Part shown: positions 1 through 34,940 of the stretch, one piece after another
Position numbering within the stretch: the stretch's first letter is position 1
Layout: each line of letters opens with the position of its first letter
Virus record (IMG/VR): IMGVR_UViG_3300037584_004466
Location: 1 to 34,940 of that record
Length of the DNA: 34,940 nucleotides
DNA from: a virus
Direction: 5' to 3' (one strand)
Notes under the pieces: model-generated
The model's input: only the letters and a program-made list of their open reading frames with translations
The model's database searches: none
What the model was told of the DNA's origin: nothing
Translations under genes and position numbers: made by a program

Positions 1-53
1 CGACTATCGACACGGCCACCTCTAAACATTGGTCGTCTTAAAATTCTACTCAT
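1..53 (-). CDS. Partial hypothetical protein, N-terminal 17 codons
   Basis: The ATG lies at 51-53 and shares its A with the TAA stop of the preceding gene (TAATG junction), so this is a translationally coupled start cut off by the window edge. The visible protein is MSRILRRPMFRGGRVDS. It is basic and carries the same Arg-Gly-Gly-Arg-Val string seen in other small proteins of this window. The product is unknown. Similar arginine- and glycine-rich starts are familiar to me from marine phage ejection-region proteins, but too little is visible for a function. Confidence 0.6.
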   Translation of the reverse strand, partial: MSRILRRPMFRGGRVDS

Positions 54-796
54 TATCCAAATATTCCTAACTTACCTAGTACACCGCCTGCTCCTGCAGC
101 TCCTCCTAGGAAGCTAGCCATTGGACTTGCTGGCGCTGCGCTTGATTGATACCCGATTGTTGTAGTCGGAAATGCTCCCGGTTGTATTTGTGCTAGTTGT
201 TGTCCGACTAAACCTAATCTTGTAAACGGTTCGAACTGTGCTTCCCTAGCTGCTAAAGTTTGTGCATCAAGTTGAGCTTGTGCAAATCCTTGATCTGCTT
301 GACCTAGTGCTTGTTGGTATTGTCCAAGTCCTTGTCTTGCAGCCAAATCATTTGCCGCTGCTGCTTGTGCTTGTTGAAATCCTTGATTTAATAAACCAGC
401 TTGTAGTTGTGCTCTGTCCATTGCACCTTGATTCATAAATTGTGCTGCTTGTATACCTTGTCTTGCTCCACCAAATGCACCTGATGCAATTGCTTGATCT
501 CTTAAACCTGTTTGTTGTATTGCTTGTTGTCTATCAAATTCTGCAAGTGTAGTGTCCATCACCTCTTGTTGATAAGGCGACATAAAAGGTTTGTATGCAT
601 CTGGACCAACTAAAGATCCAAGACCTAACGCTGCAGCTGATGCATCTTTTTGTAATTGTGTCTGCGCTGCAACTTGTGGATCGTATTTTGTTGTATCTAT
701 TTGTTGTCCGATTAACGGTTGTAATTTTTTTGTAAAGGCTGTAAGCGCGCCTTCTAATACCGGTGCTGGTAATACTTGTGTTTGTTCTACTGCCAT
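53..796 (-). CDS. Gln/Ala-rich putative virion (ejection) protein
   Basis: A 247-residue protein, very rich in Gln and Ala from about residue 75 to 190. It contains the stretch FMSPYQQEVMDTTLAEFDRQ (residues 71-90) followed by a region of probable long helix. The C-terminus is Ala/Gly-rich and hydrophobic (residues about 225-247). The layout, with a Gln-rich helical body downstream of the tail genes, fits an internal or ejected virion protein of short-tailed marine phages; I recognise the style but cannot assign a named family. The start is coupled by TAATG to the preceding gene and lacks a strong Shine-Dalgarno sequence. Function is inferred from context only. Confidence 0.8.
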   Translation of the reverse strand: MAVEQTQVLPAPVLEGALTAFTKKLQPLIGQQIDTTKYDPQVAAQTQLQKDASAAALGLGSLVGPDAYKPFMSPYQQEVMDTTLAEFDRQQAIQQTGLRDQAIASGAFGGARQGIQAAQFMNQGAMDRAQLQAGLLNQGFQQAQAAAANDLAARQGLGQYQQALGQADQGFAQAQLDAQTLAAREAQFEPFTRLGLVGQQLAQIQPGAFPTTTIGYQSSAAPASPMASFLGGAAGAGGVLGKLGIFG

Positions 797-1839
797 TATG
801 CTCTAGCCTCTAAATCGTTCATTAAATTATACATACGTTGTGCTCCTTTATTCACACTACCACCACCCGCTGCTCTGACTGCATCAGCAGTCATTACAAA
901 TTCGTTCTTAGATAATCGTGCAGGCACATCATCTGCTTTTTCTTTTTTGCCTATCGGCACAAATCCACCACTTCTTAAATCCATTTCTCTACCACCGAAG
1001 TCTAACATACCACCTTCTGCTAAAGATACAATACCACCTTGTTTTAATCCTATTTCATCAAATGTTTCCATTATATCTTCTTCTGTAAATCCTGATACTT
1101 CCATAGCTTCTCTAATCGCAGCTCTTCTAGCATTTGCAATCGCTGCTTCATCCATACCTGCTTGTGCCATTTCTTCTGCTTGTATTCTATCAAATTCATC
1201 TTGTGCATCTATTGCCGCTTCGTATGCAACATCACCTGTTGCTTGTGATAAAGTTGGACCTAAAGCTTTTGCCGCTTCTGTAGCTCCTGCTGTACTAAAT
1301 AATTTTCCAGGGTTTCTTCCTAATCCTGCTAAAGTATCTCTACTGCCTGTTACATAATCTGATAAACTTGCTATACCTTCTCTTCCTACATTTTCTGCAC
1401 CTTGTAAAAATCCTATTTCTCCTACTGAACCAGCGGGAGTAACTCCTGATTGTGCCATAATACCTGCTTCTCTGGCTGTTGTTGCTGGTGCTTCAATACC
1501 ACCTCTCATTGCACCTGATACTTTATCAGAACCTAAAGCTCCAAGGCCACCAGCTAATGCAATGGACAATGCATTTAAATCACTAATATCTTCTACTGGT
1601 GTTTCATTAGCTGCAATTTGTCCTAAAGTATTAAATCCTGCTCCAGCAAAGGCTCTTGCTAAAGGTCCCATTCCTGGTGGTAACATAAGTGTACCAATAC
1701 CAGCTGCGTATGGTGCTAAAAATCTTAATTCGTTTGGTATAAATTTGTCACTAATTTTTGAAATAGTTTTTACAAAAGGTTTTGTAATTGCTTTAGTAGC
1801 TTTTTTACGTGCTCTATTTAATTTTGATAATACGCCCAT
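796..1839 (-). CDS. Ejection-type protein with tape-measure-like C-terminal motif
   Basis: A 347-residue protein. Residues 1-33 are strongly basic. Residues 40-75 and 88-103 are Gly/Ala/Leu-rich and could enter or cross a membrane. Residues 200-260 are acidic and helical. The C-terminal third carries GGIVSLAEGGM (268-278), then a GGFVPIG element (291-297) and DDVPARLSKNEFVMTADAV (303-321). The last motif closely resembles the C-terminal 'VPxxLSxGEFVxxxxAV' signature of tape measure proteins, although this protein is far too short for a siphovirus tape measure. An injected or inner-tail virion protein is my best inference. It follows a 100-base spacer holding a possible promoter and has a modest AAGAGA ribosome site. 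Confidence 0.75.
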   Translation of the reverse strand: MGVLSKLNRARKKATKAITKPFVKTISKISDKFIPNELRFLAPYAAGIGTLMLPPGMGPLARAFAGAGFNTLGQIAANETPVEDISDLNALSIALAGGLGALGSDKVSGAMRGGIEAPATTAREAGIMAQSGVTPAGSVGEIGFLQGAENVGREGIASLSDYVTGSRDTLAGLGRNPGKLFSTAGATEAAKALGPTLSQATGDVAYEAAIDAQDEFDRIQAEEMAQAGMDEAAIANARRAAIREAMEVSGFTEEDIMETFDEIGLKQGGIVSLAEGGMLDFGGREMDLRSGGFVPIGKKEKADDVPARLSKNEFVMTADAVRAAGGGSVNKGAQRMYNLMNDLEARA

Positions 1840-1905
1840 AGTTTCTCTTTATATTGTTAATGTTGAAGCAAGTGTGCAAAACTTGTATGTATGCGAGTAT
1901 CACAC

Positions 1906-1934
1906 AATTTACTAGGTTTTTATACATTCGTCAA
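1906..1934 (-). promoter_or_regulatory. Possible sigma70-type promoter before the 347-aa gene
   Basis: Read on the minus strand: TTGACG (-35, 1929-1934, 5 of 6 consensus), a 17-base spacer, then TAAATT (-10, 1906-1911, 4 of 6). It sits in the only spacer of about 100 bases (1840-1938) in this end of the window, directly ahead of the ejection-type gene. The position and exact spacing support it. The -10 is weak and AT-rich sequence yields such matches by chance. Confidence 0.35.
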
Positions 1935-1938
1935 CGAC

Positions 1939-2184
1939 CTATAAGTTAGTTTTATTGCCTAAAGGAAGGCCTTGTATTTTGACGTGGACACTTCTTGATA
2001 TGTCCTCCTGCGTCGTATCAGTCACTGGGCTATCTACGTCTTCTTGAGCCTCTGCATCTGACATATATTCTTGGCCTGTTCTAAGGTGTTTTAGAGTTAC
2101 TTCTACACGTGGTTTGTAAACCTTTACTGGTTTACCCTCTATTACTTGATCTTCAAAGTGTTCTTCTTGCTCTACAAATGGCAT
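1939..2184 (-). CDS. Hypothetical acidic small protein
   Basis: An 81-residue acidic protein of no family I can name. It begins MPFVEQEEHFEDQV, has a short basic middle (VTLKHLRTGQEYMSDAEAQE) and ends in a polar tail. No membrane segment or signal peptide is visible. Its ATG is coupled by TAATG to the 110-aa gene before it, whose last codons supply GAGAGG as a possible ribosome site. It is the last gene of a run that begins with the fibre and nozzle genes, so a small tail-associated or assembly role is plausible but unproven. Confidence 0.8.
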   Translation of the reverse strand: MPFVEQEEHFEDQVIEGKPVKVYKPRVEVTLKHLRTGQEYMSDAEAQEDVDSPVTDTTQEDISRSVHVKIQGLPLGNKTNL

Positions 2185-2516
2185 TATCTGTCCTCTCTGT
2201 TAATTTCTAATACTGATGCAATAACATCCACTTGACCACTACTGGCCTGTACCTTTAATATCTCACTTTCTTTCATAATTAAAGGTTCACTTAATACTTG
2301 TTCTTTTTGATTAGCTGATAAATTAACATCATTATCTACTACAAAACTAGCTGCAGCTGCATCTACTAAAGTTACTTTAACAACTGCTGCACCACCATTA
2401 TCTTCTGCTACATTTAAAGATTTTACAATAGCTCTAGAGTTAGATGGCACTGTATATAGTGTTGTTAAATCTGTATTTGTTAAACTTGTTTTTTCGTTTT
2501 TGTATATATTTGCCAT
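2184..2516 (-). CDS. Small beta-rich structural protein
   Basis: I chose the ATG at 2514-2516, which overlaps the previous stop (TAATG), over an upstream in-frame codon inside the previous gene; this gives 110 residues beginning MANIYKNEK. Alternating hydrophobic residues (AIVKSLNVAED, VVKVTLVD, ILKVQASSGQVDVIASVLEI) predict a compact beta sandwich. The pattern resembles the 108-aa protein at 13639-13965, and the two may be distant paralogues. Small beta sandwiches of this sort decorate phage tails and heads. The exact role is unknown. Confidence 0.75.
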   Translation of the reverse strand: MANIYKNEKTSLTNTDLTTLYTVPSNSRAIVKSLNVAEDNGGAAVVKVTLVDAAAASFVVDNDVNLSANQKEQVLSEPLIMKESEILKVQASSGQVDVIASVLEINREDR

Positions 2517-2683
2517 TAACCTAATCCTAACCAAGTAAATCGTTCTTGATCTTCTTTTTGTTGTGTTAAATATGTAGAGTTTAATTGTTCTATTAATATA
2601 GATAACGCTCTGTTTATTTGTCTTTGATTGTCCTCACTATATTCTTTTTTAGGTTCTGGTAATCTTACTACGATTTTTGCCAT
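2516..2683 (-). CDS. Hypothetical small protein
   Basis: A 55-residue protein starting MAKIVVRLPEPKKEYSEDNQ. The ATG at 2681-2683 forms a TAATG junction with the 733-aa gene, whose final codons (GGA AGG AGA GGC TAA) place a GGAGAGG ribosome site upstream. The longer in-frame form would read 18 codons into that gene and has no such signal. The middle (RQINRALSILIEQLNSTYL) is a probable amphipathic helix. Context places it between the nozzle-like protein and small structural proteins. No function is recognised. Confidence 0.75.
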   Translation of the reverse strand: MAKIVVRLPEPKKEYSEDNQRQINRALSILIEQLNSTYLTQQKEDQERFTWLGLG

Positions 2684-4884
2684 TAGCCTCTCCTTCCATC
2701 TGGTTGTAGGTCCACTTGAAACGTACCAAATCTCCACGATTCGCCGGCCCCTGTATTTTCTATTTTAATATTTGCATAACGTCCTCTTGCTCTTGTATCA
2801 ACTTTAGTTGTGGTAGATGTAATTGTAAAAGGACTTAAATTTGTAGCTGTGCTATTATCAGCTGGAAAATCTTTTACAGATATAGTTACTTGGTTATTAC
2901 CTGTTAATACTTTAAAGTTAGGCAAGAATCTACGCATAGCTAAAAAAACTTCACTCTGATCTTTTTGTAAAGAAAAACTAAAAGACTCAACAAAAGATGT
3001 TAAAGCTGTTGTACTACCATCTGGATTAATTTGATCGGTTCCTATTTCGTGTTCAAAGAATACAGTTTGTCCTAAACCTGTTTCACCTTGAATAACAGGA
3101 AACGTTCCTGTGTTAGAACTATTATATGCTGTAGCATATGGTTTTGGATATACTAGTGAGTCAATCCAAGTTGTTCTTATAGAATTTGTATTTGTACCTG
3201 TGTACCAGTTACCCATAGGTAAATTAGCATTATCTTGTCCGTAATTATAAACTACATATCTATTATTAAATGTAGCACTTGCGGTTGGATACCACCAAAC
3301 AACTTCTGTAAATAGATTATTTATACCTGCACATACTTGTTGTCCTTTTGTAGTATCAATATCATCGTAAACAAAATCTTCAACAGAACAAGGTAAAGTA
3401 TTAACCGTACCATCAAACGAGAAGAAACCATTATTACCCATCCAATATGCAACACCATCAATTTCTATTGCTGAATTTTTACCAATAAGTCCACAGTTTG
3501 TACCTACTTGTTCAAATCCAAATGTAAATGGCGCACCTACAAATTTCATTGCATACAATGCATTATCAGTCCACACTAGAATATTTTCTTTTGCAACTAA
3601 TGCACCCATAATTTTTGTACCATCTTGTAGTCTTTGTGTACCTGCAGTGTTAGTTGCTTCAGGTGTATAATCATTTATATCTTCATCGACAGAAAATCTT
3701 ATAAGCATATCGTCTTGTGTAGTTGGTGAGCCTATTGTTAACTCTGTACCAAAGTGAATTAAGTGACGTGTTGTTGGTGATATTAAAGTAACTCTAGTTG
3801 CAGTTGGATTGTTTGTTGTTGCAAAACCAGCTGTTGATGTTGATGCTCTAACTCCTGTTGGATTAGCTGCTCCAGCATTCCAAGTAAACGTTTTACCATT
3901 TGCAATTGTTGCAACAAGAACTTCACCAAAATTACTTAAGGACCAAAGACCCGGCTCAAGAGTTACAGTCGATGCCTGTACTGCACTACCAAATCCTGTA
4001 AAGTCAGTTGCATTTTGCACCGTTGCATTTGTTGAGTGAGCTTGTCCGTTTGATGTGCCAAATGTTGCTGTTCCATTTGTACCTCTAGTAATACCTAAAA
4101 ATTGTGTAGAACTTTTCGATGTATATGTAATTAATTCACTACCTACTAAAATAGTTCCTGCAGTAGGAAAACCAGTTGTTGAGTCTACTGTAACCGCGGT
4201 CCCTGATCCACCTGTACCAGCAGTGTCCGCGTTTAACGATCCATCTAATTCTGTTTGTACAACACCGGTAATTGTTCCGCCATAGTTTCCAATACCAAAT
4301 CCATAACCATAAGATTGTGCAGCAGGACCTACTACCTCATAAGGAGTAATAGTTACCGAACCACCACTAGATGCAGAACCTGCAGTTGCTGCTTGTATAG
4401 TTAAAGTTGTAGAAGTTGGAACTGATAAAACTTGAAAGTTTGTATCATCAAAAGTTGCCGTGGTTACACCTGTTGTACCACCTGGTAAAGTTGTTGCACT
4501 TAATCTTATTATATCTCCAACAGCAATTCCGTGGTCTGCTGATGTTGTTAAAGTTACAGTTGTTGTTCCATTAAAAGTAAAAGTTGCACCTGTGATTGCA
4601 GTTTGTAAAGGAGTTATGTCAAATAACTGACCTTCAAAATATAAAAGTAAAAATTTATCTGTACCAATAGCTACATATCTATTACCATCAGTATCAACAA
4701 ATGCGTGTTGTTTTCTAGCTACACCAACAATTGTATCTGTTAAAAGAGATTGCCAACCACCTACTTTTTCTGGTAGGCCATATCTAAATCTTACATTATC
4801 TGAGTCAACCCAACGACCTTCTGCTCCGACTGCTGTATCTTGTTTGTCAATTCCAGGAGCAAACTTAATTTTCGTAAGCGGCAT
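2683..4884 (-). CDS. Large tail protein, probable nozzle/tail tubular B-type
   Basis: A 733-residue protein beginning MPLTKIKFAPGIDKQDTAVG, a start typical of large tail proteins in short-tailed phages. The body is nearly all beta with Trp/Tyr-Gly turns (VAYWMGNNGFFSFDGTVNTL, EVVWWYP), as in propeller folds. A Thr/Gly-rich insertion at about residues 100-300 looks like one or two added Ig-like domains. The C-terminal portion (MRRFLPNFKV... to the end) resembles the closing strands of P22 gp10/T7 gp12-type nozzle proteins. That assignment rests on fold-level resemblance and the position near adaptors and fibres; other tail roles remain possible. Confidence 0.7.
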   Translation of the reverse strand: MPLTKIKFAPGIDKQDTAVGAEGRWVDSDNVRFRYGLPEKVGGWQSLLTDTIVGVARKQHAFVDTDGNRYVAIGTDKFLLLYFEGQLFDITPLQTAITGATFTFNGTTTVTLTTSADHGIAVGDIIRLSATTLPGGTTGVTTATFDDTNFQVLSVPTSTTLTIQAATAGSASSGGSVTITPYEVVGPAAQSYGYGFGIGNYGGTITGVVQTELDGSLNADTAGTGGSGTAVTVDSTTGFPTAGTILVGSELITYTSKSSTQFLGITRGTNGTATFGTSNGQAHSTNATVQNATDFTGFGSAVQASTVTLEPGLWSLSNFGEVLVATIANGKTFTWNAGAANPTGVRASTSTAGFATTNNPTATRVTLISPTTRHLIHFGTELTIGSPTTQDDMLIRFSVDEDINDYTPEATNTAGTQRLQDGTKIMGALVAKENILVWTDNALYAMKFVGAPFTFGFEQVGTNCGLIGKNSAIEIDGVAYWMGNNGFFSFDGTVNTLPCSVEDFVYDDIDTTKGQQVCAGINNLFTEVVWWYPTASATFNNRYVVYNYGQDNANLPMGNWYTGTNTNSIRTTWIDSLVYPKPYATAYNSSNTGTFPVIQGETGLGQTVFFEHEIGTDQINPDGSTTALTSFVESFSFSLQKDQSEVFLAMRRFLPNFKVLTGNNQVTISVKDFPADNSTATNLSPFTITSTTTKVDTRARGRYANIKIENTGAGESWRFGTFQVDLQPDGRRG

Positions 4885-4893
4885 TTTTTACTC

Positions 4894-5649
4894 CTATGAT
4901 GTTACGTTATATACGTATTGCCAACCTTTGGTTGCGTTAGTGTATCTTAATTTAATCGATTGATTATTAGCAACTAGTTCTAAATTAGATGTAGCACCTC
5001 TGATTGGTTGACTGTTTCTGTTTACTGTTACTTTGTTAGTAGCAAAACCTCCACTTGGAGATACATCCATAATACTAACTTCATCGCCCACAGCAGGAGA
5101 TGCTGGTAATGTAATTGTAACTTGAGCTGCTTGTGTATCTATTAATAAGTTATCACCAGCTACTGCAGTGTATGCAGTAATAGAACTAGATGTAATCGTA
5201 AAATTACCTTTTTGTAAAATATCTAATCTTGCATCTGTTCCATTAGAATGAATTAACATAGTTGCTCCAACAGGAACGGCTATTGGACTTGAGGATCCAG
5301 CTGTTTTAATACTTAATGTATATTTGTTTGCCGTAGTTCTGTCTGTTGCATCTTGAATTACATAAACTCTTGTTGCTGTACCACCTGTTGTTGATGCAGG
5401 AATAATTAAACTATTGTTACCAGCCATTTGACCAGTAAGTTTTAAATATAAATTTTTACCATTTGATGTAGCTCCATCTGATAAAAGTAAAGTAACATCT
5501 GATCCAGATGTCATTGGTACATCGACTACACCTGTTGCTGATTGCTGTAATATTTGTAAATTAGTATTTGTAATACTTCCCCATAAACCAGCTTTCTCAC
5601 CGGTTGCTACAAGTTCTAATGCTAAATCTGTTGAAAATGTTGATGCCAT
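4894..5649 (-). CDS. Putative tail fibre protein
   Basis: A 251-residue protein starting MASTFSTDLALELVATGEKA followed by GLWGSITNTNLQIL, an N-terminus I know from marine phage tail fibres, where it probably attaches the fibre to the particle. Residues about 160-251 form a beta domain (LPASPAVGDEVSIMD ... TVNRNSQPIRG ... LRYTNATKGWQYV) that recurs in the two glycine-rich fibres at 9367-12459. It lies between the beta-repeat protein and the nozzle-like gene. Host receptor binding or fibre trimerisation is inferred. Confidence 0.75.
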   Translation of the reverse strand: MASTFSTDLALELVATGEKAGLWGSITNTNLQILQQSATGVVDVPMTSGSDVTLLLSDGATSNGKNLYLKLTGQMAGNNSLIIPASTTGGTATRVYVIQDATDRTTANKYTLSIKTAGSSSPIAVPVGATMLIHSNGTDARLDILQKGNFTITSSSITAYTAVAGDNLLIDTQAAQVTITLPASPAVGDEVSIMDVSPSGGFATNKVTVNRNSQPIRGATSNLELVANNQSIKLRYTNATKGWQYVYNVTS

Positions 5650-5652
5650 ATA

Positions 5653-6105
5653 TTATCCGTACGGTTTAATTGGTGTCCAAACCATTGTTGCTCCTGGTAC
5701 AATTTCGTTCCAAGTAATAACTCCAGGTTCTCCTGTTCTTAATGTTAGTGGAGTTGCTGGTGCTGATATACTTGCAGTTCCAACAATTGTAACAGATCCA
5801 GATCTTATAATCAAGTTGTTTCCAGATGCTGTAACATTGGCATCTGCTGATACTGTAACGTTCCCCGTTCCTAAAACCAATGGTGTTTTAGGCGCTTCAA
5901 GATTCGCCGTACCTACAATTGTTACTGTTCCAATACCAAGTGTTAATTTATTTGGTTCGGGAACTTCTGTAATAGCATCTGCTGTTATAATTACAGGTCC
6001 AATACTTAAAGTTAAATTGTTACCATTAATTGATATGGTAACTTGATTATCTGCAGCTACCTGCGAGATGGGAAATTGTGATATTGCGTCAAATCCTAAA
6101 TTCAT
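5653..6105 (-). CDS. Beta-repeat protein with five ~22-residue repeats
   Basis: A 150-residue protein. From residue 29 it is built of about five head-to-tail repeats of 22-23 residues (starting near 29, 52, 74, 96 and 118) with the pattern [NT]xLxLxxGxVTVxxxAxxxAPx. It ends in a Trp-containing cap (ITWNEIVPG, MVWTPIKPYG). Such repeats suggest a beta-solenoid or stacked sheet, as in fibre shafts. It is the first gene after the terminator at 6114-6155. Fibre shaft or fibre-attachment protein is my inference. Confidence 0.7.
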   Translation of the reverse strand: MNLGFDAISQFPISQVAADNQVTISINGNNLTLSIGPVIITADAITEVPEPNKLTLGIGTVTIVGTANLEAPKTPLVLGTGNVTVSADANVTASGNNLIIRSGSVTIVGTASISAPATPLTLRTGEPGVITWNEIVPGATMVWTPIKPYG

Positions 6106-6113
6106 AAATGTCC

Positions 6114-6155
6114 TTAAAAGGAGGCTGCGTGGTATGTGGTGGTGACACAGCCTCC
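6114..6155 (-). terminator. Intrinsic terminator after the oxygenase cassette
   Basis: On the minus strand, GGAGGCTGTGT (6145-6155) pairs over 11 positions, including one U-G wobble, with ACGCAGCCTCC (6120-6130) around a 14-base loop. TTTT (6116-6119) follows immediately. The hairpin lies between the stop at 6180 and the start at 6105, so it would separate the oxygenase genes from the downstream fibre and nozzle genes. Confidence 0.75.
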
Positions 6156-6179
6156 ATCTAAAGATTATATACTATATTT

Positions 6180-6803
6180 CTATAGTATCAACTCTGTTAA
6201 AGTACGATTTGTTCCTAGAGTCCCTTTATAAAAAGTATTAAAAGCTAGACTAATTCTCGTATTATTACCTTGTTTTGTTTGTACTTGATGAGTAGTTGAT
6301 GAAGGAAACATAAATAAATTACCTGTTTTTACAGGAAACCACCAAGTTTCAGAATTCCATAAATTAAATTTTTTCTTATTTATTTTAGGAGACATAAGTT
6401 GATATCCCCTATTACTTGTAAAAAGTATTTTATCGTTAATTTCATCTGCATCAATATATAACACACCAGACACTACAGAATTAGGATGTTCGTGTTTGTG
6501 ATGGTATTGATTAGTCTCAGTATAATTTAACCAAGATTGAGTTATATAAAGTTCTACTTTATTTTCAGGGCATATAACAGTATCTAAATAATTTTTAATA
6601 CATTTATCTAAAAACTTTTTTATATTTTTAAATTGTTTTTTATTTAAAATATAACTATCTTTTGAATTAATATTTCCTTCGTTTTTAAAACAATGTTTTT
6701 TTTGTTCATTTACAAATTGTAATTCTTGTTTTGTAAATCCTCTTTCCATAGAAATAGTGTATATGGGTATTGGAAAAAGAGAATGTATTACAGGAGTATT
6801 CAC
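6180..6803 (-). CDS. Putative 2OG-Fe(II) oxygenase (TIGR02466-like), cassette gene 5
   Basis: A 207-residue protein with the order of motifs of the TIGR02466/2OG-FeII_Oxy_5 group. QSWLNYTE (89-96) is followed by the metal-binding HEH (H104, H106) and NSVVSGVLY (108-116), then LFMFPSSTTHQV with the distal His H172, and TRISLAFN with R183, the likely 2-oxoglutarate-binding Arg. The family uses iron and 2-oxoglutarate to hydroxylate substrates that are mostly unknown. Its start overlaps the upstream homologue by 4 bases, and its stop is followed by a terminator. The coding sequence is far richer in A/T than the flanking fibre genes. Substrate unknown. Confidence 0.8.
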   Translation of the reverse strand: MNTPVIHSLFPIPIYTISMERGFTKQELQFVNEQKKHCFKNEGNINSKDSYILNKKQFKNIKKFLDKCIKNYLDTVICPENKVELYITQSWLNYTETNQYHHKHEHPNSVVSGVLYIDADEINDKILFTSNRGYQLMSPKINKKKFNLWNSETWWFPVKTGNLFMFPSSTTHQVQTKQGNNTRISLAFNTFYKGTLGTNRTLTELIL

Positions 6804-7366
6804 GATATATTAAAAGAAATAGATATTCTTTTATCCTTGCTTAAATTAGGTTCTACATAATGACTTAAAAAAGATGGAAATAATAATAGTTTATTTTCTT
6901 CAGGAATAATTTTCCAGACAGAACTTGTATTATGATTATAAACATTAAGTTTAGAATCCCAAGCATAACCTATGTAATCTTTTAATGGATTTTCAAAAAC
7001 AATTTGTCCAGATTCTTTTAAATATTGCACATAAAATACTCCTGAAATACAACTATTAGGATGTATATGAGATATATTAAAATCTTTATAATTATTTATG
7101 TTTATCCATAAATTATCTAAACTAGAGTTTGTTTTTAAACCTAAAAGTTTTTTATATTCAATAGTATTTCTTACAATAATTTCTTTTAAAAAACTTAATT
7201 GAACAAATTCTTTTATTTTAACATCATTACTTTGATAACCACCTTGATTACTTATAACTCTACCTTCATCTTTTTTTATAATTTGATTAATTTCTTTTTT
7301 TATTTGATCTAAATCTAAAGAAAGATTTATATTCCATATGTTTAATTGAAAAATATTTTGTAACAT
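6800..7366 (-). CDS. Putative 2OG-Fe(II) oxygenase (TIGR02466-like), cassette gene 4
   Basis: A 188-residue protein of the same group as its downstream neighbour but highly diverged. LWININNYKDFN (86-97) leads to H100-x-H102 in SHIHPNSCISGVFYV. A GQIVFENP strand follows (120-127), then LLLFPSFLSHYVEPN with the distal H169 and KRISISFN with R180. All residues expected for Fe(II) and 2-oxoglutarate binding are present, so it is probably an active enzyme. It is coupled by TAATG to the 161-aa gene and overlaps the next gene by 4 bases. Substrate unknown. Confidence 0.82.
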   Translation of the reverse strand: MLQNIFQLNIWNINLSLDLDQIKKEINQIIKKDEGRVISNQGGYQSNDVKIKEFVQLSFLKEIIVRNTIEYKKLLGLKTNSSLDNLWININNYKDFNISHIHPNSCISGVFYVQYLKESGQIVFENPLKDYIGYAWDSKLNVYNHNTSSVWKIIPEENKLLLFPSFLSHYVEPNLSKDKRISISFNIS

Positions 7367-7851
7367 TATGAATAATTTAATAATATAAATGGTGTTGTCT
7401 TATCTTTAACAGGAAAAACAAATTTAAATTGATCATTACTTTTAAACATAACAGAAGTATTTTCAGAACTTTTAATAAATTCATTATTTACATTAATACC
7501 TCCATCACTATTATTTCCAAATAAAACAAAAACGTTTGTATCTATTTTAAATCGATTAAATTCATATTCTGTTTTTTTGTTTCTTTTTGTTAACATTCTA
7601 AACGATAAAGAATGTATTTTTTTATGTGGAATTAATTGTAGTGCAGGCTTAACCATACTTAAATAATTTATAAATTGATTACCTAATAAATTAGAATTTT
7701 TTATTATTTCAGTTTTAAAATGAAATTCTTTTGATGGTCTAAAATTAATGTAATCTTGATATAACCAATAAAATGTATCTCCTGTTAAAGTATCTTTAAT
7801 GCTGCTGTATAATATTGGATCCATAAATCTATATGATATTTGTGGTTTCAT
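7366..7851 (-). CDS. Degenerate oxygenase-fold protein, cassette gene 3
   Basis: A 161-residue protein that I read as a diverged relative of the 170-aa oxygenase just upstream. FYWLYQDYIN (27-36) matches FAWYYNDKVN of that protein. A series of strands (DTNVFVLFGNNSDGGINVN, NTSVMFKSNDQFKFVFPV, PFILLNY) follows its order to the end. The metal and cosubstrate residues are not conserved: no HxD in the expected strand, FKFVF where the active protein has KHAG, and no Arg in the last strand. It could be a catalytically dead partner or a protein of another function with the same fold. The reading frame is intact, and TAATG junctions couple it on both sides. Confidence 0.7.
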   Translation of the reverse strand: MKPQISYRFMDPILYSSIKDTLTGDTFYWLYQDYINFRPSKEFHFKTEIIKNSNLLGNQFINYLSMVKPALQLIPHKKIHSLSFRMLTKRNKKTEYEFNRFKIDTNVFVLFGNNSDGGINVNNEFIKSSENTSVMFKSNDQFKFVFPVKDKTTPFILLNYS

Positions 7852-8363
7852 TATTTAATCTCACTATTGAGGTAGTTAAAGTTTATAAGTATTCTTCTTT
7901 TAGAATCAGTGCTAGTTGTACCAGCGTGTTTTAGTCTTCCATCAAAAAGAATTAGTCTATTTTCACGGCTTTCTATTTCTTCACCTCTTTCAAAAATAGT
8001 TTTTCCGTTGTTGGTGTTTACATAAAAAATTGCAGTCCACCATTTAAAATCCCAAGGACAATCCTTATGAAATTTAAATATTTGTTGTGATGTAGTTTTC
8101 ATCATTAAATTTGCTTTTATTTTTACAATTGAACCCATATTTAATTTGGTAACAAAAGGTTCTATTAAATAAAAAAAATCTGAATTGCTAAAAGTGTTAT
8201 AAAAAACGTGTGTAAATAAATAATTATCTGGGTTTTCTGTAATTCCATCTTCGTCATTAACTTTATCATTATAATACCAGGCAAAATGTTTATTATCAAA
8301 CATAGTTGATTTTAATTTTTTAAAATCTTCTATCGATAAAAAATTATCTATAGTTTTAATCAT
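7851..8363 (-). CDS. 2OG-Fe(II) oxygenase with HxD...H...R, cassette gene 2
   Basis: A 170-residue compact jelly-roll oxygenase. FKFHKDCPWD gives H99-x-D101. AIFYVNTNNGKTIFERGEE (111-129) is the typical strand-turn-strand. ILFDGRLKHAGTT gives the distal H146, and SKRRILINFNY supplies R156/R157 for 2-oxoglutarate. This is the textbook prolyl-4-hydroxylase-like facial triad. The length is short for the family, with almost nothing outside the catalytic core. It overlaps the upstream gene by 8 bases. Substrate unknown; candidates are a fibre protein, a host protein, or a small molecule. Confidence 0.85.
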   Translation of the reverse strand: MIKTIDNFLSIEDFKKLKSTMFDNKHFAWYYNDKVNDEDGITENPDNYLFTHVFYNTFSNSDFFYLIEPFVTKLNMGSIVKIKANLMMKTTSQQIFKFHKDCPWDFKWWTAIFYVNTNNGKTIFERGEEIESRENRLILFDGRLKHAGTTSTDSKRRILINFNYLNSEIK

Positions 8364-8943
8364 AATGATAATGTCCTGTTGCTATATATTTAGTTTCTGT
8401 AGGAGATGCAATTCCTCTATGAGTAAAAGTCCAATCAGTTCCCCAAATAACAGTAAGACCTTTTTCAGGTTTTATTTTTGTATTCTGATAATAAAAAGCT
8501 GTTTCTCCTTTATCACTTACATTATTTAAATATGTCATATAAGTTAAATGTCTACTAGCAGTGTTCATATCAAATGTTTCACAATGCCAAGCGTGATAGC
8601 CCTGATTAGGATAATATCTTTGCAAATTAAATGATTTTGTTCTATTTAAACTCCAAGGAGCTTGATCTTCACTACAATACGTATAAAGTTTTTTATATTC
8701 TTGAAGAACTTTATTTAAATTTTCTAAATATTTTTTTATTACTGGATGTTTAAAATCTGTAACAAATAAGTCTGTAGAATCTTTTTGATCGGGTTTTACT
8801 ATACCAATATGACCTATCTTACCTACAAATGTATCAGGATGTTTTTCAAAGTAGTTTATTAAATCATCACAGTTTTGATCATCATCAACATACCAAGCTG
8901 CAATAAAATTTTTCTTTCTATTTATAGAGTGTTCTCTAAGCAT
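8356..8943 (-). CDS. 2OG-Fe(II) oxygenase (prolyl hydroxylase-like), cassette gene 1
   Basis: A 195-residue protein. RYYPNQGYHAWHCE (109-122) carries the proximal ligands H120 and E122, so the acidic ligand is Glu where Asp is usual. LTYMTYLNN (133-141) and GETAFYYQN (146-154) are core strands. VIWGTDWTFTHRG gives the distal H175, and TKYIATGHYHYD offers K185 in place of the usual Arg. This is the style of phage-encoded PKHD/P4H-like hydroxylases. It is the first gene of the cassette. No Shine-Dalgarno sequence precedes the ATG, and a promoter lies immediately upstream, so the mRNA may be nearly leaderless. Confidence 0.82.
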   Translation of the reverse strand: MLREHSINRKKNFIAAWYVDDDQNCDDLINYFEKHPDTFVGKIGHIGIVKPDQKDSTDLFVTDFKHPVIKKYLENLNKVLQEYKKLYTYCSEDQAPWSLNRTKSFNLQRYYPNQGYHAWHCETFDMNTASRHLTYMTYLNNVSDKGETAFYYQNTKIKPEKGLTVIWGTDWTFTHRGIASPTETKYIATGHYHYD

Positions 8944-8950
8944 ACCGCGA

Positions 8951-8982
8951 AGTATACTATATTATTTAAATTTGATTGTCAA
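8951..8982 (-). promoter_or_regulatory. Sigma70-type promoter driving the oxygenase cassette
   Basis: On the minus strand a perfect TTGACA (8977-8982) overlaps the last codons of the preceding gene. It is followed after 17 bases by TAGTAT (8954-8959, 4 of 6), or after 20 bases by TATACT (8951-8956, 5 of 6). With the 17-base spacing, transcription would begin near 8947, only a few bases ahead of the ATG at 8943, which fits the lack of a ribosome site. Confidence 0.5.
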
Positions 8983-9367
8983 CTTGGTCCCAAGACTGAG
9001 TGTTGTGATTCCAAGTGTAAGATAATCCATCATTAGGTTTTTCAACTGGTGGTTTCCACGTACACGTATCTTCATCTAAAATCCAAGTAGAATATGGTTT
9101 AGGGGGTATAAAGGCATTTTTATCTTCATCATATTTATAACCTACTCCTGGAAAATTTTTTCTAAATGGTGTGCCACCTAATAAATGCACGCCTTCTGAA
9201 GTATTATAAGAACATTGTGCCCAAATAGGCCAATCAGTGTGTTCTGTTAAAAAATCAATTCCTTTTTGTTCTTGTTCAACATTTTGAGAATCTAATAAAA
9301 TGTTGTTGTTTACAGCAACAACACTTAAAACTTTTCCGTTTAATCCTAGCTTTGCAAAACTTGCCAT
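8966..9367 (-). CDS. Fibre-associated protein, copy 2 of duplicated pair
   Basis: A 133-residue protein clearly homologous along its whole length to the 132-aa product at 10703-11101. Shared blocks are MA[ST]FAK[LI]GLNG at the start, HLLGGTPFRKN in the middle, then AFIPPKP, the W-I-DEDTC-W-K-P segment and a W-N-T-Q-W-D ending. Proteins of this type occur next to tail fibres in marine T4-like and podovirus-like phages; I do not know a proven function. A fibre chaperone, cap or accessory subunit is the natural guess. It is coupled to its fibre by TAATG, and its final codons contain the -35 box of the oxygenase promoter. Confidence 0.8.
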   Translation of the reverse strand: MASFAKLGLNGKVLSVVAVNNNILLDSQNVEQEQKGIDFLTEHTDWPIWAQCSYNTSEGVHLLGGTPFRKNFPGVGYKYDEDKNAFIPPKPYSTWILDEDTCTWKPPVEKPNDGLSYTWNHNTQSWDQVDNQI

Positions 9368-9397
9368 TATGTTGTGTAACTCCCTGAACTATTAAAT
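9361..9397 (-). repeat. 37-base direct repeat, copy 1 (fibre cassette junction)
   Basis: Identical at 36 of 37 positions to 11095-11131. It spans the last codons of a glycine-rich fibre (GSYTT-stop), the TAATG junction and the first codons of the partner gene, exactly where a duplicated cassette would join or exchange. Confidence 0.8.
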
Positions 9398-10710
9398 GTT
9401 AATACTGTTTTACCACTAACTCCTGTAGCAACTGTTGGGCTTCCTGTTGTTGTACCACTGTAATTTGCATCGGGCATACTTAAAATAACTACACCTTTTC
9501 CTCCTGCTGTACCATCTCCAATAGTAGCCCCTGAATTATCAGAGCCACCACCTCCACCGCCACCACCGGTATTTGCAGTTCCTGCAGCGGGCGCATCTCC
9601 TGGAGCACCTCCAGCAGCACCACCTCCGGCACCTCCAGATCCAGCTGAACCCGGTGATTTTTGAGTATTTCCTCCACCACCTCCGCCACCACCACGAGTT
9701 ACGGATGAACCTGTTATTGAAGAAGCTGTTCCAGCACCACCATTACCACCTACGGCTTGAGCTGCAACATCAGCACCTACTGCTGTTGCTCCACCTCCGC
9801 CACCACCAGCGCCAATACTTGGAGAACCATTCCAACCATCTCCTCCATCACTTCCTTGAGCGGGACTTGTAGCTGGACTATTACCAGTACCGCCCGTGCC
9901 GCCAGTACCACCATTTAATCCACCTCCGCCACCACCAGAGCCACCATTTGTTCCATCAACTGTTTCTGTTCCACCTTTACCGCCACCAGCAGATTCGATG
10001 GTTGTAAATCCTGTTCCGCTTATTGAACTAGCAGATCCTTCAGTTCCTGTTCCAGCAGGTGATCCACCACCTTCAATTCCTGCAGATCCACCATCTCCAA
10101 CTGTTACTGTAATTACAACTCCTGCTCCAGATGTTTCTTGAGTAGAAGTTCGATAGCCTCCGGCTCCACCGCCTCCACCGCCATAGCAGTGATTACCACC
10201 ACCATTTCCAGCAGAAGAACCGCCACCACCACCAGCAATAACTAACATTTCTATATTATAACCTGGTTCAGGAGCTTCATTTTGTAAACCTGATTCTGTT
10301 ACTAACCAACCTTTTGTAGCGTCTGCATAAACTAAAGTAACTGCGATACCTTCAGTGCTTAATGCTGAATCAGCAGCTACACCACCAATCGGTGAACCAT
10401 TTCTACCTATATTTAATCTGTGTGTATCAAATGTATTTGCATAGTCTTTAAAAGCTACTATATCTCCAGCACTTGGAGATGAGGGTAGAGTTGCTGTTAT
10501 CGTTCCACTTGTTGTGTTTACAAAATATCCCTCTCCTGATACTGCTGTAAAATCTCCTGTTTTAATTGAGGATTGCCAATTAACTGACCCAGCTCTACCA
10601 AAACCTGATTGAGTAGCGCCACTTGCAAGTGTAACTGCAGTACCGGAACCACCTAAAGTTAAGGTTGAACCACTTTGTTTATCTATTGCATCTACTTCTA
10701 TTTTACTCAT
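9367..10710 (-). CDS. Glycine-rich tail fibre, copy 2
   Basis: A 447-residue protein. Residues about 1-50 form a beta-repeat attachment module (IEVDAIDKQSGSTLTLGGSG). Residues about 55-145 form the beta domain shared with the 251-aa and 452-aa fibres (GEGYFVN ... VAFKDYANTFDTHRLNIGRN ... ATKGWLV). From about residue 155 comes a long Gly-rich region opening with MLVIAGGGGG and containing GGGGGGAGGYRTSTQ. The end is a TVLTFNSSGSYTT cap. Gly-rich distal domains with this look are known adhesin folds (polyglycine-II sandwiches in phage S16 gp38 and the Gly_rich_2-type domain). I infer receptor binding. It overlaps the upstream gene by 8 bases. Confidence 0.85.
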   Translation of the reverse strand: MSKIEVDAIDKQSGSTLTLGGSGTAVTLASGATQSGFGRAGSVNWQSSIKTGDFTAVSGEGYFVNTTSGTITATLPSSPSAGDIVAFKDYANTFDTHRLNIGRNGSPIGGVAADSALSTEGIAVTLVYADATKGWLVTESGLQNEAPEPGYNIEMLVIAGGGGGSSAGNGGGNHCYGGGGGGAGGYRTSTQETSGAGVVITVTVGDGGSAGIEGGGSPAGTGTEGSASSISGTGFTTIESAGGGKGGTETVDGTNGGSGGGGGGLNGGTGGTGGTGNSPATSPAQGSDGGDGWNGSPSIGAGGGGGGATAVGADVAAQAVGGNGGAGTASSITGSSVTRGGGGGGGGNTQKSPGSAGSGGAGGGAAGGAPGDAPAAGTANTGGGGGGGGSDNSGATIGDGTAGGKGVVILSMPDANYSGTTTGSPTVATGVSGKTVLTFNSSGSYTT

Positions 10711-11101
10711 CTAAATCCCATTGTTTTGTTTCTTCGTTCCATAAATATTTTTGCCCATCATCTGGTTTTACCACCGGTGCTTTCCACACACAAGTATCTT
10801 CATCTATAATCCACGATGGAAATAAATCTGGTTTAGGTGGAATAAAAGCATCTCTGTCACTATCATATTTAAAACCAATACCAGCGTGGTTTTTTCTAAA
10901 AGGTGTACCACCTAATAAGTGGTCTCCTTTTAAAGTATTAAAAGATGTTTTTTTCCAAATTGGCCAATTAGTTTGTTCTGTTAAAAAATTAACTCCTAAT
11001 TTTTCTTGTTCGATTCCATTAGAATCTGTAATTACTGAATTATCAACAGCAACAACTTCTAAAACTTCACCATTTAATCCTATTTTTGCGAACGTTGCCA
11101 T
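10703..11101 (-). CDS. Fibre-associated protein, copy 1 of duplicated pair
   Basis: A 132-residue homologue of the product at 8966-9367 with the same order of blocks: MATFAKIGLNGEVLEVVAVD, then EQEKLGVNFLTEQTNWPIW, HLLGGTPFRKN, DAFIPPKP, DEDTCVWKAP and a terminal Trp-rich strand. Each copy directly follows a glycine-rich fibre with a TAATG junction, so fibre and partner are probably made in a fixed ratio. The conserved single Cys in DEDTC and the Trp pairs are characteristic. Function unproven; fibre assembly or fibre tip. Confidence 0.8.
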   Translation of the reverse strand: MATFAKIGLNGEVLEVVAVDNSVITDSNGIEQEKLGVNFLTEQTNWPIWKKTSFNTLKGDHLLGGTPFRKNHAGIGFKYDSDRDAFIPPKPDLFPSWIIDEDTCVWKAPVVKPDDGQKYLWNEETKQWDLDE

Positions 11102-11131
11102 TATGTTGTGTAACTCCCCGAACTATTAAAT
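11095..11131 (-). repeat. 37-base direct repeat, copy 2 (fibre cassette junction)
   Basis: The partner of the repeat at 9361-9397, differing at one base. It sits at the equivalent junction between the first glycine-rich fibre and its partner gene. Most of the rest of the two cassettes has diverged well beyond this level. Confidence 0.8.
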
Positions 11132-12459
11132 ACCATAACTGTTTTACTTCCACTTATTGAAACTGTTGGTGATCCTGTTGTTGTACTAGAATAATTTCCA
11201 GTTGGTACTGATAAAATTACAACGCCTTTTCCTCCTGCTCCACCATTATGTGTATTTCCACTTCCTCCACCAGCTCCACCACCGCCGCCAGTGTTTACTG
11301 TTCCAGCTTGTCCTGCTGTTTGATCTCCTCCAGCTCCGCCACCACCTGAACCACCTGCACCTTGTTGTCCACCGGTTTGACCACCAGCACCACCACCGCC
11401 ACCACGAGTAACTGATGTTCCTGATATAGAAGAAGCACTTCCGTCTCCACCTTTACCACCCTGTGTAAGACTCACAGCACTCTGTCCAGCTTGTCCTGCT
11501 CCACCTCCTCCACCACCAGCAGATGTAGTTGCAGAATTACCATTTCCGCCATCGTTTCCTTGAGCAGGAGTTGTAGCTGGTGTATCACCAGCACCGCCTG
11601 CATAAGCGATACCTGAACCATCATTTTGTCCACCAGCACCACCACCAGATCCACCGGCTGTCCCATTGCCTGATTCTGTTCCACCTCTTCCACCACCTGC
11701 ACTACTTATTGTTGTATATCCTGTTCCAGATACAGATGATGCAACACCACTAGCACCTTCACCTGCGGGTGATCCACTTCCGTCAACACCACCTGCTCCA
11801 CCATCTCCAATTGTTACAGTTAAAGTAACTCCTGCGCCCATCAATTGAGTAGAAGTTCTATAGCCTCCAGCGCCACCACCGCCTCCACCTTTAGCGTGGT
11901 TTCCGCCACCATTACCAATAGCACCACCTCCACCACCACCAGCAATAACCAACGCCTCTACTTCATAACCTTGAGGTGCATTGCTTTGATCTCCATCATT
12001 TACAACTAACCATCCTTTAGTTGCGTCTACATAAACTAAAGTTAATGATATACCATCATTAGTTAAATTTATATCTTCTGCAACTCCATTAATTTTTTCA
12101 GATCCATTTGCTGAAATAGTAAAAGGGTGAGTTGCAAAATTATCTGCATAGTCTTTAACACCTACGATTGCTCCAACAGAACCTGCTGGTAAATTCATAG
12201 TTATTGAACCACTTGCATTTACAAAATAACCTTCTCCATTAGCTGCGGTAAAAGTTGAAGTTTTTATAGAACCAGTTTGCCAATCAACAGCTCCTGTTCT
12301 TCCAAAATTATTTGCTGTTCCATTGTTTGTAATCGTTGCTCCAGCAGGAATTGTTATTGTATCACCAGAAGCTCCGATAGTAATAGTATTAGCATTTTCA
12401 TTAATAATATTATTACCGTCTGTATCCTGAACTGTATCTACTTTTATTATACTAGTCAT
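11101..12459 (-). CDS. Glycine-rich tail fibre, copy 1
   Basis: A 452-residue protein with the same layout as the 447-aa fibre. An N-terminal beta-repeat module (ITIGASGDTITIPAGATITN) resembles the repeats of the 238-aa fibre upstream. The shared beta domain covers about residues 55-155 (GEGYFVN ... VGVKDYADNFATHPFTISAN ... ATKGWLV). A Gly-rich region begins with ALVIAGGGGG and includes GGGGGGAGGYRTSTQ. The end is a SKTVMVFNSSGSYTT cap. Receptor recognition through the Gly-rich part is inferred from the adhesin analogy. An AAAGGA ribosome site precedes the ATG. Confidence 0.85.
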   Translation of the reverse strand: MTSIIKVDTVQDTDGNNIINENANTITIGASGDTITIPAGATITNNGTANNFGRTGAVDWQTGSIKTSTFTAANGEGYFVNASGSITMNLPAGSVGAIVGVKDYADNFATHPFTISANGSEKINGVAEDINLTNDGISLTLVYVDATKGWLVVNDGDQSNAPQGYEVEALVIAGGGGGGAIGNGGGNHAKGGGGGGAGGYRTSTQLMGAGVTLTVTIGDGGAGGVDGSGSPAGEGASGVASSVSGTGYTTISSAGGGRGGTESGNGTAGGSGGGAGGQNDGSGIAYAGGAGDTPATTPAQGNDGGNGNSATTSAGGGGGGAGQAGQSAVSLTQGGKGGDGSASSISGTSVTRGGGGGAGGQTGGQQGAGGSGGGGAGGDQTAGQAGTVNTGGGGGAGGGSGNTHNGGAGGKGVVILSVPTGNYSSTTTGSPTVSISGSKTVMVFNSSGSYTT

Positions 12460-12462
12460 TTA

Positions 12463-12738
12463 TTATTCCTTTGGATATTTGTCCTTTGTTATTTTAATTG
12501 TAGCTTTCCAACCATCTATTCCATTGTGATAGATGTCGTCAAGTTGGTCTTTTATACTTGGATATTCGGCTGCTCTATTAATTTTATATTGATCTGGATC
12601 TGTCCAAGCATTAACTTGAGTCCAATCAATAGCAACATTATTTCCATTAATATCTGTTGCAACAATATTGTTCTGATTAGAACCATTTATAGTAGTAACT
12701 GAATTATGTATAGCTCTAATTGCTTTATGTAAATCCAT
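12463..12738 (-). CDS. Small fibre-region protein
   Basis: I take the ATG at 12736-12738, which overlaps the stop of the preceding fibre gene (TAATG), and not the upstream TTG; this gives 91 residues beginning MDLHKAIRAIHNSV. The end of the preceding gene supplies a GGAGGT ribosome site about ten bases away. The C-terminal part (YPSIKDQLDDIYHNGIDGWK, then ATIKITKDKYPKE) is a motif I know from small proteins encoded beside tail fibres in many phages. Fibre assembly or a fibre-tip role is possible. Confidence 0.75.
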   Translation of the reverse strand: MDLHKAIRAIHNSVTTINGSNQNNIVATDINGNNVAIDWTQVNAWTDPDQYKINRAAEYPSIKDQLDDIYHNGIDGWKATIKITKDKYPKE

Positions 12739-13454
12739 TACGCTAATACCTCCATACAAACTATATTAGATGCTGCTCTCCACTCTCCACTATTATCAGT
12801 ATCATTTGCTCCTCTGTTTAAATAAAGAGTTGCTGAACTTTCAGTAGCACCCATAACTTTATAAGTTATTTCTGATGTTGTGCTTGGACTATCTAAAAAA
12901 GTCATACTAAAGTTTGCAAAATCTTGAGCTTCATTTGTTCTTTTTGACATAAATGTTCTTGCTCTACTGCCAGCTGCATCTCCTATTAAAAGTTCTGTAT
13001 CAGATCCACCCACTGTTCTAATAAGTTTTCCAGCCATTTCATAATTTGTAGTTCCTGAAAAAGAAGCAGTAGTCATAATTAAAATTTTACTAGATGTTGC
13101 AGTTGGTGTAATTGTTCTACTAAAACCTGTTGGGTTATAGAATGTGTTTCCAGATGTAGATTGAGACCAAGTATCAGTTTTTGTAGTTGTAACTACTTGA
13201 TTTATTTTACCACCACCAAATCCTGTAGCTGTTCCAGAATTTGTTATTGTTGCACCCGCGGGTATTGTAAATGTGTCTCCTGAATCTCCTAAAGTAAAAG
13301 CTGTTCCTGTAGCTGGAGAAATTTTATTTGTTTTAACTTCATCTGTAACTGTTAATCCAGCACCAGTTGGAACTGTAAATGTATCTCCGCTGTCGCCTAG
13401 AGTAAAAGCTGTTCCGGATCTTGGGCTTATTTTATTTACTTTTACTTCACTCAT
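12738..13454 (-). CDS. Tail fibre-like protein with N-terminal tandem repeat
   Basis: A 238-residue protein. Residues 4-32 and 40-68 are near-identical repeats (KxNKISPxxGTAFTLGDSGD core) offset by 36 residues, ending in the IPAGATITNSGTATGFGG segment that also occurs in the 452-aa fibre. From about residue 75 a separate beta domain follows, rich in Thr/Ser (TPTATSSKILIMTTASFSGT, SEITYKVMGA). The repeat is probably a particle-attachment module shared by the fibres. The distal domain resembles a receptor-binding head, but I recognise no specific family. Confidence 0.78.
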   Translation of the reverse strand: MSEVKVNKISPRSGTAFTLGDSGDTFTVPTGAGLTVTDEVKTNKISPATGTAFTLGDSGDTFTIPAGATITNSGTATGFGGGKINQVVTTTKTDTWSQSTSGNTFYNPTGFSRTITPTATSSKILIMTTASFSGTTNYEMAGKLIRTVGGSDTELLIGDAAGSRARTFMSKRTNEAQDFANFSMTFLDSPSTTSEITYKVMGATESSATLYLNRGANDTDNSGEWRAASNIVCMEVLA

Positions 13455-13630
13455 TATACTATTACTAAAGTCCCCGTTACTGTTATTGTACCAGGTACTG
13501 TAATAGGTCCTGCAAGAACACCATTCTCAACAGTTTGTGTACCATCAATCGTACCTGCTTGATTTTTTATAAATTCATCTGGAGAAGTCTGCCCTCCAAT
13601 GTATTGGATTCCATTTATTATTGCCGTCAT
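13454..13630 (-). CDS. Small fibre-type protein, 58 residues
   Basis: A 58-residue ORF that exactly fills an otherwise empty 173-base gap. The ATG is at 13628-13630 with a strong TAGGAGGAATT ribosome site upstream, and the stop is at 13454-13456 in a TAATG junction with the next gene. The protein starts MTAIINGIQYIGGQTSPDEF and ends with alternating Val/Thr strands (GPITVPGTITVTGTLVIV). The sheet-forming tail is typical of fibre or solenoid caps. Signals at both ends make it a convincing real gene; function unknown. Confidence 0.8.
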   Translation of the reverse strand: MTAIINGIQYIGGQTSPDEFIKNQAGTIDGTQTVENGVLAGPITVPGTITVTGTLVIV

Positions 13631-13638
13631 AATTCCTC

Positions 13639-13965
13639 CTACGAACTAATTGTGTCAATGTAAGAAACAGTAACATCTAAACTACTAGCCGTATCTGAAA
13701 CTGCTTCTAACGTATTTGTACTATCTAAAACAATTTTTGCTCCACCTTGAATTAATTCAATAGCAGAATTTGGTGGAATACTAACTCCTTTTGCTAAAAA
13801 GTAATCAGCTCCGCCTTTTGCAATTTTAACGTCAACAGCAATAGTTGATGTTAAAATATTACAACATCTAATACCAATTACTGCATCGTAATTACCACCT
13901 GCTAACAAAGCTTGGTCTGATGTTCCAATTTCTCTAAATAGTGCGTTTCTAAAATCTTGTGCCAT
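13639..13965 (-). CDS. Small beta-rich structural protein
   Basis: A 108-residue protein starting MAQDFRNALFREIGTSDQAL. Its strands (AVIGIRCCNILTSTIAVDVK, DYFLAKGVSIPPNSAIELI, KIVLDSTNTLEAVSDTASS, LDVTVSYIDTI) have the order expected of the small tail or neck sandwich proteins that recur in marine phages. It resembles the 110-aa product at 2184-2516 in strand pattern. It sits among tail-associated genes and is followed after a short gap by the 58-aa fibre-type gene. No named family. Confidence 0.75.
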   Translation of the reverse strand: MAQDFRNALFREIGTSDQALLAGGNYDAVIGIRCCNILTSTIAVDVKIAKGGADYFLAKGVSIPPNSAIELIQGGAKIVLDSTNTLEAVSDTASSLDVTVSYIDTISS

Positions 13966-13978
13966 ATTTTTTTCCTAT

Positions 13979-14368
13979 TTATAACGCAACGGCCATTGCT
14001 AGTGCAAAACCATTACTTGCTGCTCCTACTGGTGTACCTGACGCATCGAGATAAACCGTTTTTGCTGCAGGCATTGTACAAAATACATCTAATGTTCCGC
14101 CTGTAAAACTTATTTTAGATGTATTGCCTGAAGAGTTATTAATAACTGTTGTTCTCTCCAAAGTCGTAGAACCTGATAAAGTTCCTAAACCTATTTCAAA
14201 CGTGTTTGTGCCTTGTTCAAAAATACAATAATAAGTAGTATTAGAAGTTCCAATACCACTTGCAAAAGTTACATTACCTTGTCCAGGTGCAATACCCGCA
14301 AGTGTAATGTTACCTGTACCAGATGTTGTACTGTTTTCTTTTACTCTGTCATTTATAACCAAAGCCAT
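13979..14368 (-). CDS. Putative tail/fibre structural protein
   Basis: A 129-residue protein beginning MALVINDRVKENSTTSGTGN, with NTTYYCIFEQGTNTFEIGLG, then TTLERTTVINNSSG and a DVFCTMPAAKTVYL end. This combination (NDRVKE, TYY, EIGLG, LxRTTV, DVFxTxPA) is a recognisable set of motifs in marine phage structural genes, commonly found near the adaptor and fibre genes. A beta-rich virion component is likely; the particular position in the tail is unknown. An AGGAGAA ribosome site lies upstream. Confidence 0.78.
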   Translation of the reverse strand: MALVINDRVKENSTTSGTGNITLAGIAPGQGNVTFASGIGTSNTTYYCIFEQGTNTFEIGLGTLSGSTTLERTTVINNSSGNTSKISFTGGTLDVFCTMPAAKTVYLDASGTPVGAASNGFALAMAVAL

Positions 14369-14379
14369 TTATTCTCCTA

Positions 14380-14823
14380 TTACGATGTTATACTAATAAG
14401 CGAATCTGTTCCAGCAGGTGAACCTGAACTTGTACTTGGGAACGTGATTGTAAATGTTCCGTTCGAACAAGATTTAGTTCCACCGAAATCTAGAACAACG
14501 ACCAACTTATCAGAATCTGAACTGTTATATATAACTCCATAAGCTGCACCAAAAGTTGCTGATGTCCATTGCGATTGAGCAAAAGTCAAAGTTGCAACAT
14601 TTGTTTGGTTAGCAACAACAGGACTTCCTAAAGTATTTCCACCAGTTGTATATCCAGTTCCACTAACTTGGTTAGCTGTTCCTGAAGTATATTGAGTGCT
14701 GTTTACAGTATAAGGTGCTCCTGACCCTGCACTGTACAACGCTATTTTAATAGTGTCGTTTATGAAATCGTGGTTTCCTTTTAACAATTCTTGTGCGAAT
14801 GAGTAAGGTACTACGTTTGTCAT
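14380..14823 (-). CDS. Putative virion structural protein
   Basis: A 147-residue protein. An N-terminal helical segment (NVVPYSFAQELLKGNHDFIN) is followed by IKIALYS, then Ser/Thr/Gly-rich beta sequence with QSQWTSATFGAAYGVIYNSS and LVVVLDFGGTKSCSNGTFTI. This pattern is common in structural proteins of marine phages encoded between adaptors and fibres. I do not know a demonstrated function. Ribosome site GGAGAAAA precedes the ATG. Confidence 0.78.
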   Translation of the reverse strand: MTNVVPYSFAQELLKGNHDFINDTIKIALYSAGSGAPYTVNSTQYTSGTANQVSGTGYTTGGNTLGSPVVANQTNVATLTFAQSQWTSATFGAAYGVIYNSSDSDKLVVVLDFGGTKSCSNGTFTITFPSTSSGSPAGTDSLISITS

Positions 14824-14839
14824 TTTTATTTTCTCCTAT

Positions 14840-15520
14840 TTATTTTCCATAACTTGATGGTGATTTGACGTTAAGTTGAGCCCGAACTTCACCATCTTGA
14901 TATTCGTCTCTGCGTCTGTTCCCGATTTGCTCGAGAGCATACGTTTCTAGAGCTTGACTATATTCGCCCTGATAGTATTGTAACATATCCTGCGGTCCTT
15001 TCAAGTACCCATATGCATTTACCAAACACGCGTATAAAAGCAAGTCTGAATATTTATTTGACAAATATGTGCCACCTGTTTCAGTCGTAATTGTTGGCGG
15101 CTCTTTGTCATAAGCTAATGTAATATCGTAAGTTCTATCAGGTGTTGGGGCTACTACCCAAAATTCTTCATCCCAATTTGCATAATATTTAGGAATATCT
15201 ACAGAATTTGTACCTGGTGTAGAATAATATTCTGCCATAAAACTAGTATCTCTTTGTTCTAAAAAGAACTGCTCACCATCAGAATTTGTAAGTTGCACAT
15301 ATCTAATAAATCTTAAATCAGCAGGAATAGTTACATATCTATTATTAATAATTAAATTTGATGTAGCATAAAATACACTTTGATCTGTATCGATTGCTCT
15401 GTGTATTTTTAGTTCTGCATTTTTAATTAATCTTTCTAACACAGTGTCAGATAAAACATTACTACCTACCTCTGTGTAGTTTCTAATATCAGTTCTTAAA
15501 TTATCTAAAGTGTATGCCAT
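14840..15520 (-). CDS. Head-tail adaptor protein
   Basis: A 226-residue protein starting MAYTLDNLRTDIRNYTEVGS. The helical opening (LSDTVLERLIKNAELKIHRAID) followed by TIPADLRFIRYVQL and a C-terminal helical bundle (LLLYACLVNAYGYLKGPQDM, then a long helix to EQIGNRRRDEY) is the arrangement of SU10-type/gp4-like adaptors, which bind under the portal in short-tailed phages. Its position among the connector genes fits. TAATG couples it to the preceding gene without a clear ribosome site. Confidence 0.72.
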   Translation of the reverse strand: MAYTLDNLRTDIRNYTEVGSNVLSDTVLERLIKNAELKIHRAIDTDQSVFYATSNLIINNRYVTIPADLRFIRYVQLTNSDGEQFFLEQRDTSFMAEYYSTPGTNSVDIPKYYANWDEEFWVVAPTPDRTYDITLAYDKEPPTITTETGGTYLSNKYSDLLLYACLVNAYGYLKGPQDMLQYYQGEYSQALETYALEQIGNRRRDEYQDGEVRAQLNVKSPSSYGK

Positions 15521-16176
15521 TATGCGTTTACTACTCCTAATGTTACTGGTCCTGCAGAACAGTTTTCTCCGCCACCTGATACACCGCCTACAGTTCCCGC
15601 TATTGAAAGACCAAGTGATATATAAAAATAATTTATAGGATTTGTTAAAGGATCTGTTGTTGTTGCTCCTGTAACAGCCCCTGTAGAATCTATTTGACCT
15701 AATTGAATTGTATAACCAGTTGCTCTACTTAAACCACTTCGAGCATCAACATCTGGAATAGTTGCAAATTGTTGTAAATTTTTTATATCATCAGCATCAG
15801 CTCCACCTGGACCTGCAGAAGTTACAAGAGGTGGTCCTCTAAATCTTACAATTGATCCTGCAGCCCTTTGATGATTTGGTGAAAAAACATTCATATAAGT
15901 TCCTTGACTCGGTCCACTAGTTATAAGAACACTTGTAAATGGATTAGGTCCTAATAAAGTTAAACTTGTTTTAGATGCTGGTTGTGGTCTTGGATTAAAC
16001 AAAGCCTGTGGATCAGAGCCAACTGGTTTTGGTTCTAATTGTGGTTGCTTTGGTTCAAACTCCGATGTGTGAACTAAAGATCCATTCCATTCTCTTACCA
16101 TTTCATCATACGGAAATTTTAATCCTGATCTATCTGAAATAGCATATGCATATTTTCCTGATGCGTACTTACCCAT
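15520..16176 (-). CDS. Putative virion protein (connector/tail region)
   Basis: A 218-residue protein. The N-terminus is recurrent in marine phages (MGKYASGKYAYAISDRSGLK, then REWNGSLV and FEPKQPQLEPKPVGSDPQAL). The middle is Gly/Pro/Ser-rich with IVRFRGPPLV (about residues 108-117), and the C-terminus is a Gly-rich hydrophobic segment (FYISLGLSIAGTVGGVSGGG). The N-terminal block, with its WNG and DPQALxNPRP elements, is characteristic but of unknown function. It is tightly coupled between the two adaptor-like genes, and GGAG in the last codons of the preceding gene serves as its ribosome site. Confidence 0.75.
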   Translation of the reverse strand: MGKYASGKYAYAISDRSGLKFPYDEMVREWNGSLVHTSEFEPKQPQLEPKPVGSDPQALFNPRPQPASKTSLTLLGPNPFTSVLITSGPSQGTYMNVFSPNHQRAAGSIVRFRGPPLVTSAGPGGADADDIKNLQQFATIPDVDARSGLSRATGYTIQLGQIDSTGAVTGATTTDPLTNPINYFYISLGLSIAGTVGGVSGGGENCSAGPVTLGVVNA

Positions 16177-17261
16177 TATACTCCATCTCCATAAAATGTT
16201 TGCGGTGAAATAAAAGTAGAAGTGCCTTGATTGTCTGCATCAAGTGCTCTTAACAATTCACTTTCATATCTTCTTTCCAACTCTTGACTCATAGTTGGTG
16301 AATATTTTTGACTTAAATAATATGCAAGTCCTGACATCATACAAGGATAAAATCTATTAACTATATCTGATGTATAATTATAAGAACCTGCGTCTTGAAT
16401 TTTTGCTAAATAATAAAAACAAAATTGAAAATTAGTTGGTGTTGTTGTGCTAGATACACTTGAACTTGGTGTTGTATATAAAAATACACTTGGGTTTAAT
16501 TTTCTTTCTACATAATATTGTGATGGTGTGCCTTTAGCTAATTTGTTTGGTGTTGCAGAATATTGAGATCTATCTATTTTAGTTAATGAAATATCAGCTG
16601 GTGCAGTTGCATCAGAGTTATTTCTGTAATACGCTTCTAATATAGAGTCTACATCTTTTGGAAAATTTTCTGAGTCTGTTGCAAAACTATATTCTGCTTG
16701 TCCTTCTACTAAAGGTACTTTAGCTAGTTTTACTTTCCATAAATGAACACCTCTGTTGGCCCATTCTTGAAACATTATATTTAAAGAACGTCTTGCAGAT
16801 CTTAATTGATATCCTGTTCTAGCTCCTTGAACTCCTGTTCTTTCAAAAGCTTCTTCTATAATTTCATCTATTTGTGGATTAAACTCTGCTTCACCAGAAG
16901 TTGGTGAAATAGTTTGTGCAGCATTACCCATACCAGCGTGAGCTGTACAATAATAAAATAATACAGGTGCACCAGTTTTTTTAACAGGAGCAACAACTAT
17001 AGTTACTTTTGCACCAGTTGTTCCAGGTGTTCCAGTTGTAGTTACACCAGTTGTATAAGCTGCTGTCGGTGAGTTATTTGGGTTTGTAGAAAAAGCTAAT
17101 TGGTGAGTATCATTTGTTGTATCTGATAAATCAAAAATATAAGTATTACCTTCTTGTAAATACAAGACAGGTGCTAACTCACCGTTAATATAAAATCTAT
17201 TACCGGTTCCATATTGTGTCGTGCCACTTGCTACAGTGACTGTATAAGTAATTGTAGCCAC
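16176..17261 (-). CDS. Cupredoxin-like domain fused to adaptor/tail-tubular A-like protein
   Basis: A 361-residue two-domain protein. Residues about 5-118 read as a cupredoxin-like beta barrel. LYLQEGNTYIFDLSDTTN (33-50) leads to H53, and FYYCTAHAGMGN carries C105, H108 and M111. H...C-x2-H-x2-M is the complete ligand set of a type-1 copper site, with the amicyanin-like spacing. From about residue 125 the protein changes to the helical head-tail connector pattern (IDEIIEEAFERTGVQGARTG, RSARRSLNIMFQEWANRGVH) that I know from gp11/adaptor-like proteins of marine phages. A role in the connector is likely. Whether copper is bound is not shown by sequence alone. Confidence 0.72.
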   Translation of the reverse strand: MATITYTVTVASGTTQYGTGNRFYINGELAPVLYLQEGNTYIFDLSDTTNDTHQLAFSTNPNNSPTAAYTTGVTTTGTPGTTGAKVTIVVAPVKKTGAPVLFYYCTAHAGMGNAAQTISPTSGEAEFNPQIDEIIEEAFERTGVQGARTGYQLRSARRSLNIMFQEWANRGVHLWKVKLAKVPLVEGQAEYSFATDSENFPKDVDSILEAYYRNNSDATAPADISLTKIDRSQYSATPNKLAKGTPSQYYVERKLNPSVFLYTTPSSSVSSTTTPTNFQFCFYYLAKIQDAGSYNYTSDIVNRFYPCMMSGLAYYLSQKYSPTMSQELERRYESELLRALDADNQGTSTFISPQTFYGDGV

Positions 17262-17270
17262 TTAAATCTC

Positions 17271-17564
17271 CTAGCCGAAGTAAAATGTTACGTCAGCAAT
17301 AGTTCCCAATGTCACGGTTAATTTAGTGCTCGCTTTAATTCCTGTTCCAGGAAACGTAGCGTTGTAAACCATAGGCGATGAAGAGCCATCAGGAGTCCCA
17401 AACACTGCTAAAGCTGAACCATTATCTTCTAAAGTAATTGTTCCTGCTCCTGCCGTGCAGTTTGCAGAAAATCCTAAAAATCTTCCAGGACCAGCAAAAA
17501 CTTCTTGATTAGCCGCGGTGCTTGTTATTCTTTTGGCTTTTATATCTACTGGATATGTGCTCAT
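17271..17564 (-). CDS. Small structural protein
   Basis: A 97-residue protein beginning MSTYPVDIKAKRITSTAANQ, all beta in pattern (GRFLGFSANCTAGAGTITLE, then KLTVTLGTIADVTFYFG). It has no membrane segment. It lies between the terminator-like hairpin at 17577-17604 and the cupredoxin-adaptor gene, with a TAGGAGAAAAT ribosome site. Size, fold and location suggest a minor head or neck component. No family recognised. Confidence 0.75.
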   Translation of the reverse strand: MSTYPVDIKAKRITSTAANQEVFAGPGRFLGFSANCTAGAGTITLEDNGSALAVFGTPDGSSSPMVYNATFPGTGIKASTKLTVTLGTIADVTFYFG

Positions 17565-17576
17565 TAATTTTCTCCT

Positions 17577-17604
17577 AAAATTATGTGTGGGCCGAAGCCC
17601 ACAC
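17577..17604 (-). terminator. UUCG-loop hairpin terminator
   Basis: On the minus strand GTGTGGGC-TTCG-GCCCACAC (17585-17604) forms a perfect 8-bp stem with the exceptionally stable UUCG tetraloop. It is followed by ATAATTTT (17577-17584). It separates the 149-aa and 97-aa structural genes, so it may cut transcript levels between them. Confidence 0.7.
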
Positions 17605-17615
17605 TAAATTAATTA

Positions 17616-18065
17616 TTATGCGTTGTTTATATTTTGAATATATTCAACTGTAATATTACCAACTCCGCTTGTACCGGCGCTAAAATCAATAAAGATTGGT
17701 AAGTCACTTGATCCAATGTCAACCCAAGTATCAGCATCTGTAATAGTTCCACCTGAACCAAATTTGATAACATTAGCTGCTGTTCCAGCTGCTAATGCTG
17801 TAAATAATTCAGTTGAAGTTGCACTTGTGCCAACACTTATGTTAGCTGCATCGCACGCAGTTGTGATGTAAATTCTTACTTCCACGATTTGTGAATTTGC
17901 AGGAATTACAATTCCAGTATCAGCTGCAGTTGTAGATTGTGTCCAAGATGCAGTTTGTGCCATCTTAACAAATCCAACGTTTTTAACGTTATCACCAACA
18001 GTTGAACCAGTTGTGTTTGCTATCGTTCCCGCTTTAATCGGTCCCGAAAATGTAGTTGAAGCCAT
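17616..18065 (-). CDS. Putative virion structural protein
   Basis: A 149-residue protein beginning MASTTFSGPIKAGTIANTTG, an N-terminus I recognise from structural genes next to the capsid gene in marine phages. The rest is beta sequence rich in Thr/Ala/Gly (SQIVEVRIYITTACDAANIS, TWVDIGSSDLPIFIDFSAGT). It is the first gene after the 159-base spacer with the T7/SP6-like promoter match, has a strong TAGGAGGATAT ribosome site and is followed by a stable hairpin, so it may be expressed at a high level. A head-decoration or tail role is inferred. Confidence 0.78.
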   Translation of the reverse strand: MASTTFSGPIKAGTIANTTGSTVGDNVKNVGFVKMAQTASWTQSTTAADTGIVIPANSQIVEVRIYITTACDAANISVGTSATSTELFTALAAGTAANVIKFGSGGTITDADTWVDIGSSDLPIFIDFSAGTSGVGNITVEYIQNINNA

Positions 18066-18087
18066 AATTATATCCTCCTAGTTTTCC

Positions 18088-18128
18088 GAACATAGTCTCT
18101 AGGCCGTCGACTATACGCGTCTATGTTC
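18088..18128 (-). other. Alternative leader hairpins
   Basis: GAACATAG (18088-18095) is the inverted complement of CTATGTTC (18121-18128), and ATAGTC (18092-18097) of GACTAT (18109-18114). The two pairings share bases and cannot both form fully. They lie between the promoter-like element and the 149-aa structural gene, so they would be in its 5' leader. Function unknown. Confidence 0.45.
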
Positions 18129-18134
18129 TAATTA

Positions 18135-18160
18135 ATTGTATAGTGTGTCTTTTATACAAT
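18135..18160 (-). promoter_or_regulatory. T7/SP6-like phage promoter match inside an inverted repeat
   Basis: On the minus strand AAAGACACACTATACAAT matches the T7 core GACTCACTATA at 10 of 11 positions (GACACACTATA, 18139-18149) and the SP6 core ACACTATAGAA closely. The arms ATTGTATA and TATACAAT (18153-18160 and 18135-18142) form a perfect 8-bp inverted repeat around it. It lies in a 158-base gene-free region ahead of the tail genes. No RNA polymerase gene is in view. A sigma70 reading (TACAAT as -10) is also possible. Confidence 0.45.
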
Positions 18161-18223
18161 ACATTTTAGTAGAGCGCAAGAGAGCCTGTAATGTAAATGA
18201 TGTTTTTACGATGTAGCTTTTTA

Positions 18224-18433
18224 TTAAGTAGCTACTGAAACTTGTGGAGCAATACCTTCTACGGTATTTTGTTTGTGAGCAATTGCTGCTTCTTCCAGCT
18301 TTATTTTAGTGATGATCTCTCTGACTTTATCGTCGATTCTGACCATCTCAAGAGTGTATCTACCTTCAGATAGATGCTCCTGTTCCCACTTCAACTCCAA
18401 GGACCTTTTTTGTTTGTATAGGTCTTGTATCAT
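18224..18433 (-). CDS. Small coiled-coil protein
   Basis: A 69-residue charged helical protein (MIQDLYKQKRSLELKWEQEH, then RIDDKVREIITKIKLEEAAI), probably a coiled coil. A strong GAGGAGG site six bases before the ATG supports the start, although it lies inside the preceding gene: the two overlap by 68 bases in different frames. It is the last gene before the gene-free stretch 18066-18223. Function unknown. Confidence 0.7.
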   Translation of the reverse strand: MIQDLYKQKRSLELKWEQEHLSEGRYTLEMVRIDDKVREIITKIKLEEAAIAHKQNTVEGIAPQVSVAT

Positions 18434-18623
18434 CTATAACCTCCTCATAGGTTATTCTGTTAACCTTGTTATCATAAGATATTCCAAGGTTTTCCCACTT
18501 TATAACATTTTCCCCTAGTTTGTCAACTATGGATTGTTCTAGTGATTTTGGATTGTCTTCAGACTCTACTTCAAATTTTGCGTGATGGTCGTAGGCCCAG
18601 ATATTTACGAGGAATTTAGTCAT
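18366..18623 (-). CDS. Hypothetical protein downstream of capsid terminator
   Basis: An 85-residue protein, MTKFLVNIWAYDHHAKFEVE onward, mixed alpha/beta with no recognised motif. It starts just after the strong capsid terminator, so it would be made only from read-through or from another promoter. A GGGTGAG ribosome site lies close to the ATG. Its last 22 codons overlap the next gene in another frame. The N-terminal half looks protein-like in composition, and the overlapping tail is less certain. Confidence 0.65.
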   Translation of the reverse strand: MTKFLVNIWAYDHHAKFEVESEDNPKSLEQSIVDKLGENVIKWENLGISYDNKVNRITYEEVIDDTRPIQTKKVLGVEVGTGASI

Positions 18624-18637
18624 TTTCTCACCCTATA

Positions 18638-18672
18638 TATAAAAAGGGGCCGAATTGTGTCGGCCCCTTTAA
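18638..18672 (-). terminator. Strong intrinsic terminator after major capsid gene
   Basis: On the minus strand AAAGGGGCCG (18661-18670) pairs perfectly with CGGCCCCTTT (18643-18652) around an 8-base loop, and the run TTTTT (18641-18645) follows. The hairpin starts 12 bases after the capsid stop. This is a classic phage capsid-gene terminator. Confidence 0.88.
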
Positions 18673-18681
18673 AATTATTGA

Positions 18682-19587
18682 TTACGTAGCGTTTGAACCA
18701 AAGATACCTCTTGGATCAGAGAATCCAAATACATATCTTTCTCTCGCTTTGTATCTAACGTTTCCAGTATCAAAGTCACCTTCCATTGAAGTTTTGATAG
18801 GTGATCTGTTGAAGTGTTTTAGACCGTTAGGAACATCTGTCATAATAAAGAATTTCTTCGCAGAAGTCAGATAATGGTTAACTGAGTATCCTTGCGGAAT
18901 CATTCCCATATTTCTGATTGCGTTGATATCGTTATCAGCAGTGCCTGTTCTACCAGCAGACTTCATAAGTCTGTCAGCAGTAAATTGTAAAGCAGAAGGA
19001 ATAATTAATTTAGTTCCTTGTGCTGCAATTTTTAGGCCTCTTTCATCAGTAAGAGCCGCGATGTCAATCAACGACTGTTCTAATGAAGTTTCGTTCAACT
19101 CAGCAGCTGTTGACAATTCGTTTGAAAATGTACCAGCTAATGTAGGGTGGTCAGTAGCGCAAAGCTCCTTACCATCTCCACCAGCAAAAGTAGCGTCAAA
19201 CGCGTTGTTTAATACTGCCGCGCCTTTGATGTTCTTAGTGCTCGCCATAGATCTTGCTAAAGCTTTTGTATATCTAGACGCAAGTCTGTCATACAAGTTA
19301 TCTTCGATAGCTTCTTCTGTGATTGCGAACGCTAATGCGATCGTTTCGTTAGTGTATCTCGCTGTGAAAGTTTCCTGAGCGTCGTCGAAAGTTACACCTT
19401 GTCCTTCAGGTTTAACTGCCGCGTTTGAGAAACCAGCTAACATTACTTCTTCTTCAAAAGCTCTGTCAGATGTTTCTGTTTCAAAAATCTCAGACCACTC
19501 ATCAGCGTATTGTTTGTACTCTAGTCCAAATAGTGCATTTAGACCAGGCTCTAGTTCTTTAACTAGTTGTGCTCTTGATATTGCCAT
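18682..19587 (-). CDS. Major capsid protein (Mu gpT-like)
   Basis: A 301-residue protein of the Mu-like major head subunit (gpT) type. The N-terminal helix region ends in LFGLEYKQYADEWSEIFETE (19-38). Then comes the E-loop-like GVTFDDAQETFTARYTNETI (64-83), the spine helix around AITEEAIEDNLYDRLASRYT (88-107), and a C-terminal domain with LIIPSALQF and the ending YVFGFSDPRGIFGSN. Size and motif order fit the HK97 fold. It follows scaffold and co-chaperonin genes, has an AGGAG ribosome site and is closed by a strong terminator, all as expected for the most abundant virion protein. Confidence 0.9.
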   Translation of the reverse strand: MAISRAQLVKELEPGLNALFGLEYKQYADEWSEIFETETSDRAFEEEVMLAGFSNAAVKPEGQGVTFDDAQETFTARYTNETIALAFAITEEAIEDNLYDRLASRYTKALARSMASTKNIKGAAVLNNAFDATFAGGDGKELCATDHPTLAGTFSNELSTAAELNETSLEQSLIDIAALTDERGLKIAAQGTKLIIPSALQFTADRLMKSAGRTGTADNDINAIRNMGMIPQGYSVNHYLTSAKKFFIMTDVPNGLKHFNRSPIKTSMEGDFDTGNVRYKARERYVFGFSDPRGIFGSNAT

Positions 19588-19609
19588 AGTTATATACTCC
19601 TATTTGTTA

Positions 19610-20266
19610 TTAATTGTACAGCATACTTGACGGTAAGAACGACACGATAATATTAGCACCAGGCGCTGTAAGATCTTTGTTTTCAGGATCTTCAGCACTT
19701 CTTACTAATCTAAATTGTGCAGTTGTACTCGCCGAAGCTACATCTAACGTAGAGACCGATTGGCCATCTTTGTTATCTGTCGCTGTGTAGTTGTTCATAT
19801 TCATTGCATTCGCAGCTCCAAGCATTGCTTGAGTTACTGCAGCGTCAGCTTTAACAACATATTCCTGATTAGGATTGTCGTTAACGAACGCAATTATGTC
19901 ATTTGAACCAGTGTTGTAGTCTACTGATGTTGCTTGTGCTGCCACAACATTGTTTGAGAAAGTTGGTTTTCCATTAGAGTTTATGAAAAAAGCTCCGTTG
20001 AAAACTCCAATACAGCCGGGTTCTGCGTTACCGCCTGCTGTTGACCAGGCTGTTCCGCCTACGCCACCATTATCTAACAATGTGAATGCAACATCTTGAA
20101 TGAAACCTTGATTACCTGCGTCTTGCACGTTCATTGGATCACCCTTGTTTGAAGCTACACCTGGTGCTGTTTGGATTTTGTATTCAGACTGTCCTGAAGT
20201 TGCTGGAGTATTTCCAACAGTCATTACAGCTCTTAAACCAAATCCAGTTGTACTTGCATTTGCCAT
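19610..20266 (-). CDS. Putative head structural/decoration protein
   Basis: A 218-residue protein immediately upstream of the capsid gene. It is beta-rich and Asn/Ala/Gly-rich: MANASTTGFGLRAVMTVGNT, EPGCIGVFNGAFFINSNGKP, DIIAFVNDNPNQEYVVKADA and a C-terminal TAQFRLVRSAEDPENKDLTA. I know this type as a conserved neighbour of gpT-like capsid genes in marine phages, where a capsid decoration or stabilising role is suspected; it is not demonstrated from this sequence. The gene is preceded by AAAGGAAAA. Confidence 0.78.
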   Translation of the reverse strand: MANASTTGFGLRAVMTVGNTPATSGQSEYKIQTAPGVASNKGDPMNVQDAGNQGFIQDVAFTLLDNGGVGGTAWSTAGGNAEPGCIGVFNGAFFINSNGKPTFSNNVVAAQATSVDYNTGSNDIIAFVNDNPNQEYVVKADAAVTQAMLGAANAMNMNNYTATDNKDGQSVSTLDVASASTTAQFRLVRSAEDPENKDLTAPGANIIVSFLPSSMLYN

Positions 20267-20319
20267 AGTTGTTTTCCTTTATAAGTTAATTTATTCGTTG
20301 GGTAGGAATCGTTAAAAGA

Positions 20320-20781
20320 TTAACTTTTCTTTGTACCACCGAAGGTTACACGAGTATTAGATTCATTACTGAATTTCATACTTGGGTGCTGTTCCTTCAA
20401 AAGATCGTTATTAACTGCTTCTTCTTTAGCCTCGTTTTGCTTTTTATAATAAGCATCGATTTGAAGCGCGATCTCTTCTGGTATCCTTGCCAGCAAAAGG
20501 CCTCCCACTCCTATGACTCCAGCGTATCTGCCTTCAGTCATCTCTGGAAAATTTGAGTCAGGATATTCATCGGCTCTTACCAATTCATAACCTTCTCTCA
20601 AAGAGGACGCTACATTTTTAGTGTCCTGTTGGCCGAGAATCTCGGCTCTAATCCATTGATGTCTATATCCAGTTGGCGCTGGTGGTGCATCAAGTGAGTT
20701 GGGTGGAGTCCAAACTTTTTTAGTTTCAGCTTTCGCTCTAGTCTGACTCGCACGTGAAGTTTTTATTTTTTCGTTTTCCAT
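20320..20781 (-). CDS. Conserved head-region protein
   Basis: A 153-residue protein. The N-terminus is basic and disordered (1-25), followed by a core WTPPNSLDAPPAPTGYRHQW (24-43), IRAEILGQQDTKNVASSLRE and GYELVRADEYPD. GVGGLLLARIPEEIALQIDA and a charged helix close the domain. The set recurs between the scaffold and capsid genes of many marine phages; the function has not been settled as far as I know. It might be a minor head protein. The ATG has the capsid-region order scaffold - this gene - 218 aa - capsid. Confidence 0.78.
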   Translation of the reverse strand: MENEKIKTSRASQTRAKAETKKVWTPPNSLDAPPAPTGYRHQWIRAEILGQQDTKNVASSLREGYELVRADEYPDSNFPEMTEGRYAGVIGVGGLLLARIPEEIALQIDAYYKKQNEAKEEAVNNDLLKEQHPSMKFSNESNTRVTFGGTKKS

Positions 20782-20785
20782 ATGC

Positions 20786-21775
20786 CTATACTCCTTCCGT
20801 GATATTTAATTGTTTCGCATATTCTTCTAGTGGCACACCTAATCTTTTAGCGATTGCTACCTGTGAAGGTGTGAGCTTGACAGTTTTGCGTCCTTTATTT
20901 GTCGAGGCTGAACGTCTAGCCGAAGCTACATTCTGAGCAGGTTTTGCTCTTTCTGCAGTGTTATCTTCTACCTTATCAAATTTATGCGGAAATTCAACCC
21001 TTATTCTTTTGTCAACTTCTGCATAATATTCATCTGATTTAGGGTCATATCCCTCTTGTTCAACAAGCTTTTTATGTATGTCAAACGCGGTATATGTCAT
21101 TGCTGAATCATTACCAAACCAAGTGTTTCTAGATGCCCATTCTTCGGCTCTAGGATCAGACTGTTGTTGAGGTTGCTGATACTGTTGAGGATTAATATTA
21201 ACTTGTTTCTCCTCGGCCTTTGGTTTGTTCTCATTAGCAACTTTTATGTTATTGAGTCTTGCCTCATCTAAAGTTAACGCAGCTAATTGCTGTTGTGCAG
21301 CAATTTGTGCTTCTACATCTTGTGACTCAATTGCATTTTTAAGAGCTAGTTTAGCAGCTGCCATACTAGTCTTAACTCTGCTTTCAAATTCAGAAACATA
21401 AGAACTATCTATTTTAGATAGTCTACCTTCCATTTCAGCATTGGTATTTTTAACAGATTGAGCATAAGCTAAAGCTTCTTCTTTTTGTCTTTCAGCTTCT
21501 CTCATCTTACGAGTTAATTTAGCAATACGTTTTTGAACGCCTTCACTATATTCTTTTAACTCATCCTTTTCTTCTTTTTTTTCAAGTTTAGTTTCTCTCT
21601 CGTTTTCAAAAGTTTTATCTTCTGCGGGAGTTTCAACTTGCTCTACTTCAATCTTCTCTTCTTTTACTTCTTCTACCTTTTCAGGTACACCTTTATCATC
21701 TAAATTAATTTCAGCTCCGACTGTTTCGCCGACATCAATTAATTCTTCTGATGGTTTTGCATTTTCTGTTGGCAT
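20786..21775 (-). CDS. Scaffolding protein
   Basis: A 329-residue, highly charged protein. Residues 1-75 are acidic and disordered. Residues about 75-180 are a long predicted coiled coil (RIAKLTRKMREAERQKEEAL onward). Then come a Gln-rich linker, the conserved WASRNTWFGNDSAMTYTAFD region (about 213-232), and a basic C-terminal helix containing KLTPSQVAIAKRLGVPLEEY (300-319). A disordered coiled coil with a basic C-terminal helix-turn-helix just upstream of the capsid gene is the hallmark of phage scaffolds, which bind the capsid protein through the C-terminal end and leave the head before packaging. Confidence 0.85.
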   Translation of the reverse strand: MPTENAKPSEELIDVGETVGAEINLDDKGVPEKVEEVKEEKIEVEQVETPAEDKTFENERETKLEKKEEKDELKEYSEGVQKRIAKLTRKMREAERQKEEALAYAQSVKNTNAEMEGRLSKIDSSYVSEFESRVKTSMAAAKLALKNAIESQDVEAQIAAQQQLAALTLDEARLNNIKVANENKPKAEEKQVNINPQQYQQPQQQSDPRAEEWASRNTWFGNDSAMTYTAFDIHKKLVEQEGYDPKSDEYYAEVDKRIRVEFPHKFDKVEDNTAERAKPAQNVASARRSASTNKGRKTVKLTPSQVAIAKRLGVPLEEYAKQLNITEGV

Positions 21776-21789
21776 AGTTCCTTCCTATG

Positions 21790-22248
21790 TTAAATGTAAT
21801 GAAGAACTGATTCAGGATCACCTATGGTCCCTAACACTTCATCATCGTTTAGTATTCGCACTTCTCCACCTTCAATCGGCAAACGTGCACCAGCATATCT
21901 GGCGAACATAACCCAATCTCCTATTTTACACCAAGGTTTATCAAATTTATCTTTGTCCTTGTATGCAAGATCTCCCATTTTTAAAACATAGCCACAAGTA
22001 GTTGCGATTCTAGCTTTGTCTAATTGTTCTTGAGAAAATAATATTCCACCTTTAGTTTTTTCTTTTGGTGTAAAAGGTAAAACTAAAAGTCTATATCCAA
22101 CTGGCTCTGGTAATTGACTTACCATTTCCTTTATGTTTTCTGGATCTAATCTTTTTGCGTGTGGTTCTTTAGGTTCGTTTTTATACTTTTCTTCTAGAGC
22201 TAGTCTAGTTTTTGGTATTTCCTTTGATGTCGATAACGTTTCCGTCAT
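21790..22248 (-). CDS. GroES-like co-chaperonin (phage Cpn10)
   Basis: I use the ATG at 22246-22248, four bases after an AAGGAG site; an ATG five codons earlier lies before that site. The protein has 152 residues. After a polar extension of about 45 residues, GYRLLVLPFTPKEKTKGGIL begins a GroES fold. KTKGGILF is the mobile loop that contacts GroEL; CGYVLKMGDLAY, WCKIGDWVMF and RILNDDEVLGTI are the expected barrel strands. Like T4 gp31, it may replace the host GroES to help fold the capsid protein encoded about 2.2 kb downstream. It overlaps the previous gene by 44 bases. Confidence 0.82.
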   Translation of the reverse strand: MTETLSTSKEIPKTRLALEEKYKNEPKEPHAKRLDPENIKEMVSQLPEPVGYRLLVLPFTPKEKTKGGILFSQEQLDKARIATTCGYVLKMGDLAYKDKDKFDKPWCKIGDWVMFARYAGARLPIEGGEVRILNDDEVLGTIGDPESVLHYI

Positions 22249-22444
22249 TTTGCTCCTTTTCATCTTTTTTTAGCAGGTTAGAGATTTCCTGTGTTATTAA
22301 TTGATAAGCGTGTGCTTGCCCTAACATATACTTGTATTTTTCCATACTGTCAACACCACCACTCATCATTGAATCTCCAATTTGTTGAACAGTAGCGTTT
22401 ATACGTTTCTTAAGTTTTTCTATTAATATAAGTTCATCTATCAT
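22205..22444 (-). CDS. Small helical protein upstream of the co-chaperonin
   Basis: A 79-residue protein, MIDELILIEKLKKRINATVQ, then QIGDSMMSGGVDSMEKYKYM and LGQAHAYQLITQEISNLLKK: two or three amphipathic helices and a charged, disordered tail. Short proteins with this GQAHAYQxIxQEISxLL pattern are common near structural genes of marine phages. It starts in an ATGA overlap with the preceding gene, and its tail overlaps the co-chaperonin gene. No demonstrated function. Confidence 0.78.
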   Translation of the reverse strand: MIDELILIEKLKKRINATVQQIGDSMMSGGVDSMEKYKYMLGQAHAYQLITQEISNLLKKDEKEQNDGNVIDIKGNTKN

Positions 22445-22641
22445 AATTTATACACTTGTAGTTCCTTTAGTTTTTCTTGTGCATTAGCAATCTTTTCTAT
22501 TTGTTTGTCCACTTCATCAATGTGTTGTGGGTGTTCTCCAATACCAACAGAACTTTCTAAATAGATTTTGATTGTTGCATCAGCTTCAGATATTTGTGCA
22601 TTATATCTATCTTCTAATGCTTGTAGAATTGCTCTTCTCAT
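22441..22641 (-). CDS. Small helical hypothetical protein
   Basis: 66 residues if started at the ATG at 22639-22641, which has an AAGGAG site seven bases upstream and overlaps the stop of the 47-aa ORF (ATGA). A longer in-frame version would begin at an upstream codon without a ribosome site. The protein MRRAILQALEDRYNAQISEA is mostly one amphipathic coiled-coil region (VDKQIEKIANAQEKLKELQV). Function unknown. Confidence 0.72.
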   Translation of the reverse strand: MRRAILQALEDRYNAQISEADATIKIYLESSVGIGEHPQHIDEVDKQIEKIANAQEKLKELQVYKL

Positions 22642-22781
22642 TTTTTTCTCCTTTTCTTTAAAAGCTTTACTCTTGTTTGCCAACACCACTCAGTCATTTT
22701 GATAACATAAGTTTCTACGAAAGAAATCGCATCATCAAGTTTAGCAAAACAATTATAAATAAATCGATCTAGCACTTCCAT
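22638..22781 (-). CDS. Hidden 47-residue ORF
   Basis: A 47-residue ORF that fills the gap between the 93-aa and 66-aa genes, overlapping the first by 13 bases and the second by ATGA. It starts MEVLDRFIYNCFAKLDDAIS, with an aromatic, amphipathic helix (FVETYVIKMTEWCWQTRVKL) and a KKRRKK end. Trp/Lys-rich tiny proteins of this look occur in related phages. The ribosome site is weak (GAAGAAG), so translational coupling would be needed. Confidence 0.6.
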   Translation of the reverse strand: MEVLDRFIYNCFAKLDDAISFVETYVIKMTEWCWQTRVKLLKKRRKK

Positions 22782-23050
22782 CTTCTTCTAGCCTGACGTA
22801 GTCTAGAATTAGGATCTTTTGCTGCTTTAGGAAATTTTTTCATTTGTCCTGCACTTCTAGCGCAGTACGATTTTCGCCTTTTAGCGGCAGCGGACCCCTT
22901 CTTAACTTTACCGGTCACGGCTGTTTTTAGTTTTGAGCCGGGATTTTTTCTTCTATAGGCAGCGACACCGGCTCGTGTCATACCTGCTCCAGACTTTGTA
23001 GGTCTAAAGTTTTTTTTGTTTCTGGCAGGCATATTATCTCTTTTTCTCAT
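22769..23050 (-). CDS. Small basic Cys-containing protein
   Basis: A 93-residue, extremely basic protein: MRKRDNMPARNKKNF, then GAGMTRAGVAAYRRKNPGSK, KGSAAAKRRKSYCARSAGQM, and an RQARRRWKC end. The blocks 'GMTxxGVxxYRRxNPGSKL', 'KRRKSxCAR' and a terminal RRWxC correspond to a family of unknown function that I associate with marine phages and giant viruses (DUF6321, from memory). The GGGAGG ribosome site lies in the last codons of the gene before it, with an ATGA overlap. It may bind nucleic acid or be packed in the particle; unproven. Confidence 0.8.
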   Translation of the reverse strand: MRKRDNMPARNKKNFRPTKSGAGMTRAGVAAYRRKNPGSKLKTAVTGKVKKGSAAAKRRKSYCARSAGQMKKFPKAAKDPNSRLRQARRRWKC

Positions 23051-23322
23051 ACTATACCTCCCATACTCATTTTTTTACGTTTTGCAAATGTAGCAACATT
23101 TGTTGGTTTGCCACCAGGATTACCTGCAGCTCTTTTTCGTCTGACAGCACTCGCCTTTTGCGACTTTGTCATCCGTGTGGCTTTTGCAAGTGGAACGCAT
23201 TTTGGGTATTTTCTTTTTGAACCTTTGGCAGATTTTCTTCCACAAGGTTGATATTTTCCATCCTTTTTTGGCGCTCCAATATCTACCCATTTTTGATCCA
23301 CCCATTTCTTCAAATCGCCCAT
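23047..23322 (-). CDS. Small basic Cys-containing protein
   Basis: A 91-residue basic protein: MGDLKKWVDQKWVDIGAPKK, YQPCGRKSAKGSKRKYPKCV and ATRMTKSQKASAVRRKRAAG. The KWVDI - CGR - YPKC - AVRRKR set recurs in small proteins of marine phages and, from memory, in some giant viruses (DUF5872-like). Two Cys might bind a metal or form a disulfide. The last residues MGGIV are encoded by GGAGGTATAGTATGA, which also forms the ribosome site and start of the next gene. Confidence 0.78.
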   Translation of the reverse strand: MGDLKKWVDQKWVDIGAPKKDGKYQPCGRKSAKGSKRKYPKCVPLAKATRMTKSQKASAVRRKRAAGNPGGKPTNVATFAKRKKMSMGGIV

Positions 23323-23516
23323 TATGCAATCTTTGTTTTCTTTCGTCTGTTAGACATTATTTTACCACAACCCCTTGCAATGAAACCACCATTCTTTGCA
23401 CTGGCTCTGACTTTGCCCTTACATACTTTGGATGCATACATATTAGCGTACGCACTTGGGTACACTTTAAATTTTCTCTTCGCAGCAGCCTTTCCTTTTG
23501 GACAAAGTTTAGCCAT
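23322..23516 (-). CDS. Small basic Cys-containing protein
   Basis: A 64-residue basic protein MAKLCPKGKAAAKRKFKVYP, then SAYANMYASKVCKGKVRASA, KNGGFIARGCGKIM and a basic tail. The 'K.KVYPSAYAN.YA.KVCKG' block is a conserved signature in marine viruses. It has three Cys. Three neighbouring proteins have the same style (basic, Cys, no acidic region), so the cluster may act together on DNA or in the particle. It begins at a TAATG junction with the 37-aa gene. Confidence 0.78.
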   Translation of the reverse strand: MAKLCPKGKAAAKRKFKVYPSAYANMYASKVCKGKVRASAKNGGFIARGCGKIMSNRRKKTKIA

Positions 23517-23629
23517 TATACTCTCCCGCCTTTTTTCATATATCCCATTTTGTTTCTGACTTTTCTAGGAAGTTTTTTTAAACCTTTTCCTTTTTTGCCA
23601 GTAGGGACTTTTTTTAAGTTTTTTTTCAT
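23516..23629 (-). CDS. Tiny very basic protein, 37 residues
   Basis: A 37-residue ORF in the exact gap between its neighbours, with TAATG junctions at both ends (start ATG 23627-23629, stop 23516-23518). The sequence starts MKKNLKKVPTGKKGKGLKKL and ends KMGYMKKGGRV; almost half the residues are Lys or Arg. The last codons GGC GGG AGA GTA hold the GGGAG ribosome site of the next gene. The composition agrees with the neighbouring basic proteins. Function unknown. Confidence 0.75.
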   Translation of the reverse strand: MKKNLKKVPTGKKGKGLKKLPRKVRNKMGYMKKGGRV

Positions 23630-23955
23630 TACTTATTTATCTTTCCTGATTTTTTAGCTTTGCTTCCGAATCTTCCGTAAGAATCATCACGAGATGCTTT
23701 TAATTGCTTCTTCGTTCTTTTCTTTCTGATTCTCATAGCGATAGATTCGTCTTTTCTATCTTTGTAACCCTGTTTTTTCTTTTTAACAGAACCACCTTTT
23801 TTGTACATAGCACCACCCTTCATACCCATATCATCTTTGTAATAACCAGATTTCATATCTTTTCTAGCTGTTGACATACCACCACCTCTTTTAGCAACTC
23901 TGCCACCAGATTTCATAGGGTTAGCTACTTGTGTATTGAATCGTCTATTAGGCAT
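23629..23955 (-). CDS. Basic Gly/Lys-rich protein
   Basis: A 108-residue protein with very high Lys/Arg content and several Gly-Gly pairs: VANPMKSGGRVAKRGGG, MGMKGGAMYKKGGSVKKKKQ, and a basic C-terminal half (SIAMRIRKKRTKKQLKASRD). Probably unstructured until bound. GG-V-K strings resemble the Gly-Gly motif seen in the ejection proteins. A nucleic-acid-binding or condensing role is the simplest inference. TAATG junctions on both sides. Confidence 0.78.
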   Translation of the reverse strand: MPNRRFNTQVANPMKSGGRVAKRGGGMSTARKDMKSGYYKDDMGMKGGAMYKKGGSVKKKKQGYKDRKDESIAMRIRKKRTKKQLKASRDDSYGRFGSKAKKSGKINK

Positions 23956-24344
23956 TATTTTTTTCCTCCGTTCCTAAATATTTGTGTCCCCTTGATTCCG
24001 TAAATTGACGCCACGACAAGGATCCACAAATTTGTAAACCACGACGGCAATGACGAGAAGTATTCGAAGAACAATTTAACCTTGTCCATCGCAGTCGGAT
24101 CGTCACTCACAACTGCCCACGCCAGCACCACTATGGGCGCCGAGAGAATTAATAAAACTGCCTCGTCCTTCCAGTCAGATTGACGGGCTTCTAGGAGTTT
24201 ACCTTGGTAAGCTTCCTGGCCTTGAGCCATTTTTTGTGCGTGCATATGCTGTGCATCTGCCATCGCCATCTTCGTCTCTTGACGTTTCTTAAAAATGTGC
24301 GTGCCAGCTTGCAAAGCAATTTTTGCTAAACCGAACCAAGCCAT
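23955..24344 (-). CDS. Holin-like membrane protein (possibly GTA-holin type)
   Basis: A 129-residue protein. After a basic, Gln/Ala/Met-rich cytoplasmic-looking part (1-57), there are hydrophobic segments at about 63-80 (VLLILSAPIVVLAWAVVS) and 103-118 (WFTNLWILVVASIYGI), with a possible amphipathic third segment between them (KLFFEYFSSLP). The placement and the W-K-D-E-A start of the membrane region remind me of the three-segment holin of gene transfer agents and marine phages. No endolysin is in view, so the lysis role is not confirmed by context. Confidence 0.62.
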   Translation of the reverse strand: MAWFGLAKIALQAGTHIFKKRQETKMAMADAQHMHAQKMAQGQEAYQGKLLEARQSDWKDEAVLLILSAPIVVLAWAVVSDDPTAMDKVKLFFEYFSSLPSWFTNLWILVVASIYGIKGTQIFRNGGKK

Positions 24345-24347
24345 AAA

Positions 24348-24527
24348 TTAATACCAAGTTGCTTTTACAGGTTTTTTGTCAGGACGCATTCTTTTTGTGC
24401 CTCTAACGTCAACAACCTGTGATTCCATAGGGTCAGTTGCTTGAATTTCAACGCCACCATTTTGGTATCCGTCTTTGTTCAGCCCTAACTCTTTTGTAAC
24501 TTTAGGTTCTTTAACTTTTTTATCCAT
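24348..24527 (-). CDS. Small basic protein, 59 residues
   Basis: A 59-residue ORF in the gap between portal and holin-like genes. The ATG at 24525-24527 has a TAAGGAG ribosome site eight bases upstream; the stop is at 24348-24350. The protein is MDKKVKEPKVTKELGLNKDG, then YQNGGVEIQATDPMESQVVD and a basic end (VRGTKRMRPDKKPVKATWY). The GGV-E-I segment resembles the Gly-Gly motif of the ejection block. A convincing ribosome site supports it; function unknown. Confidence 0.82.
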   Translation of the reverse strand: MDKKVKEPKVTKELGLNKDGYQNGGVEIQATDPMESQVVDVRGTKRMRPDKKPVKATWY

Positions 24528-24553
24528 AGTTTACTCCTTAAGTTGATTTATAC

Positions 24554-27061
24554 CTATTTTTTCGGAAAGTTTCTACCGAAATCGTGTATCTTACTTGCAT
24601 CAGACATCTGTTGTTTAGCTAATGACACACCAGCACGTAGATTAGCTAGTTGTTCGTTCTGTTCTAGCTTCGCTTCTTGATTTTCTTGGTTCATCATTGC
24701 CTTCATTTTGTCTAAATTCAATCTTTCTTGACCTTCTTCCTCTTTTCTTTCATTTTCCATCGCTCTTAGGTCAACTTCTCTTGATTTTATCTTCAATAAT
24801 GGGTCACCAGCAAACTCACCAGTAATTTTTTCCTCTTCTTTAGCGTAATCTTCTTGCATTTCAGCTATTAACTGCGCTTTTCTAGATTCAATTTGGTTAG
24901 TTATCTGTTGGACACGTTGTTGTTGCTGCATAACTTGTGGATTTTGCATCATTCCTTGCATCATTGCAGGATTTATAGCTCCCATTTGTTGTTGAATCAT
25001 TTGTAACTCTTGTAATTCTTCTACAAATTCTAATTGTACTTGCTCTTGTGCCATTAAACTTATGTGTTCTAATATATTTTTCTGTATCGATGCCATTACG
25101 AGTGGATTATTTTGTACCATATTCAATCTCATAAAATTTAAGTGAGCATCGATGTGCGCTTTGTGGTCTTGACCAGGAAAAGCTTGAAAAGGTTTTTGTG
25201 ACATTGCCATAATATGCTCTAATGCAGGGTCCATCGGTGTTGGTTGTGCCGGTGGTGGCAAAATAGAATTAACATTTTTTACACCCAGCGCGTCATACAT
25301 AGATCTATATGCTTGATACAGATTATGTATCTGAGGATTTGATTGCGCTAGTTGTAATTGACTTTGAGCCAAACTAATTCTTTGTGTTTGACTAAAGATA
25401 TTTGGATCGGCAACAGGTAAAATATCTACCCGTTCGTCAAAATCTTGTACTTTAATTTCTCGTCTTGCACCAGGTACATCGTAAGGATAAACTGGTGGTA
25501 AATAAGTTTTAAATACTTCTGCTAATAATTTAAATTCTTGTCTTAGACCTACATACAATCTTTTGTGAATTGCAGACATAACTCTTGAGCCACGTTCTAA
25601 CAATGCAACTGTAGTTCCAACTGCAGCTTGTTGATTCATATCACCAACTTGCATATCAGATATCGCTGCAAATCTTTGACCTGCAGATACTACAACACCC
25701 ATCAATTGAAGTAATGTTGCATCTGGTCCTTTAAAAGGTAAAGTCATAAACTGATCTTTAATATTTCCTCCAGGTGCATCTACATCTCTAAACTCACCAG
25801 GTTGTAAAGGTTGAGCGTCATCTCTGACTCTGATACCTCTAGATTTAAAACCAGCTGGTAAGTTTGCTAAAGTTCCTGCATCTAACAATTGTCTTAATGC
25901 AGCTGTAGCTGTTCTAGTTAAACCACCAATCATATGGATTAAACCAAAACCATAAAAACCTGTACCAGGTAAAAATTTAAATTGTACAAAATAATTTATT
26001 TTGTTTTTCTTTGAATCTTCTTGTTTGTAATTTCTTCTGATAGATAAAACTTTGTTTCCTGCTTGAGCAACTGTAACTACATATGGAAGTTTAATTCCTG
26101 TTGGATTACCATTTGCATCCATATCTTCGTAACCATCTAAATCTAAATTAGTATGTATTTCATACAACACGAATTGATCTTCTTGGCCATCTTTAGAAAT
26201 TCCTTCAAGTTCTAATTTTTTATCTTGTAATTGATTTTCTGTAACAGGTGGATTTCCTAAATCTATATCTCTGTAAAAACCTGAGACTTGTTGTTTTCTT
26301 AATTCGTTTTCAGAAATTTTTATGACGTGTATCACAGCTTCTGCATCTTCTAACGAGTTTGCAGAGTACGGTACAATCAAATCATCTGCCGGTACAAATT
26401 TTGAAACGGCTCTACCAATAATATCGTCGTAATAGACTTTTTTAAAAGTAGAGCCGGAGAGAGGGAGATAGAATAACATTTGATCAAACTCTGGTTCATA
26501 TTCTTTCATCTGATCCATAATTTGATAGTTCATAAAATCTTTTACACGTTTTGCTTGTTCTTCTTTTGGAACATTAACGTCGCCAAGAATTTGAGTTCTT
26601 ACTGGTCCGTCTGCCGGTAATAACTCTTTATAAGCTTGCGCTTGAAATTGCGTAACAGCTTCAGCAAGTACAGGGTGATTGACACCACTCGCACCTCTAA
26701 AGGGTTCAGTTCGTCTTTCATATTTAAATCCTAAAAGTTCGAGTCCATTTCTATATGTGTCTTCCCAGTCACCACGAGACTCTTTGTATTCGTTATATTG
26801 ATCAACCATCTTAGCACCAAGTGGTTCTAACACTTCATCACCTAAACTTTCAGCTAGGTTACCAAAGTGATCTTCGACTTGTTCTACTGCAGTTGGATCA
26901 AAAGAAACTTCTGCTCCACCCATCTCATCCATAGCAACTTCAACAGGTCCTGTTGGAGTATCAATAACTTCAGCTTCTTTTTTATTTTCAACTTCGATTA
27001 TTTCTTCTTCTGGATTTTTGGATTGATTTACATTCGGTAATGGTTTGTCTATTTCAGCCAT
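24554..27061 (-). CDS. Portal protein
   Basis: An 835-residue protein. An acidic disordered N-terminus (1-65) is followed by the characteristic RRTEPFRGASGVNHPVLAEA (116-135) and VTQFQAQAYKELLPADGPVR (136-155) blocks. The middle has the wing/stem elements (FDQMLFYLPLSGSTFKKVYY and FKFLPGTGFYGFGLIHMIGG). The C-terminal about 170 residues are Gln/Met-rich coiled coil, as in the barrel of podoviral portals. The portal forms the dodecameric channel at the head vertex through which terminase packs DNA. Its place downstream of terminase and upstream of scaffold fits. Confidence 0.87.
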   Translation of the reverse strand: MAEIDKPLPNVNQSKNPEEEIIEVENKKEAEVIDTPTGPVEVAMDEMGGAEVSFDPTAVEQVEDHFGNLAESLGDEVLEPLGAKMVDQYNEYKESRGDWEDTYRNGLELLGFKYERRTEPFRGASGVNHPVLAEAVTQFQAQAYKELLPADGPVRTQILGDVNVPKEEQAKRVKDFMNYQIMDQMKEYEPEFDQMLFYLPLSGSTFKKVYYDDIIGRAVSKFVPADDLIVPYSANSLEDAEAVIHVIKISENELRKQQVSGFYRDIDLGNPPVTENQLQDKKLELEGISKDGQEDQFVLYEIHTNLDLDGYEDMDANGNPTGIKLPYVVTVAQAGNKVLSIRRNYKQEDSKKNKINYFVQFKFLPGTGFYGFGLIHMIGGLTRTATAALRQLLDAGTLANLPAGFKSRGIRVRDDAQPLQPGEFRDVDAPGGNIKDQFMTLPFKGPDATLLQLMGVVVSAGQRFAAISDMQVGDMNQQAAVGTTVALLERGSRVMSAIHKRLYVGLRQEFKLLAEVFKTYLPPVYPYDVPGARREIKVQDFDERVDILPVADPNIFSQTQRISLAQSQLQLAQSNPQIHNLYQAYRSMYDALGVKNVNSILPPPAQPTPMDPALEHIMAMSQKPFQAFPGQDHKAHIDAHLNFMRLNMVQNNPLVMASIQKNILEHISLMAQEQVQLEFVEELQELQMIQQQMGAINPAMMQGMMQNPQVMQQQQRVQQITNQIESRKAQLIAEMQEDYAKEEEKITGEFAGDPLLKIKSREVDLRAMENERKEEEGQERLNLDKMKAMMNQENQEAKLEQNEQLANLRAGVSLAKQQMSDASKIHDFGRNFPKK

Positions 27062-27069
27062 TTGCTTTC

Positions 27070-27666
27070 CTATCTTTTTTTAAACAGAGTTTCAACACCT
27101 GCACCACTAATATCAGGTATTTCGATTACTGTCAAACTGACTTCACCCCCATCAGCTCGTTTGTTTCGGTTTCTAATAATTTCATTATAGGCATCTATCA
27201 TTCTTTGTCTTTTATTCTTACCTTTACTTTTACCTATTTTTTTCATTGCTTCTGCTTTTCTCATATTCTCAATTTCATCTGCTCTAGCTATTGCACCCAT
27301 TGTTCCTAGTCCTTCGTCTTCTAAAGACTCAATAAGTTGATCTCTTTTCATCATATCAGTGTATGCAAAAGCTCCTCTATCTGGATCAACCAAACCTACA
27401 TTTGCATTACCAGTGCTGACATCTACTTCTACAAAAATATCAGGTCTATCTGGGTGTATGTATTTTTTAGTTGTTAAAGTCGCTTCAACTTCTTTTCCTT
27501 CACCTACGACTTTTTTGACTGCTAAGTTAAAAAAATCCATACCTGAAGTTGCTGCTTGCTCAATACCTTCACGAACTGCACTTGGTTTAAGTACATTTAA
27601 ATATTTTTGCATAGCTGGCGTTTTTGCCAATACTCCCAGTGCTTTAAAAAATCCTTGTCTATTCAT
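27070..27666 (-). CDS. Hypothetical packaging/ejection-block protein
   Basis: A 198-residue protein. The N-terminus (MNRQGFFKALGVLAKTPAMQ) is helical; the middle has a beta segment (DIFVEVDVSTGNANVGLVDP). A basic helix follows (MKKIGKSKGKNKRQRMIDAY) and then ADGGEVSLTVIEIPD near the C-terminus. The GGEVSL string belongs to the Gly-Gly motif found across this block. The start overlaps the 827-aa gene by 8 bases. It lies directly ahead of the portal, and a minor virion role is possible. No family recognised. Confidence 0.75.
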   Translation of the reverse strand: MNRQGFFKALGVLAKTPAMQKYLNVLKPSAVREGIEQAATSGMDFFNLAVKKVVGEGKEVEATLTTKKYIHPDRPDIFVEVDVSTGNANVGLVDPDRGAFAYTDMMKRDQLIESLEDEGLGTMGAIARADEIENMRKAEAMKKIGKSKGKNKRQRMIDAYNEIIRNRNKRADGGEVSLTVIEIPDISGAGVETLFKKR

Positions 27667-30142
27667 CTTTGTTAAATAAGTTATATATCATACCCTCTTG
27701 GTTTTGATAGTTTTTATATGCATCGTATGCAGATAATCCAGTTCCTAATAATAATCCAGGAAGGCCTAAAAATCTAGAGGCACCTGCAATCATTCTTGGA
27801 CTCATACCTAGTCTTAAAAATGAACTTGTAGCGCCAGGTCTAGCTTTTCCTACATCGCTTAGATTAAAATAGTTTCTCAAACCCTGTGCCATCGTTCTTT
27901 TTGGTGCATCTCTAATTACACCTGCACCTCTTGAGAATGGTTCCATAAAAGTTAATCCTAACGCTGGTCCAAATGGATCTGTTAAAATTTCAGTAGCTGT
28001 CTCGCCTTCTTCTAATCTTTTCGCTGTTAATGGTACTTCAAGTAAACCAGTCATCGCTGGTGTTCCAATTGTAGTAAGCAAAGGTTTCAGTGCACCAGTG
28101 ATACCTAATGCAGATCTAACTTTACCTCTACCGAGTTCTCTTGCAGCTTTGTAAGCTCGTGGCACTTCTGGTGCAGCAAAGGCGTAAGACGTACCGGCAA
28201 CCACTGGTAATGGATTATCTTTAACAAAACTTAAAATTTGATTTTGGCTCGCGGGTTGATCTGTTCTTTCACTTTTAATAAAACCAATATTAGGATCATA
28301 TTTTATTGGTGTGCCTACTTCTGGTTTTTTAACTTCTGGTCTTGTCACTTCTGCAGCTTCTGCAGATCCTCCACCAAAAGCACTTACACCTAACGCAGCT
28401 AAAATTACTGGAATACTTCCTTTAGTTCCTGCTCGTGAAAGTAATTTTCTTCCGCCTGGACTCAATAGTTGTGTAATTACTTTACCTGTTCTATCTTTAG
28501 GAAGAGTAATTTCTGTTGTTTGAAATTCTGGAGGAGCATACATAGAAATTGATTCTTGTATTTTTAATATTGGATTAGGTGTTGGTTTAAAAAAATCATC
28601 TGCTGTAAACAAACCTGTTGGAACTTTAGGTCTAATTCTAACATTTAATTTTTTAGCTTCTTCTAAAACTGCTCTGACATTAGGATCTTGTGGATTGGGA
28701 TTGCTTTCAATAAATATTTCTGCATCTCTTTTAAAACCTTGGTTTAATAGTCTTGGAATGGTGTTTCTATTTTCTGGAGTATCAACAAGTTTACCTGCTT
28801 GTTTAGAAATTTCTCTACCGTGATCTATTTCAAAAAATCTAGCAGTATCTTTTGGATCTGTATTTAAAAAACTTAAATTAGGATTTTCATAATAAATTTG
28901 TCCTGTTTGTCTATTAACTCTTGTACCTAAAGCCCTTAATACGTTAGGGTTTTCTTTTAAATATTTTAACATACCTCCCGGATTAGCTTTAATTCTGTCA
29001 TTACTTGATTTTGAAATAATAGTTTGAGTTTGATTTATAGCTTCTTCTCTAGGAGACAACTTTGATGACAAACCTAATTTTTCTAATCTTTTTATTTGTC
29101 TTCTTCTAGCTCTTTGTCCTAATCTAGATAATTTTAAATTAGGGTCTTCTATTTCTCTTAATTTTCTCGTTTCTTTTTTTCTTCTCCCTAAATTTGTTTG
29201 AAGTCTTTTATCTAAAGAAGGTATTTCTTTTTTTAATTCTTTTTTTGCTTGCTCATAATTTGGAATTTTGTAATAGGTTAATTTTTTTGTTTTAATACCT
29301 AAAGGATCTAAACCTTTAGGACTATAATTTCTATCATTAACCATTTTTTTTATTTCTTCTTTATACTGATCAACTGATAATTGATTAGCACTCATAAGTG
29401 TTTGATTAATAGCTTTTGTGACTGCAAGTTTTGTAGGTTTACCAAATACATTAGATCCTGTTCTAAATGTTTGATCTTTAACATCAGGATAAATTACATC
29501 AAAATTTTGTTTAACAGATTTTGTAACGTCTATTCTATTTTTAATAGCTGTTCCAACAGACTCTGCTTCTTGAAATATTTTTGAACGAACTTGTTCGCCT
29601 GTTTTAGAAGGTAGTCCTAATGCTTTTGCCAACGTTCTTTGAAAAGGTTCACTAATTCCTAATTTAGTTCTAATATCTGTTTCAGATGTATAAGGTCTTA
29701 TTTTTTTAAATTCCTCTATTACATCTTCAGAAAATTTTAATTTTCTACCAAGATATGGTTTTTTAGGTAAATTTAATTCTTTATCTAAACTAGTTTGTTT
29801 AGCTAAACTTATTCCTAACTCATCAACTATTTCAGGTTTACTTTTAATAAGTCTTAATGTTTTATATCTATCTATTGTTTCTTGAGTAAATCTTCTAGGG
29901 CCGTGTCGTTCATTATAAATTTCTGGTGATAATTCTTTTTTTAATATATTTCTTACACCACTCTTATCTGATGGTTTACCTTGACTTCCACCAGCTCTGC
30001 CTTTTCCTGCAACACCCGTACCTAAATTTGGAAACTTTATATTTATTTCTTCTAATATTTCTGAAATACTTTTACCTTGATCAGATAAATTTTTTGCGAG
30101 TGTAACTACTCCGCCATCATAAAAATTAATTCTTTCTAACAT
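27659..30142 (-). CDS. Large ejection-type protein: tandem HTH-like repeat, HNH-like motif, hydrophobic C-terminus
   Basis: An 827-residue protein. It opens with YDGGVVTLAKNLSDQGKS. Residues 84-128 and 136-180 are a gapless tandem repeat with a 52-residue period (17 identities, core 'I--[EK]LGIS---Q--L-K-L-LP-K'), each like a helix-turn-helix. A very basic region spans about 270-365. Residues 436-470 read FFEIDHGREIS then ENRNTIPRLLNQ, resembling a His-Me/HNH nuclease (D440-H441, N458/N460). Residues 576-590 and about 655-827 are hydrophobic and Gly-rich. This suggests a protein injected with the DNA; nuclease activity is a hypothesis. The ribosome site AGGAGGGG is encoded in the upstream gene's end. 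Confidence 0.75.
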   Translation of the reverse strand: MLERINFYDGGVVTLAKNLSDQGKSISEILEEINIKFPNLGTGVAGKGRAGGSQGKPSDKSGVRNILKKELSPEIYNERHGPRRFTQETIDRYKTLRLIKSKPEIVDELGISLAKQTSLDKELNLPKKPYLGRKLKFSEDVIEEFKKIRPYTSETDIRTKLGISEPFQRTLAKALGLPSKTGEQVRSKIFQEAESVGTAIKNRIDVTKSVKQNFDVIYPDVKDQTFRTGSNVFGKPTKLAVTKAINQTLMSANQLSVDQYKEEIKKMVNDRNYSPKGLDPLGIKTKKLTYYKIPNYEQAKKELKKEIPSLDKRLQTNLGRRKKETRKLREIEDPNLKLSRLGQRARRRQIKRLEKLGLSSKLSPREEAINQTQTIISKSSNDRIKANPGGMLKYLKENPNVLRALGTRVNRQTGQIYYENPNLSFLNTDPKDTARFFEIDHGREISKQAGKLVDTPENRNTIPRLLNQGFKRDAEIFIESNPNPQDPNVRAVLEEAKKLNVRIRPKVPTGLFTADDFFKPTPNPILKIQESISMYAPPEFQTTEITLPKDRTGKVITQLLSPGGRKLLSRAGTKGSIPVILAALGVSAFGGGSAEAAEVTRPEVKKPEVGTPIKYDPNIGFIKSERTDQPASQNQILSFVKDNPLPVVAGTSYAFAAPEVPRAYKAARELGRGKVRSALGITGALKPLLTTIGTPAMTGLLEVPLTAKRLEEGETATEILTDPFGPALGLTFMEPFSRGAGVIRDAPKRTMAQGLRNYFNLSDVGKARPGATSSFLRLGMSPRMIAGASRFLGLPGLLLGTGLSAYDAYKNYQNQEGMIYNLFNKDE

Positions 30143-31491
30143 TATCCCCTCCTATTAGAGAGACTAGCAATACCACCTTCTGCGTAACCTGATGCAAATT
30201 TATTTGTATTAAATACTTGATCATAAATTTGTTGAGCTGATGTAGTATTAGGAGTTCCATAAGTTCCTGCATAGTTTGCAGCTAGGTCTTCTTTGATTGC
30301 ATCAAAATTTTCTTTATTAAATCCTCTAGCTAAAGCGGGAACTTCATTAATTAATCCTGCACCGTAAGCTAAAGTATCTCCAATAAAGTTACCAAATTTA
30401 TTATCAAAAGGACTTAATGATTTGCTTAATTCGTTCATCGCTGCCATATGTCTAGCATCTGATAATGGTCCTGTGGCTGAATCTGATGGGTAATTTTGAA
30501 AAGCTTGATAACCCAACTGATTAATTAAATCTGCATTATATAAACTATCTAAAAAACTATTACCTTTCACTCCAATATTTTTTGCTCCTGAATAAACATC
30601 TTGAATTACATTTTCAACCGGAGTTGGTGCAAGCATATTGTCAGGTATAGAAGCGTCTGCTGTTCCATAAGAATAAGAAGAAACTGCATCTTTTGCGGGA
30701 ACGTTTACTGCTTGTGGTCCAATTGACATTGCAAATGGATCAGAAGGTGTTTGTAAACCCATTCTAGAATCTGTAAAACCTTTTAGATCTCTACCTGTTA
30801 AAACGTTTTGTGCTGTGCTTGGTGAAAGACCCATTGCTTCTAACATATCAATATTTTTTTGACTAAAGCTTTTTCCTTTAGCTTTTCTGTCATATAAATT
30901 ATCTAGCCGACCTTGTAATTGTCTTTGTTCTCTAGCTGCATCATATTCTGCTTGTGTTCTATAACCTGTAAACTTTTCTCTAAAGTCTCCAAGTTTATCA
31001 TTTAAACTTCCTAATCCTTCTCCTATTTTACCAAGTCCGCCTGTCAGTAAACCTAATCCTGGAATACCCATAAGCATTCCAAGTCCTGACATTAGTAAAC
31101 TACCTAAACCACCTAATCCTCTTTTTCTAGCAGGATTATTTTTAGTTAAATTTTGATTCATTAAGTTTCTACCATATGTAGAAAACTGACTAGTTTTACT
31201 TCTATCTGGACCTGTATCTTTAAAGCCTTTTATGTCTTTAGTAGTTCCTTTTGGACCTTTGCCACGAGACATAATTCCTTTTTCTCTATTTGTGCTTGAT
31301 GGTCCTTTAGATTTTGAACCACCATACGATTGATTAGGATTTCTATTACCGCCATAATTTCCACCGGCTGAAGCTCCGCCTGCCGGACCACTACTTTTAC
31401 CGCCTTGATATCCACCTGGTCCTCTGTAACCTGGTCTCTTTTTACCTTTACCTTTTTTTACAAGTTGTGGTGTAATTCTTTCTACTGGCAT
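30142..31491 (-). CDS. Gly-rich ejection-type protein with membrane-active segment
   Basis: A 449-residue protein. Residues 1-100 are basic and Gly/Ser/Pro-rich (probably disordered). Residues 125-163 form an unusual Gly-Leu segment (GLGGLGSLLMSGLGMLMGIP, then GLGLLTGGLGKIGEGLGSL), like a membrane-inserting peptide. A charged helix follows (EYDAAREQRQLQGRLDNLYD). The C-terminus has YAEGGIASLSNRRG. I infer an internal virion protein that helps DNA cross the cell envelope; no homologous family is known to me. It starts in a TAATG junction with the GGAGGA site of the 349-aa gene. Confidence 0.75.
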   Translation of the reverse strand: MPVERITPQLVKKGKGKKRPGYRGPGGYQGGKSSGPAGGASAGGNYGGNRNPNQSYGGSKSKGPSSTNREKGIMSRGKGPKGTTKDIKGFKDTGPDRSKTSQFSTYGRNLMNQNLTKNNPARKRGLGGLGSLLMSGLGMLMGIPGLGLLTGGLGKIGEGLGSLNDKLGDFREKFTGYRTQAEYDAAREQRQLQGRLDNLYDRKAKGKSFSQKNIDMLEAMGLSPSTAQNVLTGRDLKGFTDSRMGLQTPSDPFAMSIGPQAVNVPAKDAVSSYSYGTADASIPDNMLAPTPVENVIQDVYSGAKNIGVKGNSFLDSLYNADLINQLGYQAFQNYPSDSATGPLSDARHMAAMNELSKSLSPFDNKFGNFIGDTLAYGAGLINEVPALARGFNKENFDAIKEDLAANYAGTYGTPNTTSAQQIYDQVFNTNKFASGYAEGGIASLSNRRG

Positions 31492-32540
31492 TATACCATT
31501 CCTCCGTATTCGAATCGCGGTTCTGGTTTTTGTACTCTCGACATAATTTCATCGACATACTTATTCCAAAAACTTAAATCGTAATTAATGTTTTCAAATT
31601 CTAATTCATCTGCAACTTTTTGTACAAAAGCTTTTGGATTGTTTGCTAAACGATCTCTTGCAGTTGATAAACCTCTAAATATCTCACTAACTTTTTCTTC
31701 AGAAACTCCTGCGTTTTCTAAATCATCTACAATTCCATTATTAATTTTTGTAACAACATTACGCGACATTGCTCCATAAGAATCATAACCCATTGGCCCA
31801 TCATTATAGCCTTCGCCTCTCCACCAGTTTGGTCCGTAGTTTGCTATGTCATCATCTAGATCAGCTAATAACTCTTGTTTAATTTTTGTATCAGCAGACA
31901 TATCCGCGGCACGCGCTAAAGTAGTTGCTGCCTTTTTACCTTGTCCTAAATTTACTACTTCTTTAGGAGCATCAGGATCTCCTCTTCGTGCAGGTTGTCT
32001 TTCAAAAAATGTTTCTTCTTTTATAACTTTTTGAATGTCTTCGTTTTTAATTCCCGCTTCTCGCATTGCTTTCATAAATGCAGCGACTTCTGCTCTATTA
32101 GAATTTTTTTGATCGAAGATAGAATCTGTTTTACCTTTAGGGAATAGCGAACCGAGGCCTTCTTCTTTGGCTGGTCCTAACTTCTCCGTCAACTCACCAA
32201 AACTTTCATCACCTCTTAATGTTACACCATATATGTCTTCAACTTTATCTGTTCCTGGTGTATCAGACATCTCTCCAGCTTTTTGTACGTTGGGTCCTTT
32301 TTTCTTGCCGCCTAATCTAAGATCACCAGGACCAAAAAAAACTTCTTCTACACCTTGAGCTTCTATTCCACTAGGTGCATCTTTTACAAATTCATTTAAG
32401 ATAAGTGCACGTTCTTCTTCTGTTGGTTGTTTACCTGTAGTTCTAAAATAATCTTCTATGACATCAGAAACCTTTGCAGCTCCTGATTTAATGCCATCTC
32501 TAAATTTTACTAAAGTTTGTAATAATAGTCTATTTGCCAT
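31491..32540 (-). CDS. Hypothetical protein between terminase and ejection genes
   Basis: A 349-residue charged protein, MANRLLLQTLVKFRDGIKSG onward. It is largely helical with long polar linkers (AEVAAFMKAMREAGIKNEDI, TKIKQELLADLDDDIANYGP, WWRGEGYNDGPMGYDSYG). It ends FEYGGMV, whose codons provide GGAGGA for the next start. A structural or injected virion component is suggested by its place and by the shared Gly-Gly ending. It could also hold a packaging role, as no small terminase subunit is otherwise seen. TAATG couples it to terL. Confidence 0.75.
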   Translation of the reverse strand: MANRLLLQTLVKFRDGIKSGAAKVSDVIEDYFRTTGKQPTEEERALILNEFVKDAPSGIEAQGVEEVFFGPGDLRLGGKKKGPNVQKAGEMSDTPGTDKVEDIYGVTLRGDESFGELTEKLGPAKEEGLGSLFPKGKTDSIFDQKNSNRAEVAAFMKAMREAGIKNEDIQKVIKEETFFERQPARRGDPDAPKEVVNLGQGKKAATTLARAADMSADTKIKQELLADLDDDIANYGPNWWRGEGYNDGPMGYDSYGAMSRNVVTKINNGIVDDLENAGVSEEKVSEIFRGLSTARDRLANNPKAFVQKVADELEFENINYDLSFWNKYVDEIMSRVQKPEPRFEYGGMV

Positions 32541-34003
32541 TAGTAATACGTTCTCTCTGTTCGTGGTAGTGCATCGTCCTTATAATCTTCAGGGTGAGAT
32601 ACAAACCCGCCCTGTCTAAAACGCATTACCGCTTGTGTTGTACTGTCCACCAAGTCGTCGTTATCTCCATACGGAAATGATGCACATTCTTCAATAACCT
32701 CTTCAGCGAATTTTTCATCGGGCGCCCAAATGACACCAGACTCAAAGAGCGGGGCCACAGCGTTTACTCTAGCGTGTTTGTCTTGTCCTTTGCTAGGTGT
32801 GTAATTTATAACAGGAATACCCATCTTTCGCAACTCGTAAGTTAAAGGCATTCCAGATGCTTTTGCTTCCACGATCACCGTTTCAGGATTCCAATATTTA
32901 TACTGCTCTAGTGCTTCTTTACGTAGTTCTGGAAACTCTAATCTATCTTTAAACGCATCTAATAGTATGAGATTTGCAGGTGAATCATCATCTGGATAAA
33001 AAACTCCCCAAGTTGTTATTGCACTGTAATCAGCTGTCTCCTTTTTTAAAAAAGCTGTATCGTATGATTGTATAACGTGTTGTAAGGGTGGTATATAACC
33101 TTTGTCCCAAACTTTCCACCACTCACGTTTGATTAAAGATCCTTCTTCAGCTGTAGGATTTTGCATCCACTGCGCGTTCCATTTACCTACACTTAAACTG
33201 GCTTTAACTCCTTCTAGTTCATCGAGCTTCCAATACTCAGGCCACACAGGTTTATTTGATGGCATAATGGCAGGAAACTCTATGATCTCCCACTTGTCTG
33301 ATTTTAATTCTTTTTGAGATTTTAATAACATACCTGTTAAGTCTTTCATATTCCATCTTGTCATTACAACAACAATCGATCCACCTGGTTGTAAACGTTG
33401 ACGTGGACCTGATGTATACCATTCATAAGCACGCTCCAACGCTTGAATGTTTAACGCGTCTTGTTCCGAGTGTGGGTCATCGATAATCAGTAAGTCCGCA
33501 CCACGGCCCGTGATTGCAGATCCAACACCAGCGGCGTAGTATTCACCACCCTGTTCTGTTTCCCATTTACCCGCGGCTTGCGAATCTTCTCTGAGTCTTG
33601 TTTTAAAAACAGATTGATACTCAGGAGAATCAATTAATGTTTTTGCTTTACGACCAAAACGTACAGCGAGTTCTGTTGTGTGAGTCGTTTGAATTATTTT
33701 TAAATCTGGTTTACGTCCGATCATCCAGGCAGGAAGTAAAAATGATGCAAACTCTGACTTAGTATGTCTTGGTGGCATATTAATAATTAATCTTTTGATC
33801 TCACCCTTTGCAATCTTGTTAAATTTTTCTGCAATTTTTTTATGGTGTTTACCTTCAATGAATTGCGGCCAGACGTGTTTTACAAAAGATAAAAAATCTT
33901 TGTTAACTGTTTCTTGTTTTGTTTTTTCGTCTAGCTTCATTGCTAGTCTTAGGAATTCTTTTTGCGCGTCGGGCGGAAGCTTCTCAATAAAATCTTGTTT
34001 CAT
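32540..34003 (-). CDS. terL: Terminase large subunit
   Basis: A 487-residue packaging motor. The ATPase part has a Walker A-like PPRHTKSE (77-84), adenine-proximal INMPP, Walker B LLIIDD (171-176) with the following DPHSEQD, and the coupling motif VMTRW (213-217). The nuclease part has the RNase H-like acidic residues D315 (IQSYDTAF), E379 (TVIVEA) and D449/D450/D453 (GDNDDLVDS). Length and order match the family. It packages DNA into the head through the portal and cuts it. The C-terminal RQGGFVSHPED shows the recurrent Gly-Gly string. There is no ribosome site before the ATG. A GC-rich hairpin region lies upstream. Confidence 0.95.
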   Translation of the reverse strand: MKQDFIEKLPPDAQKEFLRLAMKLDEKTKQETVNKDFLSFVKHVWPQFIEGKHHKKIAEKFNKIAKGEIKRLIINMPPRHTKSEFASFLLPAWMIGRKPDLKIIQTTHTTELAVRFGRKAKTLIDSPEYQSVFKTRLREDSQAAGKWETEQGGEYYAAGVGSAITGRGADLLIIDDPHSEQDALNIQALERAYEWYTSGPRQRLQPGGSIVVVMTRWNMKDLTGMLLKSQKELKSDKWEIIEFPAIMPSNKPVWPEYWKLDELEGVKASLSVGKWNAQWMQNPTAEEGSLIKREWWKVWDKGYIPPLQHVIQSYDTAFLKKETADYSAITTWGVFYPDDDSPANLILLDAFKDRLEFPELRKEALEQYKYWNPETVIVEAKASGMPLTYELRKMGIPVINYTPSKGQDKHARVNAVAPLFESGVIWAPDEKFAEEVIEECASFPYGDNDDLVDSTTQAVMRFRQGGFVSHPEDYKDDALPRTERTYY

Positions 34004-34052
34004 AAAAATTTTTGCAGAATTTTTTTCACTTCTGTTTTGTTTTGACTTTGAT

Positions 34053-34079
34053 TTTATAGCAGATCTATGTCTAAATCAA
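34053..34079 (-). promoter_or_regulatory. Possible extended -10 promoter before terL
   Basis: On the minus strand TGCTATAAA (34053-34061) is an extended -10 box (TGn plus TATAAA, 5 of 6), with a weak -35 TTGATT (34074-34079) 15 bases upstream. Transcription would start about 43 bases ahead of the terL ATG. Plausible but not strong. Confidence 0.35.
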
Positions 34080-34160
34080 ACAGTAAAGGTCAAACGTCTG
34101 GGACCCCTTTTGTAACCGGGTGGGTGGGCCCGTAGGAAACAAGCCTATTTTGTGGTTGTA

Positions 34161-34193
34161 TTGGCACCACTACACAAGATGTAGTAGTGCCAA
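34161..34193 (-). terminator. Stable hairpin after the 123-aa gene
   Basis: TTGGCACCACTACA (34161-34174) and TGTAGTAGTGCCAA (34180-34193) pair over 14 positions around a 5-base loop. The one mismatch is a G-U wobble in minus-strand RNA. It begins six bases beyond the stop of the 123-aa gene. The minus-strand side lacks a clear U tract, so it may be a weak terminator or an RNA-stabilising hairpin. Confidence 0.5.
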
Positions 34194-34198
34194 ATTAT

Positions 34199-34570
34199 TT
34201 ATTGATTATTTTCTATGGGTTTTATTTTTTGCTGATAGTAAGTATGTGGTTCTCGGTTTGGTTCCCCACCATTCCAATTATATCTGTAAGTTTCAACTTT
34301 TTCTTGAACAACATCTATTGGTGTTTCACTCGCTTGATTTACTGGTGCGATTGCAATTATCTGTGTGATGTATTGTTTTACAAAATCCATAAAACAACCT
34401 AACTTACAAAAATAATTTTCCCAACCTTGATAGTAATATGCTCTTGATACATCTACTACTTTTATTTTTCTAGTCCTTAATACTTTCTTACCTTTAACAC
34501 CTCTTATCCTATCTGTTGTATGGTAAGTATGGCATTTAGGATTATGACACCAATTATACTGACTCATCAT
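34199..34570 (-). CDS. Putative zinc-binding protein
   Basis: A 123-residue protein with CHNPKC (C8, C13) and CKLGC (C55, C59), plus H14 and H17: a likely four-Cys zinc-binding module. Between them is a basic RGVKGKKVLRTRKIKV stretch. The C-terminal half is polar, with NQASETPIDVVQEKVETYRY. Small Cys-pair proteins like this are common in phages as regulators or nuclease-like proteins; nothing pins a role. The start has an AGGGGG site five bases upstream and overlaps the preceding gene by 17 bases. Confidence 0.72.
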   Translation of the reverse strand: MMSQYNWCHNPKCHTYHTTDRIRGVKGKKVLRTRKIKVVDVSRAYYYQGWENYFCKLGCFMDFVKQYITQIIAIAPVNQASETPIDVVQEKVETYRYNWNGGEPNREPHTYYQQKIKPIENNQ

Positions 34571-34799
34571 TACCCCCTACAACAATTAATGTATAAGGTG
34601 CTCTCGCTGTCCTATATCCTTGCTCATTTATATCCCAATAGTTAAAACATTTATTTCCTTTTTTCGTAATGAATTCCCCTTTAGCAATATCTGTCATTAA
34701 TCCTTTTCGGAAAATTCTTGTAGGCTTTTTTAGTTTAACTTTATTGTGAGTATTAGCTATGTAGCTAATAGTGAACTTATCATTTGTTTCTAGTTTCAT
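34554..34799 (-). CDS. Hypothetical small protein
   Basis: An 81-residue basic protein, MKLETNDKFTISYIANTHNK, then TRIFRKGLMTDIAKGEFITK, KGNKCFNYWDINEQGYRTAR and an APYTLIVVG end. Beta-strand-like throughout, with a KG-NKCFNYWD-EQGYRTAR run that looks like a small DNA- or RNA-binding fold. The ATG follows an AAAGGATAAT site. It is preceded by a strong hairpin (34821-34848). Function unknown. Confidence 0.75.
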   Translation of the reverse strand: MKLETNDKFTISYIANTHNKVKLKKPTRIFRKGLMTDIAKGEFITKKGNKCFNYWDINEQGYRTARAPYTLIVVGGNDESV

Positions 34800-34820
34800 A
34801 TATTATCCTTTCTATTTGTA

Positions 34821-34848
34821 TGTGTGGGATATTATATTATCCCACACA
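34821..34848 (-). other. Perfect 11-bp hairpin in intergenic gap
   Basis: TGTGTGGGATA (34821-34831) and TATCCCACACA (34838-34848) pair perfectly over a 6-base loop. On the minus strand a T6 run precedes the stem, not the usual order for a terminator. It lies in the 60-base gap between the partial gene at the window edge and the 81-aa gene. The arms share GTGTGGG/CCCACAC with the UUCG hairpin at 17585-17604. It may terminate, stabilise or be cut. Confidence 0.5.
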
Positions 34849-34859
34849 AAAAACAATCA

Positions 34860-34940
34860 CTAATTTAAACTCGCTTGTTGTTCAGCAAGTAATTTTTTAG
34901 CAATCGCTATTTTTTCCTCTTTCGTTTGTTCAACTTCATC
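34860..34940 (-). CDS. Partial hypothetical protein, C-terminal 26 residues
   Basis: The open frame enters from the window edge and stops at TAG (34860-34862). The visible end, DEVEQTKEEKIAIAKKLLAE followed by QQASLN, is a charged amphipathic helix that could be a coiled coil. The beginning of the gene is outside the window, so neither start nor function can be judged. A hairpin at 34821-34848 follows the stop. Confidence 0.6.
   Translation of the reverse strand, partial: DEVEQTKEEKIAIAKKLLAEQQASLN

Follow-up and report, generated by a model that had tools for sequence, protein, structure and literature searches.

A fibre-linked array of predicted 2OG-Fe(II) oxygenase genes with a conserved pseudo-oxygenase in an HTVC023P-type pelagiphage

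The window, the whole stretch of 34,940 nucleotides analysed here, is sequence of an HTVC023P-type pelagiphage, a podovirus of Pelagibacter (SAR11), the ocean's commonest bacterium. Beside its fibre genes it carries an array of five overlapping genes with homology to 2OG-Fe(II) oxygenases, one of which appears to be a conserved, catalytically dead member. The best explanation, to which we give an even chance of being right, is that this fibre-linked array hydroxylates the phage's own receptor-binding proteins. That such phages contain multiple 2OG genes is already published: HTVC023P-type pelagiphages, the same phage group as the window, were described with eight non-orthologous 2OG-Fe(II) genes, often close together, beside 'ferrochelatases' (PMC9599517, mSystems 2022). 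Whereas in that account the 2OG genes are near but not adjacent and their partner is treated as haem synthesis, here they form a single overlapping array adjoining fibre genes, and the 'ferrochelatase' type shows a 2OG ligand pattern; further differences are two conserved lineages that appear to be dead and the conservation of a hairpin. In our search of the literature, neither the constant placement beside fibre genes nor the conserved dead members nor the hairpin turned up in any publication. The features of the region are the following.

5653..6105, minus strand: 150-aa gene directly after the hairpin, opening the following tail module; homologue there in 100/120 contigs
6111..6164, minus strand: covarying RNA hairpin at the array/tail boundary; 8 + 10-11 bp, 14-nt loop CACCACCACATACC at 6131-6144
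6180..6803, minus strand: P0005, predicted PF13759/TIGR02466 oxygenase of 207 aa that closes the array and starts with GTG; PF13759 and TIGR02466 matches
6800..7366, minus strand: P0004, predicted PF13759/TIGR02466 oxygenase, 188 aa; H100-x-H102...H169...R180
7366..7851, minus strand: P0003, conserved putative pseudo-oxygenase, 161 aa; without ligand or 2OG-binding residues
7851..8363, minus strand: P0002, predicted PHROG 274-type 2OG oxygenase, 170 aa; H99-x-D101...H146...R156
8356..8943, minus strand: P0001, predicted P4H-like 2OG oxygenase, 195 aa; H120-x-E122...H175...K185
8954..8982, minus strand: possible sigma-70 promoter of the array, TTGACA-17-TAGTAT, 10/12 match
8966..9367, minus strand: phrog_7759 gene, 133 aa, directly upstream of the array; PHROG 7759 at 6.5e-35
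9367..10710, minus strand: Gly_rich_2 fibre/adhesin-like protein of 447 aa and candidate substrate; PF21722 match narrowly over the cut-off (2.4e-5)

All five ORFs, read from 8943 down to 6180, were found, and neighbours overlap at every junction by 1 to 8 bases, which agrees with the original prediction of five tightly coupled oxygenase-fold genes in a row. The greater A/T richness that it had claimed relative to the surrounding fibre genes was confirmed (GC 0.24 in the array against 0.37) and is general among array genes of relatives too. Searches of the five proteins against Pfam, PHROGs and NCBIfam gave family matches for P0001, P0002, P0004 and P0005, which together with complete ligand patterns assign these four proteins to the 2OG-Fe(II) oxygenase superfamily as judged from sequence, so that the phage has more than the one oxygenase that would be ordinary. 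P0001 matches PF13640 at 1.4e-8 (above cut-off) and PHROG 61 at 7.8e-33, and the first His, the D/E and the distal His are present in 76/76 members of its family. P0002 matches PHROG 274 at 2.9e-46 and PF13640 at 6.7e-4, the latter below cut-off; the triad pattern occurs in 51/60 rows of its family, and the remaining nine all belong to the P0003 clade. P0004 and P0005 are both above the cut-offs of PF13759 (1.1e-22 and 1.2e-22) and TIGR02466 (7.7e-25 and 2.2e-21). The ligand pattern of PF13759 members is HxH...H...R, and HxH...H is found in 129/129 members of the P0004 family; P0005 has PDB relatives (2rg4/3bvc) and is 89% identical in L039. At least two subfamilies are thus present, as first proposed, but the 170- and 161-aa proteins had been placed with the 195-aa P4H-like protein, whereas they belong to a separate family, PHROG 274.

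The only profile match of P0003 among the three collections is PHROG 274 at 4e-5, and the P0003/P0002 profile found no match among PDB sequences. Its AF2 model is nevertheless a double-stranded beta-helix (pLDDT 92.6, pTM 0.88), for which Foldseek returned 2OG oxygenases of the PDB (E 4e-5), the matches being prolyl hydroxylases (P4H/PHD2), and which superposes on a viral protein model with a TM of 0.88. The fold is kept while every catalytic residue is gone: HxD, distal His and Arg are all absent in 8/8 distinct sequences of the P0003 clade, on which purifying selection acts (omega 0.20-0.57). The members of this clade were recovered via neighbouring genes, since by sequence alone no close relative was found in the viral contigs or the phage collection. 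P0003 is therefore best described as a 2OG-oxygenase homologue that is predicted to be catalytically dead. That one member looks dead had been noticed before; its reading as a degenerate, decaying copy or recent pseudogene is ruled out by the orthologue and dN/dS tests, because the loss is common to eight distinct sequences and selection still preserves the clade.

Two viral proteins of known structure are instructive for comparison. The collagen prolyl hydroxylase of PBCV-1 (5c5t/5c5u) is matched by the P0001 sequence (5c5t, among other P4H chains) and by the P0003 model (5c5u), but the similarity of P0001 is weak, it has H-x-E, and the glycine-rich fibres here are not collagen repeats. P0003 also matches PDB 8ag3 (E 3.7e-4), the N-terminal domain of vaccinia C16, which is folded like a prolyl hydroxylase and binds PHD2; it has no catalysis, as is predicted for P0003. 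While C16 targets proteins of an animal host, P0003 shares an operon with paralogues predicted to be active, and an intramolecular or operon partner is therefore more likely than a host target.

A second lineage bears on the same point. Most arrays in the phage group open with another oxygenase relative (P0008 type), which appears to have been inactivated independently and whose clade is also under purifying selection (median omega 0.145). A first comparison of its profile with PF13759, at 99.8%, was discarded because the iterated alignment could have taken in true oxygenases, and a clean comparison reached only 72.5%; we consider the P0008 type an oxygenase relative because of a bridging protein (L240) and not because of the profile score.

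Two labels in these arrays are probably wrong, as oxygenase patterns are present in the genes that carry them. Those labelled 'ferrochelatase' in relatives' arrays (PHROG 2954/3531; P0006/P0007) have H-x-D in 25/25 and HW(R/K) in 24/25 sequences, and searches with P0006/P0007 gave no Pfam match, the ferrochelatase profile included. Comparison of this type with 2OG families by hhalign gave 77% and 40%, values that are suggestive only; a comparison with the P4H family was set aside, since both alignments had been joined through a fusion protein (L037), and a PDB sequence search gave no match. In many records PHROG 274 is labelled DNA endonuclease V. T4 endonuclease V (DenV) is a small helical glycosylase/lyase; we rejected this identity, as PHROG 274 members show HxD...H and partial PF13640 matches and the dead member is modelled as a beta-helix. 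The relabelling would remove the published haem/iron interpretation, and it weighs on the proposal that these are auxiliary metabolic genes which adjust the 2-oxoglutarate pool, nitrogen signalling or iron metabolism of the host. Such a role was put forward for cyanophages (PMC9602691), an iron link was drawn for HTVC027P (PMC12753301), and neighbouring genes were read as ferrochelatases (PMC9599517). However, consuming 2-oxoglutarate needs neither three to seven different oxygenases nor a conserved dead one, the haem link falls away with the 2OG ligand pattern of the 'ferrochelatases', and the fixed position at the fibre side is left unexplained; we regard a metabolic role as quite improbable.

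That position was examined in contigs picked by the hairpin only, irrespective of 2OG genes. A 2OG-type gene lies upstream of the hairpin in 107/108 such contigs with a visible upstream gene, and the genes typically run Gly_rich_2 fibre, phrog_7759, array (mostly three to five oxygenases), hairpin, tail gene. Among 2OG-selected contigs with both genes, phrog_7759 is immediately upstream of a 2OG gene in 83/91, compared with 23/707 for other genes; seven of ten newly fetched phrog_7759 loci had no detectable 2OG genes. The AF2 model of phrog_7759 (pLDDT 89.7) had no convincing counterpart in the PDB (lowest E 0.19), and its weak EGF-domain matches were dropped as noise. The array occupies the same slot in HTVC023P, 023Pt_psg01 and HTVC027P. 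PF21722 is also found at the position equivalent to that of the Gly_rich_2 gene in 023Pt_psg01, HTVC023P, S-SM1 and S-RSM4, and Gly_rich_2 is near the array in HTVC008M and DSL-LC04; in HTVC027P the gene adjoining the array is not Gly_rich_2. T4-like cyanophages, one of which (S-SCSM1) has 24 2OG-Fe(II) genes (PMC9602691), contain the same subfamilies (P4H-like, PF13759, PHROG 274, 'ferrochelatase'). As in the window, S-SM1 and S-RSM4 have their 2OG genes after a Gly_rich_2 fibre and phrog_7759. These cyanophages differ in their larger arrays and in phage family and host, many cyanophage 2OG genes lie far from fibres (S-B64), and no close relative of the P0003 clade was found in the phage collection. 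The array is thus placed between fibre and tail genes and has its own boundaries, as predicted, and its relatives are clustered beside fibres and not scattered, but the view of it as a moron, in the sense of sporadic cargo, does not survive the near-constant occupancy of the slot and the same order in cyanophages.

Membership of the arrays changes strongly from phage to phage, as would be expected of a hypervariable cargo slot that collects 2OG genes without a common task and keeps dead members as relics. Against this, hardly anything except 2OG-type genes fills the slot, and the dead clades are of old standing, have stayed intact and are maintained by purifying selection; already disfavoured, this reading seems to us very improbable indeed. 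Modification of the host surface or of a host protein (blocking superinfection or changing a receptor), in a fibre slot that merely tolerates host-interaction genes, deserves more weight. Fibre-adjacent phage slots commonly carry such cargo, the arrays of HTVC027P and HTVC008M are inverted relative to the fibres and could be expressed independently, and a Pseudomonas P4H that acts on EF-Tu (4iw3) is among the fold matches of P0003. Nonetheless, podoviruses and T4-like phages, whose hosts differ, both keep the genes beside fibres, and a slot occupied in this group by 2OG genes almost without exception fits a fibre partner better than free cargo, so that we consider host modification unlikely.

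We favour modification of the fibres because of the fibre-phrog_7759-2OG order in cyanophages, the occupancy of the hairpin slots and the adjacency of phrog_7759. The four predicted Fe(II)/2-oxoglutarate oxygenases would be active and, with the dead family member, be made as one overlapping transcript unit and would hydroxylate side chains, most likely of Gly_rich_2 fibres and/or the phrog_7759 partner, before assembly. P0003 would most likely be a non-catalytic partner that holds the substrate or pairs allosterically with an active member; distinct subfamilies may serve distinct sites, and gain and loss of enzymes could diversify the adhesin surface. The gene content, the fold of P0003, the retained ligand patterns, the conserved loss under purifying selection and the fixed synteny with fibre genes across unrelated phages are observed, whereas catalysis, action on a protein and the part played by P0003 are what we infer here. 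The model is weakened by phrog_7759 loci without 2OG genes, by arrays on the strand opposite to the fibres, by the HTVC027P array, whose neighbour is not Gly_rich_2, and by fibre-distant cyanophage 2OG genes, and synteny does not prove a substrate.

Occasional companions of the arrays, which can tailor side chains or hydroxyl groups, also argue for fibre modification: a Trp halogenase (PF04820, 9e-111) and a carbamoyltransferase (PF16861, 6e-46), each in 1/61 arrays, and in HTVC008M a 2OG gene immediately before a Trp halogenase gene. Together with 2OG oxygenases these are typical tailoring enzymes, and the array might instead build or tailor a small molecule or peptide in the manner of natural products. 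The rarity of both enzymes, the link of the array to fibre genes and the lack of any scaffold-forming enzyme or precursor-peptide gene in the arrays leave this only a slim chance. Tentatively, and with clearly less confidence than in fibre hydroxylation as such, we suggest a modular fibre-maturation machine of marine phages, in which active 2OG oxygenases and pseudo-oxygenase subunits of the P0003 and P0008 lineages, sometimes with halogenases or carbamoyltransferases, combinatorially modify glycine-rich adhesins or phrog_7759, which would let chemistry, in addition to sequence, tune the recognition of receptors. If receptor-binding proteins are indeed modified by enzymes, fibre sequence alone would not reveal which hosts these phages infect in the ocean, and the 2OG genes that have long been a puzzle as 'auxiliary metabolic' genes would serve virion maturation. 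The question is directly testable, given the fixed slot, cultured representatives (HTVC023P and HTVC027P on HTCC1062) and a simple read-out by mass spectrometry.

The ends of the array carry the last two elements. The terminator proposed at 6114-6155 is a real hairpin (folding z = -7.9) that occurs once in the window. It proves, however, to be a conserved, strongly covarying RNA element and not a plain intrinsic terminator: two-sided changes occur at 12/19 pairs with 99.3% of cells paired (0/500 shuffles), the loop is near-invariant, and the only four U are paired inside the outer helix. It matched no Rfam family. A TATAAT at 6164-6169 may belong to a promoter. As for the promoter claimed at 8951-8982, promoter-like sites in the region are at chance density (27 found, 27.5 expected), which makes the site weak alone; yet TTGACA is found again at this position in roughly a dozen relatives, two of which have it wholly between genes, and the inverted arrays of HTVC027P and HTVC008M imply promoters of their own.

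The terminase encoded at 32540-34003 shares 78% identity with that of phage 023Pt_psg01 and 76% with that of Pelagibacter phage HTVC027P; these identities mark the window as the larger part of a pelagiphage genome of HTVC023P type. The anatomy of the locus is practically certain. Each Gly_rich_2 gene is followed by a phrog_7759 gene, and the second such pair leads into the oxygenase array, a hairpin and the tail genes:

9367-13454, fibre-like genes, two encoding PF21722 Gly_rich_2 proteins
10703-11101 and 8966-9367, phrog_7759 genes, ~130-aa proteins rich in Trp and Pro
8943-6180, - strand, array of five oxygenase-fold genes, in order:
P0001, 195 aa, P4H-like, H-x-E...H...K
P0002, 170 aa, PHROG 274 member, H-x-D...H...R
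P0003, 161 aa
P0004 and P0005, PF13759/TIGR02466 proteins, H-x-H...H...R, solved relatives 2rg4 and 3bvc
6111-6164, - strand, single covarying RNA hairpin, 18-19 bp, U-U mismatch, 14-nt loop

The phrog_7759 protein gave a confident AlphaFold2 model, yet no relative was found in the PDB.

Alignment with relatives shows that all P0001-type (76/76) and PF13759-type (129/129) members, and 51 of 60 PHROG 274 rows, keep both the first ligand His and the distal His. The other nine rows are the P0003 clade and comprise eight distinct sequences, with that of the window present in duplicate. The PHROG 274 label "DNA endonuclease V" is unsupported by residues and fold.

P0003 had been singled out as dead-looking, correctly so: HxD, distal His and 2-oxoglutarate (2OG)-binding Arg are all missing from it and from its orthologues in related viral contigs (L039, L043, L045, L046, L052, L120 and L140; mutual identity about 47-80%). 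Its AlphaFold2 model (pLDDT 92.6) matches prolyl hydroxylases, PHD2 and other 2OG oxygenases in Foldseek (PDB E down to 4e-5), and a phage protein model at TM 0.88. Since these residues are lost while pairwise dN/dS in the clade is 0.20-0.57 and the modelled fold is that of an oxygenase, P0003 is a conserved pseudo-oxygenase.

Another lineage, the P0008 type (L134 12208-12711, L136 12549-13052), comprises HTVC023P gp64 and 50 unique core relatives with a median dN/dS of 0.145; it lacks HxH and the distal His and opens 45 of the 61 complete arrays from HTVC023P-type phages. Judged from sequence, it can with good confidence be considered a second conserved pseudo-oxygenase, common in this phage group and related to PF13759, because an intact PF13759 protein (L240 305-859, 7.7e-15) also matches the P0008 profile (6.8e-13); direct comparison of the two profiles reaches 72.5% at most. 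A 140-aa gene by the HTVC008M array (L153 8403-8825) resembles yet another degenerate PF13759 protein, which would be the third, though the hhalign score of 73.5% covers just 26 columns.

P0005-type genes at the last array position stand in for genes labelled "ferrochelatase" (PHROG 2954/3531, H-x-D...HWR) in relatives:

L134 14439-15095
L136 14302-14922
L150 16634-17750
L151 2735-3370
L153 (HTVC008M) 8809-9450

H-x-D is present in 25/25 members and a downstream HW(R/K) in 24/25; they have no Pfam matches and do not match a ferrochelatase profile. These motifs, plus weak profile support, suggest that the type is probably a further 2OG subfamily and its label a misannotation, which would affect the reading in PMC9599517, where 2OG genes are paired with ferrochelatases. 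In L037 (12827-13950) such a domain is fused to a P4H-like domain.

At least 120 viral contigs have the hairpin at the junction of oxygenase array and tail genes (for example L039 3645-3712, L134 15088-15164, L136 14915-14993). An alignment of 24 distinct sequences has standard pairs in 99.3% of pair cells (slid structures as control, 46-60%), two-sided changes occur at 12 of 19 pairs (matched by 0/500 shuffles), and the loop, CACCACCACATACC, is near-invariant. Covariance-model hits fall 3' of arrays, each contig having a single copy in the same orientation as its array and fainter signals on the opposite strand; Rfam has no match. TATAAT stands immediately before or within the outer helix, which in most relatives includes AAGGA, the ribosome-binding sequence of the next gene. 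A hairpin does stand at the originally predicted terminator, but strong covariation and the near-invariant loop make a plain terminator less likely than a 5' leader or processing site of the tail transcript; a translational operator is also possible.

The placement of the oxygenases beside fibre genes recurs in relatives. 2OG-type genes occupy the equivalent slot in HTVC023P, 023Pt_psg01 and HTVC027P. The T4-like cyanophages S-SM1 and S-RSM4 carry tail-fibre genes, a Gly_rich_2 protein, phrog_7759 and then about ten genes, mostly of the array's oxygenase types; HTVC008M has five, inverted, adjoining a Gly_rich_2 protein, and in the freshwater phage DSL-LC04 a lone 2OG gene separates a Gly_rich_2 protein from phrog_7759. 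The array comes immediately after phrog_7759 in 83 of 91 2OG-selected contigs holding both, against 23/707 for other genes, a count that is not independent since 2OG queries picked these contigs. The hairpin-selected contigs (at least 120, near-duplicates possible) offer a cleaner test: an upstream gene is visible in at least 108 and is 2OG-type in 107 of those 108 (89 "ferrochelatase" type and 18 PF13759, among the matches listed). A 150-aa tail gene lies 3' of the hairpin in 100 of 120, again among the matches listed.

Rival readings, each compatible with the sequence, are that the array modifies the host surface, has metabolic effects or tailors a small molecule. Because arrays adjoin fibre genes across phage families and hosts, combine many different predicted-active oxygenases with conserved dead members, and include rare halogenase and carbamoyltransferase members, the best fit is that the enzymes would tailor fibre or adhesin proteins post-translationally, with the chances that these are the substrate about evenly balanced. 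The abundance of 2OG genes in these phages was already known (PMC9599517, PMC9602691); among the open-licence papers searched, we found none that describes how the array is ordered beside fibre genes, that pseudo-oxygenases are conserved in it, or that a hairpin follows it.

As for the rare members, a tryptophan halogenase gene (PF04820, 9e-111) lies within the array of one contig (L204 1629-3113) and another directly after a 2OG gene in HTVC008M (L153 15764-17158), while a carbamoyltransferase gene (PF16861/PF02543) lies within the array of a third (L262 7932-9284).

Follow-up and report, generated by a model that had tools for sequence, protein, structure and literature searches.

The MuF polymorphic toxins of temperate phages join a constant virion-type domain to exchangeable toxin domains (Jamet 2017, PMC5576092), a layout that the protein described here, P0001, would also have, and their short forms without the extension resemble headless alleles of the P0001 type. 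In MuF proteins, however, the constant part comes first and the toxin lies at the C-terminus, an order that is inverted in P0001, and a Pfam scan found no MuF domain in it. The polyvalent proteins are also multidomain, are encoded among portal and terminase genes and are predicted to be packaged and injected (Iyer 2017, PMC5512222); the same source describes a C-terminal region of the N4 vRNAP as required for encapsidation. Their named domains (ArdC-N, MPTase, PBECR, ParB-like) were not detected in P0001 with Pfam, PHROG or NCBIfam, and the accessible text of PMC5512222 mentions HNH once, in another context. A phage nuclease directed against a co-infecting phage, in interference competition, is known in PhiPA3 (PMC11620839), although that homing endonuclease is intron-borne and P0001 is encoded in a virion-block gene.

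The HK97 gp74-type HNH endonucleases (our records L188 and L194-L201) have a DH...N...[HN]...K spacing in common with the head of one sister locus (L007) and with that of the window, by which we mean the whole 34,940-nucleotide stretch analysed (IMGVR_UViG_3300037584_004466). Unlike these, the window head is without zinc-knuckle cysteines and its profile match is not significant, whereas gp74 is small and stand-alone. In the cultured pelagiphage HTVC027P, gp42 (QGZ17823.1) occupies the same slot between the large terminase (TerL) and portal genes and is an 892-aa protein with a VDHF...SNLRVIPARIN core and a weak HTH, but its tail differs from that of P0001, and it is annotated as a hypothetical protein. 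Pelagiphages of the HTVC027P type are described among the most abundant ocean phages (PMC9599517). Literature searches found no text naming the TerL-portal slot or its heads; 'HNH' does not occur in the accessible text of PMC9599517, nor 'gp42' in PMC12753301.

For most genes of such pelagiphages no role is known. If a hypervariable slot between two of their most conserved genes holds swappable heads of a DNA-binding, nuclease-like kind, this would explain some population-level variation, and phages may carry in it interchangeable cargo that putatively is delivered and cuts DNA. If true, conflict between phages, or between phage and host, could be carried out from the virion at entry, and the cultured pair HTVC027P/HTCC1062 makes this route testable.

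Modularity of the slot between large terminase and portal

P0001 is an 827-aa protein encoded at 27659..30142 on the minus strand, from an ATG start codon. The initial annotation was right that this ORF is real, but the plus strand over the same interval is crowded with stops. It was mistaken in giving the gene the position of the internal virion proteins of T7-like phages, since the gene lies between the terminase block and the portal. The portal (phrog_1216; 24554..27061) and the large terminase (phrog_38; 32540..34003) are the constant flanks, in a comparison that covers the loci outside roughly L053-L110. Upstream of P0001, genes for a 449-aa Gly-rich protein (30142..31491) and a 349-aa protein (31491..32540) form a variable flank, and downstream of the tail is a 198-aa gene (27070..27666) that travels with the tail and whose homologues have 38 distinct N-termini; all of these are on the minus strand. 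In some loci additional ORFs separate the tail and portal genes. The portal of the window phage matches those of its closest relatives, the pelagiphages 023Pt_psg01 and HTVC027P, at 82% and 65%, and the phage is a relative of HTVC027P/HTVC023P-type pelagiphages, not a T7-like one. We rejected P0001 as a T7-like internal virion protein (gp14/15/16), there being no PHROG match and the gene order being wrong.

Homologues of P0001 in viral contigs number 47. The initial interpretation as a whole, of an injected nuclease with a DNA-binding repeat, a nuclease-like core and a membrane-active end, is supported in part, but it missed that the first ~580 residues (the head) are an exchangeable module, replaced wholesale, on a conserved tail formed by the last ~225 residues (residues 603-827, 27662..28336, minus strand, from alignment A2). 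Portals at the loci L007, L008, L011 and L013 are 98%, 97%, 98% and 96% identical to that of the window; BLAST at E<=1e-3 aligns none of the heads of L008, L010 and L011 with the window head, and the head of L007 shares 26% identity with it over 440 aa. Judged from these sequences, the head has been exchanged wholesale between phages with portals 94-98% identical; among the loci listed, close relatives differ in their heads at 86-98% identity of TerL and portal. By blastn across 13 loci, nucleotide similarity to phages with another head, or with none, resumes at the head/tail joint (28308..28413, minus strand). Heads of the window's family, F1, occur in 34 loci and those of a second family, F2, in 59, on many different C-termini, and four loci (L020, L022, L058, L064) have headless tail genes of 252-260 aa. 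At the sequence level, modularity thus runs both ways, with new heads on one tail and one head on unrelated tails, between constant flanks and alongside headless alleles.

HTH-like and HNH-like signatures in the heads

Two HTH-like repeat units stand in the N-terminal part of P0001 (residues 84-128, 29759..29893, and residues 136-180, 29603..29737, both minus strand). They align without gaps at 17/45 identities with a BLOSUM62 score of 77, the top 45-aa ungapped self-match in the protein, which none of 300 shuffles reached (shuffle maximum 43), confirming the gapless 52-residue period with 17 identities first read from the sequence. The 52-residue offset is also the top self-match in L004, L105, L106 and L107 and was not seen in the self-match analysis of L003 and L104, so the copy number of the repeat unit varies. 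HTH_73 matches 3 of 11 repeat units, weakly (best E 0.0021). Among sister heads, L186 has an HTH_24 match of 28.8 bits, above the Pfam cut-off of 21.9, and HTH_7 or HTH_23 were found under cut-off in L085, L090 and HTVC027P gp42. The proposed HTH-like N-terminus is therefore upheld in sister heads, one of them above the Pfam cut-off, while the window repeat itself matches weakly (HTH_73, E 0.002). Profile searches of PDB gave no match for either core, F1 or F2, or for the units of the repeat.

The HNH-like core (residues 438-471, 28730..28831, minus strand) contains EIDH at 438-441 and ENRNT at 457-461, just as the initial annotation had it, with N458 and N460, followed by F470-K471. The residues of an HNH or His-Me finger ([DE]H, Asn, His/Asn...Lys) are found in F1. 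In its 28-row alignment (A5; near-duplicate F1 loci dropped), E438, H441, N460, F470 and K471 are present in all rows and N458 in 27, so the conservation that had been suggested as a check is there; residue 440 is D in 9 and E in 19 of the 28. Residue 467 is N in 7 rows, H in 1 and S or A in 20, so the third HNH position is not fixed in this MAFFT alignment. The F2 alignment (A6; 35 sequences from 59 loci) has D65, H66, N94 and K97 in 35/35 rows and N82 in 34. A further alignment, A1, holds 29 proteins; L191 yielded no aligned residues and was left out of the residue counts.

Head statistics were drawn from 134 proteins longer than 400 aa, with shorter and C-only fragments left out; dereplication, at 60% identity across at least 60% of the shorter sequence, left 57. 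The generic pattern [DE]H-x(8,32)-N-x3-[LIVM]-x4-[HN] occurs in 19 of the 57 against 0.36 in shuffles, and twice in the 152 non-head ORFs, which total 50,319 aa; this pattern is post hoc, having been devised after inspection of L007 and gp74, and the dereplicated heads have common ancestry, so that counts of the motif, like those of the joint given below, are not independent. The L007 core, EHIDP...SNLQVLPETVHKNFK, has the spacing of HK97 gp74 (N, +4, +9, +13), which the window core fits exactly (N458, I462, N467, K471). Several unrelated heads bear HTH-like and [DE]H...N signatures; by eye, a clear xH...N is absent from the heads of L017, L028, L043, L049, L084 and L086.

Pfam HNH (PF01844) matched 0 of 20 records, while the control was positive in 12 of 14 genomes, and no HNH family was among the Pfam matches of the 28 F1 members or the 35 F2 members (best 25 of 58 families). 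A gp74-type profile was built from nine phage HNH proteins; MW574966 ('HNH homing endonuclease') was dropped from it, its sequence reading as LAGLIDADG-like (GLFDGEG, which we take to be the LAGLIDADG motif). In hhalign every head scored below 1% probability against this profile, and in the best local alignments, none significant, F1, F3 and F4 put their DH (EH in F3) on its DH. Because PF01844 did not match and the gp74 profile was not significant, we class the heads as HNH-like and not as HNH members. Between head families, hhalign linked F2 and F3 at 96%, and also F4-F8, F4-F9, F5-F9 and F8-F10, and left F1 unlinked (F1-F2 1.3%, F1-F3 2.1%, with a reversed F6 control at 3.8%). Whole P0001 gave nothing convincing in Pfam, PHROG, NCBIfam or PADLOC, where a mad1 match was weak and partial (E 7e-4, residues 61-93). 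No bacterial-genome relatives of F1 were found; F2 has one, in a SAR86 MAG. Its scaffold, at 5396 b, equals viral record L178 in length, and the two are probably a single phage contig.

When residues 350-530 are modelled with AF2, I439 and P463 form one-residue bridges and a helix comes next at 464-480, with pLDDT of about 58-75 around the motif, so that the beta-beta-alpha finger expected there is weakly modelled. In the F2 model a strand at 62-66 ends at DH, followed by a strand at 86-90 and a helix at 91-111; this unrelated head family of the same slot is modelled with a clearer strand(xDH)-strand-helix arrangement than the window core. Foldseek against PDB returned best E values of 2.7 (F1) and 1.7 (F2), with an HNH chain absent among the matches listed. 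VIA returned nothing with Z of at least 2 for the F1 core and, for F2, a designed helical repeat as top match (Z 6.9, 52 residues, rmsd 1.9), again with no HNH among the matches listed, and BFVD returned nothing for the F1 core of the window.

The joint element and the C-terminal third

A signal-peptide-like element occupies residues 571-597 (28352..28432, minus strand). Cut sites of signal peptidase follow the -3/-1 rule, and on this rule the predicted cut is ...SAEA(596)/(597)AEV. Our own pattern finds n-, h- and c-regions and agreement with the -3/-1 rule, in an element that is internal and not N-terminal. A looser signal-peptide rule also matched within the tail (near YDAYKN), and a stricter one was substituted; this strict pattern is present in 31 of the 57 dereplicated proteins (shuffle mean 0.84) and in 3 of 152 non-head ORFs, and is missing from the other 26. 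Headless alleles lack the joint element. Besides the invariant Ex[DE]H...N...FK residues, the sequences show a hydrophobic-plus-AxA joint in many versions. Residues 556-827 contain 11.8% Gly and 38.2% AILMFVW, against 6.1% and 29.5% in residues 1-555. The first description of the C-terminal third as hydrophobic and Gly-rich holds for glycine; because the top 19-residue hydropathy is 1.55 (at 576), this third is just moderately hydrophobic.

Explanations for an exchangeable head

Tentatively, we read P0001 as one allele of a modular protein whose exchangeable, virion-delivered, HNH-like nuclease head is released from a constant tail. The head would consist of HTH-like DNA-binding units and then a nuclease core of HNH-like, beta-beta-alpha type, and would be fused to the ~225-residue C-terminal tail, which would place the protein in the virion or ejection conduit; we infer virion delivery from gene position only. 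During infection the protein would enter together with the DNA, the joint segment would insert in, or cross, the inner membrane, a host protease, which from the look of the joint would be signal peptidase I, would free the head in the cytoplasm, and the freed head would bind and cut DNA of a competing phage or of the host. Rivalry of co-infecting phages may drive head exchange. Cleavage on entry has precedent in the nuclease colicins (PMC4026351). What speaks against this reading is the lack of HNH hits in the Pfam, profile-profile and listed fold matches, the weak model at the window motif, the heads without a clear xH...N and the 26 proteins in which the joint element is missing. A narrower account is doubtful: an inverted polymorphic-effector system, in pelagiphage-type ocean phages, of exchangeable N-terminal DNA-binding nucleases on a constant C-terminal ejection tail, with host signal peptidase cutting at AxA and an anti-rival warhead for each lineage.

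Another way to view the slot is as a variable ejection or internal virion protein without enzyme activity, its head fitted to host envelope or inner-membrane partners and its DH...N structural. The gene's place within the morphogenesis block, the Gly-rich tail, the lack of the motif in some heads and the absence of HNH profile and fold matches are consistent with this, and internal virion proteins are known in metaviromic islands (PMC3909814). However, H, N and K are invariant in two families that have otherwise diverged to about 30-40% identity, and one head has a genuine wHTH, so we consider this account unlikely. The heads might also be selfish homing modules, in which HTH and HNH-like nuclease cut head-lacking alleles and repair copies the head in, fusion to the tail gene providing a harmless seat in an essential operon. 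We regard this as about equally unlikely: the HTH and HNH layout, the finding of one head in many tails, the headless alleles and the conserved flanks that could serve repair all fit, but no intron, intein or free-standing head copy was seen, many unrelated heads share one slot, entire heads remain in frame with the tail, and the recurrent AxA joint element would be superfluous for homing.

The HK97 HNH protein gp74 probably acts in packaging or maturation, and a nuclease of that kind for the phage's own genome, beside the terminase, would suit both the adjoining large terminase gene and the gp74-like residue spacing. Yet heads change at near-constant TerL and portal (86-98%, among the loci listed), headless alleles exist and the HTVC023P slot between TerL and portal holds just a 201-aa gene, all of which argues against a fixed packaging role and makes this very improbable. 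It is equally improbable that the head is an anti-defence effector, one that, like the polyvalent proteins, would target the nucleic acid or the defences of the host and not rival DNA. Although no recognised polyvalent or PADLOC domain was detected except the mad1 match, multidomain effectors in a virion context near portal and terminase are known (PMC5512222), and an annotated PcfJ-like protein occupies the corresponding slot of DSL-LC04.

Exchange of head and tail in the terminase-portal slot

The 827-aa protein P0001 is encoded on the minus strand, from 30142 to 27659 of the 34,940-base virus record, in the order large terminase (TerL, phrog_38), 349-aa gene, 449-aa gene, 827-aa gene, 198-aa gene and portal (phrog_1216), followed on that strand by a 129-aa gene (phrog_2524) and, farther along, by a GroES-like gene, so called after the annotated co-chaperonin at the same place in phage 023Pt_psg01. 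The nearest annotated records by portal identity are 023Pt_psg01 (82%), Pelagibacter phage HTVC027P (65%) and HTVC023P (51%). HTVC027P has the layout of the window, with gp42 (892 aa) in the slot, which holds a 201-aa gene in HTVC023P and an annotated PcfJ-like protein in phage DSL-LC04. Given this gene order and the slot genes of the portal relatives, this is not the T7-like arrangement proposed in the initial annotation.

Relatives of P0001 (47 loci in one search, 80 in another) mostly share residues ~580-827, the tail. The first ~580 residues, the head, find matches at E<=1e-3 only in loci L003-L007, L015 (weak, E 7e-5) and L019. Flanking genes are far more constant, with portals 98% (L007), 97% (L008), 98% (L011) and 96% (L013) identical to that of the window, and TerL 94% (L010) and 93% (L015). 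Nucleotide comparison of 13 loci shows that, in phages carrying other heads, similarity to the window returns at 28413-28308 (residues ~577-612); in L003 and L004, which have the window's head type, the match continues through the head/tail joint. Searches with head cores found the window-type head family (F1) in 34 loci and a second, AGDHTDIK-type family (F2) in 59, both joined to many unrelated C-termini; where the contig extends, these head genes adjoin TerL or portal among the matches listed. In four loci (L020, L022, L058, L064) the tail stands alone, preceded by a brief N-terminal stretch of roughly 28 residues. Swapped heads, constant flanks, varied C-termini and tail-only alleles thus show that head and tail are exchanged independently of one another and that the head is dispensable. 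The initial annotation, which suggested that this could be an injected nuclease, was right in its observation and partly supported in its nuclease idea; the unexpected feature is a modular architecture of exchangeable parts with a built-in joint.

P0001 would work like phage polymorphic toxins and polyvalent proteins, but its variable part is N-terminal and its constant part C-terminal, and domain searches found no MuF or polyvalent domains in it. A study of metaviromic islands places internal virion proteins among the under-recruiting genes, for a reason called obscure there (PMC3909814); the slot is a candidate case of such variation, that study having covered other pelagiphages. Literature searches found no text on the TerL-portal slot.

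Strong variation also affects the 349-aa and 449-aa genes (30142-32540) when listed phages that have almost the same TerL and portal are compared; the variable block thus extends beyond the P0001 gene. One F2 head lies on a SAR86 MAG scaffold (LUQU01000064.1) that has the length of viral record L178 (5396 b) and is probably a phage contig within the MAG.

The joint and the tail

In many versions the joint comprises K/R, at least 11 non-polar residues, [AVLS]-x-A, a small or acidic residue and, after it, usually D/E. It reads KGSIPVILAALGVSAFGGGSAEA/AEV in the window, KLLGGAAALPLFATALA/AEE in L036, and ...TAGAAGVSTLANA/SE or ...TLAQA/DE in F2 heads on different tails. A strict pattern was found in 31 of 57 proteins (mean 0.84, maximum 4, in 100 shuffles) and in 3/152 non-head ORFs. 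The element is absent from the other 26, HTVC027P gp42 included, and from headless alleles, the latter indicating that it travels with the head. At signal peptidase I sites position -2 varies and -3, -1 and +2 are kept; the joint has the same variable and kept positions and, judged by sequence, resembles such a site. One class of heads without the AxA joint (L028, L035, L043, L049, L084, L085, L181, L183, L185) has a terminal C...GG...C stretch before the tail, for example NVCEVVFG...GGGCxKQMExxFDKAPEQTLNKIAQS.

The C-terminal third of P0001, previously described as a hydrophobic, Gly-rich, membrane-active end, is indeed enriched in Gly, and in Ala, but with a peak 19-residue hydropathy of 1.55 it is not plainly membrane-spanning.

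HNH-like motif and putative DNA-binding repeat of the heads

F1 homologues retain the proposed nuclease motif (residues 438-471). Among 28 aligned F1 sequences, E438, H441, N460, F470 and K471 are invariant, N458 is kept in 27, and residue 440 is D in 9 and E in 19; the 35 aligned F2 sequences all have D65, H66, N94 and K97, and 34 of them have N82. Further families keep EH (F3, L036/L011; F6, L026/L018) or DH (F4: L085, L189, L190, HTVC027P gp42), with LH in L035 (aligned with F4), GH in L031/L081 and AH in L100; heads L017, L028, L043, L049, L084 and L086 had no clear motif by eye. In L007, EHIDP...SNLQVLPETVHKNFK has the N, +4, +9, +13 spacing of NWQPLCKAHHDSTK in HK97 gp74, a small stand-alone phage HNH protein, and direct reading of P0001 gives the same spacing (N458, I462, N467, K471). 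Of 57 dereplicated heads, 19 fit a generic core pattern (0.36 in shuffles), which had 2 matches in the 50,319 residues searched outside the heads. These counts denote enrichment and not proof, since the pattern was devised after inspection of L007 and gp74, and some of the heads share ancestry. A stricter pattern, in which the Asn must be followed by an aromatic or aliphatic residue and the end must be K/R, matched L007 only (1/57).

The AF2 model of L010 residues 285-460 (F2; 35 sequences, pLDDT 80, pTM 0.70) has strand 62-66 with A-G-D-H, strand 86-90 and helix 91-111 with N94 and K97, a predicted order that matches the His-Me finger. The window model (residues 350-530; 28 sequences, pLDDT 74, pTM 0.70) has I439 and P463 as isolated bridge residues, then helix 464-480 bearing F470-K471, with pLDDT of about 58-75 near the motif; its order is compatible with such a finger. 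We term the heads HNH-like because no HNH relative was named by library searches with the head models, by Pfam PF01844 (0/20 records; control positive in 12/14 genomes) or by hhalign against a nine-member gp74-type profile. In L049:72-473 (MW574966) and HTVC027P relatives, a 'putative HNH homing endonuclease' gene resembles a LAGLIDADG protein, and two Streptomyces phage homologues of the MW574966 gene carry the LAGLIDADG annotation.

The 52-residue repeat noted earlier in P0001 was confirmed as the protein's best ungapped 45-aa self-match (17/45 identities; score 77, maximum 43 in 300 shuffles). This offset is also the best self-match in four near relatives (L004, L105, L106, L107) and not in L003 or L104. 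An alignment of eleven units, taken from five loci and the window, has seven invariant positions. Three of the units give weak matches to Pfam HTH_73 (best E 0.0021); a PDB profile search with the units gave nothing useful. The F2 head L186 matches HTH_24 N-terminal to its AGDH core (28.8 bits, curated cut-off 21.9), and HTH_7/HTH_23 matches under cut-off lie at the N-termini of L085, L090 and HTVC027P gp42. These matches support a DNA-binding role for the head class, and the window repeat plausibly binds DNA as well. Residues 61-93 of P0001 give a partial, weak match to PADLOC mad1 (E 7e-4).

Proposed entry route and neighbouring genes

Head exchange between constant flanks, the conserved motif and the joint are evident from the sequences compared. 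In the mechanism that we propose, the tail would put the protein into the virion, the protein would be ejected on infection, the joint would come to the inner membrane and be cleaved there, and the head would act on cytoplasmic DNA; its target may be a rival phage, the host or its own allele. Nuclease colicins, cleaved on entry, are a precedent: one paper states that cleavage of the E2/E7 DNase domain needs FtsH and that colicin D requires LepB non-catalytically (PMC4026351). For a C-terminal encapsidation region, the precedent is N4 vRNAP (PMC5512222).

Homologues of the 198-aa gene (27070-27666) often begin MNRRSFIK..., a twin-arginine-like N-terminus found in 17 of 38 distinct N-termini; the window copy begins MNRQGFFK, without the second R. 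The RRxF[ILVM]K motif is also internal to four head-tail proteins (L105, L139, L154, L167). Short GG tags (YDGGVVTLA, YAEGGIASL, EYGGMV, ADGGEVSL, MSMGGIV) lie at or near the ends of several morphogenesis-block proteins, in the window at the N-terminus of P0001 (30142-27659), the C-termini of the 449-aa and 349-aa proteins, the 198-aa gene and 23047-23322, and likewise in HTVC027P gp41/gp42; they are perhaps a capsid-targeting or cleavage tag.
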